Source: Scytonema tolypothrichoides VB-61278
GTDB taxonomy: Bacteria; Cyanobacteriota; Cyanobacteriia; Cyanobacteriales; Nostocaceae
Assembly (NCBI RefSeq): GCF_000828085.3
Contig: NZ_JXCA02000016.1
Span: forward strand, 643,608-707,607
DNA length: 64,000 nucleotides
Direction of reading: 5' to 3'
Shown here piece after piece: positions 1 to 64,000 of this stretch. Position 1 is the stretch's first letter; each line of letters begins with the position of its first letter. Position numbers and translations under genes: made by a program. Under the pieces are notes generated by a model that saw only the letters and a program-made list of their open reading frames with translations, ran no database searches and was not told the origin of the DNA.

Positions 1-194
1 GATAAGTTACCAGCAACTGAGTGGTCTGTAAAAAAAACTTACAAGTTTAATAACCCTCTTTTGTATAGTGTCCGTCTGTATAAATTGCTTTTTTACAAAC
101 TAGCTGCTGAATTTCATAGAGACATAACATAATTCCGGCTTAGCAGCAAAAAGACTTGAATAAAAAGTCAGGTTTGGGATCATCAGGACAGATC

Positions 195-1064
195 ATGAAC
201 AGTATCATCAGGTCAAATGCAGTCGAAACCTTAAGTAAAACAGATAATACAGGGATAAATTTTCATAAGTTCTATCCCTACTGTGATTTAGTTTCGCAAA
301 CAGCATTCATCTACGAAAATCATTTAACTTCAATAAAACAGGCTTTACCACAAGCACCTATAGAGACACGCACCGCTACGCTTACAAAGCCTCAGATAGC
401 AAGCAAGAATACAGGCTATTGGTCTACATTCTTACAGACATTGCTCGATCAACTACCTTTAACCGTTGCTCATTTAGTCACGTTGAAAAACATAACTTTT
501 TTTACAACTGTTGTTGTTTGGGCGTGGACAGGAAAGATTCAACAGATCAGTCATGTTCGAGAAAAGTTTGTAGCACTAGATTCGTCTCAGAAACTTCAGC
601 TACAAGATCTGAGCAAAGTCCTTAATACTGGAGTTAAAGAAGCTCAAGAGTTCAAAACAGGTCAAGTTGTTGCAGAATCAGACAGAGAACCTTTGCTTTC
701 AAAAGTTGATGTCCAAAAGCAAGAAATAGCCGCCGACGACCAAACACACTTCAACCACATCAAAGATTTGATGGCGAGAACTCGAATACTTGCTCAAACT
801 CGTGCATTAGCCAAAGCACAACAGGACAAAGCTGGCTTAGAAGCATCAGACAAACTCGAACCACAAAACGCAGAAATGCCAGTACAGCCTACAGAACGAC
901 TAAAGCAAAGGCAGATTCAGCAATTGGTCATGAAAATGACTCACTTGCAAAATAAAAAAGTGCAAATCAATCTTGATGCACTTAGAAAGGTCGATTTCAG
1001 TACCCGTTCAAAAAACGCTACATCTATTCTCTCAACAGCAAAACCCCCAGCCACTGCACAGTAG
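195..1064 (+). CDS. Hypothetical protein with one probable membrane segment
   Basis: I do not recognise this protein. The open frame begins at a TTG at 156, but the first ATG in frame is at 195 and gives a 289-residue product, so I use it. The N-terminal third is mixed. A hydrophobic stretch around residues 93-108 (ITFFTTVVVWAW) could cross the membrane once. The remainder is long, charged and Gln/Lys-rich with predicted helical character, including a basic region near the C-terminus. It lies 143 bases upstream of the hetP-like gene on the same strand, so the two could be co-transcribed. The spacer after the stop reads as about 25 sensible residues in another frame (IADIFLKAMQYLQTG, ending at a TGA near 1150), so a C-terminal frameshift is possible but not proven. 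Confidence 0.5.
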   Translation: MNSIIRSNAVETLSKTDNTGINFHKFYPYCDLVSQTAFIYENHLTSIKQALPQAPIETRTATLTKPQIASKNTGYWSTFLQTLLDQLPLTVAHLVTLKNITFFTTVVVWAWTGKIQQISHVREKFVALDSSQKLQLQDLSKVLNTGVKEAQEFKTGQVVAESDREPLLSKVDVQKQEIAADDQTHFNHIKDLMARTRILAQTRALAKAQQDKAGLEASDKLEPQNAEMPVQPTERLKQRQIQQLVMKMTHLQNKKVQINLDALRKVDFSTRSKNATSILSTAKPPATAQ

Positions 1065-1207
1065 TTCCCTACGGTCGTATCGCTGATATTTTCCTTAAAG
1101 CAATGCAATATCTGCAAACAGGCGAGAACAATTGCTATACCTTCAATTGAGCACAAATAACCGAAGAAACTGATCAGCTAATTCACTTCCACAACAACAC
1201 AAACACC

Positions 1208-1657
1208 ATGAACCAAGATATGTCTTACACTCGCAACTTAGATAAAAAACTTCCTCCAGAACAATTTGACCAAGTCGTTGAAGCAATTCTTGCTGGTAAG
1301 TATTCCTGGGCTTGTGTTCTTATGCTACGTTTTGCAGGCTACAATCCTCTACATTACATTCCCTACCGTACCTACAACCGACTGCTCAAAGAAAATTCTC
1401 ATGTCAGTAGGTCAAATCAACAGCAAAATGAAAATCTCAAAGTTGCTAAGATATCCTCTGACAAAAGGTCTCAAAGTCATATTACACCAGCTAGCTGCCT
1501 CAACAAAATTAAAGATAGACCATTACTTGAAGTCGTTGGTAAGAAAAAAACAGAAATCCGTGGTAGTAATTTGGAGCAGTGGTTAACGACACAAGTGCAT
1601 GAATATGAATCCACTAATCCTGAAATCGCTCCAGAACAAGTCAAGATTTTACCTTAA
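1208..1657 (+). CDS. hetP: HetP-family heterocyst commitment protein
   Basis: This 149-residue protein matches what I know of the HetP family, which controls commitment to heterocyst differentiation in Anabaena and has several paralogues per genome. The diagnostic block lies at residues about 27-60: a Trp-Ala-Cys stretch, then '[20 protein letters not shown]'. The N-terminal '[17 protein letters not shown]' also fits. The rest is variable and polar, as is usual in this family, and the length is close to Anabaena HetP (about 159). The ATG at 1208 is used because the conserved region starts soon after it; no clear Shine-Dalgarno precedes it. A good intrinsic terminator follows at 1734. Which paralogue it is (HetP itself or a HetP-like protein) cannot be decided from sequence alone. 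Confidence 0.8.
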
Positions 1658-1733
1658 AATTCTGTGAATTCAATTACGCAATTACTGGAATTAATTAATT
1701 CTGAAAGACACTCGCTTGAGTTGTTTAGTATCT

Positions 1734-1771
1734 GCCATGCTGATTTAATATCTACAGCATGGCGGTTTTTT
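1734..1771 (+). terminator. Intrinsic terminator after the hetP-like gene
   Basis: A perfect 9-bp stem, GCCATGCTG (1734-1742) with CAGCATGGC (1755-1763), is followed by GG and a run of six T. It lies 77 bases after the stop of the hetP-like gene and faces the right way to end its transcript. Confidence 0.8.
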
Positions 1772-4527
1772 GAGCTAGTAACCCAAGTTGCAAGTTATCT
1801 ATGACAAGTTGTTAACAAGTGGGATACGCGTTGCAAGATGCGGCCTGCAAGAGCATTAAGCCAGAATGCATCCCACCCCGTCTTGGGCGATACGCGCAAG
1901 GGACGCAAACAGGTCTATGGCAGACCAAAACAACATTGGTTGCGCGACAGGCAACTGCATTAATAACTTACTGAGTTTTAGACTATGGATAACTTGATCA
2001 GTCATTACACAATGATCGAACATTGACAAAATTTTATTTTGAATTTGCCATTTTGGCAGGTTTATACAAGCTAGTTTGTATAAATTATTAATAACATCAA
2101 AAAAAATATTAAGGAGAAAAAATGATGATAAAAACTTATTTTTGAGTGTAAAATATGTCGAACTGGTTGCTGAAGTAATCAGCATTTTATGGAGTATATA
2201 ACTCCTACACTCAGGCCAACAGATCCAATCTTGCTAATGGTGGTTCTTTTTCACAAAAAGTCTCAGCAAAGAGAAATTGGAGTGGTTTCTTCCCCCAATC
2301 CAAACATCTACCGCTGCTACCTAATCTATACTAGGTTGTAGCAAAGCTGACAGAACTTTTCGTGTGAAAAATGAAATAGCAACGCCGAACTGTTGTTAAG
2401 GCTTGTAAAACTTATAGCTTTTTCGCTTCTGTGTGAATAACTGTCATCCTACTCCTCCCTAAATAGGACTGTCACTGCGCAAGTTTACTTGCAATTTATG
2501 CAGAAATGACTGGAAACTGAGTTATTTTCTCAGCTTCCAGTTTTTGTTTGAATACAGTTCGATTAAAGCGAAAAACACCGAAATAATGTAGATTGAGGAG
2601 GACACTTCTGTACGAGTTGTCTGTTGGTCTACCAACCGTCATAAGCTCTAGAGAGTTCTCCTATGCCCTATGCTTATGACACACCGAAGCGCACCGAAAC
2701 AAGGACTGTAGAGCTGTCTCACCGCTACGTACGTACGCATGCGTCTACAAAAGAACCAGGCTCAGAACTTTTCTAAATCTTCACCCTATCCTAGAGGGAA
2801 GCCCTAAAGCCGCAAGATATCTTATAACTTTAAGAGAGTGACAAATCGCATTTGTCAGACAACTTGTTCAAAAATTCTTTAAAAATTCTTTAAAAATTTA
2901 AATACAGGATTCGTATTTGATTTTTGTTCAGCTAGGTAGAGTTTATGTTAAGCGTTAAGAGTTCTCTGTTTCTTAGCTCAACTACTAAGTATGGCTACGC
3001 GACGCAAGCGAATATAAACCAAACCGGATTCCAATACATCAAATAGTACTTTTAAATGGCTATATTCATCCGACTTGACAGGAATTTTAAGCTTAATAAT
3101 GTATACAGGCTAGTAAATATATTAGTTTTTGTATGATAGACACTTTTCTTGTCAATACCCTAAAGTAGTAAATTAGATTCATTCTTTAGATAGTAGTATT
3201 AGATAAACTTATAAATTGTCTTTTGGATTTGACTGTTACAATTCTTTACTTTTCAATAACGCTGAATTTTATGTATATTTTGTTACTAAAAACATTTCTT
3301 TTATTATTTATTTTTATTAAAAAACAATATGAATTTTGTTATTTTTACATAAAAATATTTTTTTACACAAAGCTTAATTTAATAAATTGATAAACCTAAT
3401 ATAAAGTTTTTAAGAAGAACCGGTAAAAAATGAATTTATTATGAAGAACTCTTGACAAGAGGTACGGAAATTTACTAATTAATGGTTTGGTAGTTTCATT
3501 GGAGGACTGTGCTAGATTAATTCTTGGAGTTGTTTTTTTTGCAACTTTAAGACATGATAACCAATATTCGTGATTTAAAATCAAGCTAACAGATGCTTAA
3601 TAACCAGATAAAAGTTCGTAGTTTTGCCTGGAGTCAGCCAATTCTAGTTATCCAAGTAAAAAAAAGCAGGTTGATACTGGTTTGAAACCAGAATTAACTG
3701 TTTTTAATATTCTGAAGTTAGCTGGAAGTTCGTTGTAAACAAAATTCAGTCAAGCCTAGTTAGCTCACAACTTCGCTCAGTCATATATTCATTAGTTTTT
3801 AGATCTTTGTCAGCTCTTAATTTCATTTAAGATTACAGTGGTTAGCTTGCAGCATACTTCAAAGACTGCTTGGAACTAATTGCGGCGTGATTGATTGTAT
3901 ACTGTCAAACATAATGTTAACAACATACTGTTGTTTTTCAAGGATCCAACAGCCATGATATTTAGTGTGTTTACTCAGGGATGCCTACTGCCATTTACTA
4001 AACTGCCATTTACTAATAAGATTTTTTCTATCTTTGTTAGTCAGTGCGTCTTTATAGCTTTCTCATTCATTAAAAAAAATAAAACTTTAACTTGATGTGT
4101 TTGCAACTGTTTGAATACTCTATTCGTTCAGGTTACCCCAGAACCCGGAAGATAGGGAAACAAAACTGTGTATTAACCTGGAAATAGCCCCCCTAAACCC
4201 CATAACAGTAGGGGAGCCGCTTCCAAGGTTGCTGTACGTCAAACACACAATTAATTAGCTTCCCAGGACTAATTAAGTATGTGGCTGTCAAGCCTTTGCA
4301 TCGGGACTAGTGACAGCTACAGCGGATTCATGCGCCCACTTTTTTGACGTCAACTAATATTATGTTACACCAGTTCAGTCAACGGCAAGCTTTAGCAAGC
4401 TTGAAAAGCATTATTGACAGGTGCGTATATGGTACTCAGCAACTGCTCCCTCAACCAGAGTGTAGTTTACGGTCGTCAATCAATCTAGTTCAGACCAAAG
4501 ACTGATTATTGTGGTGGAGGAAAGATA
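1772..4527. other. 2.75 kb without a supported gene
   Basis: All open frames here are short, AT-rich and lack recognisable domains or ribosome sites (for example 62- to 109-codon frames near 1856-2185, 3396-3584 and 3895-4095). There are GC-rich short dispersed repeats around 1840-1920 and 2980-3010. An alternating purine-pyrimidine stretch (ctacgtacgtacgcatgcg) lies near 2722-2742, and near 2870-2900 there are direct repeats of 'ttctttaaaaa'. The final few hundred bases before 4528 probably hold the promoter of the exporter operon. I could not identify a small RNA or pseudogene with confidence. Confidence 0.6.
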
Positions 4528-7500
4528 ATGTCATCAGAATTTTCGCAGCAGTTGTGTCAACAAGTAGCAACAGCATTTGACCAGGTTATTTCACAACAGG
4601 AACTAGCAGGGTGCATTGCACAGGCAGAAATCCTCGAACCAGCACCCACAAAGCAGTTTTGGCAAACAACAGACAGTATTGCCGGAGTGTATATAGTTCT
4701 TAGTGGCAAAGTCAGACTATTAGATAGCGCTGAGAACTTAATCACAACTCTAAGTACAGGTTCTTGCTTTGCAGAAGCTAGCTTGTTTCCAGAACAAGAC
4801 TTTTTACCGTATATTGCCAAAGCTTCAACGAACCTCAAGCTTTGCTATCTCAAACTAGAGATATTAAAAGTTTTAATAGATAAAAATCCTAGCCTTGGCG
4901 ATCGCTTACTGCAACGCGCTCAACTATGGGACTTACTACTGCGATGTCGGCAAAATCCGCAAATAGAGTGCCCGCCATCAGACGTACCAGAAATACTAAA
5001 AGGCTTATCTTATTTCTGTCAACACCAATTGGATAGCAATGAAAAAATATCGCTACCCAAAGATAGTAAATTGTGGCTGGTCTACAAAGGAGAACTGCGA
5101 CATACAAATGGTCAAAGTCTGACACCAGGCATAATTATTACACACTCCGCTCAAGGAAGTTGGCAAGCAACTGAACCAACCATCGCCTACGAACTCAAAG
5201 AAACACAATGGCAAACAGCCATTGAACACTGGCAACAATTGGCACAGTTGGTAGAACCCGAACAAGGTTCACCCGCACCTCAAGAGCAAAAGGTACGTCC
5301 TCGGAAATCAAAACCAGAACAAATTACTCCTTCTGGAAACGTCATCCCATTTCCCCAAAGGGAGTCAGGGACAACAAAACAACAGCCAAAAAAATCACGC
5401 GCCTACTTTCCAACTCCCAAAGTCAAAGTCGGGCAAGCGTGGGGACAACTAACCAAAAGCTACCCATTTTTTGCACAGCAAAGTGCTGCCGACTGTGGTG
5501 CCGCGTGTCTGGTGATGATAGCACGCTATTGGGGCAAACGCCTAAATCTGAATCGACTGCGGGAGTCAGCCAACGTCGACCGGTCTGGTGCATCACTCAG
5601 TGCTTTAGCCGCCGCCGCTGAAAATGTTGGCTTTGCAACGCGTCCAGTCAAAGCCAGCTTTGATAAATTAGCACAACAATCTCTACCAGCCATCGTCCAT
5701 TGGGAAGGCAAACACTATATAGTCCTCTATGAAATTACCCCAAAGCAAGTGATTGTCGGTGACCCTGCGATTGGTCAACGCATTCTCAGCCCAAAGGAAT
5801 TTCAGGCAGGTTGGACTGGATATGCTTTATTGCTGCAACCCACAGCTGTACTAAAAGAAACAGAAGAAGACAGCACAGGCATCTGGAGGTTTTTTGAGCT
5901 ACTCAAGCCGCACATTTGGGTACTACTGGAAGTGTTCTTTGCTTCAGTGCTGATTCAGGCGTTTGGCCTAATCACGCCCTTATTTACCCAACTGCTTTTT
6001 GATAGAGTGATTGTCCAGGGTAGCACCTCTACATTAAACGCCGTCTGTCTAGGGTTGATCATATTTGGTTTGTTCAGCATCGCTGTCAATGGCTTACGGC
6101 AATATCTCTTAGCGCATACAGCAAACCGTGTCAGCATTGCACTGTTAGTAGGTTTTATCAAACATACCCTACGCTTACCCCTATCGTTCTTCGAGTCTCG
6201 CTATGTCGGAGATATTGTCTCTCGCATCCAAGAAAACCAAAAAATTCAAAACTTCCTCACAGGGGAAACACTGTCAATCATTCTGGATTTGTTGACAGTG
6301 TTTATTTATGCAACATTAATGTTTTGGTATAACTGGCGGATGGCACTTCTAGGGTTGATGACTGTGCCGCCATTTTTTATCCTGACACTAGCTTCCACAA
6401 GCATCTTGCGTCGGATGTCCAGAGAGATTTTCAATGCAGGCGCTGAACAAAGCAGTTACCTGATTCAAGCCCTCACGGGTATTCGTTCTGTGCGTTCAAT
6501 GGCAATTGAACATACAGTGCGCTGGCGTTGGGAAGAATTGCTGAATACTTTGATCAAAAAATCCTTTAGCGCACAGATTATTGGCAATAATCTGCAAATT
6601 ATTAGTAGTGTCATCGACACTGTGATGCATACGGTATTGCTATGGTACGGGGCCTCGCTAGTCATTAATCAAGAACTAACCATTGGACAACTGATTGCTT
6701 TTAATATGTTGTTGGGCAACGTCCTCAGCCCTTTCAAGCGACTCAGCGTGGTGTGGAATCAATTCCAAGAAATTGTCATTTCTGTGGAACGCATCAACGA
6801 TGTTCTCGACGCAGAACCAGAAGAAGACTTGCAAAACAAACCCCGCAAGCCTTTGCGTCACATGCGCGGTCACATTCGCTTTGATAATGTCACTTTCCGC
6901 TATCACCCAGAAAGCAAAACGAACGTCCTGGAAAATCTCAGCTTTGAAATTCAGCCAGAACAAACAGTCGCGGTGGTGGGACGCAGTGGTTCTGGAAAGA
7001 CAACCTTGTCAAAGTTAATGTTGGGTCTATATACCGCAACCGAAGGCAAGGTCTTAGTCGATGGTCACGATGTGAATAGTATCACTCTTAAATCTCTGCG
7101 ACAGCAAATTGGTGTGGTAGACCAAGCGACTTTCTTGTTTGGCGGTACAATTCGAGAAAACATTGCTATCGCTCATCCAGAAGCATCTTTAGAAGACATT
7201 ATTGAAGCAGCACGTTTGGCTGGTGCAGATGAATTTATTCAGCAGCAACCAATGGGTTACGACACCGAAATTGGTGAAGGTGGTGGGATGCTTTCTGGTG
7301 GACAACGTCAACGTCTGGCGATCGCCCGCGCCTTGCTAGGTAATCCCCGATTTTTAATTTTCGATGAAGCCACCAGTAGCCTGGATGCGGAATCCGAACG
7401 AATCATTCAGAACAACTTGAAAACTATTCTTCAAGGACGCACGAGTCTGATTATTGCCCATCGCCTTTCCACTGTCCGCAACGCTGACTTAATTCTCGTG

Positions 7501-7605
7501 TTAGACCGGGGTGTCTTGGTCGAAAGCGGCACACACGACGAATTAATCGCCAAAAAAGGACATTACTACTACCTGAATCAACAACAACTTGCTCATGCAG
7601 GTTAA
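4528..7605 (+). CDS. Peptidase-containing ABC exporter (C39) with N-terminal cNMP-binding-like domain
   Basis: This 1025-residue inner-membrane exporter should cleave double-glycine leader peptides and pump out the released cargo. Residues about 30-125 resemble a cyclic-nucleotide-binding fold (VYIVLSGKVRLL, then FAEASLF). A Pro/Lys-rich linker (about 240-300) leads to a C39 peptidase at 310-440 with catalytic Cys323 (AADCGAACL), His396 (GKHYIVL) and Asp412 (GDPAIG) all present. Six membrane helices span about 455-730. The ATPase domain has Walker A GRSGSGKTT at 818-826, signature LSGGQ at 922-926, Walker B FLIFDEA at 942-948 and His978. The ATG follows a strong GGAGG site. HlyD and PpiC-type genes follow on the same strand. 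HetC of Anabaena is also a C39-type ABC exporter, and here a hetP-like gene lies upstream, but the adaptor and cargo genes argue for a peptide-export role. Confidence 0.9.
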   Translation: MSSEFSQQLCQQVATAFDQVISQQELAGCIAQAEILEPAPTKQFWQTTDSIAGVYIVLSGKVRLLDSAENLITTLSTGSCFAEASLFPEQDFLPYIAKASTNLKLCYLKLEILKVLIDKNPSLGDRLLQRAQLWDLLLRCRQNPQIECPPSDVPEILKGLSYFCQHQLDSNEKISLPKDSKLWLVYKGELRHTNGQSLTPGIIITHSAQGSWQATEPTIAYELKETQWQTAIEHWQQLAQLVEPEQGSPAPQEQKVRPRKSKPEQITPSGNVIPFPQRESGTTKQQPKKSRAYFPTPKVKVGQAWGQLTKSYPFFAQQSAADCGAACLVMIARYWGKRLNLNRLRESANVDRSGASLSALAAAAENVGFATRPVKASFDKLAQQSLPAIVHWEGKHYIVLYEITPKQVIVGDPAIGQRILSPKEFQAGWTGYALLLQPTAVLKETEEDSTGIWRFFELLKPHIWVLLEVFFASVLIQAFGLITPLFTQLLFDRVIVQGSTSTLNAVCLGLIIFGLFSIAVNGLRQYLLAHTANRVSIALLVGFIKHTLRLPLSFFESRYVGDIVSRIQENQKIQNFLTGETLSIILDLLTVFIYATLMFWYNWRMALLGLMTVPPFFILTLASTSILRRMSREIFNAGAEQSSYLIQALTGIRSVRSMAIEHTVRWRWEELLNTLIKKSFSAQIIGNNLQIISSVIDTVMHTVLLWYGASLVINQELTIGQLIAFNMLLGNVLSPFKRLSVVWNQFQEIVISVERINDVLDAEPEEDLQNKPRKPLRHMRGHIRFDNVTFRYHPESKTNVLENLSFEIQPEQTVAVVGRSGSGKTTLSKLMLGLYTATEGKVLVDGHDVNSITLKSLRQQIGVVDQATFLFGGTIRENIAIAHPEASLEDIIEAARLAGADEFIQQQPMGYDTEIGEGGGMLSGGQRQRLAIARALLGNPRFLIFDEATSSLDAESERIIQNNLKTILQGRTSLIIAHRLSTVRNADLILVLDRGVLVESGTHDELIAKKGHYYYLNQQQLAHAG

Positions 7606-7904
7606 AGTTTTAGGACTAAAGAACTGTACAAAGAGAAGATAATGTGCATTAACTAAAGTGTGACCTTAATGACGTTTTTGTTTTAGACAATTTACAAAAT
7701 GCTCATCAGATTCTCATATTTCATATGTATGTTGGAAACGACAATTCTCATTGAGCCAAAATAATGCGTCTTAAAAAGAGTTCAAACCGAAGATTTGACT
7801 CAATTCACATAATCAATTTTTTGACAATGCGTAAGTCCTAAGTTTTTACAGTAAACAGTAATCACCTCAGTGATCACTGATTTCGTGAACCACCAACGAA
7901 AACT

Positions 7905-9467
7905 ATGCCAAACACATCTCCTAATCCCTCATCTGGAGTTCCGAAACCCCAGCCTGATCCGCAAAAAAACTACATTCATTCAGCGACAAGTGCGGAATCT
8001 ACTGATTCAGTTAAGCAGACTGAAGCAACAGATGGGGCACAAGATTGGTTTTTCGGAACCGAAGAACTGTTAGATGCTTTACCTAAAGTCTGGACACGTT
8101 CTTCGCTGTACTTGTTAGTCGCTTTTGCAGTGATTATCTTACCTTGGGCGATGTTCTCAAAGGTGGATGAAACAGAGAGTGCGAGGGGACGTCTTGAACC
8201 CAAAGGCGCAACGCAAAAGTTAGATAGTCCAGTGGGTGGAAGTGTGACTGTTGTCAAGGTGAAAGAAGGCGACACCGTAAAATCAGGTCAGGTTCTACTG
8301 GAACTAGACTCAGAGGTTCTCAAAACTGAACTTAACCAGGTTCAAACAAAGTTGGACGGATTGCAAAATCGGCGCAAGAGTTCAGAACTACTCAAAAATC
8401 AATTGACGGTTTCTCTGCAAACTCAGCAACAACAAAACCAAGCTCAACTATTGGCAAAACAGTCTCAAGTAGATCAGGCGCGACAGAATTTAGATGCTCT
8501 CAAAGCCGTCTATAACTTACAAAAAGAGGAGAAACAGGCGAAAGTAGACCAGGTGCAGCAGGCTCTCAATTCTAGCAAGGCAGCTCAGAAATTAGCAGAA
8601 GTTCGTTTTCAAGCCTCTCAAGCAAAAGTCCCACGCTATAAAAAAGCCTATGAAGATGGTGTGATGTCACAAGAGCGCTTCAACGAAGTGGAACAGTCAG
8701 CAAAGGAAGACTACGAACGCGTTGTACAAGCTCAGTCTGAAATTGCTCAGACTCAGTCGAGCTTAAAAGAGCAACAAAGCAGTTATCAAAGGACAATTCA
8801 GCAAGCTCAGTCAGAAATCCAGCAAGCTGAACTCCGCTTTAAAGAAGAACAACGCAATTATCAAAGCTTGGTTCATACAGGTCAACTTGCACAACTCAAA
8901 GCAGAAGAACAACTCAAAGAACTGCAATCACAAATTGACTCCCTGCAATCGGAAATTTCCCAAACTCAAAGCCAATTGGCAGCATCAAAGATTCAGTTGC
9001 AGCAACGAGTGGTGCGATCGCCCATGAATGGTGTGATTTTTGAATTTCCCACTACCAAGCCGGGAGCCGTACTACAACCAGGTCAAAGAGTTGCTCAAAT
9101 TGCACCATTACAAGTTGGTGTGGTACTCAAAGCTCAGATACCTAACCAGAGCAGTGGCTTCTTAAAAGCAGGTATGCCTGCCAAAGTCAAATTTGATGCC
9201 TATCCTTTCCAGGAGTATGGCATCGTGTCAGGAAAAGTCAATTGGATTTCTCCAGACTCCAAAGTTCAGCAAACACCTCAAGGAAATGTAGAAAACTTTG
9301 AGTTAGAAATCACTTTAGATAAGCAGTATATCCAGAGTGGCAAAAAACGTATTCAATTCCTTCCAGGACAAACTGCAACCGCTGAGGTGATTATCCGCCA
9401 GCGGCGTATCATCGACTTCATCCTAGATCCATTTAAGAAATTGCACAAAGGTGGTTTAGACGTTTAG
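7905..9467 (+). CDS. HlyD-family membrane fusion (adaptor) protein
   Basis: This is the periplasmic adaptor that should link the ABC exporter upstream to an outer-membrane TolC-type channel, which is not encoded in the window. The 520-residue chain has a cytoplasmic N-terminus rich in Pro/Ser, a single membrane helix at about 67-84 (SLYLLVAFAVIILPWAMF), and a lipoyl-like half-motif at about 103-135 (SPVGGSVTVVKVKEGDTV). A very long Gln-rich coiled coil follows at about 138-365, then the second lipoyl half (VVRSPMNGVIFEF) and a beta-barrel C-terminus. The long hairpin is typical of type I secretion adaptors. It starts 299 bases after the exporter stop. That spacer contains no gene, so the two may share a transcript or have a promoter between them. 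Confidence 0.9.
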   Translation: MPNTSPNPSSGVPKPQPDPQKNYIHSATSAESTDSVKQTEATDGAQDWFFGTEELLDALPKVWTRSSLYLLVAFAVIILPWAMFSKVDETESARGRLEPKGATQKLDSPVGGSVTVVKVKEGDTVKSGQVLLELDSEVLKTELNQVQTKLDGLQNRRKSSELLKNQLTVSLQTQQQQNQAQLLAKQSQVDQARQNLDALKAVYNLQKEEKQAKVDQVQQALNSSKAAQKLAEVRFQASQAKVPRYKKAYEDGVMSQERFNEVEQSAKEDYERVVQAQSEIAQTQSSLKEQQSSYQRTIQQAQSEIQQAELRFKEEQRNYQSLVHTGQLAQLKAEEQLKELQSQIDSLQSEISQTQSQLAASKIQLQQRVVRSPMNGVIFEFPTTKPGAVLQPGQRVAQIAPLQVGVVLKAQIPNQSSGFLKAGMPAKVKFDAYPFQEYGIVSGKVNWISPDSKVQQTPQGNVENFELEITLDKQYIQSGKKRIQFLPGQTATAEVIIRQRRIIDFILDPFKKLHKGGLDV

Positions 9468-9552
9468 TCAAAAGTCAACTTCAACAGCTACCTACGCAGT
9501 ACCTGAACAGGGAACAAGGGGTGGACGAGTCCGTTTCCTAATGCGCTTCCTT

Positions 9553-9587
9553 GATAACTGATAACTGGTAACTGGTAACTGATAACT
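9553..9587. repeat. Five-unit heptamer tandem repeat
   Basis: Five consecutive 7-bp units read GATAACT, GATAACT, GGTAACT, GGTAACT, GATAACT between the HlyD and PpiC genes. Short heptamer tandem repeats in spacers are common in filamentous cyanobacteria. A ribosome site for the next gene follows about 35 bases later. Confidence 0.8.
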
Positions 9588-9636
9588 GTTTTAACGTTCC
9601 CAATCTAAAATTTCAAATTCCTAGGAGAATCGTGTC

Positions 9637-10419
9637 GTGTCAAACCCGTTGACCATTTCGTCCTCAGACCTGATTCACAGTCTGAAACTATCTTGTCAAA
9701 TCCCTGATGTTGTGGAAGCGATCGCGACCCAAAAAATTATTGCTGAGGCGGCCCAAGAAGCCGGGATTCAAGTCTCGGAACAAGAACTTCAACAAGAAGG
9801 AGATAGACTACGCTTTGCCAAAAAACTTGTCAAAGCTCAAGACACTTGGAACTGGCTCAAAAAACATCATCTCTCTCTGGCTGAGTTTGAAGAATTGATC
9901 CATAACAACGTACTTGCTACTAAGTTAGCTAATCACCTGTTTGCACAGGATGTGGAACGGTTCTTTTATGAAAACCAACTCAATTACGTTGCTGCTGCCA
10001 CTTATGAAGTTATCTTAGATGACAGAGACTTAGCTTTAGAACTGTTTTATTCTCTCGAATCAGGCGAAATCACTTTCCAAGAAATTGCTCGTGAATATAT
10101 TCAACAGCCTGAACTTCGACGTGCTGGAGGATATCAAGGAATGCGACGTCGTAAAGATTTTCGACCAGAGATTGCAGCGGCTGTATTTGCTGCCACTCCA
10201 CCCTCCGTTATCAAGCCGATTTCGACTTCCAAGGGAGTTTATTTGATTTGGGTAGAAGAAATTGTTCAACCTATCTTGGATGAGCAGTTACGTGACAAAA
10301 TTCAGCAAGAATTGTTTGAACATTGGTTGAATGAACAAATTCAAACGATAGAGATTGACACAAATTTAGATTTAGGTATTGATTTTCAAGGTTCGCAAGA
10401 GTTGCGTAAGCAAGCTTGA
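9637..10419 (+). CDS. PpiC/SurA-type peptidylprolyl isomerase
   Basis: The 260-residue product has a helical SurA-like N-terminal half (about 5-110) and a parvulin-type rotamase domain at about 115-225, with 'ATYEVILDDRDLALELFYSL', 'FQEIARE' and the 'GGYQGMRRRKDF' stretch. Such proteins are often encoded beside C39/HlyD exporters in cyanobacteria and are thought to assist folding or handling of exported peptides; that role is inferred here from position. No signal peptide is evident, so it may act on the cytoplasmic side. The GTG at 9637 is chosen because AGGAG lies nine bases upstream (9623-9627). It is the third gene of the export set. Confidence 0.85.
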   Translation: MSNPLTISSSDLIHSLKLSCQIPDVVEAIATQKIIAEAAQEAGIQVSEQELQQEGDRLRFAKKLVKAQDTWNWLKKHHLSLAEFEELIHNNVLATKLANHLFAQDVERFFYENQLNYVAAATYEVILDDRDLALELFYSLESGEITFQEIAREYIQQPELRRAGGYQGMRRRKDFRPEIAAAVFAATPPSVIKPISTSKGVYLIWVEEIVQPILDEQLRDKIQQELFEHWLNEQIQTIEIDTNLDLGIDFQGSQELRKQA

Positions 10420-10914
10420 TTTTTTCGATTTCTGAAAAAAAGTGACTTTGTAAACAAATTTTGTATGTAGCGACTGATTCTCCTTTTGTTATAAAGGGGC
10501 TAAAGGCTTTTTTTTATTTAAAATAATTAAAAACTCTTTTTATAAAAGGGTAGCAATATAAGTGATTGCAATAATGAAAAATTCTATAAATCAAAAATGT
10601 TTTAGCGAAATCAATTGAAGTTTTCGTCTTCAAGATAATTTCATAATTAAAAATAAATAGAATCAGATAAACAGTTGATGTAAGTAACTTTATATTGACT
10701 GTTTAGTTGTGTTTTTTTAAATCTTAAAACTACGCATACTTGATAAGTCATAAACGGAAAAAATGGCTTCTAAATATAAAATAAACATATGAAAAATACA
10801 GCCAAAAAGTATTGCTTTTTAAATTGGATATTGTATAGTTATAAATGTAAGCAAAACAAAGCGCTTACAAAACAAATTCCCAAACAAAACAAATTAGTTC
10901 CCAGGAGGAACCCC
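10420..10914. other. 495-bp AT-rich spacer before the first leader peptide gene
   Basis: No gene is supported. The open frame upstream of 10915 (from an ATG at 10789) is Lys-rich, lacks a ribosome site and does not continue the leader peptide pattern. The spacer is strongly AT-rich and probably holds the promoter and 5' leader of the short peptide genes. Confidence 0.55.
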
Positions 10915-11211
10915 ATGATTATCTCTGATCTTAACTACTTGGAAAATACATCTGAAGAAATCTTCGGTGGCCGTGGTACTAACATCGCTAACGTCAACAC
11001 TACCAACGTAACCAGCGTAATATCTATTAACGAAACCATCGTCAAGACTGTAGTTACTAACATCGGTGGTGTCGTAGGAAGCACAGCTGAATTTACAGCA
11101 AGCGCTGATGCTTCAGGTAACAACACCTTCAGCAGTGTAACCGCTGGTGCTCAAACAGAGCCTGGCAGATCTGAATCTTTCGCTACCGGTATTGCTATTA
11201 GCAGACCATAG
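10915..11211 (+). CDS. Double-glycine leader peptide, probable exporter cargo
   Basis: The start is set by a strong AGGAGG at 10902-10907 before the ATG at 10915; longer upstream frames lack one. The 98-residue product begins MIISDLNYLENTSEEIFGG, a hydrophobic/acidic leader ending in Gly-Gly at residues 18-19, the type cut by C39 peptidases. The predicted mature part (about 79 residues) is rich in Thr, Val, Asn, Ser and Ala, has no Cys and little charge, so lanthionine-type modification is unlikely. The gene at 11391 shares the 'ISDLN' leader block. The nearby exporter, adaptor and isomerase support export. The function of the mature peptide (signal, bacteriocin or structural) is unknown. Confidence 0.75.
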   Translation: MIISDLNYLENTSEEIFGGRGTNIANVNTTNVTSVISINETIVKTVVTNIGGVVGSTAEFTASADASGNNTFSSVTAGAQTEPGRSESFATGIAISRP

Positions 11212-11275
11212 TTCTAGACCTATTCATGTAACCTCTTACTAAAGATAATTTTTTAGGAGGTTACAACTAGGGTTT

Positions 11276-11302
11276 CTTCAGTTCGACCATGTCGAACTGA
11301 AG
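11276..11302. terminator. Perfect 12-bp hairpin after the first peptide gene
   Basis: CTTCAGTTCGAC (11276-11287) pairs perfectly with GTCGAACTGAAG (11291-11302) across a 3-base loop. Only short T runs flank it, so it may be a terminator, an RNA-stability element or a processing site between the two leader peptide genes. Confidence 0.5.
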
Positions 11303-11335
11303 GCTTTATCACCAGCTTTTTAAAAGGCGGTAATA

Positions 11336-11368
11336 ATCGCTGAAAGCTTTTTAAAAGCTTTCAGCGAT
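11336..11368. promoter_or_regulatory. 33-bp perfect palindrome upstream of the second peptide gene
   Basis: ATCGCTGAAAGCTTTT (11336-11351) is followed by a single T and its exact reverse complement to 11368. It ends 22 bases before the ATG at 11391. It could form a long hairpin in RNA (attenuator or stability element) or serve as an operator; which of these cannot be told from sequence. Confidence 0.45.
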
Positions 11369-11390
11369 AAGTTGTTTGCAAGAAAGACTT

Positions 11391-11702
11391 ATGAGCAGAT
11401 TACAAATTAGTGACCTGAATTTTTGTGAAACGGCTAGTAACACTGAAGTTCAAGGTGGATTCTCTATTAAGCCGAAACTTGGGTTGGATTTGTTCAGTTT
11501 GTTAACTCTTTACACTCCTGAATTCGACAAAATTTCCTCAGTAGAAAAAGGGGAAGAAGTGGTTGAAGAATTCAGAGATCCAGTTAGTGGTGGTTACCGC
11601 TATCAAGTGACAAGTAAAGATGGTAAAACACAATTAAGTGTGGCAACTTGGTCGAAAGATAACACTAGTTTTACCACAGCTTTTGGACGTTCTACCAGTT
11701 AA
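11391..11702 (+). CDS. Second double-glycine leader peptide, probable exporter cargo
   Basis: The product is 103 residues from the ATG at 11391 (the frame also extends to a TTG at 11376, which is less likely). It opens with 'LQISDLNFCETASNTEVQGG', which shares the ISDLN block and terminal Gly-Gly with the peptide at 10915, so both probably use the same C39 exporter. The mature part is different: a hydrophobic start (LGLDLFSLLTLYTP), then an acidic patch (EKGEEVVEEF) and a Ser/Thr-rich end. It resembles no family I know. It lies between a long palindrome and the broken Ser/Cys-rich peptide gene. Confidence 0.7.
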   Translation: MSRLQISDLNFCETASNTEVQGGFSIKPKLGLDLFSLLTLYTPEFDKISSVEKGEEVVEEFRDPVSGGYRYQVTSKDGKTQLSVATWSKDNTSFTTAFGRSTS

Positions 11703-11778
11703 AAGTGGCTAGGAAATAGTCAATTGATAGCGATGCAATTGCTATTTCCTTGATGAATAAATAAGAGGTAACCAAACT

Positions 11779-11987
11779 ATGGTTGGTTATGAAGTTGTAA
11801 TGAAACGGATAGTCTCACCTGATGGTAAGGTTATCGCCGAAGCAAAAAGTGTAGCTATAGCGTCTGGCGATGGAGAAAGTGAGGTTAGCAAAGCATTTCA
11901 GTAAAGATTTCTTCTAGCAGTTCTAGCAGTTCCGTAAAATCGAGTTGTAGCAGTTCTTCAAAATCTAGTTGTTGTGACACTCAGTAG
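11779..11987 (+). pseudogene. Frameshifted Ser/Cys-rich peptide of the IVSPDGKVIAE family
   Basis: From the ATG at 11779 (GAGGT 9 bases upstream) the frame reads 41 residues, including 'VMKRIVSPDGKVIAEAKS' and 'ASGDGESE', and then stops at 11902-11904. The intact relative at 27061 has the same blocks in the same order. At about 11889-11892 one base appears to be missing: adding one C gives Val-Ser-Gln-Ser-Ile-Ser-Val-Lys-Ile-Ser-Ser, matching the relative's Ile-Asn-Gln-Ser-Val-Ser-Val-Lys-Val-Ser-Ser. The shifted frame then runs open to a TAG at 11985-11987 through a tail almost wholly of Ser, with Lys-Ser-Ser-Cys groups and a final Cys-Cys-Asp-Thr-Gln. A sequencing error or programmed frameshift would also explain this. 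Confidence 0.75.
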
Positions 11988-12256
11988 GGATTAAATCAGT
12001 GAACAGCTACTTACGCAGTCCAGACAGCGTATGGTGAGACTGGTGCTGAAACTGTTGGGGAATCGAATGTGGGGTGGACACTGCCTATCTTAGTGTGTCC
12101 TTGGTGTGCCGTGAGGAGGTAATGCCCACCTTACAAATTAAGATTTTTAGCAATTCGCCTGAAACCAAGAAAGAGGCGCGATGAATCAATCGCGTCTTTG
12201 GCAGATTGAGAACGAATGAACATAGACCGATTTCAAACTTTTAGGAGATGAAGAAT

Positions 12257-13069
12257 ATGCTTACTAAAGAGCAAATCATTGCACAAGTTAACGAACGAAA
12301 AAACCAAATACAACAGAAAGTAGGAGGTCTCACAGGCAGTCAAACTGGAACTGAAGGAAGAGATCGACTCTTTGGAGGTATGAACAATGACTCCCTAGTG
12401 GGACTCGGCGGCGATGACTTCATTTCGGCTGGCTTAGGCGATGATTTCATCGATGGGGGCACCGGCGATGACGACCTTTTTGGAGGTCTTGGCAATGACT
12501 ACATCCTAGGAGGTGATGGTAATGACAAGATTTATGGGCAGGTCGGCGATGACTTACTGTATGGCGGTGCTGGCAATGATACCATCGATGGGAGCATTGG
12601 CAGTGACGTTATTTTTGGCGGCGATGGTAATGACAATCTGATTGGAGGTCCCAACGGAGACCCCAATGCCCCTGAGGACTTCTTTGTGGATTTTCTCATT
12701 GGGGGTAACGGGAGTGACACCCTTAACGCGTTTGGCGGTGGTACAGGAAACCTTATTGAGAGAGATATCTTAGTTGGTGGCGGTGCGGTTGACGCAAACG
12801 GAAGTATCACAAGTATTGATGGCGATGGCGCTACAGACATCTTCGTGCTTGGAAATGCCAACGGCTATTTTTACGCCAACGCTGGCAACGACGATTATGC
12901 TATTATTTACGGCTTCGAGAAAGGTGTGGATCAGCTCCAACTAACCACAAAAGCAGGTACAAGTCATCAATTTGGTCTCACTGCGAGTGGTAACACACTG
13001 GTTTATGCTAACCTCGCTACTGGTCCGGATCTGATTGCGATTGTGGCAGGAGTCAATCTTCTTAGCTAA
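12257..13069 (+). CDS. RTX calcium-binding repeat protein
   Basis: About 270 residues. The ATG at 12257 is preferred over the one at 12248 because the AGGAG at 12243-12247 abuts the earlier ATG and sits nine bases from the later one. A short helical N-terminus (LTKEQIIAQVNERKNQI) precedes a block of Gly-Asp-rich nonapeptides (GGLGNDYILGGDGNDKIYG and similar) at about residues 35-140. These form calcium-binding beta-rolls in hemolysin-type proteins. The C-terminal 100 residues lack repeats and have the hydrophobic pattern common in type I secreted proteins. It lies downstream of the HlyD/ABC genes, which fits type I secretion, though a C39 exporter usually takes leader peptides rather than RTX proteins. 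No catalytic domain is visible. Confidence 0.85.
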   Translation: MLTKEQIIAQVNERKNQIQQKVGGLTGSQTGTEGRDRLFGGMNNDSLVGLGGDDFISAGLGDDFIDGGTGDDDLFGGLGNDYILGGDGNDKIYGQVGDDLLYGGAGNDTIDGSIGSDVIFGGDGNDNLIGGPNGDPNAPEDFFVDFLIGGNGSDTLNAFGGGTGNLIERDILVGGGAVDANGSITSIDGDGATDIFVLGNANGYFYANAGNDDYAIIYGFEKGVDQLQLTTKAGTSHQFGLTASGNTLVYANLATGPDLIAIVAGVNLLS

Positions 13070-13209
13070 GGGACTTTCAAAGTTTGACCTTCTCCCCCGC
13101 TAACGCCCTGACATGAACTCCTATTTCTTGGAATTTTTACAGGGGAATTTATCAGCGGCATCTGCTTACATTTGCAGACAAACTTTACAAGAGGATAAAC
13201 AAGAAGTTC

Positions 13210-14439
13210 ATGGCACCAGAGACTGTATTTTTACAACCAATTAACACAACTCCTAATCCTAATTTTGCTACAGCTACAGGGCTTGCTGTTTACTCCAACT
13301 ATAGTCAACCTTCAGCAGGTTTTTTGACTGGCGCGCAGGTGGATGTATTGGTCAGAGGTGGCGTAGCTGCTGCTATTGGTGAAGCAGCAGCTATTTTTAA
13401 CAATGACCCAACTTTCTCTGTACTCTTCAATGACAGTACTGGCGTTGGTTTAGATGGTCCCTATGCGGGAAGTTCCAACAGTCAAACTAAAGTCCTTGCT
13501 AGTTTTGCAGTTAAGGCTAATCAAACCTTCTCTTTCGATTTTTCAGCAGATGTCGCACTGACAGCGAAAGAAATTGAAAATCCTAATGCTGAATATAACG
13601 AGGCGAAATCGAAAACTGCTTTCGTGGTGTTAGACACCAAAGATCCCAATAAACCCAAGGTCTTAGATTATTTTGGCATCAGTGGTAAGTTAATTACTTC
13701 TAAGAAAGTCGGCGAACTGAAGTTTGGGGGTAGTAAAAATGTCAACATTGCCACTCCCAATCAAACTCGTGATGTTGATGGCAATAATGGCCTGGACTCT
13801 GTCACAGGCAAGTATGGTGGAACTTATCGGCAGACGTTTAAGGAGGATACCAACATAACTCTAGTGGAAGTTAATGCCACTGCCGTTGCCTTTTTAGGGG
13901 ATACTTTAATCGACAATCTGGGAAAAGATGTTATCTATGGCACGATTGAAGACGATAAACTGCGTGGCAGCAACAGTGCCAATAAAATATATGGCAGCCT
14001 AGGAGATGATTCCCTAGACGGAAACAAAGGTGATGATATCCTCGAAGGAGGCCCAGGGAATGATCGGCTGTATGGAGATGAGGGTGATGATAAACTCAGT
14101 GGTGGTTCCGGCGATGACATCCTGATTGGTGGTCGTGGTAGTGATGTGTTGGTTGGTGGCGACGGCTATGACCAATTTGTTTTCAAAGGTAGCGATAGCT
14201 CAAAAAATGACTACGATGTTATTAAAGACTTCCAGGTTGGTACGGATAAGTTAGTATTCCAAAACGGGAATAATCTTAGTCCTGATCAATGGTTAAAAGA
14301 GATGTTTACTCAAGGTAACATAACCGATACCAAAGATGGTGTTCTCTTCGACTTTGAGCGTCGATGGACTGAAGGGAAATTATTGCTTGAAGGTGTGAGT
14401 TCCAATCAGATTAACTCTCAATCAATAGTGTTCACTTAG
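13210..14439 (+). CDS. RTX-repeat protein with unrecognised N-terminal domain
   Basis: The 409-residue product starts at the ATG at 13210, with a purine-rich AAGAGG further upstream. Residues 1-235 form an unrecognised domain rich in Ala, Asn and Thr (STGVGLDGPYAGSSNSQ, FSFDFSADVALTAKEIE) that looks extracellular and beta-rich. Residues about 240-325 hold hemolysin-type calcium-binding repeats (GSLGDDSLDGNKGDDILEGG). The last 80 residues match the usual RTX C-terminal pattern ('GYDQFVF', 'DVIKDFQVGTDKLVF'), which often carries the type I secretion signal. It follows the other RTX gene by 140 bases on the same strand. Function beyond probable secretion and calcium binding is unknown. Confidence 0.85.
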   Translation: MAPETVFLQPINTTPNPNFATATGLAVYSNYSQPSAGFLTGAQVDVLVRGGVAAAIGEAAAIFNNDPTFSVLFNDSTGVGLDGPYAGSSNSQTKVLASFAVKANQTFSFDFSADVALTAKEIENPNAEYNEAKSKTAFVVLDTKDPNKPKVLDYFGISGKLITSKKVGELKFGGSKNVNIATPNQTRDVDGNNGLDSVTGKYGGTYRQTFKEDTNITLVEVNATAVAFLGDTLIDNLGKDVIYGTIEDDKLRGSNSANKIYGSLGDDSLDGNKGDDILEGGPGNDRLYGDEGDDKLSGGSGDDILIGGRGSDVLVGGDGYDQFVFKGSDSSKNDYDVIKDFQVGTDKLVFQNGNNLSPDQWLKEMFTQGNITDTKDGVLFDFERRWTEGKLLLEGVSSNQINSQSIVFT

Positions 14440-14569
14440 GCTTAGTAGCGGCTAATTGTCCTTTAGCACACCGATTTAATATTTAAAGTTGTTGCAGTGA
14501 ATCGCCACTATAAAAAATTTTGAGGCGATAAGTCAATAAAGTTCAGTTAAGGCAAAAAATATAAAACTT

Positions 14570-14745
14570 GTAGGTTGGTTGAAAAACGTAAGCGCAAAGC
14601 GCACGCAAGCCAGGGCGTTAGCGATAGGCGCACCCGTGCCGTAGGCATAGCGTCTGGTGCAGGAGATACGTGCAGCGTGTCCGCAGCACAGAAACCAGCA
14701 CTGACCTTGTTTGTGTTAAGTTACGTGATCCTTAACCCAACCTAC
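14570..14745. repeat. MITE-like element with short inverted ends
   Basis: A 176-bp segment begins GTAGGTTGG (14570) and ends CCAACCTAC (14745), nearly perfect inverted ends. Its interior is unlike the AT-rich surroundings and full of short GC-rich repeats (agcgcaaagcgcacgc, gcgttagcg, gccgtaggc). The 'GTAGGTTGG...CCAACCTAC' frame resembles small non-coding repeats I have seen in cyanobacterial spacers. The 61-codon open frame over it is not a gene. It fills most of the 384-bp gap before the large TPR gene. Confidence 0.5.
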
Positions 14746-14823
14746 TATCTTCTTAATTAGAAAAATTTTGAGGCTATAAGCGCGATAGCTTATTAAATAG
14801 CTCGATATCATCTGGGTATAGCC

Positions 14824-17800
14824 ATGAATAACAAAAAAATTTTAGAATCTATAGAATCTAACATTAAGTCTTTGCTCCAAATGGCGACGCAGAAGCATCA
14901 GTCAGGTCAATTGGATGAAGCAGAATCGCTATATAAACAAATATTACAATTTCAACCCGAATTAGAAAACCAATATTATCCAATAGCAAGTAGCAATTTA
15001 GGAAGTTTATTTGAGCAACAGGGCAACTTAGACGCAGCTGTAGAGTCCTACCAACAAGCTTTAAGAGTTAAACCTGACTATGCTGAAGCTCATTACAATT
15101 TAGGAAATGCCCTCCAGAAACAAGGCAAATTAGAGGCAGCTATAGAAGCATACCAGCAAACATTAAAAATTAAACCTGAAATTTCTGAAGCTCATAACAA
15201 TTTGGGAACTGTCCTCCAAAAACAGGGCAAGTTAGATGCAGCCGTAGAGTCCTACCAGCAAGCTATTAGCCTCAAACCTGACTATGCTGAGGCTCATTAC
15301 AATTTAGGAAATATCTTCCTGCAACAAGGCAAGTTAGACGCAGCGTCAAAAGCATACCAGCAAACATTAAACATTAAACCTAACAATGCTCACGCTCATC
15401 ACAACTTGGGAAATGCCCTCAAGCTACAGGGTAAGTTAGATGCAGCTGTAAAGTCTTACCAGCAAGCCATAAGCCTCAACCCTAATTATGCCGAAGTTCA
15501 TCAGAACTTGGGTAATGCACTCTACGAACAGGGCAATCTAGAGGCAGCTATAGAATCATACCATCAAGCTTTAAGGCTAAATCCTGATTTTGCTCCAGCA
15601 AAATTTGGAATTGTCATCGGTCAACTGCCGATTATTTATTCAAGTTTAGCAGAAATAAATATTAAGCGAAACAATTATCAACAACAACTTCAAGATTTAG
15701 CTCAAAGCGATCAACAAGCCTTTCCTAAACAGCAAGAATTGGCTGCGGATGCTGTAGGTACGTTACAGCCTTTTTATCTGGCTTATCAAGGGTTAAATGA
15801 CCGTGATTTGCAGCAAATCTATGGGGAAATGATTGTGAAAATCATGTCAAGTCGCTATCCCCAATACAGCCAATCCATTCCTCTACCAAATTTGCAAGCG
15901 AACGAAAAAATTCGCATCGGTATTGTTTCTAGATTTTTTTCTAATCATTCTAATTGGAAAATTCCAATAAAGGGTTGGGTAGAAAACCTGGATAAGAGTG
16001 AGTTTGAATTATTTGGATATCACACTGGTCTCAAACAAGATCAAGTGACTCAAAGAGCAGCGAAAGTGTTTGACAAATTTACGAGTGGATCACTGCTGCT
16101 GGAACAATGGTGTGAGTTAATTCAAAAAGACAAATTACACATTCTGATTTTTCCAGAATTTGGGATGGACCCGATGACAGTGCAGTTGGGTTGCTTAAGA
16201 CTAGCGAGCATTCAAATCACATCTTGGGGACACCCGGATACCAGTGGACTACCAACGATTGACTACTACTTGAGCAGTGAGTTAATGGAACCAGAAAATG
16301 CTCAAGAACACTATACAGAAAAGCTAGTCAGATTGCCAAATTTATCGATTTATTACACGCCTTTACCAATTCAAAATCAAGTCATAAACAAAAAAGAAAT
16401 AGGCATCAAAAATGACGAAGTCATGTTCTGGTGCTGTCAAGCATTATTCAAGTATTTACCGCAACACGATGATGTTTTTCCTCGAATTGCCAAAGATTTA
16501 GGTAGTTGCAAGTTTGTATTTATTCAAAATAACAGAGGCGAATATGTAACGGAGGCTTTTCAGCAGCGGTTAAGCCGTGCTTTTGAGGAATTCGGACTCA
16601 ATTATCAAGACTACTGCATATTTTTGCCTCATATGGATACCAGCAGGTTTGCCGGAATAGCAGCGATCGCTGATATCTTCCTGGATAGCATCGGTTGGTC
16701 GGGATGCAACTCGACTTTAGAAGCGATCGCCCACAACATTCCAATCGTCACCTTGCCAGGAAACCTGATGCGGGGACGCCATACAATGGCTTTCCTCAAA
16801 ATGATGGGCATAGAAGAAACCATTGCTGCGACGAAAGATGAGTATGTGCAGATAGCAGTTCATCTCGGGCAAGATGCTGAATATCGTCAACACATCTCCC
16901 AGCAAGTTGGTGATAAAAAATATAAATTATATCGCGACTTAAAACCAGTCAGAGCGCTGGAAGATTTTCTTTTGAATGCAGTTGGTAAAAAAACCAGAAT
17001 CAATCAATCGAATAGGGATAATGATTTCGACTCAGATGTTCAATCTCTCATGAACATAGCGATTGAGAAACATCAGTTAGAGAAATTGTATGAAGCGGAA
17101 TCTCTCTACAAGCAGGTATTACAAATTCAGCCCAATCATATTATCGCTCAAGCCTCCTTAGCAGAAGTATTGCAAGCGCAAAATAAATTAGACGAAGCGC
17201 TCGTTGCTTACCAAAAAGTTTTAAAGCTACAGCCAAATCCCCTAATAGCTGCTCTAGCACTGAACAACTTAGGAAATGTCCTCAAGGAACAGAACAAGTT
17301 AGAAAGAGCGGTAGAGTCCTACCAGCAAGCCTTACAACTCAACCCTAACGAGACCTTCTATTACTACAACTTGGGAACGGTACTCTGCCACCAGGGTAAG
17401 TTAGAAAGAGCGGTAGAGTCCTACCAGCAAGCCTTAAACATCCAACCTGACTTTGCTTATGCCAAATTTGGCATTTGTATGGCTCAGCTACCGATTATTT
17501 TTTCCAATTTTGACGACATTCAGTTGAGGCGAAATCAGTATCAGCAACATCTCCAAAATTTAGCGAACTACTATCAAGTCGCTACTCCCAAAGAAAAATC
17601 AAAGGCGGCAGATGCTGTAGGTTCATTACAGCCTTTTTATCTGGCTTATCAAGGCTTAAATGACCGGACTTTACAGCAAATATATGGGCAAATGATTGTT
17701 CAACTCATGTCAAGTCGCTATCCCCAACACAGCCAAGCCATTCCTCTACCAGATTTGCAAGCAAACGAAAAAATTCGGGTCGGTTTTGTTTCCGGATTTT

Positions 17801-19641
17801 TTAGTAGACATTCCACTTGGAAAATCCCGTTTAAGGGCTGGGTAGAAAACCTCGATAGAAGCGAGTTTGAGTTATTTGGGTATCACACTAGCAGCAAAAA
17901 GGATTCAGAAACCGTAACAGCAACGAAATTATTTGACAAGTTCACCCAAGGTCCGCTGCTGCTGGAACAATGGTGTGAGATCATTAGGCAAGACAACTTA
18001 CACATCCTGATTTTTGCAGAATTCGGGATGGATCCAATAACAATTCAACTAGGTTGCTTAAGACTGGCTCCAATTCAAATTGGATCAGCTTTGGGAAATG
18101 CTGAGACAAGTGGTCTGCCGACAATTGACTACTACTTAAGCAGTGACTTAATGGAACCAGAAAATGCCCAAGAACATTACACAGAAAAGTTAGTCAGATT
18201 ACCAAATCTATCTATCCATTACACACCTTTTGCAATTCAAGCTAAAGCTATCAGCAAAAAAGAAATTGGCATCGAAGATGATGAAATCATGTTCTGGTGT
18301 TGCCAATCATTATATAAATATTTACCGCAACATGATGATATTTTTCCCCAAATTGCCAAGGAGTTGACCAGTTCTAAGTTTGTATTTCTAGCCCATTTAA
18401 AAAGTGAAGAGGTAACCGAAGTTTTTCGCCAACGGTTAAGCTGTGCTTTTGAGGAATTCGGACTTAATTATCAAGACCACTGTATATTTTTGCCGAAGAG
18501 CTGGGATTCCAGCAGTTTTGCAGGAACTACAGCTATTGCAGATGTCTACCTGGATAGCATTGGTTGGTCTGGAGGTAACACAAGCATCGAATCCATAGGG
18601 TATAACGTTCCAGTTGTGACCTTGCCAGGAGACCTGCTGCGGGCGCGCATGACAATGGCTTTCCTCAAAATGATGGGCATAGAAGAAACCATTGCTGCAA
18701 CTAAAGAAGATTATGTGAAGATCGCAGTCCGTCTGGGGCAAGATGCTGAATATCGTCAATACATTAAGAAGCAAGTTGCTGAAAATAAATACAAGTTATA
18801 TGCTGACTTAAAACCAGTTAGAGCACTGGAGGATTTTCTCCTCAAGGTGGTCAATAAGCCAAGACGATTTAGCGCGGAAGTTGTGGCCCAAACCTTCCAA
18901 CTCGCAGTTCAACATCATCGAGCCAATCGCTTAGACGAGGCACAAAAGCTATATCATCAAGTTCTGGAAAAACAACCTAACCACCCCGAAGCTTTATACA
19001 GTTTAGGTATGCTGGCGATTCAGTTGGGGCAACCCCAAAGCGCCGAACAGTGGCTGAGTGCTGCAACGCATGTCCAGCCAGATTCTGTCAAGATTTGGTT
19101 TAGTTTAGGGAATTTGCGTTTAGGTCAAAAGCAGTTCCCTGAAGCGGTCATAGCTTACCGTCAAGCTCTAGCCCTACGACCAGATTCACTCCCAATTTAC
19201 AACAACTTGGGTTATGCTCTGCAACAACAAGGACTATTTGACGAAGCTATTAACTCTTATCAAAGAGCTTTAGAGTTAAAGCCAGACTTCATAGAAGCAG
19301 ACGTGAATTTGGGCAATGCGCTGCACGCTCAAGGTCAGCTCTCAAGCGAGAAACAACTCCACTATGCACAATTAAATCACAAATTGGGTGTTGCCCGGCA
19401 AAAAGCTCTTGATTTGAAGACTGCTGTTGAGTATTACAGACAAGCTCTAGCGATCCAACCCGATTTGGTGGAAGCTCATTACAATTTGGGGGTTGTGCTG
19501 CATGAACTTGGGGAGATAGAAGAGGCGATCGCTTGCTATCAAAAAGTTCTGGAACGAAATCCCAACTACCCGGAAGTTTACCAAAACTTAGAGAAGATTT
19601 ACCAACAGCAGAACCAACTCAAACACGCGATTTCTACTTAA
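14824..19641 (+). CDS. Giant TPR protein with two SPINDLY/OGT-like glycosyltransferase domains
   Basis: This 1605-residue protein has two TPR-plus-transferase modules and a third TPR block. TPRs occupy about 10-260, a SPY/OGT-like (GT41-type) catalytic region about 360-715, TPRs about 725-880, a second catalytic region about 980-1340, and TPRs from about 1350 to the end. The two catalytic parts are clear duplicates ('GWVENLDKSEFELFGYHT' and 'GWVENLDRSEFELFGYHT'; both keep 'DSIGWSG' and 'TLPG' in the probable sugar-nucleotide region). Such enzymes attach sugars to proteins or build glycans, with the TPRs gripping the acceptor. The last block closely matches the TPR part of the two downstream genes but stops where they continue into a GT2 domain, suggesting recombination. 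The acceptor is unknown. Confidence 0.85.
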   Translation: MNNKKILESIESNIKSLLQMATQKHQSGQLDEAESLYKQILQFQPELENQYYPIASSNLGSLFEQQGNLDAAVESYQQALRVKPDYAEAHYNLGNALQKQGKLEAAIEAYQQTLKIKPEISEAHNNLGTVLQKQGKLDAAVESYQQAISLKPDYAEAHYNLGNIFLQQGKLDAASKAYQQTLNIKPNNAHAHHNLGNALKLQGKLDAAVKSYQQAISLNPNYAEVHQNLGNALYEQGNLEAAIESYHQALRLNPDFAPAKFGIVIGQLPIIYSSLAEINIKRNNYQQQLQDLAQSDQQAFPKQQELAADAVGTLQPFYLAYQGLNDRDLQQIYGEMIVKIMSSRYPQYSQSIPLPNLQANEKIRIGIVSRFFSNHSNWKIPIKGWVENLDKSEFELFGYHTGLKQDQVTQRAAKVFDKFTSGSLLLEQWCELIQKDKLHILIFPEFGMDPMTVQLGCLRLASIQITSWGHPDTSGLPTIDYYLSSELMEPENAQEHYTEKLVRLPNLSIYYTPLPIQNQVINKKEIGIKNDEVMFWCCQALFKYLPQHDDVFPRIAKDLGSCKFVFIQNNRGEYVTEAFQQRLSRAFEEFGLNYQDYCIFLPHMDTSRFAGIAAIADIFLDSIGWSGCNSTLEAIAHNIPIVTLPGNLMRGRHTMAFLKMMGIEETIAATKDEYVQIAVHLGQDAEYRQHISQQVGDKKYKLYRDLKPVRALEDFLLNAVGKKTRINQSNRDNDFDSDVQSLMNIAIEKHQLEKLYEAESLYKQVLQIQPNHIIAQASLAEVLQAQNKLDEALVAYQKVLKLQPNPLIAALALNNLGNVLKEQNKLERAVESYQQALQLNPNETFYYYNLGTVLCHQGKLERAVESYQQALNIQPDFAYAKFGICMAQLPIIFSNFDDIQLRRNQYQQHLQNLANYYQVATPKEKSKAADAVGSLQPFYLAYQGLNDRTLQQIYGQMIVQLMSSRYPQHSQAIPLPDLQANEKIRVGFVSGFFSRHSTWKIPFKGWVENLDRSEFELFGYHTSSKKDSETVTATKLFDKFTQGPLLLEQWCEIIRQDNLHILIFAEFGMDPITIQLGCLRLAPIQIGSALGNAETSGLPTIDYYLSSDLMEPENAQEHYTEKLVRLPNLSIHYTPFAIQAKAISKKEIGIEDDEIMFWCCQSLYKYLPQHDDIFPQIAKELTSSKFVFLAHLKSEEVTEVFRQRLSCAFEEFGLNYQDHCIFLPKSWDSSSFAGTTAIADVYLDSIGWSGGNTSIESIGYNVPVVTLPGDLLRARMTMAFLKMMGIEETIAATKEDYVKIAVRLGQDAEYRQYIKKQVAENKYKLYADLKPVRALEDFLLKVVNKPRRFSAEVVAQTFQLAVQHHRANRLDEAQKLYHQVLEKQPNHPEALYSLGMLAIQLGQPQSAEQWLSAATHVQPDSVKIWFSLGNLRLGQKQFPEAVIAYRQALALRPDSLPIYNNLGYALQQQGLFDEAINSYQRALELKPDFIEADVNLGNALHAQGQLSSEKQLHYAQLNHKLGVARQKALDLKTAVEYYRQALAIQPDLVEAHYNLGVVLHELGEIEEAIACYQKVLERNPNYPEVYQNLEKIYQQQNQLKHAIST

Positions 19642-19697
19642 CAGCCTCCCAGATTCCAACCTTCATATCAAAAGGAGAATTATATAAGGAGATTTCT

Positions 19698-21650
19698 ATG
19701 AAAATTAACCCAGCAGCAATCGTTGATTGGACAAATTCTGCAACCCTCCAACTTGCTGTTGAACATCATCGAGCCAACCGCTTAGACGAAGCTGAACAAA
19801 GTTACTATCAGGTGTTGGGAGAACAGCCTGACCACCCCGAGGCATTATACGGGTTAGGTATGCTGGCGCAGCAGACGGATCACCTCCAGTCGGCAGAGGA
19901 GTTCTTAAGTGCTGCTGTTGGTGTGCAGCCTGACTCTGTCAAGAGTTGGTTCAGTTTAGGGAATTTGCGCTTAGCTCAAGAACAATTTCTGGAAGCAGCG
20001 ATCGCTTACCGTCAAGCTCTAGCCCTACGACCAGATTCACTAGCAATTTACAACAACTTGGGCTATGCTCTGCAACAACAAGGACTATTTGACGAAGCAA
20101 TTAACTGCTATCAAAAAGCTCTAGAGTTAAAGCCGGAATTTGTAGAAGCAGAGGCGAACTTGGGCAATGCACTTCACGCCCAAGGTAAGCTCTCAAGCGA
20201 GAAACAACTCCACTATGCACAATTAAATCACAAGTTGGGTGTGCAAAGGAAAAACGCAGGTGATATAAAGACAGCCATAGCTTATTTTAAGCAAGCTCTA
20301 GCCATCCAACCCAATTTAGTGGAAGCTTACTACAATTTGGGGTCTGTGCTCCAAGAACAAGGGGAGTTAGAAGAGGCTATTACCTGTTATAAAACCTTAC
20401 TGGAACTTGATCCCAACTATGCAGAAGTCTACTTTCACTTCGGCAAAGTTTATCAACAACAAAAGCAGTTACAGGAAGCAGGGGCTGCTTATCGACAATG
20501 GTTAAAGCTGATTAATCCGCACTACGCCCAAGCTGTGGAAGCTTACCAGAATGCTGAAACGACTCAGGAACCGCCAGTCACACCACCGATTCCTCAAACA
20601 GAGGTTACTGTCGGAGCTTATCAGTTTCCAGCTATTCCACCCGTATCTGACAGTGAGAAAGCGCGACCTTTCTGGAGTGTGGTGATAACTGTATATAACC
20701 GCACTGACTATCTGTTTGAATGTCTGACTAGCGTATTAGCACAATGGCCAGGAAAAGAGGAGATGGAAATTCTGGTCATGGATAATGCTAGTCAGACACC
20801 TATGTTTGAAATAGTAAACAGTATTGGCAAAGGGGTCGTGCGCTACTACCGCAATCCAGAGAATATTGGCCTGGTTAAAAATATGAACACAGGTATTGCC
20901 CTCAGTCGCGGTCAGTGGATTCATATACTTCATGACGATGACTATGTTCTGCCTGGTTTTTATGCCCAACTCAAGCAAAGTCTAGAGGGATGTTCAGATT
21001 CTGTGGGCGCAGCTTTTACAGGTTATGAAAATATTAATGACAAAGGGCAGGTGATTTTCTGCCAACAAGTATATGGAGACTACAGGGGCATAGCTCACCA
21101 GAATTGGTTACAAAAGATTGGGGTAGCCAACCCATTGAATATGGCTGCAGTGGTTATTCGTCGAGAAGCCCATGAACGGCTAGGTGTTTATCATCCCGAG
21201 TTGACCTATACAACCGACTGGGAACTCTACAAGCGCATTGCTGCGGTTTATGATTGGTGGTACGAGCCAGGGATTTTAGCTCGTTATCGTGAACATTCTA
21301 ACAATGCAACAATCGATCTCTTATTATCTGGAACTCAGATGATATCAATCCGACGTGCGATCGAAATCTCGGAGAGTTACCTGCCATCTGAACTGTGTGC
21401 GGAGATTACGGCAAAATCCCGTAGTCATTACTTTAACTATTGTCTGCAATTCACACTAATTCCCCTGCAAGCTGGGAATGTGGCTGGGGCGTGGCAGATG
21501 GTTGAGGAAGCCCTCAAAATGGATCGGTCTTCTATTGCAGTGGCGAAGTTATTTACCTGGCTAACCCAAGATAAAGTGTCTTTGCTGCGGGATGAGATTG
21601 CCTCAAAGTTAATCTCACTCCCCCTAAATGAGAGTGTGGCAAAAGTTTAA
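19698..21650 (+). CDS. TPR-GT2 glycosyltransferase
   Basis: The ATG at 19698 is chosen because AAGGAG stands just upstream; the longer frame from 19533 overlaps the previous gene. The 650-residue product has TPR repeats at about 15-300 (NNLGYALQQQGLFDEAI) and then a family 2 glycosyltransferase domain from about residue 324 (PFWSVVITVYNRTDYLFE) with the acidic sugar-nucleotide/metal motif 'LHDDDYVLPGF'. It should transfer a sugar from a nucleotide donor in the cytoplasm. The TPR half is very similar to residues 1350-1605 of the upstream protein, and the whole chain is paralogous to the next gene, so this is a tandem duplication. Together they probably build or decorate a surface glycan or a protein. 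Confidence 0.88.
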   Translation: MKINPAAIVDWTNSATLQLAVEHHRANRLDEAEQSYYQVLGEQPDHPEALYGLGMLAQQTDHLQSAEEFLSAAVGVQPDSVKSWFSLGNLRLAQEQFLEAAIAYRQALALRPDSLAIYNNLGYALQQQGLFDEAINCYQKALELKPEFVEAEANLGNALHAQGKLSSEKQLHYAQLNHKLGVQRKNAGDIKTAIAYFKQALAIQPNLVEAYYNLGSVLQEQGELEEAITCYKTLLELDPNYAEVYFHFGKVYQQQKQLQEAGAAYRQWLKLINPHYAQAVEAYQNAETTQEPPVTPPIPQTEVTVGAYQFPAIPPVSDSEKARPFWSVVITVYNRTDYLFECLTSVLAQWPGKEEMEILVMDNASQTPMFEIVNSIGKGVVRYYRNPENIGLVKNMNTGIALSRGQWIHILHDDDYVLPGFYAQLKQSLEGCSDSVGAAFTGYENINDKGQVIFCQQVYGDYRGIAHQNWLQKIGVANPLNMAAVVIRREAHERLGVYHPELTYTTDWELYKRIAAVYDWWYEPGILARYREHSNNATIDLLLSGTQMISIRRAIEISESYLPSELCAEITAKSRSHYFNYCLQFTLIPLQAGNVAGAWQMVEEALKMDRSSIAVAKLFTWLTQDKVSLLRDEIASKLISLPLNESVAKV

Positions 21651-21678
21651 ATATCTTTATCACCAAAAGAAACTTGAT

Positions 21679-23520
21679 ATGGCAACTGTTACTGAAGCCC
21701 TCCAACTTGCAATTCAACATCATCGAGCCAACCGCTTAGACCAAGCTGAGCAGTCTTACCGTCAGGTGCTGGCAGAACAGCCTGACCAGCTAGAGGCGTT
21801 ACACGGGTTAAGCACGTTAGCACAACAGACAGGACAGTCCCAGTATGCTGAGCAGTTGCTGAAAGCAGCTTTGCAAGTCCAGCCAGACTCGGTCAAAAAT
21901 TGGTTTGCTCTTGGTAATTTGCATCTATCTCAGGGGCAATTTTCCAAAGCTGTGGAAGCTTATCGTCAAACCTTAGCTCTGAAACCTGACTTAGCACCAA
22001 TTTACAATAACCTCGGCTATGCGCTGCAACAGGTGGGTCAGTGGGAGGAGGCGATCGCATCGTATCAAAAAGCTTTGCAGCTTCAGCCTAACTGCGTTGA
22101 AGCTGATGTGAATTTGGGCAACGCACTCCATGCCCAAGGGAAACTGCTACCAGAAAAACAAGCTCACTATGCAGATTTAAATCACAAGTTGGGGGTTATA
22201 CGAGAACAAGCAGGTGATTTGAAGACTGCCGAGGCTTACTATCAACAAGCTGTGGAACTCGTTCCCAACCAAGGGGAATATTACTTCAACTTAGGTAAGA
22301 TATACCAACAACAGAAAAATTTCCAACAGGCGATTGATGTTTATCGAAAGGGGTTAAAGTTACTCAATCCCCGCTACGCTGAAGCTGTAGCTGCTTACAA
22401 AAGTGTTGAAACCGTACTTGTAACCCCACCCATTCCCCAAGGAGAGGTTACGGTAGGAGCGTATCAATTTCCAGCCATTCCGTCGGTAGCAGATCCAGAA
22501 AAACCACGACCGTTCTGGACTGTGATCATTCCTGTATATAACCGCATCGATTATTTGCTGGAATGTCTGGCTAGCGTGCTAGTGCAATGGCCTGGAAAAG
22601 AGGAGATGGAAATTCTAGTAGTAGACAATGCCAGTACAGTACCCCTATTTGAACTAGTAAATTCTATTGGGGGAGGAATCGTTCGCTACTACAGAAATCA
22701 GAAAAACCTCGGACTCGTGGGCAATCATAATGTAGCAATCGCCCTCAGTCGCGGTCAGTGGATTCATATACTTCACGATGATGATTGCGTCCTTCCTGGT
22801 TTTTATTCTTGCCTCCAACAGAGTATTAAAAATTCCCCAGATTCGGTAGGGGTGGCTTGTACGGGTTTTGATTATTTCAATGAGAGAGGACAAGCGATCC
22901 AAACTGGGGAAGTGGTTTCGTTGTATGGAGAACACCGGGGTATCATGCACTCTTGGCTGTCGTACATTGGTGTGTGTGGTCTAGTGACTGTGCCTGCAAT
23001 GGTTGTGCGTCGGACAACTTATGAACAGTTAGGGGGATTTTATCCGGAGTTACCTGAAATTGCTGACTGGGAAATTTTTAAACGCTTTGCTGCTTTTTGT
23101 GATTGGTGGTATGAACCAGGGATTCTAGCACGTTTCCGCGAGCATACTCAAAAAATGTCATTTGAAATTTTTCGTTCTGGGAAGATGGCAGGAGCCATTC
23201 GCCGCGCAATTGAGGTTTCCGAAACCTATCTTCCGCTTGAGCATCGGGAGGAGATTACTGCTAAAGCCCGTCACCAAAATTTCCACTATTGTCTGGCACG
23301 GACGGGAATTCCTCTCAAGGCTGGCAATTTCACGGGGGCTTTGTATGCACTCCAAGAAACCCTCAAAATAGATTCCTCTCCCCAAGCCGTGGCAAAGTTA
23401 TTTGCCTGGTTAACTCAAGATGAAGTAGCTCCTCTGCGAGAAGAAATCGTTTCTAGGTTGTTATCAATACCTGTAAATAATGTTTACAACAGTATTGATA
23501 TTGAGTCAAAGCACCTATAA
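21679..23520 (+). CDS. TPR-GT2 glycosyltransferase, tandem paralogue
   Basis: The 613-residue product starts at the ATG at 21679, 28 bases after the preceding stop; the upstream extension to 21628 overlaps that gene and is unlikely. TPRs fill about 5-255, with the same 'HHRANRLDQAEQSYRQVL' opening as its neighbour. A GT2 domain starts near residue 278 (PFWTVIIPVYNRIDYLLE) and keeps 'LHDDDCVLPGF'. It is shorter than its paralogue because one TPR unit is missing. Sequence drift between the two is greater in the last third, where acceptor choice is likely set. The tight spacing implies one transcript with the two upstream genes. Confidence 0.88.
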   Translation: MATVTEALQLAIQHHRANRLDQAEQSYRQVLAEQPDQLEALHGLSTLAQQTGQSQYAEQLLKAALQVQPDSVKNWFALGNLHLSQGQFSKAVEAYRQTLALKPDLAPIYNNLGYALQQVGQWEEAIASYQKALQLQPNCVEADVNLGNALHAQGKLLPEKQAHYADLNHKLGVIREQAGDLKTAEAYYQQAVELVPNQGEYYFNLGKIYQQQKNFQQAIDVYRKGLKLLNPRYAEAVAAYKSVETVLVTPPIPQGEVTVGAYQFPAIPSVADPEKPRPFWTVIIPVYNRIDYLLECLASVLVQWPGKEEMEILVVDNASTVPLFELVNSIGGGIVRYYRNQKNLGLVGNHNVAIALSRGQWIHILHDDDCVLPGFYSCLQQSIKNSPDSVGVACTGFDYFNERGQAIQTGEVVSLYGEHRGIMHSWLSYIGVCGLVTVPAMVVRRTTYEQLGGFYPELPEIADWEIFKRFAAFCDWWYEPGILARFREHTQKMSFEIFRSGKMAGAIRRAIEVSETYLPLEHREEITAKARHQNFHYCLARTGIPLKAGNFTGALYALQETLKIDSSPQAVAKLFAWLTQDEVAPLREEIVSRLLSIPVNNVYNSIDIESKHL

Positions 23521-23537
23521 ACTTGCAATCAGAGCTT

Positions 23538-24062
23538 ATGAATCAAGAAAAAATAACAAATAACAAACAATCAAAAGGTAGCTGTCTGTTTTGCGGCTCA
23601 GAGTTAAACCATACTTTCGTAGATTTAGGTATGTCTCCTCCCTGCGAAAGCTATCGTCAGCCAGAACAGCTAAACGAAATGGAGCCTTTTTATCCACTGC
23701 ATGCTTATGTTTGTGAAAAATGTTTTTTAGTGCAACTTCAAGAGTATATTCGTCCTGAAAATATCTTCAGCGACTACGCTTATTTTTCTTCTTACTCTCA
23801 AACGTGGTTACAACATGCCAAGAACTACGTTGATACGGTAGTAGAACGCTTTCAATTAACTGCCCAGAGTCAAGTAGTAGAAATAGCTAGCAATGATGGT
23901 TACTTGCTGCAATACTTTGTTGCCAAAGGTATACCTGCACTAGGATATGTGTTAATTGTGCACTAGAATCTCAAAGATGAAATTATGGTACAAATGGCTG
24001 ATATTCGTACTTGGAGTGGTCAATTTGTTGTCCCAATTCCAGAAGTAAAGGTTTACATTTAA
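23538..24062 (+). pseudogene. Sugar C-methyltransferase remnant with internal deletion
   Basis: The first 140 residues from the ATG at 23538 match the zinc-binding N-terminus of SAM-dependent C-methyltransferases acting on nucleotide sugars (CLFCGSELNHTFVDLGMSPP, then CEKCFLVQLQEY), followed by the start of the SAM fold (VVEIASNDGYLLQYF). The frame then ends at a TAG at 23964-23966. Directly after it, in the same frame, the family's C-terminus reads 'NLKDEIMVQMADIRTW' and 'FVVPIPEVKVYI' to a TAA at 24060. Family members are about 410 residues; about 220 from the middle are gone, including most of the catalytic domain, so the product cannot be active. The genes that follow are typical partners in branched-sugar pathways. 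Confidence 0.85.
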
Positions 24063-24110
24063 CATATCATTAACTAATTTTGAATTTTGTCAAAACATGA
24101 GGAGAAGAAA

Positions 24111-24908
24111 ATGAAAGTAGTTTTGTTTTGTGGCGGGTTAGGAACCAGGATAAGAGACTATTCTGAAACGATTCCCAAACCAATGGTTAATATCGGTTAT
24201 CGACCGATATTGTGGCATGTCATGAAATACTATGCCCACTATGGACACAAAGACTTTATTTTGTGTTTGGGTTATAAAGCTGACATGATCAAGAGCTATT
24301 TCTTGAATTATAGTGAGTGGATTTCTAATGACTTTACTTTATCAAACGGAAGTGAAATAAAATTATTTAATCGGGATATTCAAGATTGGAATATTACTTT
24401 TGTGGATAGCGGTTTAACTGCCAGTATTGGTCAACGATTTAAGGCAGTTGAAGAGTATTTAAAAGGAGAAGAAGTCTTCCTCGCAAACTACAGTGATGGA
24501 CTGACTGATTTACATTTACCAACCTATATCAAGCATTTTTCTTTGCGTAATAAAATAGGTAGTTTTTTGTGTGTAAGACCAAGTCAGAGCTTTCACTTAG
24601 TTGATATCGATGAGCAGGGTTTGGTGAAAGATATCAAGGATGTCAAGCAACGTGATATCTGGATTAACGGAGGATATTTTATCTTTAAGAAAGATATCTT
24701 TAAATTTATTAATCAAGGAGAAGAACTTGTTCTTGAACCTTTTCAAAGATTGATTGCGAGAGAGGAACTTTTTGCTTACAAATACACTGGCTTTTTCGGG
24801 GTCATGGATACCTTTAAAGAGAAACAACAGTTAGATGATATGTATGCTCGCGGTGAAAGACCTTGGGAGGTATGGAGAGATAAACAATTAGAGGCATCTC
24901 CTGTATGA
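24111..24908 (+). CDS. rfbF: RfbF-like sugar-1-phosphate nucleotidyltransferase (probable glucose-1-phosphate cytidylyltransferase)
   Basis: The ATG at 24111 follows GAGGAG closely; a TTG at 24087 is ignored. The 265-residue product opens with the nucleotidyltransferase signature 'VVLFCGGLGTRIRDYSETIPKPM' pattern (residues 3-25) and keeps 'ANYSDGLTDL' and 'WINGGYFIF'. The arrangement and length (family about 257) fit glucose-1-phosphate cytidylyltransferase, which makes CDP-glucose for 3,6-dideoxy or branched sugars. Other sugar nucleotidyltransferases with altered base choice are possible. Its stop overlaps the next ATG by four bases (ATGA), indicating translational coupling to the PIG-L gene. 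With the upstream methyltransferase broken, the pathway product may differ from the ancestral sugar. Confidence 0.8.
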   Translation: MKVVLFCGGLGTRIRDYSETIPKPMVNIGYRPILWHVMKYYAHYGHKDFILCLGYKADMIKSYFLNYSEWISNDFTLSNGSEIKLFNRDIQDWNITFVDSGLTASIGQRFKAVEEYLKGEEVFLANYSDGLTDLHLPTYIKHFSLRNKIGSFLCVRPSQSFHLVDIDEQGLVKDIKDVKQRDIWINGGYFIFKKDIFKFINQGEELVLEPFQRLIAREELFAYKYTGFFGVMDTFKEKQQLDDMYARGERPWEVWRDKQLEASPV

Positions 24909-25558
24909 TGAAAGTTAGTTTTGACAAAACAGATGAATCTGAGTATAGGATTCTCTGTCTAGGTGCTCATTGTGATGATATTGAAATCGGCTGTGGAGGT
25001 ACAATCTTAAAGCTGATTGAAAATTATCAAAACATCATTCTTTACTGGGTCATTTTCAGTTCTAATAAAGAGAGAGAGCAAGAAGCACAGGAAAGCGCTA
25101 ATCTTTTCTTAAAAGAACTACAGAAAAAGAAAGTTATCATTAAAAATTTCCGAGATGGCTTTCTGCCTTTCCAAGGTATAGAGTTGAAAGAATGCTTTGA
25201 GGAATTAAAGCAAGAATTCTCACCAGACATCATTTTTACTCATTCCCGAGACGATCGCCATCAAGATCATCGCTTAATTTCTGATTTAACTTGGAATACC
25301 TTTAGAAATCATCTCATCCTGGAATATGAAATTCCTAAGTACGATGGTGATTTAGGAATTCCCAATTTCTTTGTCCATCTAGATGAAGCGTTATGTCGCC
25401 GAAAAATCCAGTACATTCTGGATGCATTTCCCTCGCAAAATAAGAAACAATGGTTTACGGAAGAGACTTTCCGTTCAATTCTAAGGATTCGGGGAATTGA
25501 GTCTAATTCACCGAGTCAGTACGCGGAAGGATTTCACTGTAGAAAAATCTTTTTTTAA
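24905..25558 (+). CDS. PIG-L family deacetylase
   Basis: This 217-residue LmbE/PIG-L protein carries the zinc motif 'AHCDDIEIGCGG' (His22, Asp24, Asp25) and the second motif 'DRHQDH' (His119, Asp121, His122). The family removes acetyl groups from N-acetylated sugars or related small molecules, using zinc in the cytoplasm. It overlaps the rfbF-like gene by four bases and precedes a DUF4910 gene. I recall the same trio in O-antigen and exopolysaccharide loci. The sugar substrate cannot be told from the sequence. Length is normal for the family. Confidence 0.87.
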   Translation: MMKVSFDKTDESEYRILCLGAHCDDIEIGCGGTILKLIENYQNIILYWVIFSSNKEREQEAQESANLFLKELQKKKVIIKNFRDGFLPFQGIELKECFEELKQEFSPDIIFTHSRDDRHQDHRLISDLTWNTFRNHLILEYEIPKYDGDLGIPNFFVHLDEALCRRKIQYILDAFPSQNKKQWFTEETFRSILRIRGIESNSPSQYAEGFHCRKIFF

Positions 25559-25696
25559 ATAACATTCTAAATGTCCCAATTGAACCTTGGTGACTTTCTA
25601 CCACACTCCAGCCGTACCCGTACAAGCCCAAACTTTGTTATCTTATGCGATGACCCACTCTCATTCCAAAGTTAGAATAATGTAGGAAATTGAGCC

Positions 25697-27040
25697 ATGC
25701 TTGAAGCCAAGCTACCAAACACACTCATTTCTAAATTGCAAGAATCAGAAGATGATAACGATATAGGGAAAGAACTTTATCAGCTCATTTGCAAGCTTTA
25801 TCCAATTTGTCGCAGTATCACAGGAAATGGTGTTCGCGAAACTCTGAAAATCCTCAAGCAGCATATTCCTTTGGAAATTCATGAAGTACCAACAGGAACT
25901 CAAGTCTTTGATTGGACAGTTCCCAAAGAATGGAATATAAAAGATGCCTATATAAAAAAATCGACAGGAGAGAAAATTGTAGACTTTGCGAACTCAAATC
26001 TACATGTAGTTAGCTACAGCCTTCCCATTCACAAAAAACTATCTCTCACAGAACTAAAAGCGCATTTGTTTACAATTCCTGAAGATCCTGACTGGATTCC
26101 CTACCGGACTTCCTACTATAAGGAAGCTTGGGGGTTTTGCTTAAGTCACAAACAATATTTAGAACTACAGGATGAAGAATATGAAGTTTACATCGATTCC
26201 TCCCTTGAACCCGGTTATCTGACTTATGGTGAATATTTGATTCCGGGAGAAAGGACGGATGAAGTTTTAATTTCTTGCCATGTCTGTCATCCATCACTTT
26301 GTAATGATAATCTTTCTGGAATTGCTATTGCGGTATTTTTAGCAAAACATATTAGCCAAATTGCACCTTACTATTCTTATAGGTTTCTTTTTATCCCAGG
26401 AACCATTGGTTCAATTAGCTGGCTAGCTTTAAACGAGGAAAAAGTAGTTAATATTAAACACGGTTTAGTATTAACTTGCTTGGGAGATTCCGGGAATTTG
26501 ACTTATAAAAAAAGTCGCCGAGGGAATGCAGAAATTGATGATATTGTTACTTATGTTCTGAAAAAATCAGCTAAGGATTATAAAATTATAGACTTCTTCC
26601 CCTATGGCTATGATGAGCGGCAATATTGCTCACCTGGATTTAATCTCGCTGTAGGCTGTTTGATGCGATCGCCTCATGAGAGTTTTCCTGAATATCACAC
26701 ATCAGCAGATAATTTGAACTTTGTACAACCGCAATACCTTGCCGATTCATTCTCTAAATGCATGTCGGCATTGTATATCCTCGACAACAATAAAATCTAC
26801 CTAAATCAAAATCCAAAATGTGAACCACAACTGGGTAAAAGAGGTTTATACAAGGCAGTTGGTGGTCAGAAAGATAGTGGGCTAAATAAAATGGCAATTT
26901 TGTGGGTTTTGAATTTATCCGATGGTCATCATACACTGCTGGATATTGCCCAAAGATCAGGAATATCATTTGATGAGATTAAATATGCTGCTGACAGATT
27001 ATTAGAACATGATTTGCTAAAAATAAATCTATCATTTTGA
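25697..27040 (+). CDS. DUF4910 (aminopeptidase-like) protein
   Basis: The 447-residue protein has the conserved opening of the DUF4910/DUF2172 group (LYPICRSITGNGVRETLKIL, residues about 34-53), which has an M28-like zinc peptidase fold. Candidate zinc ligands are in 'SCHVCHPSLCNDNLSG' (His195, His198, Asp204) and in 'HESFPEYHTSADN' further on. A small C-terminal helical region (about 380-447) resembles a winged helix. These proteins occur in surface polysaccharide loci, where they may act on an amide-bearing sugar rather than a peptide; the reaction is not established. It starts 138 bases after the PIG-L gene and ends 20 bases before the small peptide gene at 27061. Confidence 0.75.
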   Translation: MLEAKLPNTLISKLQESEDDNDIGKELYQLICKLYPICRSITGNGVRETLKILKQHIPLEIHEVPTGTQVFDWTVPKEWNIKDAYIKKSTGEKIVDFANSNLHVVSYSLPIHKKLSLTELKAHLFTIPEDPDWIPYRTSYYKEAWGFCLSHKQYLELQDEEYEVYIDSSLEPGYLTYGEYLIPGERTDEVLISCHVCHPSLCNDNLSGIAIAVFLAKHISQIAPYYSYRFLFIPGTIGSISWLALNEEKVVNIKHGLVLTCLGDSGNLTYKKSRRGNAEIDDIVTYVLKKSAKDYKIIDFFPYGYDERQYCSPGFNLAVGCLMRSPHESFPEYHTSADNLNFVQPQYLADSFSKCMSALYILDNNKIYLNQNPKCEPQLGKRGLYKAVGGQKDSGLNKMAILWVLNLSDGHHTLLDIAQRSGISFDEIKYAADRLLEHDLLKINLSF

Positions 27041-27060
27041 ACGCACTAAGTGGTAAAATT

Positions 27061-27258
27061 ATGAAGCGCGAACAAGTTGTAGTGAAACGGATAGTCTCAC
27101 CAGATGGCAAAGTTATTGCTGAAATAAAGAGTTTTGTCAAAGCATCTGGTGATGGTCAAAGTCAGATTAATCAAAGCGTTTCAGTAAAAGTTTCATCTGA
27201 TAAAAACTTCCGCAGTTCTTCACAATATAGTTTTCATTCTGTTTCTTATTCTGGTTAG
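27061..27258 (+). CDS. Small Ser-rich peptide of the IVSPDGKVIAE family
   Basis: The 65-residue product starts at the ATG at 27061; an in-frame TTG at 27037 overlaps the previous gene. Its N-terminal half (VVVKRIVSPDGKVIAEIKS, then KASGDGQSQ) is nearly the same as that of the broken gene at 11779, and both continue 'QS(V/I)SVK(V/I)SS'. The tails then differ: here Ser with Tyr, Phe and His; there Ser with Lys and Cys. A conserved front and variable Ser-rich tail is what one expects of a ribosomal peptide precursor, and it lies 165 bases upstream of the microviridin precursor. It has no Gly-Gly leader. I know no named function for this family; the precursor idea is inference. Confidence 0.6.
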   Translation: MKREQVVVKRIVSPDGKVIAEIKSFVKASGDGQSQINQSVSVKVSSDKNFRSSSQYSFHSVSYSG

Positions 27259-27423
27259 TAGGAAATAAGAAGATTTTGCACTTTAACTTTGGTGCAACGG
27301 TTTGAGCTATTAACAACATCTTGTAGCCTGATCCTGAAGTGAGAATTTCCATGTGGAATTCAACCTTCCAAGCTTCATATAAATTTTCCCCAATTCACAT
27401 TTAGCAATCCAAAGGAGTAACAT

Positions 27424-27774
27424 ATGTCTGACAGTGATAAGCAAGCTTCAAATGATAAAGCAGTACCATTCTTTGCTCGCTATTTAGAAGGACAATTCTG
27501 TGAAGACTTGTCTGAAGAAGAAATGGAAAACGTTCATGGTGGTTCTACAGAGATTTCTGATGCTAAAGGAGGAATAGTCACCACTTTGAAATATCCATCT
27601 GATAATGAAGAGGGTGGTTCTGTAATTACTAAAAGGCACCCCTCAGATAAAGACGATTGCGGTGGTGGAATATCCGTTACTAGGAAGTATCCATCAGACA
27701 ACGAGGACGCTGTTACGCTAAAGTATCCATCAGATGGTGATGACGACATAATTGCTATAGATACCGTAGAATAA
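27424..27774 (+). CDS. mdnA: Microviridin-type precursor peptide with four core repeats
   Basis: The 116-residue precursor carries the microviridin leader motif PFFARYLE at residues 15-22, which the ATP-grasp ligases bind, and then 'LSEEEMENVHGG' (29-40), a good double-glycine processing sequence. Four core-like segments follow: TLKYPSDNEE (54-63), TKRHPSDKDD (69-78), TRKYPSDNED (86-95) and TLKYPSDGDD (98-107). The known consensus is T-x-K-Y-P-S-D-x-E/D-E/D, with Thr and Ser forming esters and Lys an amide to acidic side chains. Cores 1, 3 and 4 keep every crosslinking residue. Core 2 has Arg in place of Lys and His in place of Tyr. A GGAG site lies seven bases before the ATG. Microviridins are usually protease inhibitors. 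Most known precursors have one core. Confidence 0.93.
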   Translation: MSDSDKQASNDKAVPFFARYLEGQFCEDLSEEEMENVHGGSTEISDAKGGIVTTLKYPSDNEEGGSVITKRHPSDKDDCGGGISVTRKYPSDNEDAVTLKYPSDGDDDIIAIDTVE

Positions 27775-27794
27775 AGCCTTGAGGCTGTCTTTGT

Positions 27795-28775
27795 ATGCAC
27801 CAACCGCGTCATGTTGTTTTATTAATCACTCATAGTGGTGATTTTTTCACAATTGATAGAGTTGAACAAGCCCTATTAAAAAAAGGAGCGCAACCGTTCC
27901 GCTTCGACACAGATAAATTTCCACTTGCTGTGCAACTCAAAGCTCAACTCAGTAATTCTGGGAGTGATTATAGGCTGGAATATGGTAACAACTCTATCAG
28001 CACAAAGCAGGTGCAAGCTGTTTGGATGCGTCGCATTTGGCAACCTTATTTAGGTGAAAAATTAGCTCCACAGTTCAAAGCAGCCTGTGCTAAAGAGTCA
28101 TTAGCGACTTTAGATGGCTTTTGGGACAGTCTTAGACAAGCCAGTTGGGTAGATAATTTGCAGCGGATAAACGTTGCAGAGAACAAACTGCATCAACTGA
28201 GGGTAGCGTGTGAGGTGGGTCTTATCATACCCGAAACTCTTGTCACCAACAATGCCCAGGAGGCGCGGGAGTTTTTCTATAAGGTGAAGGGGAAGATGGT
28301 TGCTAAGCTGCTAACTCCTCTTTCTACAACTATGAAAGGCTCCTCTTTCTTCTTGTATACTAGCGCTGTCAAAGAAGAAGACTTGTTAGACGCTGAGACA
28401 TTGCGCTATTGCCCGATGGTCTTTCAAGAAGAAATTCCCAAACACAAAGAACTACGAGCGGTGTTTGTGGATGGTACTTTCTTTGTAGGGGCGTTAGATG
28501 CGTCCACATATACAACATCCACACTTGACTGGCGACGTGCGGACTCAAACGCTTGTGAATGGGAATCTCATCAGCTACCTGATGATGTCGCTAATCGTCT
28601 CAAAGCCTTTATGGTACATTTTGGACTGCGGTTTGGAGCATTTGATTTGATTCAAACACCATCAGGAAAATATGTGTTTTTAGAAGTTAATCCCACAGGA
28701 GAGTGGGGAATGCTAGAACGAGATTTGGGCTATCCTATTTCTGAGGCGATCGCAAACGCCCTGATCACAAAATAA
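27795..28775 (+). CDS. mdnB: Microviridin ATP-grasp ligase, MdnB/MvdC type (lactam-forming)
   Basis: The 326-residue protein matches the MvdC/MdnB family of graspetide ligases: 'LITHSGDFFTIDRVEQAL' at residues about 10-27, 'PFRFDTDKFPL', and the ATP-grasp C-terminus 'FGAFDLIQTP...FLEVNPTGEWGMLE' with the metal-binding Glu-x-Asn. In characterised systems this enzyme makes the amide between core Lys and an acidic side chain, after the ester-forming enzyme has acted. It starts 20 bases after the precursor stop, so it is in the same transcript. Assignment as B rather than C rests on 'HSGDFFTID' in place of 'SQDNESIP'. Length is normal. Confidence 0.92.
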   Translation: MHQPRHVVLLITHSGDFFTIDRVEQALLKKGAQPFRFDTDKFPLAVQLKAQLSNSGSDYRLEYGNNSISTKQVQAVWMRRIWQPYLGEKLAPQFKAACAKESLATLDGFWDSLRQASWVDNLQRINVAENKLHQLRVACEVGLIIPETLVTNNAQEAREFFYKVKGKMVAKLLTPLSTTMKGSSFFLYTSAVKEEDLLDAETLRYCPMVFQEEIPKHKELRAVFVDGTFFVGALDASTYTTSTLDWRRADSNACEWESHQLPDDVANRLKAFMVHFGLRFGAFDLIQTPSGKYVFLEVNPTGEWGMLERDLGYPISEAIANALITK

Positions 28776-28834
28776 GAAAAATTTTTTCAATTTTTTCAAA
28801 CTTAATAAATAAGACTTTTTTAATCAGGATTTAT

Positions 28835-29845
28835 ATGACAATTTTAATCATTACTCACAGCCAAGACAACGAAAGTATTCCTCTAGTGATGAACGCAATC
28901 AAAACTCAAGGAGGAAAAGCGTTTCGTTTTGACACAGACAGATTTCCCACAGAAGTTCAGCTAGATGCTTACCATACCAAAGAATGTGAAAAACTCATTC
29001 TGACAACTGACGAACAAAAACTAGACTTAAGTGAAGTTTCCGCAGTTTGGTATCGGCGAATTGCCATTGGGGCAAGAATTCCTGGTAAAATGGACGCGCA
29101 ATTAAGACAAGCCTCACTTCAAGAATCTCGTGCCACCATTCAGGGAATGATTGCCAGTATCAAAGGGTTTCACCTTGATCCCCTGCAAAATATTCGTTTA
29201 GCCGAAAACAAGCAACTACAGCTGCAAGTGGCACGGAAACTTGGTTTAGATACTCCACGCACCTTGACAACAAATAATCCAGAGACAGTAAAGCAATTTG
29301 CTCACGAGTGCGAAGAGGGAATGATTGTGAAAATGCTTTCTTCTTTCGCTATCTACGATGAAAAAGGGGAGGAACAGGTTGTTTTTACCAATCCAGTCAA
29401 AGATGAAGATTTAGAAAATCTTGAGGGACTGCGTTTCTGCCCAATGACGTTTCAGGAGAAACTCCCAAAGGCGCGAGAGTTGCGGACAACAATTGTCGGA
29501 CAGCGTGTTTTCACAGCTGCTGTTGACTCTCAACGCAATCAAAAAGCTCAATACGACTGGCGACGACAGGGACTTGCTTTTCTCAACGCTTGGGAGTCCT
29601 ACGATTTGCCAGAAGACGTAGAGAAAAAACTTCTTGAACTGATGAGCTACTTCGGTTTAAATTATGGGGCGATTGATATTATCTTAACACCTGATGGACG
29701 ACACGTATTCCTAGAGATTAACCCTGTTGGGGAGTTCTTTTGGCTTGAACGGTGTCCTGGCTTGCCAATTTCTCAAGCAATTGGTGAGGTTCTTCTCACC
29801 TCTAAGAATGCACCGCATTCTACTAAGCTTCTTGCAAAAGTATGA
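28835..29845 (+). CDS. mdnC: Microviridin ATP-grasp ligase, MdnC/MvdD type (lactone-forming)
   Basis: The 336-residue product opens 'TILIITHSQDNESIPLVMNA' and continues 'FRFDTDRFPTEVQLD', the signature of MdnC/MvdD, which makes the two ester bonds (Thr-Asp and Ser-Glu/Asp) in the core. Other family landmarks are 'AVWYRRI', 'ENKQLQLQVARKLGL', 'RFCPMTFQEKLPKARELR' and the metal-site 'VFLEINPVGEFFWLE' near the C-terminus. It follows mdnB by 59 bases. No mdnD-type acetyltransferase or mdnE-type ABC transporter follows: the next gene is on the other strand. The products may therefore lack N-acetylation unless the enzyme is encoded elsewhere. Confidence 0.93.
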   Translation: MTILIITHSQDNESIPLVMNAIKTQGGKAFRFDTDRFPTEVQLDAYHTKECEKLILTTDEQKLDLSEVSAVWYRRIAIGARIPGKMDAQLRQASLQESRATIQGMIASIKGFHLDPLQNIRLAENKQLQLQVARKLGLDTPRTLTTNNPETVKQFAHECEEGMIVKMLSSFAIYDEKGEEQVVFTNPVKDEDLENLEGLRFCPMTFQEKLPKARELRTTIVGQRVFTAAVDSQRNQKAQYDWRRQGLAFLNAWESYDLPEDVEKKLLELMSYFGLNYGAIDIILTPDGRHVFLEINPVGEFFWLERCPGLPISQAIGEVLLTSKNAPHSTKLLAKV

Positions 29846-29880
29846 TTTATACAGACGAATTGTATATTGCGTAGCTTAAG

Positions 29881-29919
29881 ATTGACACTCTCCGTGGCTA
29901 AAGCCCGGAGAGTGTCAAT
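29881..29919. terminator. Long perfect hairpin between mdnC and the convergent protease gene
   Basis: ATTGACACTCTCCG (29881-29894) pairs perfectly with CGGAGAGTGTCAAT (29906-29919), and inside it GGCT/AGCC closes over a tiny loop. It sits between convergent genes, so it may end both transcripts, though no T run follows. The 'GACACTC...GGCTAAAGCC...GAGTGTC' shape also resembles terminal hairpins of IS200/IS605-type elements. Confidence 0.55.
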
Positions 29920-29957
29920 GCAGAAACTTAACTGCAGCAATGCAGTAAGCAAAGAGA

Positions 29958-30923
29958 CTACCCAGAATTTTTCATGCGATCTATCTCCCTTTGCAATTCT
30001 TCAATTTGTCGTTGCAAAGTTTCTACTTCTTGGTTTTTGGGAGTCTGTGATTCTACATTAACTGCACCCGCAGCTGTTGCTCGCTGATAATTTCCTTTCT
30101 TAATTTGCTGATATTCTTCTGAGTTTGCCCACTGCCGCAGGTAGTGTATACGTTCTACAGCAAAAGGATGGCTAAGCATCGTACCACGAGCGCCATTATA
30201 AATCAAAAATTTGTATATTTGATTCAGTCCATCTGCATCAAGTGCTTGGTAGTCTTCTGACTGACGGATAAATTCTTGTAAACTGCATTCGTTAGCATAT
30301 TTGATACTGCCTCCAGAGACTTTCATCATAGAAGTCATGACAGAGTTTAAGTCGTCTGTCACTAAGAAAGCCGCACGATCTGCCGATAACTCAGCTTTAC
30401 GCCGCCACTCATAAAACGCGTAAATCAAACCTTGAGTGACAAAATTACCTATACCGAAAGTCAACTCCCCTATGGCAGAAGCAGCACTCATTGCCCACAT
30501 CGCCATTTGAATTAGAATAGTATGACCACATTTAATATGCCCCAGCTCATGGGCTAGCACCGCCCTAATTTCGGCTTCGCTTAGCAAGTCCAGTGTCCCT
30601 GTATTTATCACTATATAAGGATGCTCTTGTCCCAGCGCATAGCTGTTTGCTAGGGGATTTTGCTCAACAAAGAGTGCAGGTTCTGGGTAAATATCCAAAT
30701 CCCGCACACATTCCCGAAAGATCTGGTAAACAGTGGAGTATTGGCGTGGCCCGACTTGGATGGTGTTACCCATTAAATAGACTAACTGGGGGCGTTCGAC
30801 GAAAAATTCCACAAATTTACGGGCGAGAAAATCAAATCCTGGTAAATTACGCAAGGCTTGTTCAGCTTGGCGATCCAAAGGATGCCTGAAAGCTTCGCTG
30901 GAGATTCCTGTGTAAGTAGGCAT
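29958..30923 (-). CDS. M48 family zinc metalloprotease
   Basis: The 321-residue protein carries the gluzincin motif HELGH at residues 125-129 and the third ligand region 'KAELSADRAA' (Glu178, Asp182), the normal M48 layout. A hydrophobic segment (about 137-165, AMWAMSAASAIGELTFG) follows the active site, so it may be membrane-attached. M48 enzymes such as HtpX degrade or quality-control membrane proteins. This one starts 'YTGISSEAFRHPLDRQA', typical of the cyanobacterial group, and ends with a charged coiled coil (EVETLQRQIEELQREIDRM). It converges on the microviridin operon across the hairpin at 29881, so it is probably unrelated to it. Confidence 0.88.
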   Translation of the reverse strand: MPTYTGISSEAFRHPLDRQAEQALRNLPGFDFLARKFVEFFVERPQLVYLMGNTIQVGPRQYSTVYQIFRECVRDLDIYPEPALFVEQNPLANSYALGQEHPYIVINTGTLDLLSEAEIRAVLAHELGHIKCGHTILIQMAMWAMSAASAIGELTFGIGNFVTQGLIYAFYEWRRKAELSADRAAFLVTDDLNSVMTSMMKVSGGSIKYANECSLQEFIRQSEDYQALDADGLNQIYKFLIYNGARGTMLSHPFAVERIHYLRQWANSEEYQQIKKGNYQRATAAGAVNVESQTPKNQEVETLQRQIEELQREIDRMKNSG

Positions 30924-31092
30924 AATTGGTGGGTATTTCGATACTACTTAGTGGTTAATGGTTACCATAGCAATCAGCAATGAACAACCAACAATTAACA
31001 CATAACAATTCACTCCTGAAACTGACAACATAATAGTAATGGGGTTAAGAGCAACTCAAAAATCACTTTACTTTGTATGGGATTAAAAGCGT

Positions 31093-32652
31093 GTGATTGA
31101 AGCAGAAGTTCATTTGTCATTACATAACTTCCTGCGATCGCAGGCAGGTTTCCCTTCATGGCCACATCATTTGACAATGGCACGATTAGTGGCTCGTGCC
31201 TTGCGCCTAGGACGTAGCGCCCTGATTCAAGTCGGCGCAGCTTGCGGCTATCAGGGGCGGTATCGCACCAGCTTTGTGGCTTCGGCATTAATGTGGCACG
31301 GTCCTGTGATTATTGTTGCCCCTGAATCCACACAGCAACGACTGACGAAAGTGGAAATACCCCGCCTACAACAGTGGCTGCAAGTTAATAAAGCAATCAG
31401 AACAGGTGACGCTTGGCCTGGTGGTGAGTTCCAAGGAGTCTTTTTGATCTCTCCCGCAGCTTGGTTAAAAGCACAACTGAGTAAGAATAATAATTTTCCT
31501 AGTGACATCCCCACAATTATTGATGGAGTGGACGATTTGGAAGATTGGGTACGTTCTGAACTCACTGTGAGCTTAGAAGCACAAGATTGGGAACAGCTCA
31601 TGCTTGCCCAGCCAGCCCAAGCTGAGGTTATTCGTTCTGCACGGGCGCAACTCACACACGAGCTGTTTAAGCACCCTGCAAATCCCTACGAATGTTATCT
31701 GATTTCTCCGGCGGAAGAAGAGATTTTGACCTCTCTGTATTCGGTTTTAGATATATCTGGCATACCCGATACCTGGAAAAAATTCGCGATAGCATTTCAG
31801 GTGAGAAACGAAAATCTCTCTCCCTCATCTTCCCCATCCCTACTCTGGGCAACTATTGCCCGTCGCCAAGGTTTATTTTCTTTGCACTGTGTCCCGATTG
31901 AATTAGGAAAAATACTCTCGCCTATTTGGCAGCGTCAGCCTGTGGTGTTTATTGGCAGTGCTGTAGAACCAGAAACTGAAGCCCCCTTATTTCGCCAGCG
32001 CTTCGGGTTGGAAGATGAGTTAACTTGCCTCAAGTTTTCTTCAGATAATCAAACAGAAGCGATTCAATTGTACATACCTTACCAGTTACCCTTACCTAAC
32101 ACGCCAGAGTTTCAGCCAGCGTTTCTTCATAAAGTTATGACACTGGTTTGCTTAAGCGCGACAGCACCAGGATTGACAGTTGTGCTTGTGGGGGATGTAC
32201 CGCTAAAAGCCCAAGTGGGGACAATTCTTGCTTCTGAGTTTGGTTCACGGGTACAGGTGGAAAAAACTTGTTTGGATGAAAATGGTATTTTGGTGAGTGG
32301 TTGGGAATTTTGGCGTGAGCATCAAAAGGTTTTGCCTGCTCCCCAGCTTTTGGCGATCGCCACTTTACCCTTGCCATCTCTAGAAAACCCCTTAGTGGCA
32401 GGACGAGTGGCGCACTACAAGAGTTTGCATCAAGATTGGTTTCGTTTGTACTTGTTGCCAATTGCGATGAATGAATTGCAACGGGCGATCGCCCCACTGC
32501 GCGAAAGTAAAGGCATCGTTGCTTTGCTAGATAGTCGCGTGATTATCCGTAGCTATGGTGCTCAAGTTTTGGCTGCCCTCAGTCCCCTTGCACGTATTAA
32601 CTACCTTGATCCCAATCTGTTTTCCTCTGTCACAGAGGAAGATTCAGCTTAA
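31093..32652 (+). CDS. DinG/XPD-like helicase-related protein with degenerate ATP site
   Basis: The 519-residue product starts at a GTG at 31093. Its front half resembles a cyanobacterial group annotated as helicases: 'SWPHHLTMARLVARALRLGRSALIQVG' spans residues about 21-47 and should be followed by a Walker A, but the expected GxGKT/S is replaced by 'CGYQGRYRTSF'. A 'IIDGVDDLEDWV' stretch stands where a DEAH-like box is expected. The back half (VVLVGDVPLKAQVG; then 'ATLPLPSLENPLVAGRV' and 'RAIAPLRESKGIVALLDSRVIIRSYG') resembles the C-terminal part of DinG-type helicases. It may bind DNA without strong ATPase activity. This is a family-level guess from pattern memory. Confidence 0.55.
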   Translation: MIEAEVHLSLHNFLRSQAGFPSWPHHLTMARLVARALRLGRSALIQVGAACGYQGRYRTSFVASALMWHGPVIIVAPESTQQRLTKVEIPRLQQWLQVNKAIRTGDAWPGGEFQGVFLISPAAWLKAQLSKNNNFPSDIPTIIDGVDDLEDWVRSELTVSLEAQDWEQLMLAQPAQAEVIRSARAQLTHELFKHPANPYECYLISPAEEEILTSLYSVLDISGIPDTWKKFAIAFQVRNENLSPSSSPSLLWATIARRQGLFSLHCVPIELGKILSPIWQRQPVVFIGSAVEPETEAPLFRQRFGLEDELTCLKFSSDNQTEAIQLYIPYQLPLPNTPEFQPAFLHKVMTLVCLSATAPGLTVVLVGDVPLKAQVGTILASEFGSRVQVEKTCLDENGILVSGWEFWREHQKVLPAPQLLAIATLPLPSLENPLVAGRVAHYKSLHQDWFRLYLLPIAMNELQRAIAPLRESKGIVALLDSRVIIRSYGAQVLAALSPLARINYLDPNLFSSVTEEDSA

Positions 32653-32736
32653 GTCGTCTAAATTATTCAGTATTTTTTAGCTATTGTTTCAAGCAAACGC
32701 TATCATCAGCAGTATTCAAGGATTTATTTTTAGATT

Positions 32737-32952
32737 ATGGGTGAAGCAAAGCGTCGTAAAACTACATTAGGAGAAAAATACGGCCAAGATACAACCAGAA
32801 TCTTGCCGTGGGTTCCTATCTCGAAAAGCCAAGCAGAAAAATTCGTCACATGGTCAACTCGACTTACCTGGATTGGCATTGGCGGTTTGGTCGCCGCTTG
32901 GGTGATAGTTCGTTTCGTCGGTCCAGCTTTCGGTTGGTGGGAAGTTGTCTAA
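32737..32952 (+). CDS. DUF2839 small membrane protein
   Basis: The 71-residue protein opens 'MGEAKRRKTTLGEKYGQ', which I recognise as the cyanobacterial DUF2839 family. It has a basic N-terminus and one membrane helix at about 46-64 (WIGIGGLVAAWVIVRFVG). The family is conserved in cyanobacteria and has no known function. It lies 84 bases after the helicase-like gene on the same strand, and a terminator follows. Confidence 0.85.
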   Translation: MGEAKRRKTTLGEKYGQDTTRILPWVPISKSQAEKFVTWSTRLTWIGIGGLVAAWVIVRFVGPAFGWWEVV

Positions 32953-32994
32953 ACCCAAGCTTGGATAATTTTCTGACAAAAATCGAAAGTCTCA

Positions 32995-33031
32995 ACACAA
33001 CAGCTAGGTAAATCTAGCTGTGTTATTTTTT
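32995..33031 (+). terminator. Intrinsic terminator after the DUF2839 gene
   Basis: CAGCTAG (33001-33007) pairs with CTAGCTG (33014-33020), extended by A/T pairs with a small bulge, and is followed by a T-rich run (TTATTTTTTTTATTT). It ends 80 bases after the DUF2839 stop. Confidence 0.75.
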
Positions 33032-34178
33032 TTATTTGTTAATTTATTTAGGTTAATTTAACTGATTTTAGTATATACAGTATACTGAGAAAAGTTATGA
33101 GAGTAAATTATATGTAAAAAACCCATTAATACTAGTATATCTTGAACCTAGCAGAGCATACACTTTTTAAAAAGCGACTTGTTATTCTCTCGAATTGCTC
33201 TTTTAAAAAGTATAAATAGCAACTCAAAAGCCAGTCATAAAAATATCTGCCGAAATGGCAACATGGTTATTTTGAGTTCAGTTATTGTCAGTGTTAAGTC
33301 AAACGATTTAGGTTTTACACTTGGGATTGTGGATCAGGGTATTTCCCTTTACAGATAGTCACCTGCCAGCAAAGCGCATTTACGTGCGGAGCTTAATACG
33401 TCACTTACCACAACGGGATAGCTGTTGTTATCTCCCGTAAAAACCCTGTTTAGAACAGCTGGGGGAACTCTACAAGAGGGTAAATACTTATCCGCAAGAC
33501 ATTTTTTGGACGGGCAGTTTTAGCCGACCAACAACTCTTAACAATGCACTGCTGACAGTAACGCAGTGGTTTATCTACCGCATTGTGTGACTACTAAGTA
33601 CTGATTATTTACTAAAAAGAGTCAGCACTGAGTCGTGCCAAAGACTACCAACTTTAAGCGAAAATCAAAAAACAGCTACAAGCATCTACGAGTTTTGGCA
33701 GATTCTAGAGAGAAGTTGCAGCCAATAGCTTAAAACCTTTACGTTGCTCAACTACTGCATAGACGTTTGACGAGATAATCACCTCTTAAACAGGCTGATA
33801 AGACGTATGTCTGCCTTATTGAGACAAAGGGTAACGAGTGTACCTAAAAGTAGCGGATAAAATTACAAGTTCGGCGTTTTCTCGACTTGACTTGTGCCAA
33901 ATATGAGTTAATCTTATAGCGGAATTGTTTAAACTGACCATCTATCCTGACGGGAATCTATAAAAAAAGACAAAGTTAGCAATTCTATCCGATATTTCAG
34001 ATCTACAAACTGAATACTTTGATACGGCACGCAAAACTTACATCGACTACCCTAAGCTAGGTAGCCAATTCATAAATATATATCTGTGAATTGTAATGGA
34101 TAGTTTACAATACCAATTGGTGCAAGAATCTAAAGAAAATATAAATGTTGCAAATAACTGTGGTGTTTGGAGGGAAAA
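33032..34178. other. 1.15 kb without a supported gene
   Basis: No open frame longer than about 60 codons with gene-like features occurs on either strand. The sequence is AT-rich with short A/T-run repeats. The last 100 bases probably hold the promoter and leader of the DUF1815 gene. I see no RNA gene. Confidence 0.55.
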
Positions 34179-34523
34179 ATGTTCTTAAGACTAGCACAAC
34201 AACATAGGCAATTCGTCCAAGACTTAGTGATGAACTTGCAAGCTTTAGCAATTGTCTTAGAGAGGCGAGGATATCCTGCCTCCTGCTACACCTGCGGTGA
34301 CCAGATGAATAGTGCTTCATTTATGGTTAGCCTGGGAGAAAATCATCTGATTCGGTTTTTAGTCTCTGATTACGGGATCACTTGGACAGAAATGCGGGAT
34401 GACCGCGAATTAATGAAGCTAGAGGGCGCAGAGGCAGTCAACCAGTTACAGGAACTTGCCAATATAGTCAAGCATCCTGTACCAACCAGCGTAGGTAATA
34501 AACTTTTAACTAAGCGGTGTTAG
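34179..34523 (+). CDS. DUF1815 family protein
   Basis: The ATG at 34179 follows GGAGGG by five bases, so I use it over the upstream TTG at 34167. The 114-residue protein opens 'MFLRLAQQHRQFVQDLVMNL' and keeps 'SCYTCGDQMNSASFMVSLG' and 'DYGITWTEMRDDRELMKLEG', which match my memory of the cyanobacterial DUF1815 family. It is soluble, with a Cys-x-x-Cys pair that might bind a metal or form a disulfide. No function is known to me. It stands alone between two long spacers. Confidence 0.75.
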   Translation: MFLRLAQQHRQFVQDLVMNLQALAIVLERRGYPASCYTCGDQMNSASFMVSLGENHLIRFLVSDYGITWTEMRDDRELMKLEGAEAVNQLQELANIVKHPVPTSVGNKLLTKRC

Positions 34524-34610
34524 ACAGTAAAAAGTTAAGAGTTGAGGGTTAAAAGTTAACAGTTAAGAAATCGTAACAGTGGCTAATAACTCGTAACTCT
34601 TAAGAAACAC

Positions 34611-34645
34611 AGGGAACAGGGAACAGGGAACAGGGAACAGGGAAC
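34611..34645. repeat. Five-unit AGGGAAC heptamer repeat
   Basis: Five perfect 7-bp AGGGAAC units stand in tandem, flanked by imperfect 'taactcttaa' type repeats (34535-34675). The same heptamer occurs as its complement, mixed with a variant, at 53577-53653. Confidence 0.9.
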
Positions 34646-35338
34646 TCTTAACGCTTAACTCTTAACGGTGTTTCTTTCATATGTTGCTAGCGGTTTCTTG
34701 CGCACGAGTTTAAGGCTGATAACTTTCATACGTGATCTCAGAACTTGATTGACATTGCTGTCATTTTGACCCTGATATTGGCGCGTTATGCCTGTGGAGT
34801 CTTAATCAGCATCTTAACAATTGCCCGCAGCGTATCAATGTCAATCAGCAAGCCAGCGAAAAGAATGACAAACCGTCTCCAGTAAAAACAAATAGTGCCT
34901 AATAGTAGGAGTGACTCAGGCTGTCACCCAAGGCTTAGTGTTGAGTGTGTGTCAGTTTAGTTTCTATAATCAAAGCGATTTGTGCTTGTCGTAAAGCTTA
35001 AGCTTTTTTCGTCCACTTGCCTAAGGGTAGGAAGGCATAAAAAGAACTTATTAAAGACTGCGTCTTGCCATCATCTACAACCCACAACAAGGCAATAGGA
35101 GATTGATCCCCAGTTTTTTTAGAATCTAATAACTAAAACTTAAAATTTTCTCACCTAAAGAAATACACGAGTGCAGAAGCCACCAAGTTTGAGCTTCGAC
35201 ATAGAACCTCAGACTCTTTACCTTGCGTAATAGTTTGATGGTCGTCGGAGTGTTAACTTATGAAGAAATTGCACAACACGTGTCATTTTATGCTATCCCA
35301 GATTTGGAACATTTATCCTTGTCTCCAAAAAATTTAAG
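34646..35338. other. 0.7 kb without a supported gene
   Basis: Only short open frames occur. The 71-codon frame at 35223-35438 overlaps the thioesterase start in another frame and looks spurious. No RNA gene or clear terminator was seen. Confidence 0.5.
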
Positions 35339-35839
35339 ATGTCAGAGGAAAAATCACAACAACCACAACTGCAATCAACCACTGCAATTGACAGTCCAAC
35401 AAGCGGTTCCTTTGGAAATTGGTTTGAATATTCCATAAGAGTCTACCCGCATCATACAGACTATGCCGGTATTGTCTGGCACGGTTCCTACATAGCTTGG
35501 TTGGAAGAAGCACGAGTAGCATGCTTGCGAGTGATCGGTATCGAATATGCTGATTTGGTAGCTTTGGGCTGTGATTTACCAGTTGTAGAACTCTCTGTGC
35601 GCTATCACCGTCAGCTTCAGTTGGGTGCAACAGCGGTTGTAAGAACGCGCATGGCTGAGGTGACTGGCGTTCGTATCAACTGGGATTATGCCATTGAATC
35701 ACCAGATAAGCAAGAATTATACGTTACTGCTCAGGTCACTTTAGTGGCAGTAGATCGAGAAAGAGGTAAGATTATGCGTCAATTACCGACTACTGTTATG
35801 GATGCCTTGGTACGGCTTTCAGGCTCAAAAAATAATTAA
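35339..35839 (+). CDS. YbgC/FadM-type acyl-CoA thioesterase
   Basis: The 166-residue protein has the hotdog-fold thioesterase pattern: residues about 31-50 read 'YSIRVYPHHTDYAGIVWHGS', with catalytic-type Asp41 and the Gly-Ile-Val-Trp-His motif, then 'WLEEARVACLRVIGIEY'. The family hydrolyses acyl- or aryl-CoA esters. In cyanobacteria close relatives include 1,4-dihydroxy-2-naphthoyl-CoA hydrolases of phylloquinone synthesis, but that specificity cannot be assigned here. A Ser/Thr-rich 25-residue extension precedes the domain. It appears to be a single-gene unit. Confidence 0.82.
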   Translation: MSEEKSQQPQLQSTTAIDSPTSGSFGNWFEYSIRVYPHHTDYAGIVWHGSYIAWLEEARVACLRVIGIEYADLVALGCDLPVVELSVRYHRQLQLGATAVVRTRMAEVTGVRINWDYAIESPDKQELYVTAQVTLVAVDRERGKIMRQLPTTVMDALVRLSGSKNN

Positions 35840-35904
35840 CTCATCCGTTTTATTAAACAAGTGAAAAATCCGGTTTAATGAAACGGCAGCCTGATTTCTA
35901 GAGG

Positions 35905-36130
35905 AGGCGCGCCCGTCTCACTCGCTAACGCTTCGCCTATGTTGCAGCCATACGCGTCCCTTGCGCGTGTCACGCCACTTGCTCCACTTGGGGAGCCAGT
36001 GCGTTGGCGGGGTTCCCCCGCTTGAAGCACCTGGCGTGAAACCCCAAGACGAGCCACTGCTGCAGGAGGGTCTCCCTCCGTAGGCATGTGGCGTCCGCAG
36101 TGGCTCCCCTTGGGACTCAGCGCCTCCAAA
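35905..36130. repeat. GC-rich palindromic dispersed repeat cluster
   Basis: This 225-bp stretch is far richer in G+C than its surroundings and is built of short inverted motifs. GAGCCACTGC (36051-36060) pairs with GCAGTGGCTC (36097-36106), and 'ggagggtctccctcc' folds on itself. Similar motifs recur at 36525-36665 and 14590-14660. Open frames across it (81-106 codons on the minus strand) are artefacts of its composition. Confidence 0.6.
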
Positions 36131-36203
36131 CGAGATATGCGAAACTGGTCGAACAGAGAACAAATAACTGATGACTCATGACGGGCAACATCCAAAAGTC
36201 ATA

Positions 36204-36401
36204 TTACCTAAGCCTAAGGGCTTGAGAGAAGGCTTGAAGTAGCTGTATTATTTGATGCCAAATATCTTGAGGGTTAATTCCAAGACCAGCATGCAAGATA
36301 ACAACAGTAGTAGCACTAATAAACGCAGTTCTTGCTGTCGTTCTCACGACTTTTACTAATACTGTATACAGAATCCAAGCCACAATCAGGGTAGCAAACA
36401 T
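36204..36401 (-). CDS. Small membrane protein, unknown
   Basis: The 65-residue product from the ATG at 36401 (AAAGGTG eight bases upstream on the minus strand) has a hydrophobic N-terminal helix (FATLIVAWILYTVLVKVV) and a second hydrophobic segment (TAFISATTVVILHAGLGI), then an amphipathic C-terminus with 'QDIWHQIIQLLQAF'. It resembles small conserved cyanobacterial membrane proteins, but I cannot name a family. It is bracketed by GC-rich repeat clusters on both sides. I judge it a likely real gene because of the ribosome site and helix pattern. Confidence 0.55.
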   Translation of the reverse strand: MFATLIVAWILYTVLVKVVRTTARTAFISATTVVILHAGLGINPQDIWHQIIQLLQAFSQALRLR

Positions 36402-36524
36402 AGATACACCTTTTTCAAATAAAGTCTTACCAATGAAGGTCTTAGAAGAGGGAAAATTTCATGAATGTAACCGTGACAGACATTAAAGTCTCTCTTCAGA
36501 AATTCAGTAGTACTGAACGTTGAG

Positions 36525-36665
36525 GAGCCACTGCCTTGCACTGAGTCCAGCGCTGCGGTCCTTGTTTCCCGACAGCCAGGCGACTGGCGTATGCCTACGG
36601 CACGCCCTCTGGGCTAAAGGCCGGAGGGCGTGCGCTTTGCGCATACCCGGAGGGAGGTTTTCCCC
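36525..36665. repeat. GC-rich palindromic dispersed repeat
   Basis: It contains 'GAGCCACTGC' as in the 35.9-36.1 kb cluster and a 10-bp perfect stem, GCACGCCCTC (36600-36609) with GAGGGCGTGC (36624-36633), over a loop containing GGCTAAAGGCC. No protein is encoded; the 93-codon frame across it is spurious. Confidence 0.6.
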
Positions 36666-37224
36666 GTTGTTGCGAGTGGCGTTTGACGTGGAACTCCACA
36701 ACCATAGTCCGCAGTATCGGAGCAACTTACTGCTCAAAGAGTACAGATGTGAAAGCCTTAAATTCAGTATTCCACAACCCCAGTTGGCACCACTAAAGTA
36801 ACAACTGACATGGAACCTCCACAGAAAAAAAGCTCTTCATTGCTCAGCACTGTTTTGCTGAGAATGTTGAGTTGACTTAAGCTTTTTTCTGTAGTTGTTC
36901 TGCGCTCACTATACAATAAAAATTTTGAAAAATTAGTATGCCGCAAAACCTTCTTTCAAAAAAACATTCAGTTTTGATTTTGAGTTTTTATAGGATTTAG
37001 AAAAAATATATATAGAAAACTTATGCAAGGAAAAATCATTTATTCTTTATCAGTATAATAAATTATAAATGAATAACTCAATGACGAAAGTCAGGCAAAA
37101 ACTATATGTTTATATTCTTATACATTGCTATAAGGTAAAAATTACGAAGAAAAAAAATTAGCGCTCAACAGTAAGCTGAACGCTGAACAGAAATACAATG
37201 AAAACTAGGGTTGTTAGTCGTTTG
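36666..37224. other. Spacer downstream of dxr
   Basis: AT-rich with no supported gene. A hairpin-like 'aagctcttcattgctcagcac...' stretch near 36830-36880 is imperfect. Transcription of dxr (minus strand) probably ends here, but no strong terminator was found. Confidence 0.45.
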
Positions 37225-38445
37225 TTATCGCAAAGATATTATACGCGGACGATTTTCCAAGTGTTGAGTTGCTTTTAAAACTTCCTGCCTTGCCCATTTA
37301 TCTGCTGTCAAAATGTCATCTAAAGAAGGATTTGCACGATTATCGGATTCGTGGCGATCGCACACCCATTCGATACACCGAGGAATATCTAAAAACTGAA
37401 TTTTTTCTTCTAAAAACAAAGCCACAGCTTGCTCATTCGCTGCATTTAACACTGCAGGCATGGAACCACCAGATCTCCCTGCGGCATAAGCTAATTTCAT
37501 GCAAGGATACTTCTGATGATCTGGTTCACGGAAGGTTAAACTGCCAATTTTTACTAAATCTAGGCGTTCCCAATTAGTGTAGATGCGTTCAGGCCAAGAC
37601 AAAGCATATAGTAAAGGTAAGTGCATATCAGGCCAACCTAGTTGGGCGAGAACAGAGGTGTCTTGTAGTTCAATAAGTGAGTGAATAATACTTTGGGGAT
37701 GAATGACAATTTCAATATTCTCGTAATTCAACCCAAAGAGGAAATGAGCCTCAATCACTTCCAAACCTTTGTTCATTAAAGTCGCAGAATCAACAGTAAT
37801 TTTACGCCCCATTGACCAGTTAGGATGCTTGATAGCATCAGCAACTGTGACCTCTGCTAACTTCTCTACTGCCCAGTCACGGAAAGCACCACCAGATGCA
37901 GTTAATAAAATTCGTCGTAAACCTCCATCTGGAACACCTTGTAAACATTGAAATATAGCAGAATGTTCCGAATCTGCTGGCAGTAATTTCACACTGTGTT
38001 TTTTAATCAAAGGTAAAACTACCGGACCTCCAGCAATTAAGGTTTCCTTGTTTGCCAAGGCGATATCTTTACCAGCTTCAATGGCTGCGATGGTAGGTAG
38101 CAACCCAGCACAACCAACGATACCCGTAACAACGGTTTGGGCATCTCCGTAGCGGGCAACTTCAATAACTCCAGCATCACCAGCCATTAAAATTGGCTGG
38201 GGAGCAAGGTCTTTGATTGCTTCTTTGAGTGCTGGCAACTTCTGTTCTGAACAGATAGCGACTATACTTGGTCGAAACTGCCGAATCTGAGAAGCCAACA
38301 AATCTACATTATTCCCAGCTGCTAAGCCCACAATCCGGAATTGATCGGGGTATTGAGCGACAATGTCTAAAGTCTGAGTACCGATAGAACCAGTAGAACC
38401 AAGAAGAGTTATTGCTTTCACAATTGTTTGGTGATTGACAGACAA
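37225..38445 (-). CDS. dxr: 1-deoxy-D-xylulose-5-phosphate reductoisomerase
   Basis: This 406-residue enzyme converts deoxyxylulose phosphate to methylerythritol phosphate, using NADPH and a divalent metal, in the MEP isoprenoid pathway. The NADPH-binding '[16 protein letters not shown]' is at about 14-29, '[10 protein letters not shown]' is the conserved Asn-Lys-Glu region, '[16 protein letters not shown]' holds metal-site residues Asp and Glu, and '[11 protein letters not shown]' and '[21 protein letters not shown]' are active-site blocks. Length matches the family (about 390-400). It is transcribed alone, away from the PIG-V-like gene. Confidence 0.97.
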
Positions 38446-39081
38446 CCATTAATATAGATTGCTTGGGATACACAAATAAATTGATTTATCCTATATCCTT
38501 ATGCTCGCCCTAAGATTTGTGGTCTAATCATAAGAATAAGTAACCAACAAGCGTTTATGGTGCTTCAACAGAGCGAATCCGTTTGCGAAGCGCGTTGATT
38601 TGCGTTGGCGAAAAATTCCTTCGATTTGTTACTAAACTTAACAGGATATTGTCAGTGCTAACGGCTGATGGGGAGTGAGTGAGTTATCAAGAGGCAAAAT
38701 TGCTGGGGGATACCTTCAAAAACTGGGAAAACGAATCAACTTCACCCTACCCAATGTTTTATTGCCAATCTTGAGTTATACTTCCATGCACTAGAAGCCA
38801 CAAGATGAGTTAAACATCTCTCCAAAGCAACTTTTCTTTGCAAAAAAAAATGTTGTATAGAAAGACTATATAGTGAAATCTAACTGCCAAGGTTCATATC
38901 GATATCAGCTAAATTATAACTACTGATAGTAAATAGCTGAAAACTTTGTCAGCTATGTTTCTTTTGGTGTCATGACTCATTTTGGTGGAGGAGTGGAATG
39001 TGCGCAATGTTACTAATAAATCAGCAAATTTCAGCCATAAGTATATGAATTCATAGAGGAGTTTGAAGAACACTCAAGCTT
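38446..39081. other. Divergent promoter region of dxr and the PIG-V-like gene
   Basis: A 636-bp spacer between divergent genes; it should hold both promoters. It has a short GC-rich repeat (tttgcgaagcgcgttgatttgcgttggcgaa) near 38583. No gene or RNA was recognised. Confidence 0.5.
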
Positions 39082-40365
39082 ATGGCTGAAATTCAAATAT
39101 TTATCAAAAAAGTTGTATGGAAAAATGATTTTCTTTTTCCTACAATCATCTGGCTTGTTAGCCGATTCTTTATTTGGGTTACTATGTTGCTGGTTGTTCC
39201 ACACCTGAGCGCACCATCTCAAGGAGTTACTCCTCAATTTGGCTTGGGATTATTTGATGCATGGGATAGTGTACATTACCGTTCGATCGCAACATCTGGT
39301 TATGAATTTAGCGATGATGGGAAACAACACAATCTTGCATTTTTCCCCTTATTTCCCCTAGCTATTTGGGTTTTCATGCGTCTTGGCTTGTCATTTGAAG
39401 TGGCAGGTACACTGATAAATAACTTGGCATTTTTTGCCGCGCTGTGTTGTATCTACTTTTGGGTAGAAGAGCATTGTGGCAGAAAGGAGGCACGTTGGGC
39501 AACAGCTGTGGTGGCTTGGTGTCCTTTGTCCATGTTTTGCACAGTTATTTACACCGAGGGGCTATACTTACTGTTGAGCACTGCGGCTTTGCGAGCCTTT
39601 GATCAAAAGCAATACTACTGGACTCTCCTTTGGGGTGCAATGGCAACGGCAACTCGTCCTACGGGGTTAGCGCTTATACCTGCATTTTTGTTAGCCGCAT
39701 GGAAACAGCGTAGACCTTTGATGGCTTACGTTGCTGGGTGTGGCAGTGCAATGGGAGTGCTTTTGTTTAGTCTGTACTGTGCAATCCAATTTGGCAATCC
39801 CTTTGGATTTATCCATGCACAACGCGGATGGCGACCCTCCCTGGGATTTGATGGAGAGGGTTGGTTAAATATGCTACTGCAAATCACTGTTGGCACATCT
39901 CATTGGCAATTTTTATCAATAAACAACTACCTGCATCTCCTACTTTTTGGGGTTGTTGTCAGCTACAGTTATTGTTTGTGGCGCTTCCGTAAGCAACTGA
40001 ATTTTGTTGCTGTCTGGGGCTTTTATGGTTTATCAATCTGCTTGTTAATACTAGCAGATGATTGGTTCATCTATAACTTTCTGAACGCAGTTATGGTTTG
40101 TGGTGGCACTTATATTTTGTGGTATTCACGGACTCAATTAACCCCAGTTACTGTTATTTACGCTTTGTGTGGGATCAGTTTGTTACTTGCTTCCGGAGGC
40201 ACGATATCCTTGAGTCGTTTGGCTTACGGTATTGTCTCACTGAGTGTAGCTTGTGGTGTATTCTTATCTCGTTATCCTCGTCAAGGGTACTTAAGTCTGG
40301 GTTTGTTTGCTATCTTACTCGTCAGATTGTCTGTTAAATTTGCCCAAGAACTTTGGGTAGGGTAA
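39082..40365 (+). CDS. PIG-V-like membrane glycosyltransferase
   Basis: The 427-residue protein has about 10-12 membrane helices and the loop motif 'DAWDSVHYRSIA' (59-70), which resembles the catalytic acidic loop of PIG-V/GT-C type mannosyltransferases; 'FFPLFPLAIW' and 'ATRPTGLALIPAFLLAAW' also fit. These enzymes use lipid-linked sugars at the membrane. In bacteria the acceptor is unknown. It is followed by two DUF2079 genes, also large membrane proteins of GT-C kind, so the three may act in one surface-glycan route. Confidence 0.75.
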   Translation: MAEIQIFIKKVVWKNDFLFPTIIWLVSRFFIWVTMLLVVPHLSAPSQGVTPQFGLGLFDAWDSVHYRSIATSGYEFSDDGKQHNLAFFPLFPLAIWVFMRLGLSFEVAGTLINNLAFFAALCCIYFWVEEHCGRKEARWATAVVAWCPLSMFCTVIYTEGLYLLLSTAALRAFDQKQYYWTLLWGAMATATRPTGLALIPAFLLAAWKQRRPLMAYVAGCGSAMGVLLFSLYCAIQFGNPFGFIHAQRGWRPSLGFDGEGWLNMLLQITVGTSHWQFLSINNYLHLLLFGVVVSYSYCLWRFRKQLNFVAVWGFYGLSICLLILADDWFIYNFLNAVMVCGGTYILWYSRTQLTPVTVIYALCGISLLLASGGTISLSRLAYGIVSLSVACGVFLSRYPRQGYLSLGLFAILLVRLSVKFAQELWVG

Positions 40366-40494
40366 AAAATTCCAAAGTTTGAATTCCTGATATTTTCCCT
40401 GTCATTTCTTGTCATCTCTGGTGTTTCATTTCAATTAACACAAGTGCCAAAGAAGCCGTTTTGTATCAAATAATAAATTTTATCTACTGGAAAA

Positions 40495-41961
40495 ATGAGT
40501 ATGGGAAAAAAACTGAATCAGCTTGGTGCTATTGGTTGGATGATGGGTGTGAGTGCATTAATTTTATTCGGGTGTAGTAGTTTAAGACATGCTCTATTTC
40601 AATCAACGGCACTTGATTTGGCTGTATTCGACCAATGGGTGTACCTGGCAAGTCAAGGGCTACCTCCAGTTTCATCGCTTTTGGGCTTTCACTTACTAGG
40701 AGATCATGCTGCTTTTATTTTGTATGCGATCGCTTTGCTATACAAAGTTTACCCCAACGTACATTGGTTGTTTGCAGTACAAGCGATCGCTCTGGCAGCA
40801 GGAGTTTTTCCAGTATACGCTTTGAGTTTGCAAACAGGTTTATCTGTTGCTTACGCACGAGCAGTTGCTCTTTCATACCTGCTTTACCCAGCATTATTCA
40901 ATATTAATTTTTACACTGACTTTCGTCCAGAAGCGATCGCAGTTCCGGCATTACTTTGGGCAATGTGGGCAGGAATAGGCGGTCGAACTAGTCAATTTAT
41001 AGTCGCTGTTGCTGTTGTCTTAAGTTGCAAGGATATTTTAAGTTTGAGTGTCATTGCTTTGGGACTCTGGCTGTGGATAATTCAGCGTCGGCGTTTGTAT
41101 GGTTTGGGATGTATAGTCGTAGGCACGGTTTGGTTTGCGGCGACAGTCTATTATTTGGTTCCCATGCTTAGAGGCGGTCAAGTGGGAGGGGTTGTCTTCT
41201 ACGGTTCTCTTGGAAGTTCAGTTTCAGAAATCCTTTGGAAAATGATTACTGAACCAGGGTTAATTTTAGGAAAATTCTTTCTACCTGACACACTATTTTA
41301 TTATTTGCTGCTCATTCTACCAGTTATCATCGGGTTGCATTGGCAACAAGTCATGATAATGGTGCCAGCTTTACCAATGCTGCTGCTGAATATTCTGTCA
41401 GATTATTCCGCACAACGAGACTTAATTCATCATTATTCATTACCAATCTTTCCCTTTATTGTTTTATGGTTTTTACGCTCTTTACACCAATATCAAGAAC
41501 AACGTAAAAGACCTTGGTTGAAACCTAACTTAATAGTTTTATGGACTTTAATTACATTTCTGACACTTGCTAAATACGATTATTTTCTATCACGTTATTT
41601 AGCAAACATTTCCAGACTTAACTATTTGAATGCTGCCGTTAGTTTAGTAAACACTCAAGAAAGTATTTTAACAACCTCAAAAATTGCTCCTCATTTAAGC
41701 CACCGTCCGCTGATTAAAATCACTTCTACAAAATTAGAGCATTTACAACCAATTGAAAATAAATTTAAATATATACTACTAGATTTACACCATACAGATG
41801 CTGACAATACACCTGAATTACTTAATATCTTAGTCGAACAACTCAAAAGTAACCAAAAATTTAACTTAAGCTATCAACGCAATGATGTTTACCTATTTAC
41901 ACGCTCATTTTCTGATGAAAAGATTTCAATGTTTATAAAACAGAATACAATTAACAAATAA
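40495..41961 (+). CDS. DUF2079 membrane protein
   Basis: The 488-residue protein matches the DUF2079 family: 'DLAVFDQ' (41-47), 'LLGDHA' (67-72), 'NINFYTDFRPEAIAVPALLW' (136-155) and about ten membrane helices. The acidic Asp-Phe-x-Pro-Glu in a loop suggests a GT-C-type glycosyltransferase, but no activity is established to my knowledge. The ATG at 40495 is used; no strong ribosome site precedes it. A close paralogue at 41986 starts 24 bases after its stop and is broken. Confidence 0.8.
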   Translation: MSMGKKLNQLGAIGWMMGVSALILFGCSSLRHALFQSTALDLAVFDQWVYLASQGLPPVSSLLGFHLLGDHAAFILYAIALLYKVYPNVHWLFAVQAIALAAGVFPVYALSLQTGLSVAYARAVALSYLLYPALFNINFYTDFRPEAIAVPALLWAMWAGIGGRTSQFIVAVAVVLSCKDILSLSVIALGLWLWIIQRRRLYGLGCIVVGTVWFAATVYYLVPMLRGGQVGGVVFYGSLGSSVSEILWKMITEPGLILGKFFLPDTLFYYLLLILPVIIGLHWQQVMIMVPALPMLLLNILSDYSAQRDLIHHYSLPIFPFIVLWFLRSLHQYQEQRKRPWLKPNLIVLWTLITFLTLAKYDYFLSRYLANISRLNYLNAAVSLVNTQESILTTSKIAPHLSHRPLIKITSTKLEHLQPIENKFKYILLDLHHTDADNTPELLNILVEQLKSNQKFNLSYQRNDVYLFTRSFSDEKISMFIKQNTINK

Positions 41962-41985
41962 AATGTTGTCCTCAGTAATGGGGTG

Positions 41986-43422
41986 ATGATGAAAAAACTG
42001 ATGGAGCCTAATCCTATCATTTGGATGATTGGGGTGAGTGCATTGATTTTATTTGGGTGTAGCGCCTTAAGACATGAACTTTTTCCATCAAATGCTTATG
42101 ACTTAGGAATTTTTGACCAGGCAGTTTACTTAATCAGCCAAGGATAATCAGCTATTTCTTCTTTCCTTGGTTTCCATATTCTTGGTGACCATGGCGCTTT
42201 AATTTTTTATCTTTTAGCCTTATTTTAGAAAATATACCCCAGCGTCTACTGGTTGTTTGCAGTGCAAGCAGGGGTTTTGGCATTAGCTGCTTTACCCATA
42301 TGGCATCTAGCGCGTCATGCTAATCTCACTATTGAACAAGGCATAGCAGTCGCGGCGGTGTACCTAATGTATCCATTAGTGTTCAATATTAATCTTTTTG
42401 ATTTTTACCCAGAAGTGATAGCTGTGCCAGCATTGTTAGGGGCGGTTTTAGCGGCTAGACTCGAACGTACTGGGTGGTTTTGTTTATGTATCTTCCTGAC
42501 GCTGGGATGTAAAGCTGTATTATCTATAACAGTTGCAGCAATGGGAGTTTGGCTATTGGTGTTTGAAAAGAAGCGACGATGTGGTGCGATAGCTCTTGTG
42601 AGTGGTATATCCTGGTTTGTGATCGCAACCAAAATCATTATCCCTTTTTTTGGTACCCAAGCGGCTTCAGTAGAACGTCACATTGGTCGGTATGCCTATT
42701 TGGGAAACTCTTTTTCAGAGATTGCTAAAAATTTACTACTCAATCTAGGACTTGTCTTGGGACAAGTTTTTTCATTAGAAAACCTATGGTATTTGCTGCT
42801 GTTATTAGTGCCTGTGATTTGGGGACTCTCACTACAAGGAATGCAGCCTTTGATTGCTACTATTCCTACTTTAGCTATCAACCTTCTTAGTGATAGTTAT
42901 TTACAAAAAGACTTGATCCGCCAGTATTCTCTACCACTAGTTCCATTTCTTGTGTTAGCCGTCATTTCCACTCTAGCAGCAGGTCAAGGATGGTTACGCA
43001 ACAAACGACAAATTATATTGTGGTCTTTAGTAGCTTTCATGGCTTTAGCTAAATACGGGTACTTCTTCTCTATTTATTTAGATTCACTGGATACTTGGCA
43101 AGCCACACGACAAGCGGTTGCTTTAGTTCAAACAAAAGGATCTGTTTTGACAACTGCTGAGATTGCCCCACATTTAACACACAGACCAGTTGTCGAGTTG
43201 ACAAGCGCCAACTCACCACCTACTAATTTGGCAAAGTTTGACTATATACTGTTAAATGTCACTCATCCTGCCTGGCAAAGTGATCAAAAGTTTGCGACTA
43301 ACTTGGTAGAGTCTCTATCTAAACTTAGCTTCACAAAATCTTTCATCAAATATTTTTTCGATGAACAAAGATTAATTCAGTATATCTTATCACATCGTGA
43401 GTTTGAAAAGAATATGCTTTAA
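41986..43422 (+). pseudogene. DUF2079 paralogue with two in-frame stop codons
   Basis: Read in one frame from the ATG at 41986 (another follows directly), this is a full-length DUF2079 copy of 478 codons, paralogous to the gene just upstream. It keeps 'YDLGIFDQ', 'ILGDHGA' and 'FDFYPEVIAVPALL'. Two stops interrupt it: TAA at 42145-42147, where the paralogue reads Gly-Leu-Pro, and TAG at 42226-42228, where it reads Tyr-Lys. No frameshift is needed, and the 389 codons after the second stop are open. It is therefore a recently inactivated duplicate, or a C-terminal part may still be made from an internal start (for example TTG 42253). Confidence 0.85.
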
Positions 43423-44125
43423 TAAACACAAATTCTTTGATTGTTAAACAAAACTTTGTTGTATCATTTATGAGATTTTCCGTACTTTTACTGAAAACAG
43501 AAATTTGAAAATAGAATAACAATAAAGTAACAATCCTAACTATTGTGTGACTGTAGATTCACTACTAAAATCACTGAATTATTAGGAAGAACTGATAAAT
43601 GACCTAGCTGAAACATCAGCTTGACTATCAATGAAACATCAAATCTGTCCATAAAGCTGTACTGAGAAAAGTATGATTCTCAGCAAACTCTGCGTTAAGG
43701 AAAAAGATACATTTGACAATAAGAAACTTTATCTTATTTTGGACGTCTATTATTTTCCATAGGGCTAATGATAACAGACAATCAACTCAAAAATTAACAT
43801 TTTTTTCTGTCTTCAATAACCTTTAACAGTAGAATATACAGTATCCTCTATGTAACTGATACTTCAAAATAGACAATGCAAAACATTATTTCTGCTAAAA
43901 TTCTTCATACTTATAATTATTACTAGATATGTTAGTTTAAAGCTAGATTATCCTGGTTTACTCTAAACCTGTATCATTTATCAGCTTAATCTTTATATTT
44001 CTGTTAATCTATATTTAAATTTTTAGGATTATCAGAAAGCACCTAGCTATCTCTGATCGAGAAAAAATGTGCTGTCGCACACCCTTAGACAGATAACTCA
44101 TGATTCCACCCCAAGGAGCTTTGAC
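43423..44125. other. 0.7 kb AT-rich spacer
   Basis: No gene is supported on either strand. It should contain the promoter of the polysaccharide deacetylase gene. No hairpin with a T run was noted. Confidence 0.5.
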
Positions 44126-45046
44126 GTGGAAACTAATAAATCGTATGTTTGGTCACATGGAATACTCATTGCCGCAGTTTGTTTTTGCGCTAGTTTAAGC
44201 GTTGGCTTGGTAATGCCTGTCAATCCTAATACCTCGGAGGCTCAGACAAAACAAGCTACGAACGTAAAGGAAACAGGAGCCAAAGTAGGAACTCAACAGC
44301 GCATGGAGACTTTTAAGGCGGCGATGCTGACAAGTTGGCAAGAAGAAGCAAAAACAAAAGGATTTTCATATGATGTACCATCGCGCTTTCATGGTGCCGT
44401 TGTTGAGAGTGCAAAACTGACGAAAGGGGAAAAAGTGATTGCACTTACCTTCGATGATGGTCCTTGGGCTGAATCTACTGCAGAGGTCCTGGATATCCTG
44501 AAAAAAAATAATATAAAAGCTACATTCTTCGTTGTTGGACAGATGCTCAAGACTTATCCAGAGCTAGGGAAACGTATTGTAGCAGAAGGTCACGTTATTG
44601 GCAATCATACTTGGCATCATTGGTATCACTATTTTAACCCACAGGCAGCTGCCTATGAAATTGACAGCACAACAGACTTAATTTATCAAATTACAGGTGC
44701 GAGAACCACTTTATTTAGACCACCCGGTGGAATTATGCATAATGGGGTGGCTGCTTATGCTAAAAACAGAAATTACACTCTGGTTATGTGGTCTGCTGAC
44801 TCCATAGACTACAGTCGTCCTGCTGTGCCAAAATTAATTAAAAACGTTATGAGAGATTCCAAACCAGGTGGAATTGTATTAATGCATGATGGTGGTGGGA
44901 ATCGATCCAGAACTGTGCAAGCTTTACCAGAAATTATTAGCAACTTTAGGAAGCAGGGCTATCGCTTTGTCACCGTACCAGAACTATTAGAAATGGAAAA
45001 CCGAGAACTACAATTGGCAGCAGGACAAAAGAGTAATACTAAATAA
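44126..45046 (+). CDS. NodB-type polysaccharide deacetylase
   Basis: The GTG at 44126 follows AAGGAG by seven bases; a GTG at 44069 would add 19 residues with no ribosome site. The 306-residue product begins with a signal-anchor-like helix (HGILIAAVCFCASLSVGLVM) and then a NodB domain: 'LTFDDGPWAES' (metal Asp), 'TFFVVGQM', 'GNHTWHHWYH' (His ligands), 'FRPPGG' and 'IVLMHDGGG'. It should remove acetyl groups from a polymer such as peptidoglycan or an exopolysaccharide outside the cytoplasmic membrane. It has no obvious operon partners. Confidence 0.9.
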   Translation: METNKSYVWSHGILIAAVCFCASLSVGLVMPVNPNTSEAQTKQATNVKETGAKVGTQQRMETFKAAMLTSWQEEAKTKGFSYDVPSRFHGAVVESAKLTKGEKVIALTFDDGPWAESTAEVLDILKKNNIKATFFVVGQMLKTYPELGKRIVAEGHVIGNHTWHHWYHYFNPQAAAYEIDSTTDLIYQITGARTTLFRPPGGIMHNGVAAYAKNRNYTLVMWSADSIDYSRPAVPKLIKNVMRDSKPGGIVLMHDGGGNRSRTVQALPEIISNFRKQGYRFVTVPELLEMENRELQLAAGQKSNTK

Positions 45047-45540
45047 TTATTAGTTACTACTAACCACTCATCATCAGAAAAAAAACAGTGTCAACGATGG
45101 AATTCGTCAGAAAATAACGTGTTCCAATATTCGGCTGCGGATAAGCATCCGTCTGGGAGAGGACATTAAACATTTTGCGAAGATTAAACTCGCGGCTGGT
45201 GAATTGTATTGCTTGTTGATTGCGAGTGACTTTTCGCGTGATGTGATCAAGCGATTGGTGTGCAACCGGGAAGCTTGACTTTGGCGATCACTTTAGCGCC
45301 CCACTGCTCAAAGTCGCTCACCACAGCGCCGAATCTCTGATTCGCTTAAGCCTGTTCAGCAAACAAGAGGGTAAGCAGTATACGGATGATCGCCTACATT
45401 CTCTGTCACTAGCGTATGAATTTGAATGACTAACTCCATTTTAAAGTCATTATCCTTTAGCTAACATTACAAAAATGTCATCCAGAAAACAGTCGCGCTG
45501 TTATTTTGAAGGAGGACAATGCGTCACCCCTAAAAGGACG

Positions 45541-45576
45541 TTGCACACAGAAACTTTTTTGGGTTTTTGTGTGCAA
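45541..45576 (-). terminator. Hairpin downstream of glutamate synthase
   Basis: TTGCACACA (45541-45549) pairs with TGTGTGCAA (45568-45576), with A/T pairs extending the stem inside. It lies 46 bases beyond the glutamate synthase stop and may end that minus-strand transcript. The rest of 45047-45622 holds no recognised gene. An unrecognised open stretch reads about 55 codons to a TGA at 45276-45278. Confidence 0.45.
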
Positions 45577-45622
45577 GTGGAGGGCTTGGGCCTTAAATAA
45601 CTATAAAGGCGGGGCGAGTTAA

Positions 45623-48600
45623 CTAAACTGAACTGAGCTGTTTTTCTTCCACAGCTTGAGGATTAGCCTGTGGACTTTCCGCTTCAGAAGGCGGAACTAA
45701 CTGCCAGAACTTAGGCAAAAACTCCTGCCAATTCTCTAGAATCATCCTCGCTTTTTGTGAACCAGTGCGTTCAGCATGAACTTTGATTAACTCCTGTAGT
45801 TGCTTTTCGCCACCAGGAGTGATAACCCGCTGGAGTTTAACAATTTCCCGGTTGACTAACTCAGGGAACAGACCATCTTCATCTAAGAAGTACGCCAATC
45901 CGCCAGTCATCCCGGCTGCGACATTGCGTCCCACCTTCCCCAGAACGACAACCACACCACCAGTCATATACTCACAGCAGTGATCCCCAGCGCCTTCAAT
46001 CACCGCTGTCCCGTTGGAGTTACGAACAGCAAAACGTTCTCCGGCTAAACCTCTGGCAAACAAAACACCACCAGTCGCACCGTAGAGGCAAGTATTGCCA
46101 ATGATCACGTTTTGTGCTGGGTTATAAGTCGCATTTGCTGGGGGTTTGATGATGATTTCACCACCATTCATTCCCTTACCAACATAGTCGTTTGCCTCCC
46201 CTTCCAAGGTAAGAGTCATACCGGGAAGATTGAACGCACCAAAACTTTGCCCAACACTACCTTTGAAATTTAGGTGAATTTGTCCTTCAAAACCATTGTC
46301 GCCATACTGGGAAGCAATGAACCCTGCTAAGCGTGTGCCAACAGTTCTGTCGGTGTTAACCACTGCTAGTGTTTTGCTGACAGAAGAGTGGTTGCGGATG
46401 GCAGCTTGAATGTCTGGATCAGCAAGCAATTGGTCATCCAAAACCACGCCGTTGCTGTGGACTTCCTCATGCACTAGCCAAGTGCGATTTTCTTTTGTGT
46501 TCGGTAGTTGAAGCAAGCAATTTAGATTCAGCGCGGCTGTCTTATTTATATGGACGTCTTCTCGAAGCTTCAACAAGTCAGCACGTCCAGTCAGTTCTGA
46601 CAACGAACGGTAGCCAAGTCTTGCTAACAAGCTACGGACTTCCTCAGCAATAAAGTAGAAGAAGTTGACGACGTGTTCTGGCATTCCGGTAAAGCGCTTG
46701 CGCAGTTCTTCTTTCTGAGAAGCGACTCCCACGGGACAGTTATTGGTGTGGCAAATTCGCGCCATGATACAGCCTTCAGCAATCATAGCGATCGAACCAA
46801 AACCAAATTCTTCTGCGCCCATCAATGCGCCCATTAGCACGTCCCAACCACTCTTTAAACCGCCATCGACGCGCAAAATCACCCTGTCACGCAAGCTGTT
46901 TTCCATTAGCACACGATGGACTTCAGTTAAACCGAGTTCCCACGGGGAACCGGCGTGTTTAATAGAACTGAGTGGTGAAGCTCCTGTACCGCCATCGTGA
47001 CCAGAAATTTGAATGATATCAGCGTTTGCCTTCGCCACACCAGCAGCGATGGTACCAATACCAATTTCTGCAACTAACTTCACCGATACTTGAGCTTTCG
47101 GGTTAATTTGATGCAAGTCAAAAATGAGCTGCGCTAAATCTTCGATGGAATAGATGTCGTGGTGGGGTGGTGGTGAAATGAGTGTCACTCCAGGCTTAGA
47201 ACGCCGCAACATCGCGATGTAGGGGCTAACTTTTGGTCCTGGGAGCTGTCCACCTTCCCCTGGTTTTGCACCTTGGGCAATTTTGATTTCAATTTGTTTG
47301 GCGCTCATCAGGTACTCTGGCGTCACACCAAAGCGTCCTGATGCAACTTGCTTGATTGCACTCGTTGCAGTGTCACCGTTGTGTAATCCTTTTAAGTGTG
47401 GTAAACTTCGCGAGTGACCTGTTTGATCTACGTCATCCAAGATTTTGTAACGTACGGGATCTTCGCCACCTTCCCCAGAGTTGGATTTACCACCAAGGCG
47501 GTTCATGGCGATCGCCAATGTTTCATGAGCCTCCCGCGACAATGCTCCCAACGACATCCCACCAGTACAGAAGCGCTTGACAATATCACTGATTGACTCT
47601 ACTTCTTCAACAGAAATGGGTGAGTGATCGCTTTGGAAATCCAGCAAGTCACGCAACGCCGTGAGTGGTCTATTTGCGAGATATTGCTTATAAACTTCGT
47701 AGTGGTCGTATTTCTTGCCATCAACAGCTTTATGAAGTGCTTTCGCTAGTTCTGGGCTGTTCATGTGGTACTCACCATTGGGACGGTAGTTGACAAACCC
47801 CAGATTTACTAGCTTCTTAGTTGTCAGTTCTGGAAAAGCTTTGCTGTGGAACGCCAGCACTTCTTGAGCGAGTTCATCTACACTAATACCACCAATGCGG
47901 GAAGTTGTCCCATAGAATCCCAACTGTAATAAATCCGAACCTATGCCAATTGCTTCAAAGATTTGTGCTGCTTGATAGCTAGAGAGCAAGGAAATTCCCA
48001 TTTTGGAGAGAATTTTGAGCAAACCACCTTCTACTGCTTTGCGGTAGTTGGCGATCGCCTGATCCAAACTCATTTTAGTGATTTTACCCCGTTCCATAAA
48101 CTGTTGGGTTTTCGGATCAAACCACCAATCACGCACAGTCTCCAAAGTCATATACGGGCAAACAGCACCTGCACCGTAGCCAATCAGACAGGCAAAGTGA
48201 TGTGTACTCCAGCACTGCGCCGTCTCCACCACGAGGGATGTTTTCATACGCAGCCCTTCGCGGATCAGGTGATGATGTACTGCACCTACTGCGAGTAGAG
48301 GGGGAATATAGGTGTATTCAGTATCAATGCCATTACTTATCCTGTCGCTGAGGATGAGTATTTTAGCTCCTGCCCGCACCGATTCAGCGGCTTGTAATTG
48401 CAAAGATTGAACTGCTGCTTTTAATCCTTGTGGACCTGCGGCGATTTCAAAAAGGGTTGATAATTCTGCTGTCGCAAATCCCGACAACTTTATAGCCTCC
48501 AATTCTGCCTCAAGCAGCACTGGCGAATCCAGCTTGATTCTGCGGGCATGTTCTGGCTTTGGCTGGAGTAAGTTACCGCGTTCACCCAGTTCTACCTTTA

Positions 48601-50338
48601 ACGACATAACCAAGCTTTCTCTCAAAGGATCAATTGCTGGGTTCGTCACTTGAGCAAAACGCTGTTTGAAATAGTCATAAAGCAGGTGAGGTTTTTCCGA
48701 CAGCACTGCTAAAGGAATATCGTCCCCCATGCAGAAAGTTGGCTCTTTACCTTCCATCGCCATTGGCTGAATCACCATTTCCACATCTTCTGTGGTGTAA
48801 CCGAAGGCGACTTGGTGTTGCAGCAAGGCAAGTCTTTCAATTTTGTTTGTTGTGGAATGTCCATTTCCATTGACACCATTACCATTAACTGGTAAAGACT
48901 CACCACTCACTAAAGATTTGAGTTCTTGGCGGTACTGGCGCACCCATTCCCCGTATGGTCTGCTTTGGGCAATACGCTGCTTTATCTCCCAATTCTTCAG
49001 CACTTCTTGAGTTTCTAAATCCACGGCAATCATTTGCCCAGGACCAAGTCTACCTTTTTCCAGGATGTTGGCTTCGTCTATGTTCACCACTCCTGCTTCA
49101 GAAGCCACGATGATGTAGTCATCTTTGGTAATGCAGTAACGCGCTGGTCTTAAGCCATTTCGATCTAGTGTTGCACCAACTTTGCGTCCATCGCTAAACA
49201 CCAGCAATGCTGGTCCATCCCATGCTTCTTGTAGACCGCTGTAGTATTCGTAGAAATCTACTATCTCTGGGTAATTACGCAACTCTGGTTGATTCTGATA
49301 AGCCTCTGGAACCATAATCATCAAGGCTTCCAATGGGTTACGTTCAGAACGTACCAGTAACTCGAACACGTTGTCTAAAGTTGCTGAGTCACTGTTGTCA
49401 ATATAGACAAATGGCTTGAGTTCGTTGATGCGAGTCTCCTTCGGAGAGGCTGCGCCAACGCCCCACACTGGATGATCCAAACTGGCTTCTCGTGCCATCA
49501 TCCAGTTGATGTTACCTAGCAGAGTATTAATTTCGCCGTTATGAGCCAAAAGCCGCATGGGGTGAGCCAAGGGCCATTTGGGCATGGTATTAGTACTAAA
49601 GCGGCGGTGATAAACAGCAAAAGCGCTTGTGTATGACGGATTTTTTAAATCGTCATAGAAGTCTCCCAATACTGCTGAACGCACCATACCTTTGTAAACA
49701 ATTGTGCGGCTAGACAAAGAGCAGATATAAAAATCTTCTGACCAGTTGCTATTGATAGCATTGCGAATAGCTTGACCAATGCGGCGACGGGTGATATATA
49801 GTTGACGTTCCAGTTGATCTCCGCTTTTGTCTTGGGAGGCTAAGAAAATTTGTTCAATTTGAGGTTGATTTTCTCTTGCTTGTACCCCTAATAATGTTGG
49901 TTGCACTGGGACTACTCGCCAGCCCAGTACAGTTAATTTTTCAGACTCTGCGACTTCCTCAACAACTGCACGTGCTGTTTGGGCTGCTTGTGGATCTTGC
50001 GGTAAAAATATCATGCCCACAGCAGTATTTTCAGTAGAGGGAAGTTGTATCCCCCGCGTTGCAAAATCTTGTTGAAACAACGTCCAAGGTATCGCAGTCA
50101 ATATTCCCGCGCCGTCACCAGAATCTTGATCCGCACTACAACCGCCCCGATGTTCTAAACAAGTCAAAGCAGCCAACGCTTTTTCTAGTATTTCGTGATT
50201 GGCATAATTTTGGCGATGGGCGATAAAACCCACACCACAGGCATCTCGTTCTTCTACGAGCCATCTTTGTCCTTGATAGTTACACCTTGAGGAAGTATTT
50301 AATGATGTCATTTCTTGATTCATCCGTTTTCTATTCAT
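45623..50338 (-). CDS. glsF: Glutamate synthase large subunit, probably ferredoxin-dependent
   Basis: The 1571-residue enzyme transfers the amide nitrogen of glutamine to 2-oxoglutarate, completing ammonium assimilation with glutamine synthetase. A short propeptide of 33 residues precedes the catalytic Cys34 ([11 protein letters not shown]). The class II glutaminase domain is followed by the central domain, then the FMN-binding synthase domain ('[20 protein letters not shown]') with the [3Fe-4S] cysteines in '[15 protein letters not shown]'. The C-terminal GXGXG beta-helix domain has '[12 protein letters not shown]' and '[12 protein letters not shown]'. No gltD subunit gene is nearby, so the ferredoxin-dependent form is more likely than the NADPH form; a cofactor-loop comparison would decide. 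Confidence 0.95.
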
Positions 50339-51416
50339 AGACTGTCCCTGAGGCCTTGGTTACGATTTTTACGACTTCTTTGTTGGGAAAATTTTGCTAA
50401 ATCACAATGAAGAGATATGGATATGGAGAAAAACAGCATGACTGAAAAATTAGGAAAAAAAATTTTAACTTAGGGTTCTATTTTGCTTACCCCGTGTTAA
50501 AATCATCTCGTTATTTTTGTGTTGATGCTGAGTTAAGGAGACGACTTTTGCCCCAGCAATGTTTTGTTTATAGTTCTATTCCTCAAATTCTCAGATTTTC
50601 GACGACGAAGGCTAGTTTCCAGGTCTAGGCTTGTGTCGCTTGCCTGAAATACATCTCAACATATGTCTTCACGACTTTTATATCTACAATTATCGTTAAT
50701 TTGGTAACAAAATCAGCGTATTACACTATAGACTCATTTGACAATTCCTATCCATCTATCCTATGTCTCCTTAGGTTTTCTAAATTTTTAAGCTCCTTGT
50801 CGTCAATTGTGTTGTTAGCAGCATGATTTCACTTGCATTAAGCCTGTGATCCAGCATGAGAAATCCCATCACTTCAGTTTTGGCAACTAAAGCTGCTGTG
50901 TATCACGAGCACTCGTGTAACCTCGCACTCGTCCTGATTGATAGTTGTACTAAAACAAATTTTTGGTTGTTTTCAAGAGATAAAAAGCCCATATATACAA
51001 TATCACATCCCGTTCGAGAGCAAAACTCATGTCATTCTTTTTTGATTTTGATAACTAAAGTACTTAGCTTTTCTGTTAAAAGTGGATGACGGGTACGAGG
51101 TATTGAGTATATTAAGTTATACAAAATTTTCCCTATACTCAAAAGCAATACGATAACAAGGCTGTGCCTGATAACGAGAACGAAAGCTATACCCTCAATT
51201 GAATGCTTTAACAGTTATCAGCTATCAAGTACCAGTCGCAGTTATCAGTTACCAAGTTAACGTGGGTCAAGAAATCGCTGCGTAGGTAGCTGTTCACTGC
51301 TCACTGGTTTAAGATTGTTTTTACCAAGTAAATTGCGAATTATGGGAGAAGTACCAACTTCAAAATGCCAACAACATTGCAGTGCTACTGTCAATAAAAG
51401 CAATGGCAGGTACGTC
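50339..51416. other. About 1 kb divergent promoter region
   Basis: This spacer lies between the divergent glutamate synthase and phosphodiester glycosidase-like genes. A 77-codon open frame at 50856-51089 has no recognisable features. Imperfect heptamer-like 'cagttatca' repeats occur near 51203-51258. I looked for an NtcA site (GTA, eight bases, TAC) near the glutamate synthase start and saw no convincing one. Confidence 0.5.
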
Positions 51417-53480
51417 ATGGTTTTTGTGTCACCAATACTTGTGACACTACTGTGCTTAATAGCGACTGGTATGAATGCAAAAGCGCAGTTCTTGTTAAAA
51501 ACTGAGAAAAAGACAGACAAACACAGGGACATAGAGACTTCTCCTCGTTTCTTCGTCTCTCGACAGCAGTTTGCTCAAAAAAAGCAACCACCACAGGGGG
51601 GTACTTCCTCTGTGAGTTCTTTTGAGCAACTATTACCTCCACCTCCTGCAATAGCCGGGGTAATTTCCTATGGTAACGAAATTTCTCTCAATGGTCGCAT
51701 TTTTTCTGGAGCTTGGTTGCAGCAACGGGAAAAAACAGGCTCGTTGAGTATTCATCTGAGTGATGGAGCAGTCAGGCAATTATTCGGGATAGATTTGTTA
51801 GATAGCAGCAATCCAGACAAACAACCAATACAGTGGTTTTCATCTCACACAAAGCCACTAGTGTTAAGCAGTTTACTAACAAATGGATATCGATATTTAG
51901 ACGTTACGAATTTCGCAAAAACTGCCCAATGGCAGATGCAAGTCGTAAATAACACGTTAGTCGTGACAACACCAAGCGCAAAAGTCACAAATATTTCTCA
52001 GGATAAGCAAGTTGTGGGCGATGGCGATCGCATTATCGTAGCTTTAGATCGCCCAACTCTCTGGCAAATCACACAAGGGCTAAGCGTTAAAAAACCTCAA
52101 CCTCAAATAGAGGAGGAGGGAAATTCCTCTACACAACTGTCCTCCTCACCCCCACGTTCTTCCTCCCCACCAAATAAAGAGTGGATCATTACCCTGGATG
52201 GAATAGCCAATCCAGTATTGATAGAACGTTACACTCCTGCAAATACAGTAGAAGAACTAGACAATTCCAAATTCTCCTCTCCCTCATCCCCACCACTCAT
52301 CCAACAGGTAGAAGTCGTCAACAACCAAACGATCATCCATCTGGGCGTTCCTGTCGGTTTAACTCCTCGGATCAGCACTGTAGCGAACCCGAACCGTCTG
52401 ATCATTGAAATTCGACCGGATGCAATGGTGGAAAAAAATATTACATGGGCACCAGGGTTAAATTGGCGACAGCGGTTTGTAAACTTAGGCAAAGAACGCT
52501 TTCCGATTGTGTGGTTAGAAATTAATCCCCGTACCTCCGGAATAAAATTAAAACCTATCACGACAACGACTAATACCTTGGTAGGTACTGCTCCTTTGAT
52601 TCAAACTGCACAACAATACTCAGCAGTCGCGGCAATTAACGGTGGTTATTTTAACCGTAATAATCAATTACCTCTGGGTGCGATTCGTCGGGATGGTGTG
52701 TGGTTATCAAGTCCAATTCTGAACCGAGGAGCGATCGCCTGGAATGATTCTGGGCAATTTTACATTGGTCGTCTCAACTTGGTGGAAACTTTGGTAGGTA
52801 ACAACAATGTACAGTTGCCGATTTTAACTCTCAATAGTGGCTATGTTCAGAGTGGTATTGCCCGTTATACCACTGCGTGGGGAGCAAACTATACTCCTTT
52901 AACTGACAATGAAATCATTCTTGTTGTCCAGAAAAACCAAATTATCAATCAGCTAACAGCAGGTAAAGGTGGTGAAATTGCCGTCCCAATACCACAAGAT
53001 GGCTATTTACTAACATTACGCGGTAACACTACGAGCAATGCTGCTACCTTACCTGTTGGCTCGTCTATAACAATAAAAAGTTTCACTGCTCCTGTAGCTT
53101 TTAGCGGTTACTCCCAGATTGTAGGAGCAGGACCACTCCTACTGCAAAATCGTCAAATAGTCCTTGATGGCAAGAGCGAAAAATTTAGCAACGCCTTTAT
53201 TACTCAAAAGGCTATTCGCAGTGGTATCTGTACAACAACCACAGGAAATCTGATTATTGCGGCTATACACAATCGTGTTGACGGTGGGGGACCTACCTTA
53301 GCAGAACATGCCCAACTCATGCAGCTTTTAGGCTGCGTCGATGCTCTTAATTTGGATGGTGGTAGTTCTACTAGTCTTTACTTAGGAGGACAATTGCTTG
53401 ATCGTTCCCCTAATACTGTTGCTCGCGTTCACAACGGTATTGGTATATTCTTACCGCTGCCTGGAGTCCAGAGGAAGTAG
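51417..53480 (+). CDS. Secreted phosphodiester glycosidase (NAGPA-domain) protein
   Basis: I choose the ATG at 51417 because the product then begins with a good signal peptide (MVFVSPILVTLLCLIATGMN, then AKA). An ATG at 51342 would add 25 residues in front of it. The 687-residue protein has a Pro/Ser-rich, beta-type N-terminal half resembling an AMIN-like or copper amine oxidase-type region (for example 'QTIIHLGVPVGLTPRIS'). The NAGPA/DUF2233 domain in the last 330 residues has 'AAINGGYFNRNNQLPLGAIR' and the conserved 'ALNLDGGSSTSLYLGG'. Family members cleave phosphodiester-linked sugars; the substrate in cyanobacteria is not known. It is a single gene. Confidence 0.82.
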   Translation: MVFVSPILVTLLCLIATGMNAKAQFLLKTEKKTDKHRDIETSPRFFVSRQQFAQKKQPPQGGTSSVSSFEQLLPPPPAIAGVISYGNEISLNGRIFSGAWLQQREKTGSLSIHLSDGAVRQLFGIDLLDSSNPDKQPIQWFSSHTKPLVLSSLLTNGYRYLDVTNFAKTAQWQMQVVNNTLVVTTPSAKVTNISQDKQVVGDGDRIIVALDRPTLWQITQGLSVKKPQPQIEEEGNSSTQLSSSPPRSSSPPNKEWIITLDGIANPVLIERYTPANTVEELDNSKFSSPSSPPLIQQVEVVNNQTIIHLGVPVGLTPRISTVANPNRLIIEIRPDAMVEKNITWAPGLNWRQRFVNLGKERFPIVWLEINPRTSGIKLKPITTTTNTLVGTAPLIQTAQQYSAVAAINGGYFNRNNQLPLGAIRRDGVWLSSPILNRGAIAWNDSGQFYIGRLNLVETLVGNNNVQLPILTLNSGYVQSGIARYTTAWGANYTPLTDNEIILVVQKNQIINQLTAGKGGEIAVPIPQDGYLLTLRGNTTSNAATLPVGSSITIKSFTAPVAFSGYSQIVGAGPLLLQNRQIVLDGKSEKFSNAFITQKAIRSGICTTTTGNLIIAAIHNRVDGGGPTLAEHAQLMQLLGCVDALNLDGGSSTSLYLGGQLLDRSPNTVARVHNGIGIFLPLPGVQRK

Positions 53481-53576
53481 TCTTAACGTTTAACAGTGAA
53501 GAAAACTTGTTTTGAAGGTAAAAGATTCAAGCAGCTACGCTTCGCTAATACCCTGCGCGATTTTTATGATGGGGAT

Positions 53577-53653
53577 TTCCCTATTCCCTATTCCCTATTC
53601 TCTATTCCCTGTTCCCTATTCCCTATTCCCTGTTCCCTGTTCCCTGTTCCCTC
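53577..53653. repeat. Eleven-unit heptamer tandem repeat
   Basis: Eleven consecutive 7-bp units run from 53577, mostly TTCCCTA then TTCCCTG, with one TTCTCTA and a final TTCCCTC. They are the complement of the AGGGAAC repeats at 34611. Open frames crossing them (with Pro-Ile-Pro-Tyr-Ser type repeats) are artefacts. The rest of 53481-53875 holds no gene. Confidence 0.9.
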
Positions 53654-53875
53654 TTTTAACTTTAAAGTTGAGAATAAGTTGCCACGTGACTTAATGAAGA
53701 CTTGGTATAGACACACTAGTTTCAGAGGTGATTGATAACACTCCCCCACCTGAGGCGTGTTATCTTTGCCAGAGGTGGCGTGGATTGCTGATCTCCACCT
53801 TTGCAACATCACGCCTTGTCTTTTTCAATGATTCAAGAGCACTGACAGTCTGTTGTGTCATAACACGAGGTAAAT

Positions 53876-54304
53876 ATGGCTCAAATTCAAGAAGCAACAC
53901 AAACTAACACATTGCCCCTTCCCCCATCTGTCACGCCAAGAGGTGTCGCTGCAACTGAGCTTCGTCCCTGGGGTTCATTTACCGTTTTAGAAGAAGGGCG
54001 TGGATACAAAATTAAGCGTATTGAAGTTAAGCCTGGACACCGCCTCAGCTTGCAAATGCACCACCACCGTAGCGAACATTGGATTGTCGTTTGTGGTACT
54101 GCCAAAGTTGTCTGTGGTGATGAAGAAATTTTCCTCAGCAATAATCAGTCAACCTACGTACCGCAGTGTACAGCTCATCGATTAGAAAATCCTGGTGTGA
54201 TTCCTTTGGTGTTAATTGAAGTTCAAAATGGAGAATATTTAGGAGAAGATGATATTGTGCGTTACCAAGACGACTACGCCCGCGTTCAAGAGAAAAATCA
54301 ATAA
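53876..54304 (+). CDS. Cupin protein, type II mannose-6-phosphate isomerase C-terminal-like
   Basis: The 142-residue protein is a single cupin domain with the pattern of the C-terminal isomerase part of bifunctional GDP-mannose enzymes: 'RPWGSFTVLEEGRGYKIKRI', 'PGHRLSLQMHHHRSEHWIVV' (metal His cluster) and 'YVPQCTAHRLENPG'. It lacks the nucleotidyltransferase half, so it is a stand-alone version, common in cyanobacteria. It may isomerise mannose-6-phosphate and fructose-6-phosphate, feeding GDP-mannose for glycans; activity is inferred. It stands alone, with a terminator 200 bases downstream. Confidence 0.85.
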   Translation: MAQIQEATQTNTLPLPPSVTPRGVAATELRPWGSFTVLEEGRGYKIKRIEVKPGHRLSLQMHHHRSEHWIVVCGTAKVVCGDEEIFLSNNQSTYVPQCTAHRLENPGVIPLVLIEVQNGEYLGEDDIVRYQDDYARVQEKNQ

Positions 54305-54507
54305 TAGCTTTATCAAAGCATGAATTGAACATATGCTTGTTACTCCCTTCCCACTTCTTAATTACCTCTGACAGCGAAACCTATATTCTGGTGCGATCTA
54401 TTGCGCCTTGTGTGGTTTTAAAATCAGTAATCTTTTGGCGGGAAAGGAGTAGGCAGTTCCGGCTGAAATAAGCAACAAGCAAAAGTTAGACAAAATATGC
54501 TATTTTT

Positions 54508-54541
54508 AAAAAACTCGGTTTCTTGAAGAAACCGAGTTTTT
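54508..54541. terminator. Bidirectional intrinsic terminator
   Basis: A long stem, AAAACTCGGTTTCTT with AAGAAACCGAGTTTT, has A runs on one side and T runs on the other, so it can end transcription in either direction. It is placed after the cupin gene and 34 bases before the HesB/IscA-like gene. Confidence 0.85.
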
Positions 54542-54575
54542 CATTGATAGGTTTTTAAATCGCTTTGTCGCTTTT

Positions 54576-54962
54576 ATGATCCAATTGAGTCCATCTGCCG
54601 CAAATGAAATCAGGCGATTAAAATCAAAGCAACACCCAAATGTCTTGTTTCGTTTGGCTGTTAAACCTGGAGGTTGCTCTGGATGGTATTATGATATGTC
54701 CTTTGAACAAGGACTACAAGTTGGCGATGACCCAGAAGGCAGCGCTCTCAAGGGTGATGCTGCTTTGATGCCGTCCCAAAGGAACGAACGCATTTTTGAG
54801 TGTTATGATATTCAAATTGTCATAGATGCTGAAAGCTTAAAATACGTCAATGAGTTGACTGTAGACTATTCAGAGGATTTGATGGGCGGTGGCTTTCGCT
54901 TCTACAATCCCATATCTAATGGGACTTGTGGATGTGGTAGCTCTTTTTCTACAACTCAATGA
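54576..54962 (+). CDS. HesB/IscA-family iron-sulfur assembly protein
   Basis: The 128-residue protein has the A-type carrier pattern with the three family cysteines: Cys34 in 'KPGGCSGWYYDMSF', and Cys118 and Cys120 in 'GTCGCGSSFS'. Such proteins hand iron-sulfur clusters to target enzymes in the cytoplasm. It has an insertion around residues 45-70 (GDDPEGSALKGDAALM) not found in short bacterial IscA. It precedes the ribosomal operon by 96 bases, but a strong promoter between them suggests separate transcripts. Confidence 0.85.
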   Translation: MIQLSPSAANEIRRLKSKQHPNVLFRLAVKPGGCSGWYYDMSFEQGLQVGDDPEGSALKGDAALMPSQRNERIFECYDIQIVIDAESLKYVNELTVDYSEDLMGGGFRFYNPISNGTCGCGSSFSTTQ

Positions 54963-54979
54963 CTAATTCACAAACAAGT

Positions 54980-55009
54980 TTGACACAAAAGCACAAAAAA
55001 AGATATAAT
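54980..55009 (+). promoter_or_regulatory. Near-consensus sigma-70-type promoter for the str operon
   Basis: TTGACA (54980-54985) and TATAAT (55004-55009) are both perfect hexamers, 18 bases apart, and lie 50 bases upstream of the rpsL ATG. This is as good a housekeeping promoter as sequence can show. Confidence 0.85.
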
Positions 55010-55058
55010 TAGGATTTGTAAAAACTTAGACTAAAGGCAGCTTCTCGCGCTGTAACTC

Positions 55059-55436
55059 ATGCCAACCATACAGCAGCTAATACGTAACGAACGCGAACAA
55101 GCGCGTCAGAAAACCAAGTCCCCAGCTCTCAAGCAATGCCCTCAACGTCGGGGCGTTTGTACTAGAGTATATACGACCACACCGAAAAAGCCAAACTCAG
55201 CTCTACGTAAAGTCGCAAGGGTAAGGTTAACCTCTGGATTTGAAGTGACAGCTTACATTCCAGGCATTGGTCATAACTTGCAAGAACACTCTGTTGTGAT
55301 GATTCGCGGCGGTCGTGTTAAGGACTTACCAGGCGTGAGATACCACATTGTCCGTGGAACTTTAGATACAGCCGGAGTCAAAGACCGCAAGCAAGGTCGT
55401 TCCAAGTATGGAACTAAGCGTGCTAAAGCTAAATAG
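55059..55436 (+). CDS. rpsL: 30S ribosomal protein S12
   Basis: The 125-residue protein is S12, part of the decoding centre of the small subunit. The conserved '[20 protein letters not shown]' (37-56) and '[17 protein letters not shown]' are intact. Lys43 and the Lys in Gly-Arg-Val-Lys-Asp, sites of streptomycin-resistance changes in other bacteria, are wild type. It starts the str operon after a near-consensus promoter. The next gene, rpsG, is 903 bases away, an unusually long gap. Confidence 0.98.
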
Positions 55437-55639
55437 AATAGCTATGAGTCATCAATCCTCTAGACACCGACGGACACTTTGCCTAACTTGAGTAACCTCC
55501 TGAGTTTGCAAGTGTTTTGCGTAGAACTGCTTCTTCTTAACGGTAGCTTTCCCTACGACCCGAGGAGTCTACAAATCGTCAATAGCACAGGACATAGCAA
55601 TTGGCTTTGCTAAGTGAAATCAAGCACTATGTTCTGTCT

Positions 55640-56103
55640 AGTAGTTTATGATTTACAACAGAGAACTTTTTGGCACAAATTTGAGTGAGATTTCGTTGCT
55701 TAAGCAGGAAGTCTTGTTCTTAGAAATGAGTTTGTGTTTGCGCCAAACTTGGCTGAGAGTCGGGATAAAAGCGCGATAAAATTTTCTGGTAACACCCATC
55801 GGTCGGTCAGGCAGACGAGGCGTGAAACTGGTACAGAAAGTCTAGCAGGACTGTTAACTGTATCTACCGATGTAAAGCTCAAAGTACGCGCAACTCCATA
55901 TCGTCTCGGGGTACTAGGTGGACGTTAAATGAAAGGACCTGCTAACTCGATCTGGCGGGGACGGGTGAAAATGCTAGTTTTGCTCGTCTAGTTAAGAGGG
56001 GATAAAGCAGGAAGTTCTAGGAGACAACTCTTAGAATCCTCAACGAAACCTTCGGCACGTCTTTGACGAACAGCCTTCAAACTCCTTAGGGAGGATGTCA
56101 AAA
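55640..56103 (+). ncRNA. Candidate structured RNA (possible stand-alone HEARO/omega-RNA) between rpsL and rpsG
   Basis: The 903-bp spacer (55437-56339) holds no convincing protein gene. From about 55640 the sequence becomes G-rich and hairpin-rich. The clearest stem pairs GTTCTAGGAG (56014-56023) with CTCTTAGAAT (56028-56037) over an ACAA loop, allowing two G-U pairs, and a CTCC/GGAG hairpin follows at 56082-56093 before 'GGATGTCAAA'. This 'gaagttctaggag...ctcttagaat' module resembles, from memory, the 3' part of RNAs linked to IscB/IsrB (HEARO, omega-RNA), which also occur without a nuclease gene. No IscB-like frame is present. The 64-codon frame at 55734-55928 (ending LGVLGGR) may be an annotation artefact of the same element. 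The boundaries are guesses. Confidence 0.4.
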
Positions 56104-56339
56104 AATCAACACCAAGAGCAATAGTGTATTGCTAGTGAGAGTTGAATCAGTAGGGTCAGTCACAGTATATAATTTTGTCGCTTCCTCTCGTTAAGGACAG
56201 CATTTTTTGTCAGTCAGTGTAGCTGCAATCGCAGTGAAACTTCTGAAAAAAATTGGACGGTGGCATTTAGCGTTGAGAAATGCCGGTGTTCGATAACATA
56301 TAGCATGTAGTCTCCCGATTCAGAATTAAAGGTTTAAGT

Positions 56340-56810
56340 ATGTCTCGTCGTGGTGTTATTAAAAAGCGTCCGGTTCCACCGGACTCTGTATACAACAGTC
56401 GCCTCATCAGCATGATAACTAGGCGGATTATGCGTCATGGCAAAAAATCTCTCGCCTCACGCATTGTTTATGCTGCTATGAAAACAATAGAAGAACGGAT
56501 TGGTGGCGATCCGTTAGAAACCTTTGAAAAAGCTGTGCGCAATGCAACACCTTTAGTAGAAGTCAAAGCTCGTCGAGTCGGTGGGGCAACCTACCAAGTC
56601 CCAATGGAAGTGCGTGCAGAACGAGGTACAAGCTTAGCACTACGTTGGTTAGTACAGTTTTCCAGACAACGTCCAGGTCGGACAATGGCAAGCAAACTGG
56701 CAAATGAATTAATGGATGCTGCAAACGAAAGCGGAAACGCGATTCGCAAACGTGAAGAAACGCACCGCATGGCAGAAGCAAACAAAGCCTTTGCTCATTA
56801 TCGCTATTAA
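56340..56810 (+). CDS. rpsG: 30S ribosomal protein S7
   Basis: The 156-residue S7 nucleates assembly of the small-subunit head. '[20 protein letters not shown]' is the usual cyanobacterial start, and '[12 protein letters not shown]' and '[19 protein letters not shown]' are family blocks. It lies downstream of rpsL across an unusual 0.9 kb insertion and 163 bases upstream of fusA. If the insertion terminates transcription, it would need its own promoter. Confidence 0.98.
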
Positions 56811-56973
56811 TGCAAAGACGCGCATGGCGCGTCTTTACAAAGGTGATATATCGTGACTGTAGCGCAATGTAATGTATATTTACTTAGGAAAAGACGGTTT
56901 TCCGTAAGAGTATAATATCTTAACAAAGTGTAATATACAAGATATCATGAGGCGAAAACTATAGGAGGCAGCT

Positions 56974-59052
56974 GTGGCACGTACGAACCCGCTAGAGAGA
57001 GTACGCAATATAGGTATTGCGGCGCATATAGATGCGGGCAAAACAACGACAACAGAGAGAATATTATTTTACTCTGGGATAATTCATAAAATTGGTGAGG
57101 TTCACGAAGGAACCGCTGTAACAGACTGGATGGAACAAGAGCGAGAGCGGGGAATTACCATCACTGCTGCTGCTATTAGTACCACTTGGAAAAATCATCA
57201 AATTAACATTATTGATACTCCAGGGCACGTAGACTTCACGATTGAAGTGGAACGTTCCATGCGGGTACTGGATGGTGTGATTACAGTTTTATGTTCTGTA
57301 GGTGGCGTGCAGCCCCAAACAGAAACCGTGTGGCGTCAGGCAGATCGCTATAAAGTGCCTCGCATTGTTTTTGTCAACAAGATGGATCGCACTGGCGCGA
57401 ACTTCTACAAAGTTTATGACCAGGTGCGCGATCGCCTGCGGGCAAATGCTATTCCCATTCAGTTACCTATTGGCAGCGAAACCGACTTCAAAGGTATTGT
57501 TGACCTGGTGCGGATGCGTGCATACATCTACACGAACGACCAAGGAACAGATATCCAGGATACAGAAATCCCCGAAGATATGATGGGTCAGGTTGAAGAA
57601 TACCGCACCAAACTGATTGAGGCGGTAGCAGAGACAAGTGATGACCTGATGACCAAGTACTTCGAGGGCGAGGAATTGACCGAAGAGGAAATCCGCACAG
57701 CTCTGCGTAAAGGCACCGTTGCAGGTACTATTGTGCCAATGCTTTGTGGTTCGGCATTCAAGAACAAAGGCGTACAGCTGTTGTTGGATGGGGTCGTAGA
57801 TTATCTGCCAGCACCAATTGATGTACCACCAATTCAAGGTACACTGCCAAATGGTGAAGCCGTCGAACGCCATGCCGACGACAACGAACCACTATCCGCT
57901 CTTGCCTTCAAGATTATGGCTGACCCCTACGGTCGCCTGACTTTCGTTCGTGTTTATTCTGGTGTTCTCAAGAAGGGCAGCTATGTCCTTAATGCCACTA
58001 AGAGCAAGAAAGAACGGATTTCTCGCTTAGTCGTTTTGAGAGCAGATGACAGAATTGACGTAGAAGAACTGCGGGCTGGCGATTTAGGAGCCGCTTTGGG
58101 ATTGAAAGATACCTTGACAGGTGACACACTTTCTGATGATGGGTCACCAGTTATTCTGGAATCTCTGTTCATTCCTGAGCCTGTTATCTCGGTAGCGGTT
58201 GAACCCAAAACCAAGAATGATATGGACAAACTGTCCAAGGCTCTGCAATCTCTGTCAGAAGAAGACCCCACCTTCCGCGTTAACGTCGATCCGGAAACTA
58301 ACCAAACTGTGATTGCAGGAATGGGAGAGTTACACCTGGAAATTCTGGTAGACCGGATGTTACGCGAATTCAAAGTGGAAGCGAATGTTGGTGCGCCACA
58401 AGTTGCTTACCGCGAAACAATTCGCAAGCCTGTTAACAGAGTTGAAGGTAAATTCATCCGTCAAAGTGGTGGTAAAGGTCAGTACGGTCACGTTGTGATC
58501 GACTTAGAACCAGGACAACCAGGAACCGGCTTTGAATTCGTTTCTAAAATTGTTGGCGGTGTCGTACCTAAAGAGTACATTGGACCCGCAGAACAGGGAA
58601 TGAAAGAAAGCTGCGAATCAGGTGTTCTTGCTGGATATCCACTGATTGATGTCAAAGCAACGCTGGTTGATGGGTCATACCACGATGTAGACTCTTCAGA
58701 AATGGCTTTCAAAATCGCTGGCTCAATGGCGATGAAGGAAGCTGTGATGAAAGCAGCACCCGTCCTGTTAGAGCCTATGATGAAAGTTGAGGTAGAAGTT
58801 CCCGAAAACTTCCTTGGGGATGTGATGGGGGATCTCAATTCCCGTCGTGGGCAAATTGAGGGGATGGGATCTGAGCAGGGTCTTGCCAAAGTGACTGCGA
58901 AAGTCCCATTGGCAGAAATGTTTGGCTACGCTACTGATATCAGATCAAAGACCCAAGGTCGGGGCGTCTTTTCAATGGAGTTTAGCAACTATGAAGAAGT
59001 GCCTCGCAACGTGGCTGAGGCAATCATAGCTAAAAGCAAAGGGAACGGTTAG
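56974..59052 (+). CDS. fusA: Translation elongation factor G
   Basis: The 692-residue GTPase translocates the ribosome along mRNA. The GTG at 56974 is set by AGGAGG seven bases upstream (56963-56968). G1 '[14 protein letters not shown]' (17-30), G3 'DTPGHVDF' and G4 'NKMDR' are intact, and domains II-V follow at normal length. Three cyanobacterial paralogues of EF-G are known, but its place in the str operon marks this as the main one. A TATAAT-like element near 56920 could be an extra promoter. Confidence 0.98.
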
Positions 59053-59074
59053 TTAGTAAAGGAAATTAGCATTA

Positions 59075-60304
59075 ATGGCACGCGCAAAGTTTGAACGGAA
59101 TAAACCCCACGTTAACATCGGTACTATTGGACACGTTGACCACGGTAAAACTACGTTAACGGCAGCCATCACCATGACCTTGGCAGCGATGGGTCAAGCT
59201 GTGGCTAAAGGCTACGACCAAATCGATAACGCACCAGAAGAAAAAGCACGGGGTATTACCATCAATACGGCCCACGTTGAGTATGAAACCCAAAATCGAC
59301 ACTATGCTCACGTGGACTGTCCCGGACATGCTGACTATGTGAAGAACATGATCACAGGTGCGGCTCAGATGGATGGAGCCATCCTCGTAGTTGCTGCTAC
59401 TGATGGTCCTATGCCCCAAACCCGCGAACACATCCTGCTGGCAAAACAGGTCGGCGTTCCCAGTCTGGTCGTCTTCTTGAATAAAGAAGACTTGATGGAT
59501 GACGAAGAACTCCTAGAACTAGTGGAACTGGAACTTCGAGAATTGCTTTCCAGTTACGATTTCCCTGGTGATGACATTCCCATCATCAAAGGCTCTGGTC
59601 TGCAGGCGTTGGAAGCAATGACTGCTAACCCCAAGACACAGAAAGGTACCAATGAGTGGGTAGATAAAATCTACGCACTGATGGATGCTGTAGATTCTTA
59701 TATCCCCACTCCTGAGCGCGATGTAGATAAGCCCTTCTTGATGGCAGTGGAAGACGTGTTCTCCATTACAGGTCGTGGTACAGTAGCTACCGGACGTATT
59801 GAGCGGGGTAAGGTTAAAATCGGCGACAACGTAGAGTTAGTGGGCATTAAAAATACTCGCAGCACCACCGTCACCGGTATCGAGATGTTCAAGAAGAGTC
59901 TTGAAGAAGGTATGGCTGGTGATAACGCCGGAATACTGTTGCGCGGTATACAAAAAGCTGATATAGAACGCGGCATGGTTATCGCTAAGCCTGGTTCAAT
60001 CACCCCGCACACACAATTTGAAGGTGAAGTATACGTCTTAACAGAAAAAGAAGGTGGTCGCAAGACTCCATTTTTCGCAGGCTACCGTCCTCAGTTCTAT
60101 GTGCGGACAACCGATGTGACTGGCACAATCAAACAGTTCACTGCTGACGATGGTAGTGCTGCTGAAATGGTAATGCCCGGAGACCGTATTAAGGTGAGTG
60201 TGGAACTCATCAACGCGATTGCGATTGAGCAAGGAATGCGCTTTGCAATTCGTGAAGGTGGTCGTACCATCGGTGCTGGTGTCGTTTCAAAAATCATTAA
60301 GTAA
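59075..60304 (+). CDS. tuf: Translation elongation factor Tu
   Basis: The 409-residue GTPase delivers aminoacyl-tRNA to the ribosome. '[11 protein letters not shown]' (G1), '[12 protein letters not shown]' (G3) and 'NKEDLMDD' (G4) are intact, and the length matches cyanobacterial EF-Tu with its small domain I insertion. It starts 22 bases after fusA, so the two are co-transcribed. A hairpin between it and rpsJ may attenuate or process the transcript. Confidence 0.98.
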
Positions 60305-60325
60305 CAGCTTTGCACCTTAACTAAA

Positions 60326-60364
60326 AAAGGAGCAGAGATGGTATAATACCCACTCTGCTCCTTT
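60326..60364. terminator. 12-bp hairpin between tuf and rpsJ
   Basis: AAAGGAGCAGAG (60326-60337) pairs perfectly with CTCTGCTCCTTT (60353-60364). It begins 22 bases after the tuf stop, with A-rich upstream flank and only a short T run downstream, so it could be a partial terminator or RNA-processing site ahead of rpsJ. Confidence 0.6.
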
Positions 60365-60503
60365 CGTGTCCATGAACACGTTACAACAATCCCACACAGA
60401 AACGCACTCCTTCAAGGAGTATTGGAAAGTTTCTTTGCAAATCGTTCGTCTCTGTGGTTTCTAATAACTAAATCTCAACTCACCAGAACCTGGAAAATTA
60501 AAG

Positions 60504-60821
60504 ATGGCAACTCTACAGCAGCAAAAGATTAGAATTCGTTTACAGGCTTTTGACCGCCGCTTGCTGGACACATCTTGCGAGAAGATTGTAGACACAGCAA
60601 ACCGTACCAATGCGACAGCCATAGGACCAATTCCTTTACCTACAAAACGCCGAATCTACTGTGTGTTGCGATCGCCCCACGTAGATAAAGACTCACGAGA
60701 ACATTTTGAAACCCGTACTCATCGTCGGATTATCGATATCTACCAACCTTCTTCTAAAACCATTGATGCCTTGATGAAACTAGATCTACCATCCGGTGTA
60801 GACATCGAAGTTAAGCTCTAA
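60504..60821 (+). CDS. rpsJ: 30S ribosomal protein S10
   Basis: The 105-residue S10 is a small-subunit head protein that also binds NusB in antitermination. '[20 protein letters not shown]' and '[20 protein letters not shown]' are diagnostic. In cyanobacteria it often ends the rpsL-rpsG-fusA-tuf group rather than starting the S10 operon, as here. It is 199 bases after tuf, and an intrinsic terminator follows at 61042. Confidence 0.98.
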
Positions 60822-61041
60822 TGTCAATTGATTATGGCGGTTCTGATTTGAATCACATACATCACCACGCATAATGTGAAAGTGCATGCACTTTCATTAC
60901 ATTGGATGCAACGTCTCTACACCCGTGTACTGCGCGCAACCAACAAGCGCTATATTTGCTAGTGCTTAGGCTCAACAGACAACTCTTGGCAACTCACTAG
61001 CTTACCAAGAACTCATAAAACTATTTTGTATCAATCATAAC

Positions 61042-61074
61042 AAAGCCCTGAAATATATTTTTTCAGGGCTTTTT
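61042..61074 (+). terminator. Intrinsic terminator of the str operon
   Basis: AAAGCCCTGAAA (61042-61053) pairs with TTTCAGGGCTTT (61061-61072) and is followed by further T residues (TTTTTATT). It lies 220 bases after rpsJ. The rest of the 347-bp spacer to the LON-domain gene holds nothing recognised. Confidence 0.85.
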
Positions 61075-61168
61075 ATTAGCATTAAAATCAAAATGATAGA
61101 ATGTAGAAAAATGCGGGAAAAAGCAGAGAAGAAAAGCTTTTTAAGATTAAATTTATACCAAGGTAACA

Positions 61169-61819
61169 ATGACATCCTCTTCTAAAATTGCAGTTTGCGA
61201 ACTACCTCTGTTCCCGTTACCAGAAGTAGTTCTATTTCCAACAAGACCCTTACCCCTGCACATTTTTGAATTTCGCTACCGAATTATGATGAATACAATT
61301 TTGGAGAGCGATCGCAGGTTCGGGGTTTTGATGGTAGATCCGATGAAAGGCACGATTGCTAACGTTGGGTGCTGTGCAGAAATTGTTCATCATGAGAGAC
61401 TACCAGATGATCGCATAAAGATGTGGACATTGGGTCAACAAAGATTTCGTCTTTTAAAGTATGTCCGTGAAAAGCCGTATCGAGTAGGCTTGGTTGAGTG
61501 GATTTCAGATAACCCTCCAACAAAAAATTTGCGACCTTTGGCTGCTGATGTAGAACAATTACTCAGAGATGTCGTGCGTCTCTCAGCTAAGTTAACTGAG
61601 CAAAACATCGAACTACCAGAAGATTTGCCAAATTTACCAACAGAGTTATCTTACTGGGTAGCAAGTAACCTTTATGGTGTTGCTTGTGAGCAGCAGACAT
61701 TGTTAGAAATGCAGGACACTGCTACTCGTTTAGAACGGGAAGCAGAAATTCTGACTTCTACTCGTAACCACTTGGCAGCTCGTACCGTTCTCAAGGACAC
61801 CTTTAATCAGAAGTTGTGA
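61169..61819 (+). CDS. LON substrate-binding-domain protein
   Basis: The 216-residue protein has the LON N-terminal (PUA-like) domain: 'LPLFPLPEVVLFPTRPLPLH' (13-32), then 'IFEFRYRIMM' and 'FGVLMVDPMKG'. It lacks the AAA and protease domains of Lon. Such stand-alone LON-N proteins are widespread in cyanobacteria, and their role is not firmly known; substrate recognition is assumed. The helical C-terminus (after about 120) is acidic and ends in a coiled region. It is transcribed towards pheA. Confidence 0.9.
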   Translation: MTSSSKIAVCELPLFPLPEVVLFPTRPLPLHIFEFRYRIMMNTILESDRRFGVLMVDPMKGTIANVGCCAEIVHHERLPDDRIKMWTLGQQRFRLLKYVREKPYRVGLVEWISDNPPTKNLRPLAADVEQLLRDVVRLSAKLTEQNIELPEDLPNLPTELSYWVASNLYGVACEQQTLLEMQDTATRLEREAEILTSTRNHLAARTVLKDTFNQKL

Positions 61820-61872
61820 GCTGTGAATGGTTAGTTGTTAGTGGTTATTAGTCGTTTCATAACAACTAAATA

Positions 61873-62763
61873 TTAACCACTAACTGCTTCACTAAGAGCG
61901 TTAATTGGTAAAACATTGTAACTGCCAAGAATTTTTAATATCTCTGTATAGGTAGATATTTCTGCTAAAGCAGATTGTACTTTTGGCTCAGATGCATCTG
62001 CTTCCATATCTACAAAAAATAGATATTCCCCTAAAGAACGCTTTGTTGGGCGAGATTCAATTTTACTGAGATTAATATTTAGACGAGCTAATACCTGTAG
62101 AGGTTTCACCAACGCCCCTGGTATGTTAGCAGGAACACTAAAAGCAATCGATGTGTGACGAGCACATTGTGAAACAGTGGGATGGGAGATTGGTAAATGA
62201 TTTTGACTGACCACCCAAAAACGAGTACAGTTTCCGGGATAGTCGTTAATCCCGCTTGCTATTATAGGCAAGTTGTAGAGTTGCGCTGCCCGTTGGGATG
62301 AAATACCCGCCGCAGTTAAGTCTTGCTTTAGTTGCAGTAGTGCTTCTGTGTTGGAATTCATTGGAATGAGCGTTACATTGGGAAGAAACCGCTCTAACCA
62401 TAGCTGACATTGTGCCAATGCTTGTGGATGAGAATAAACTGTTTTGATATTTTCCAAGCTTTGAGCACAAGAAATTAATGTATGAGAAATGGGCATAACC
62501 AAAGCCAACTGAACTTGCAAACTATCTAGTTGCCATAATGTATCCAGTGTCATGGTCACACTGCCTTCAATAGAATTTTCCACAGGTACAACAGCCAATT
62601 GTGCCTGTTTTTGGGCAACGGCTCGTAATGTCTGAGCATTGCTGGGATAAGGGCATAACATAGCCTCAACTCCCGTACTTTTCGTCAACCAGTTGAGATA
62701 AAAAAGAGCGGCTTGTTCTGTGTAAGTGCCAATAGGTCCTAAATGTGCAATCGATAGATTCAT
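61873..62763 (-). CDS. pheA: Prephenate dehydratase
   Basis: The 296-residue enzyme makes phenylpyruvate from prephenate in phenylalanine synthesis. 'GPIGTYTEQAALFYL' (9-23) starts the catalytic domain, 'VPVENSIEGSVTMTLD' and 'NCTRFWVVS' hold active-site residues, and the C-terminal ACT domain has the phenylalanine-binding 'IESRPTKRSLGEYLFFVD', so feedback inhibition is expected. No chorismate mutase part is fused. It converges with the LON-domain gene; the short spacer has repeated 'ttagtggtta' type sequence. Confidence 0.95.
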   Translation of the reverse strand: MNLSIAHLGPIGTYTEQAALFYLNWLTKSTGVEAMLCPYPSNAQTLRAVAQKQAQLAVVPVENSIEGSVTMTLDTLWQLDSLQVQLALVMPISHTLISCAQSLENIKTVYSHPQALAQCQLWLERFLPNVTLIPMNSNTEALLQLKQDLTAAGISSQRAAQLYNLPIIASGINDYPGNCTRFWVVSQNHLPISHPTVSQCARHTSIAFSVPANIPGALVKPLQVLARLNINLSKIESRPTKRSLGEYLFFVDMEADASEPKVQSALAEISTYTEILKILGSYNVLPINALSEAVSG

Positions 62764-62950
62764 GAAATTTAGCTTTGTGTGGATAGTTCAACACTCATTC
62801 CGCAACGCGAGTTTGAAGTCAATTGACGTCCGCAATCAAGTGAAGGGAATTTTATTTATATAGAGTGTTATGACTTGTTATCAGACATAATAAACTTCTT
62901 TCCATACAAATGAGTTATGAGTGATGGGTTATGACTCATGACGAACACAA

Positions 62951-63580
62951 ATGTTTAAGAAAATATTACAATTATTTAACAGATATTTTAAAAAACTCAT
63001 GTCTACTCGATTTACTGCCTATCAATCAATCGAAATTCCTATCCCAGAACAGCCTATTCCGATTCAGCATTACTTACGTCAACCTCAACGCTTGGTCAAC
63101 GCTTTAGTTGACCCTAGCCGTATCCAACAACTTTCAGAGGAAGTATTTCGGTTGAAAATGCGTCCTCTGAACTTTATGTCACTGAGCATTCAACCAACTG
63201 TAGACATGAGAGTCTGGGCTGAATCAAACGGAACGATTTATCTACGATCACTAAATTGTGAAATCCTTGGTGTAGACTATATCAACCAGCGCTTTGCATT
63301 GAATTTGAAAGGGTATTTGTTGCCGGAACAGCAAGTTACTAGCACCGTAATCAAAGGAAGAGCCGATTTAGAAGTGTTGGTAGATTTCCCTCCACCATTT
63401 TCTTATACGCCTAAGCCAATACTAGAAGCAACAGGCAATGGTTTACTAAAAAGTGTTTTGTTGACAGTTAAGCAAAGATTACTACATCAACTTCTAGCAG
63501 ATTACTCCCGTTGGGTGATATTACAAACGCGAGAAAAAGCGCTTGAGGATAAAAGTATGCCACTCTTCAATCCGGAGTAA
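62951..63580 (+). CDS. DUF1997 family protein
   Basis: The 209-residue protein matches the DUF1997 family of cyanobacteria and plastids: 'FTAYQSIEIPIPEQPIPIQH' (21-40), 'YLRQPQRLVNALVDPSRI' and 'RLKMRPLNFMSLSIQPTVDM'. It appears soluble and beta-rich, with a basic N-terminal helix (MFKKILQLFNRYFKKLM) that may contact membranes; an internal ATG at 63000 would remove it. No function is known to me. It is divergent from pheA. Confidence 0.8.
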   Translation: MFKKILQLFNRYFKKLMSTRFTAYQSIEIPIPEQPIPIQHYLRQPQRLVNALVDPSRIQQLSEEVFRLKMRPLNFMSLSIQPTVDMRVWAESNGTIYLRSLNCEILGVDYINQRFALNLKGYLLPEQQVTSTVIKGRADLEVLVDFPPPFSYTPKPILEATGNGLLKSVLLTVKQRLLHQLLADYSRWVILQTREKALEDKSMPLFNPE

Positions 63581-64000
63581 TTATGAAGAAGTTTTAGTGT
63601 TTATGAACACAGAATTGTGATGAACTACAGATGTACATAGATCTATGCAGATGTCACGTTATTGAGTTAATTCTCAATACATTAAGATCCGCTAGTTCCG
63701 AATATACGCTTGTGAACAAGTAAAAGCTGTCTGTATTGATACAAACACCAAAGTGGCCGTTATAAACTGCGTACATCAGGATACATGAAAAGACCTCTTA
63801 AGCTGTTTCCTGTTCCCTATTAAGGGTTCCTTATTTTCAAGCTAGATAAAGTAGTTGTCGTGAACAACTATGGATAAGTTCTATGTAGCAGAACTCAGTA
63901 CCGTCATTTGACAAGGGCGAAAGGATTTGCGATGTAATGGTGAAGGTCCATACTTTTGCAGTGCCATGAGATGTCGCTGACTGCCATAACCCTTGTTGCG
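63581..64000. other. Window end without a gene
   Basis: No open frame with gene-like features occurs in the last 420 bases. It may be the start of the spacer before the next gene outside the window. Confidence 0.5.

Follow-up and report, generated by a model that had tools for sequence, protein, structure and literature searches.

In microviridins the rings are closed by the linkages Thr4-Asp10, Ser9-Glu12, and Lys6-Glu/Asp13 (PMC9826346). Marinostatin, with the sequence Phe-Ala-Thr-Met-Arg-Tyr-Pro-Ser (PMC9623506, Table 3), has the same lactones (two esters) and no lactam (PMC13039773), and a review ties it to the absence of MdnB (PMC7823629). Precursors with several cores form a named class (PMC7823629; PMC13039773; PMC5934393). 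AMdnC was reported to esterify the three cores of AMdnA from Anabaena sp. PCC 7120 independently of one another, and AMdnA additionally has a quasi-core (PMC5934393). The group 1 motif is perfectly matched by only 121 of the 185 precursors of the microviridin cluster (PMC8939145); variation of cores as such is therefore already known.

Here, a stretch of 64,000 nucleotides from Scytonema tolypothrichoides VB-61278 (the window) was analyzed. It resembles the AMdnA/AMdnB/AMdnC system in having one PFFAR-type leader, several TxKYPSDx(D/E)(E/D) cores, and ATP-grasp ligases. However, AMdnA has three cores, whereas the precursor in the window has four, one of them without the lactam lysine. The class, its chemistry, and a precedent for arginine at this place are known; what is unusual is the mixture of cores beside a lactam ligase that looks intact.

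Results

Precursor and ligase genes

The ORF at 27424..27774 (+) encodes 116 aa, starts with ATG, and is preceded by AAAGGAG. It matched the Pfam family PF12559 with 105.1 bits (E 2.3e-30, cut-off 21) and the NCBIfam family NF033738 with 92.5 bits (E 2e-26, cut-off 26), and a chance ORF is therefore excluded. The original prediction of a microviridin precursor with four cores was thus borne out. Its further statement, that single-core precursors prevail among those described, fits the classical isolated microviridins but not the multi-core class II, whose published members have as many as five cores (PMC7823629; PMC13039773; PMC5934393).

The leader (27424..27543, +) carries the PFFARFL-type motif PFFARYL at residues 15–21 and a GG motif at residues 39–40; a ligase-docking role of the PFFAR-type motif is taken from PMC7823629. 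It is followed on the same strand by core 1 TLKYPSDNEE (27583..27612), core 2 TKRHPSDKDD (27628..27657), core 3 TRKYPSDNED (27679..27708), and core 4 TLKYPSDGDD (27715..27744), with the P1 residues Leu, Lys, Arg, and Leu, respectively. Three cores agree fully with TxKxPSDx(D/E)(D/E), and core 2 has Arg for Lys. GG or GGG stands directly before cores 1, 2, and 3, and not before core 4. With its leader motif, both family matches above cut-off, tandem cores, and two adjacent ligases, the gene belongs to class II. Core 3 (TRKYPSD) shares the Arg between Thr and Lys with microviridin J, a trypsin inhibitor (PMC7823629), but differs in being one of four tandem cores and in ending with NED. A profile search of the genome returned the ORF as the sole PF12559 match, and no second precursor of this family was found. 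A PDB search with the precursor gave only the MdnA peptide bound in structure 5ig9 (E 0.16).

The precursor gene is followed by mvdC and then by mvdD. The full-length lactam-forming ATP-grasp ligase MvdC/MdnB (27795..28775, +, 326 aa) scored 507.5 bits with TIGR04185 (cut-off 425), and its best structural match was AMdnB (7m4s, E 1.9e-148). The ester-forming ATP-grasp ligase MvdD/MdnC (28835..29845, +, 336 aa) reached 547.4 bits with TIGR04184 (cut-off 475), with the ligase structure 5ig9 as best match (E 3.8e-135). The window MvdC deviates at one (E292K) of the columns that show at least 98% conservation among MvdC sequences; for 103 other MvdC, the mean was 0.68 deviations at the same columns, and 42 of the 103 had at least one. 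By the same yardstick, the window MvdD had one deviation and the others 0.64 on average, after removal of 12 MvdD matches with a stop in the aligned stretch. An inactivated cluster was considered and rejected, both ligase ORFs being open with a single deviation each, although such conservation is by itself no proof that MvdC is active. The profile search found no second MvdC above the TIGR04185 cut-off in this genome. Outside the window, the genome contains a third, distant MvdD/MvdC-like ATP-grasp ligase (G000:C8:127333-128226, locus L183), which scored 43.1 bits with PF21068 and 100.1 bits with TIGR04185, the latter below the cut-off.

A small ORF (27061..27258, +) lies upstream of the precursor gene. 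No family matched it above cut-off in the profile search; by tblastn, its first 34–51 residues resemble ORFs that precede several other class II clusters (L035, L099, L120, L125, L126, L161, and L260). Elsewhere in the window, 31093-32652 encodes the C-terminal region of a DinG/YoaA-like helicase (YoaA model positions 349–621 of 630) with the front part missing, and the 147-aa ORF 23523-23966, possibly cut short, resembles what we take to be the beginning of a sugar methyltransferase.

Substitution of the lactam lysine in core 2

Codons 70 to 72 read AAA (Lys), AGG (Arg; 27634-27636), and CAC (His), confirming the predicted Arg71 at the place of the lactam lysine and His for Tyr beside it. Among the collected cores, this place is occupied by Lys in 305 of 314. 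Core 2 retains Thr, Pro, Ser, Asp, and both acids; its ester residues are complete and the lactam lysine alone is lost. The precursor thus unites, as had been proposed, three lactam-competent cores with one unable to form the usual lactam, in a cluster with both ligases.

The same-genus genome G022 (L008/L031) encodes the cores TTLKYPSDNED, FTKKYPSDKDD, FTKKYPSDSDE, and MTQKYPSDGDD. As compared to its TKKYPSDKDD, core 2 of the window has Arg instead of Lys at the lactam place and His instead of the neighboring Tyr. Since the relative already carries the preceding lysine, Lys70 is ancestral and Arg71 derived by parsimony; the original description of a lysine moved one place earlier is not supported.

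Over the eight residues of marinostatin compared (FATMRYPS), core 2 shares the pattern Thr-x-Arg-(Tyr/His)-Pro-Ser, with Arg at the lactam place. Marinostatin, however, is tied to the absence of the lactam ligase MdnB (PMC7823629), whereas the cluster in the window has a full-length MvdC, and core 2 shares its precursor with three lactam-type cores. Locus L185 encodes TMRYPSDNED, which matches the marinostatin residues from Thr to Ser, with MvdD and no MvdC nearby.

Survey of multi-core precursors

Within the family, 112 of 217 genomes have a PF12559 match, as do 67 of 388 drawn from the order, 29 of these 67 belonging to the same family. Precursors were collected among the matches listed and from a part of the regions, chosen mostly by ORFs of about 80 aa or more; further loci came from the best 80 of 136 relatives ranked by similarity to the window MvdC. 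Owing to this choice of loci, short single-core precursors are under-sampled and MvdC loci over-sampled. A PFFAR-like motif was required, which leaves precursors without it outside the count. To be counted, a core needed agreement with 6 of the 8 consensus places, among which the Lys is included, and in each precursor one core needed agreement with 7.

After removal of identical sequences, the set comprised 160 distinct precursors, 102 of them with two or more cores. The P1 series is patterned: among 64 three-core precursors, the first P1 residue was Leu in 38, the middle one Lys in 41, and the last one Gln in 33. Hydrophobic and basic P1 residues occurred together in 82 of the 102 multi-core precursors. 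A GG within the 7 residues upstream was found for only 101 of the 317 cores of multi-core precursors; cutting at GG between cores is therefore not general.

Lactam lysine and adjacent MvdC

Precursors were divided according to whether the locus DNA examined contained an intact MvdC within 5 kb or had it absent or as a fragment. With an intact MvdC nearby (122 precursors, 266 cores), two cores were without the lysine, namely TLNLPSDREE in L256 and core 2 of the window. Where none was nearby (27 precursors, 76 cores), eight such cores occurred in seven precursors, and 20 of the 27 had Lys in every core. Counted by precursor and ignoring kinship, the difference (7/27 vs 2/122) gave a Fisher P-value of 8.8e-5. 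Because L186/L187 and L188/L190 are near-duplicates, the precursors with non-Lys cores represent about five lineages. The comparison leaves out 11 precursors, none with a non-Lys core, for which the locus sequence stops within MvdC. An intact MvdD was nearby for 14 of the 27 (five with a non-Lys core) and not for the other 13 (two with one), so some of the 27 may be orphans. Loss of the lactam lysine is thus associated with the absence of an adjacent MvdC, an association that is new here.

The precursors at L034 and L185-L190 have Arg, Ala, or Asn at the lactam place; they resemble the window precursor in their non-Lys cores but have no intact MvdC within 5 kb. Of the genomes with such cores and no adjacent MvdC, G170, G065, G062, G096, and G097 encode an MvdC above cut-off elsewhere, and G024 and G059 encode none. 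Three of the nine non-Lys cores (of 314) have Arg, and within the collected set the window has the only one beside an intact MvdC.

The acid at position 10 was missing in five of nine non-Lys cores, as compared to nine of 305 Lys cores. First cores with Ala at the lactam place (L034, L079, L082, L085, and L086) were without this acid in five out of five cases, both lactam partners being lost as in TLAYPSDNES, TMAYPSDQEG, and TLAYPSDQEG. A paired loss of both partners was rejected for the window: the three Arg cores keep the position-10 acid, and the five losses are Ala cores.

Same-genus relatives

Among seven same-genus genomes, only that of the window has an intact adjacent MvdC. In G020 and G025 (L032 and L033), the adjacent copy retains residues 1–127 with 92–93% identity, and in G022 it is reduced to fragments; judged by eye in the alignment, these three remnants share a deletion junction. 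All three genomes have another intact MvdC elsewhere, near a separate PF12559 precursor. In G023 and G024, the adjacent MvdC is missing, and neither genome has an MvdC above cut-off anywhere. The profile search gave no PF12559 match in G021 (89% complete).

In L032 and L033, the remnant forms an open frame of 151 codons, and the part of MvdC that it retains coincides almost exactly with the PF21068 pre-ATP-grasp domain. Between G020 and G025, it shows 12 synonymous and 7 nonsynonymous differences (dN/dS 0.14), a ratio that would fit continued constraint. Since the synonymous distances in the fragment disagree with those of MvdD, recombination may explain this value, and dN/dS is uninformative for the truncated MvdC.

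Export and processing

A cassette upstream of the precursor gene comprises a C39-peptidase ABC transporter (4528..7605, +; PF03412, E 2.4e-40), its HlyD membrane-fusion partner (7905..9467, +; TIGR01843, 230.7 bits, cut-off 208.65), and a PpiC-type prolyl isomerase (9637..10419, +; PF00639, 36.7 bits, cut-off 21.7). This cassette (4528-10419) is a candidate for the leader peptidase and exporter of the precursor. The transporter gene ends 20 kb and the cassette 17 kb upstream of the precursor gene, with RTX, TPR, and sugar genes in between. Because C39 matches number 13 across the genome and 10 of these are strong, the assignment of the transporter is a lead.

For 66 multi-core precursors, at least 4.5 kb of upstream sequence was available. 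HlyD and/or PpiC homologs of the window type were located upstream on the same strand in 12 of them, including same-genus L034 and L035; identities were 50–79% for HlyD, 63–74% for PpiC, and, where the sequence covers it, 80–88% for C39. The transporter homolog upstream of the precursor in L034 is 80% identical. A different C39 transporter was next door in eight of the 66. By these criteria, the remaining 46, including same-genus L031-L033 and L189, had neither cassette homologs nor another adjacent C39; L189 has a C39 (62%) downstream of its precursor. Furthermore, the genome encodes a single peptidase of family M1, to which NosP, a leader peptidase of class I, belongs (PMC13039773).

Small GG-leader peptides of the type MIISDLNYLE...EEIFGG were observed beside the C39-HlyD-PpiC cassette in the window (10789-11211) and in L034 (7964-8251 and 7441-7764); they are possibly other cargo of the exporter. 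Two RTX calcium-binding repeat proteins are encoded at 12248-14439, between the cassette and the TPR/sugar genes.

Discussion

From these genes we infer the following ring pattern, processing, and protease targets. The PFFARYL leader helix would dock MvdD, which would introduce a pair of ester rings into every one of the four cores; MvdC would then link Lys to the acid as a lactam in cores 1, 3, and 4. A guanidinium group is a poor nucleophile for the lactam reaction; therefore, core 2 would stay bicyclic, as marinostatin is. A C39 peptidase would cut behind the GG motif of the leader, and further cuts would separate the cores. Position 2 of a core varies and is P1, the residue said to set protease specificity (PMC7823629), and the series Leu, Lys, Arg, and Leu may direct the products to different serine proteases. 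On this sequence evidence, we consider it probable that a single precursor gives rise to three tricyclic peptides and one bicyclic, marinostatin-like peptide.

Core 2 might instead be decaying, with Arg and His as products of drift in a repeat that no longer yields a useful product and acts as a spacer. This is possible because Tyr is also replaced by His and because relatives have degenerate cores (TNKFPRDKED, THKCHSDHED, TLKFPFDQED, and TEKYPYDSDE), some of them through a single key change; the quasi-core of AMdnA offers a precedent (PMC5934393). However, TLKFPFDQED, TEKYPYDSDE, and TNKFPRDKED have lost the ester serine, whereas the ester residues of core 2 are all intact, and we regard decay as unlikely.

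Alternatively, the lactam step may be failing throughout the lineage, with MvdC weak or unexpressed, all four cores bicyclic, and Lys71 free to change. The five same-genus, precursor-bearing relatives in which the adjacent MvdC is truncated (G020, G022, and G025) or absent (G023 and G024) make relaxed selection in the lineage plausible. In the window, however, MvdC is full length, scores above its cut-off with one deviation, and is the sole MvdC over the cut-off in the genome, and cores 1, 3, and 4 keep both Lys and the acid at position 10. A general failure thus appears rather improbable.

A shifted lactam in core 2 through Lys70 (or Lys76), as the original prediction had allowed, is very improbable even though both lysines and the acids are close by in sequence: of the 55 cores that have Lys at position 2 and an intact MvdC nearby, 54 retain the lactam lysine, the exception being the window, and that lysine would be needless if Lys at position 2, here the P1 residue Lys70, could substitute for it; furthermore, the ligases are described as inflexible at the cyclization residues, MvdD being inert when a hydroxyl was moved by one place, in an ester test only (PMC7823629). 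An error in sequencing or assembly at codon 71 is equally improbable: AGG and AAG differ by one base, but completeness of the assembly is 99.97% and contamination 0.31% over its 31 contigs, the reading frame is uninterrupted, and the following codon (His72) likewise departs from the same-genus core.

We return to one bicyclic core among three tricyclic ones as the preferred reading. In the literature searched, no mention was found of lactam-Lys-free cores within multi-core precursors, which Ahmed et al. (2017) and Lee et al. (2020) may cover, nor a description of a lactam-free core in a precursor whose cluster retains the lactam ligase. The number of rings may be coded core by core with both ligases at work, and, in view of the relatives without an adjacent MvdC, the lineage may stand between the microviridin and marinostatin families; we give this wider proposal an even chance.

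Against elastase, the bicyclic form of MdnA is a roughly 100-fold weaker inhibitor than the tricyclic one, and it is itself cut (PMC11672978). Lactam-free cores in about five lineages despite this weakness would offer a naturally occurring experiment on the function of the lactam ring, and the precursor in the window would be a substrate with its internal control within one polypeptide. Furthermore, the association of the lactam lysine with an adjacent MvdC would allow the number of rings to be predicted from gene content.
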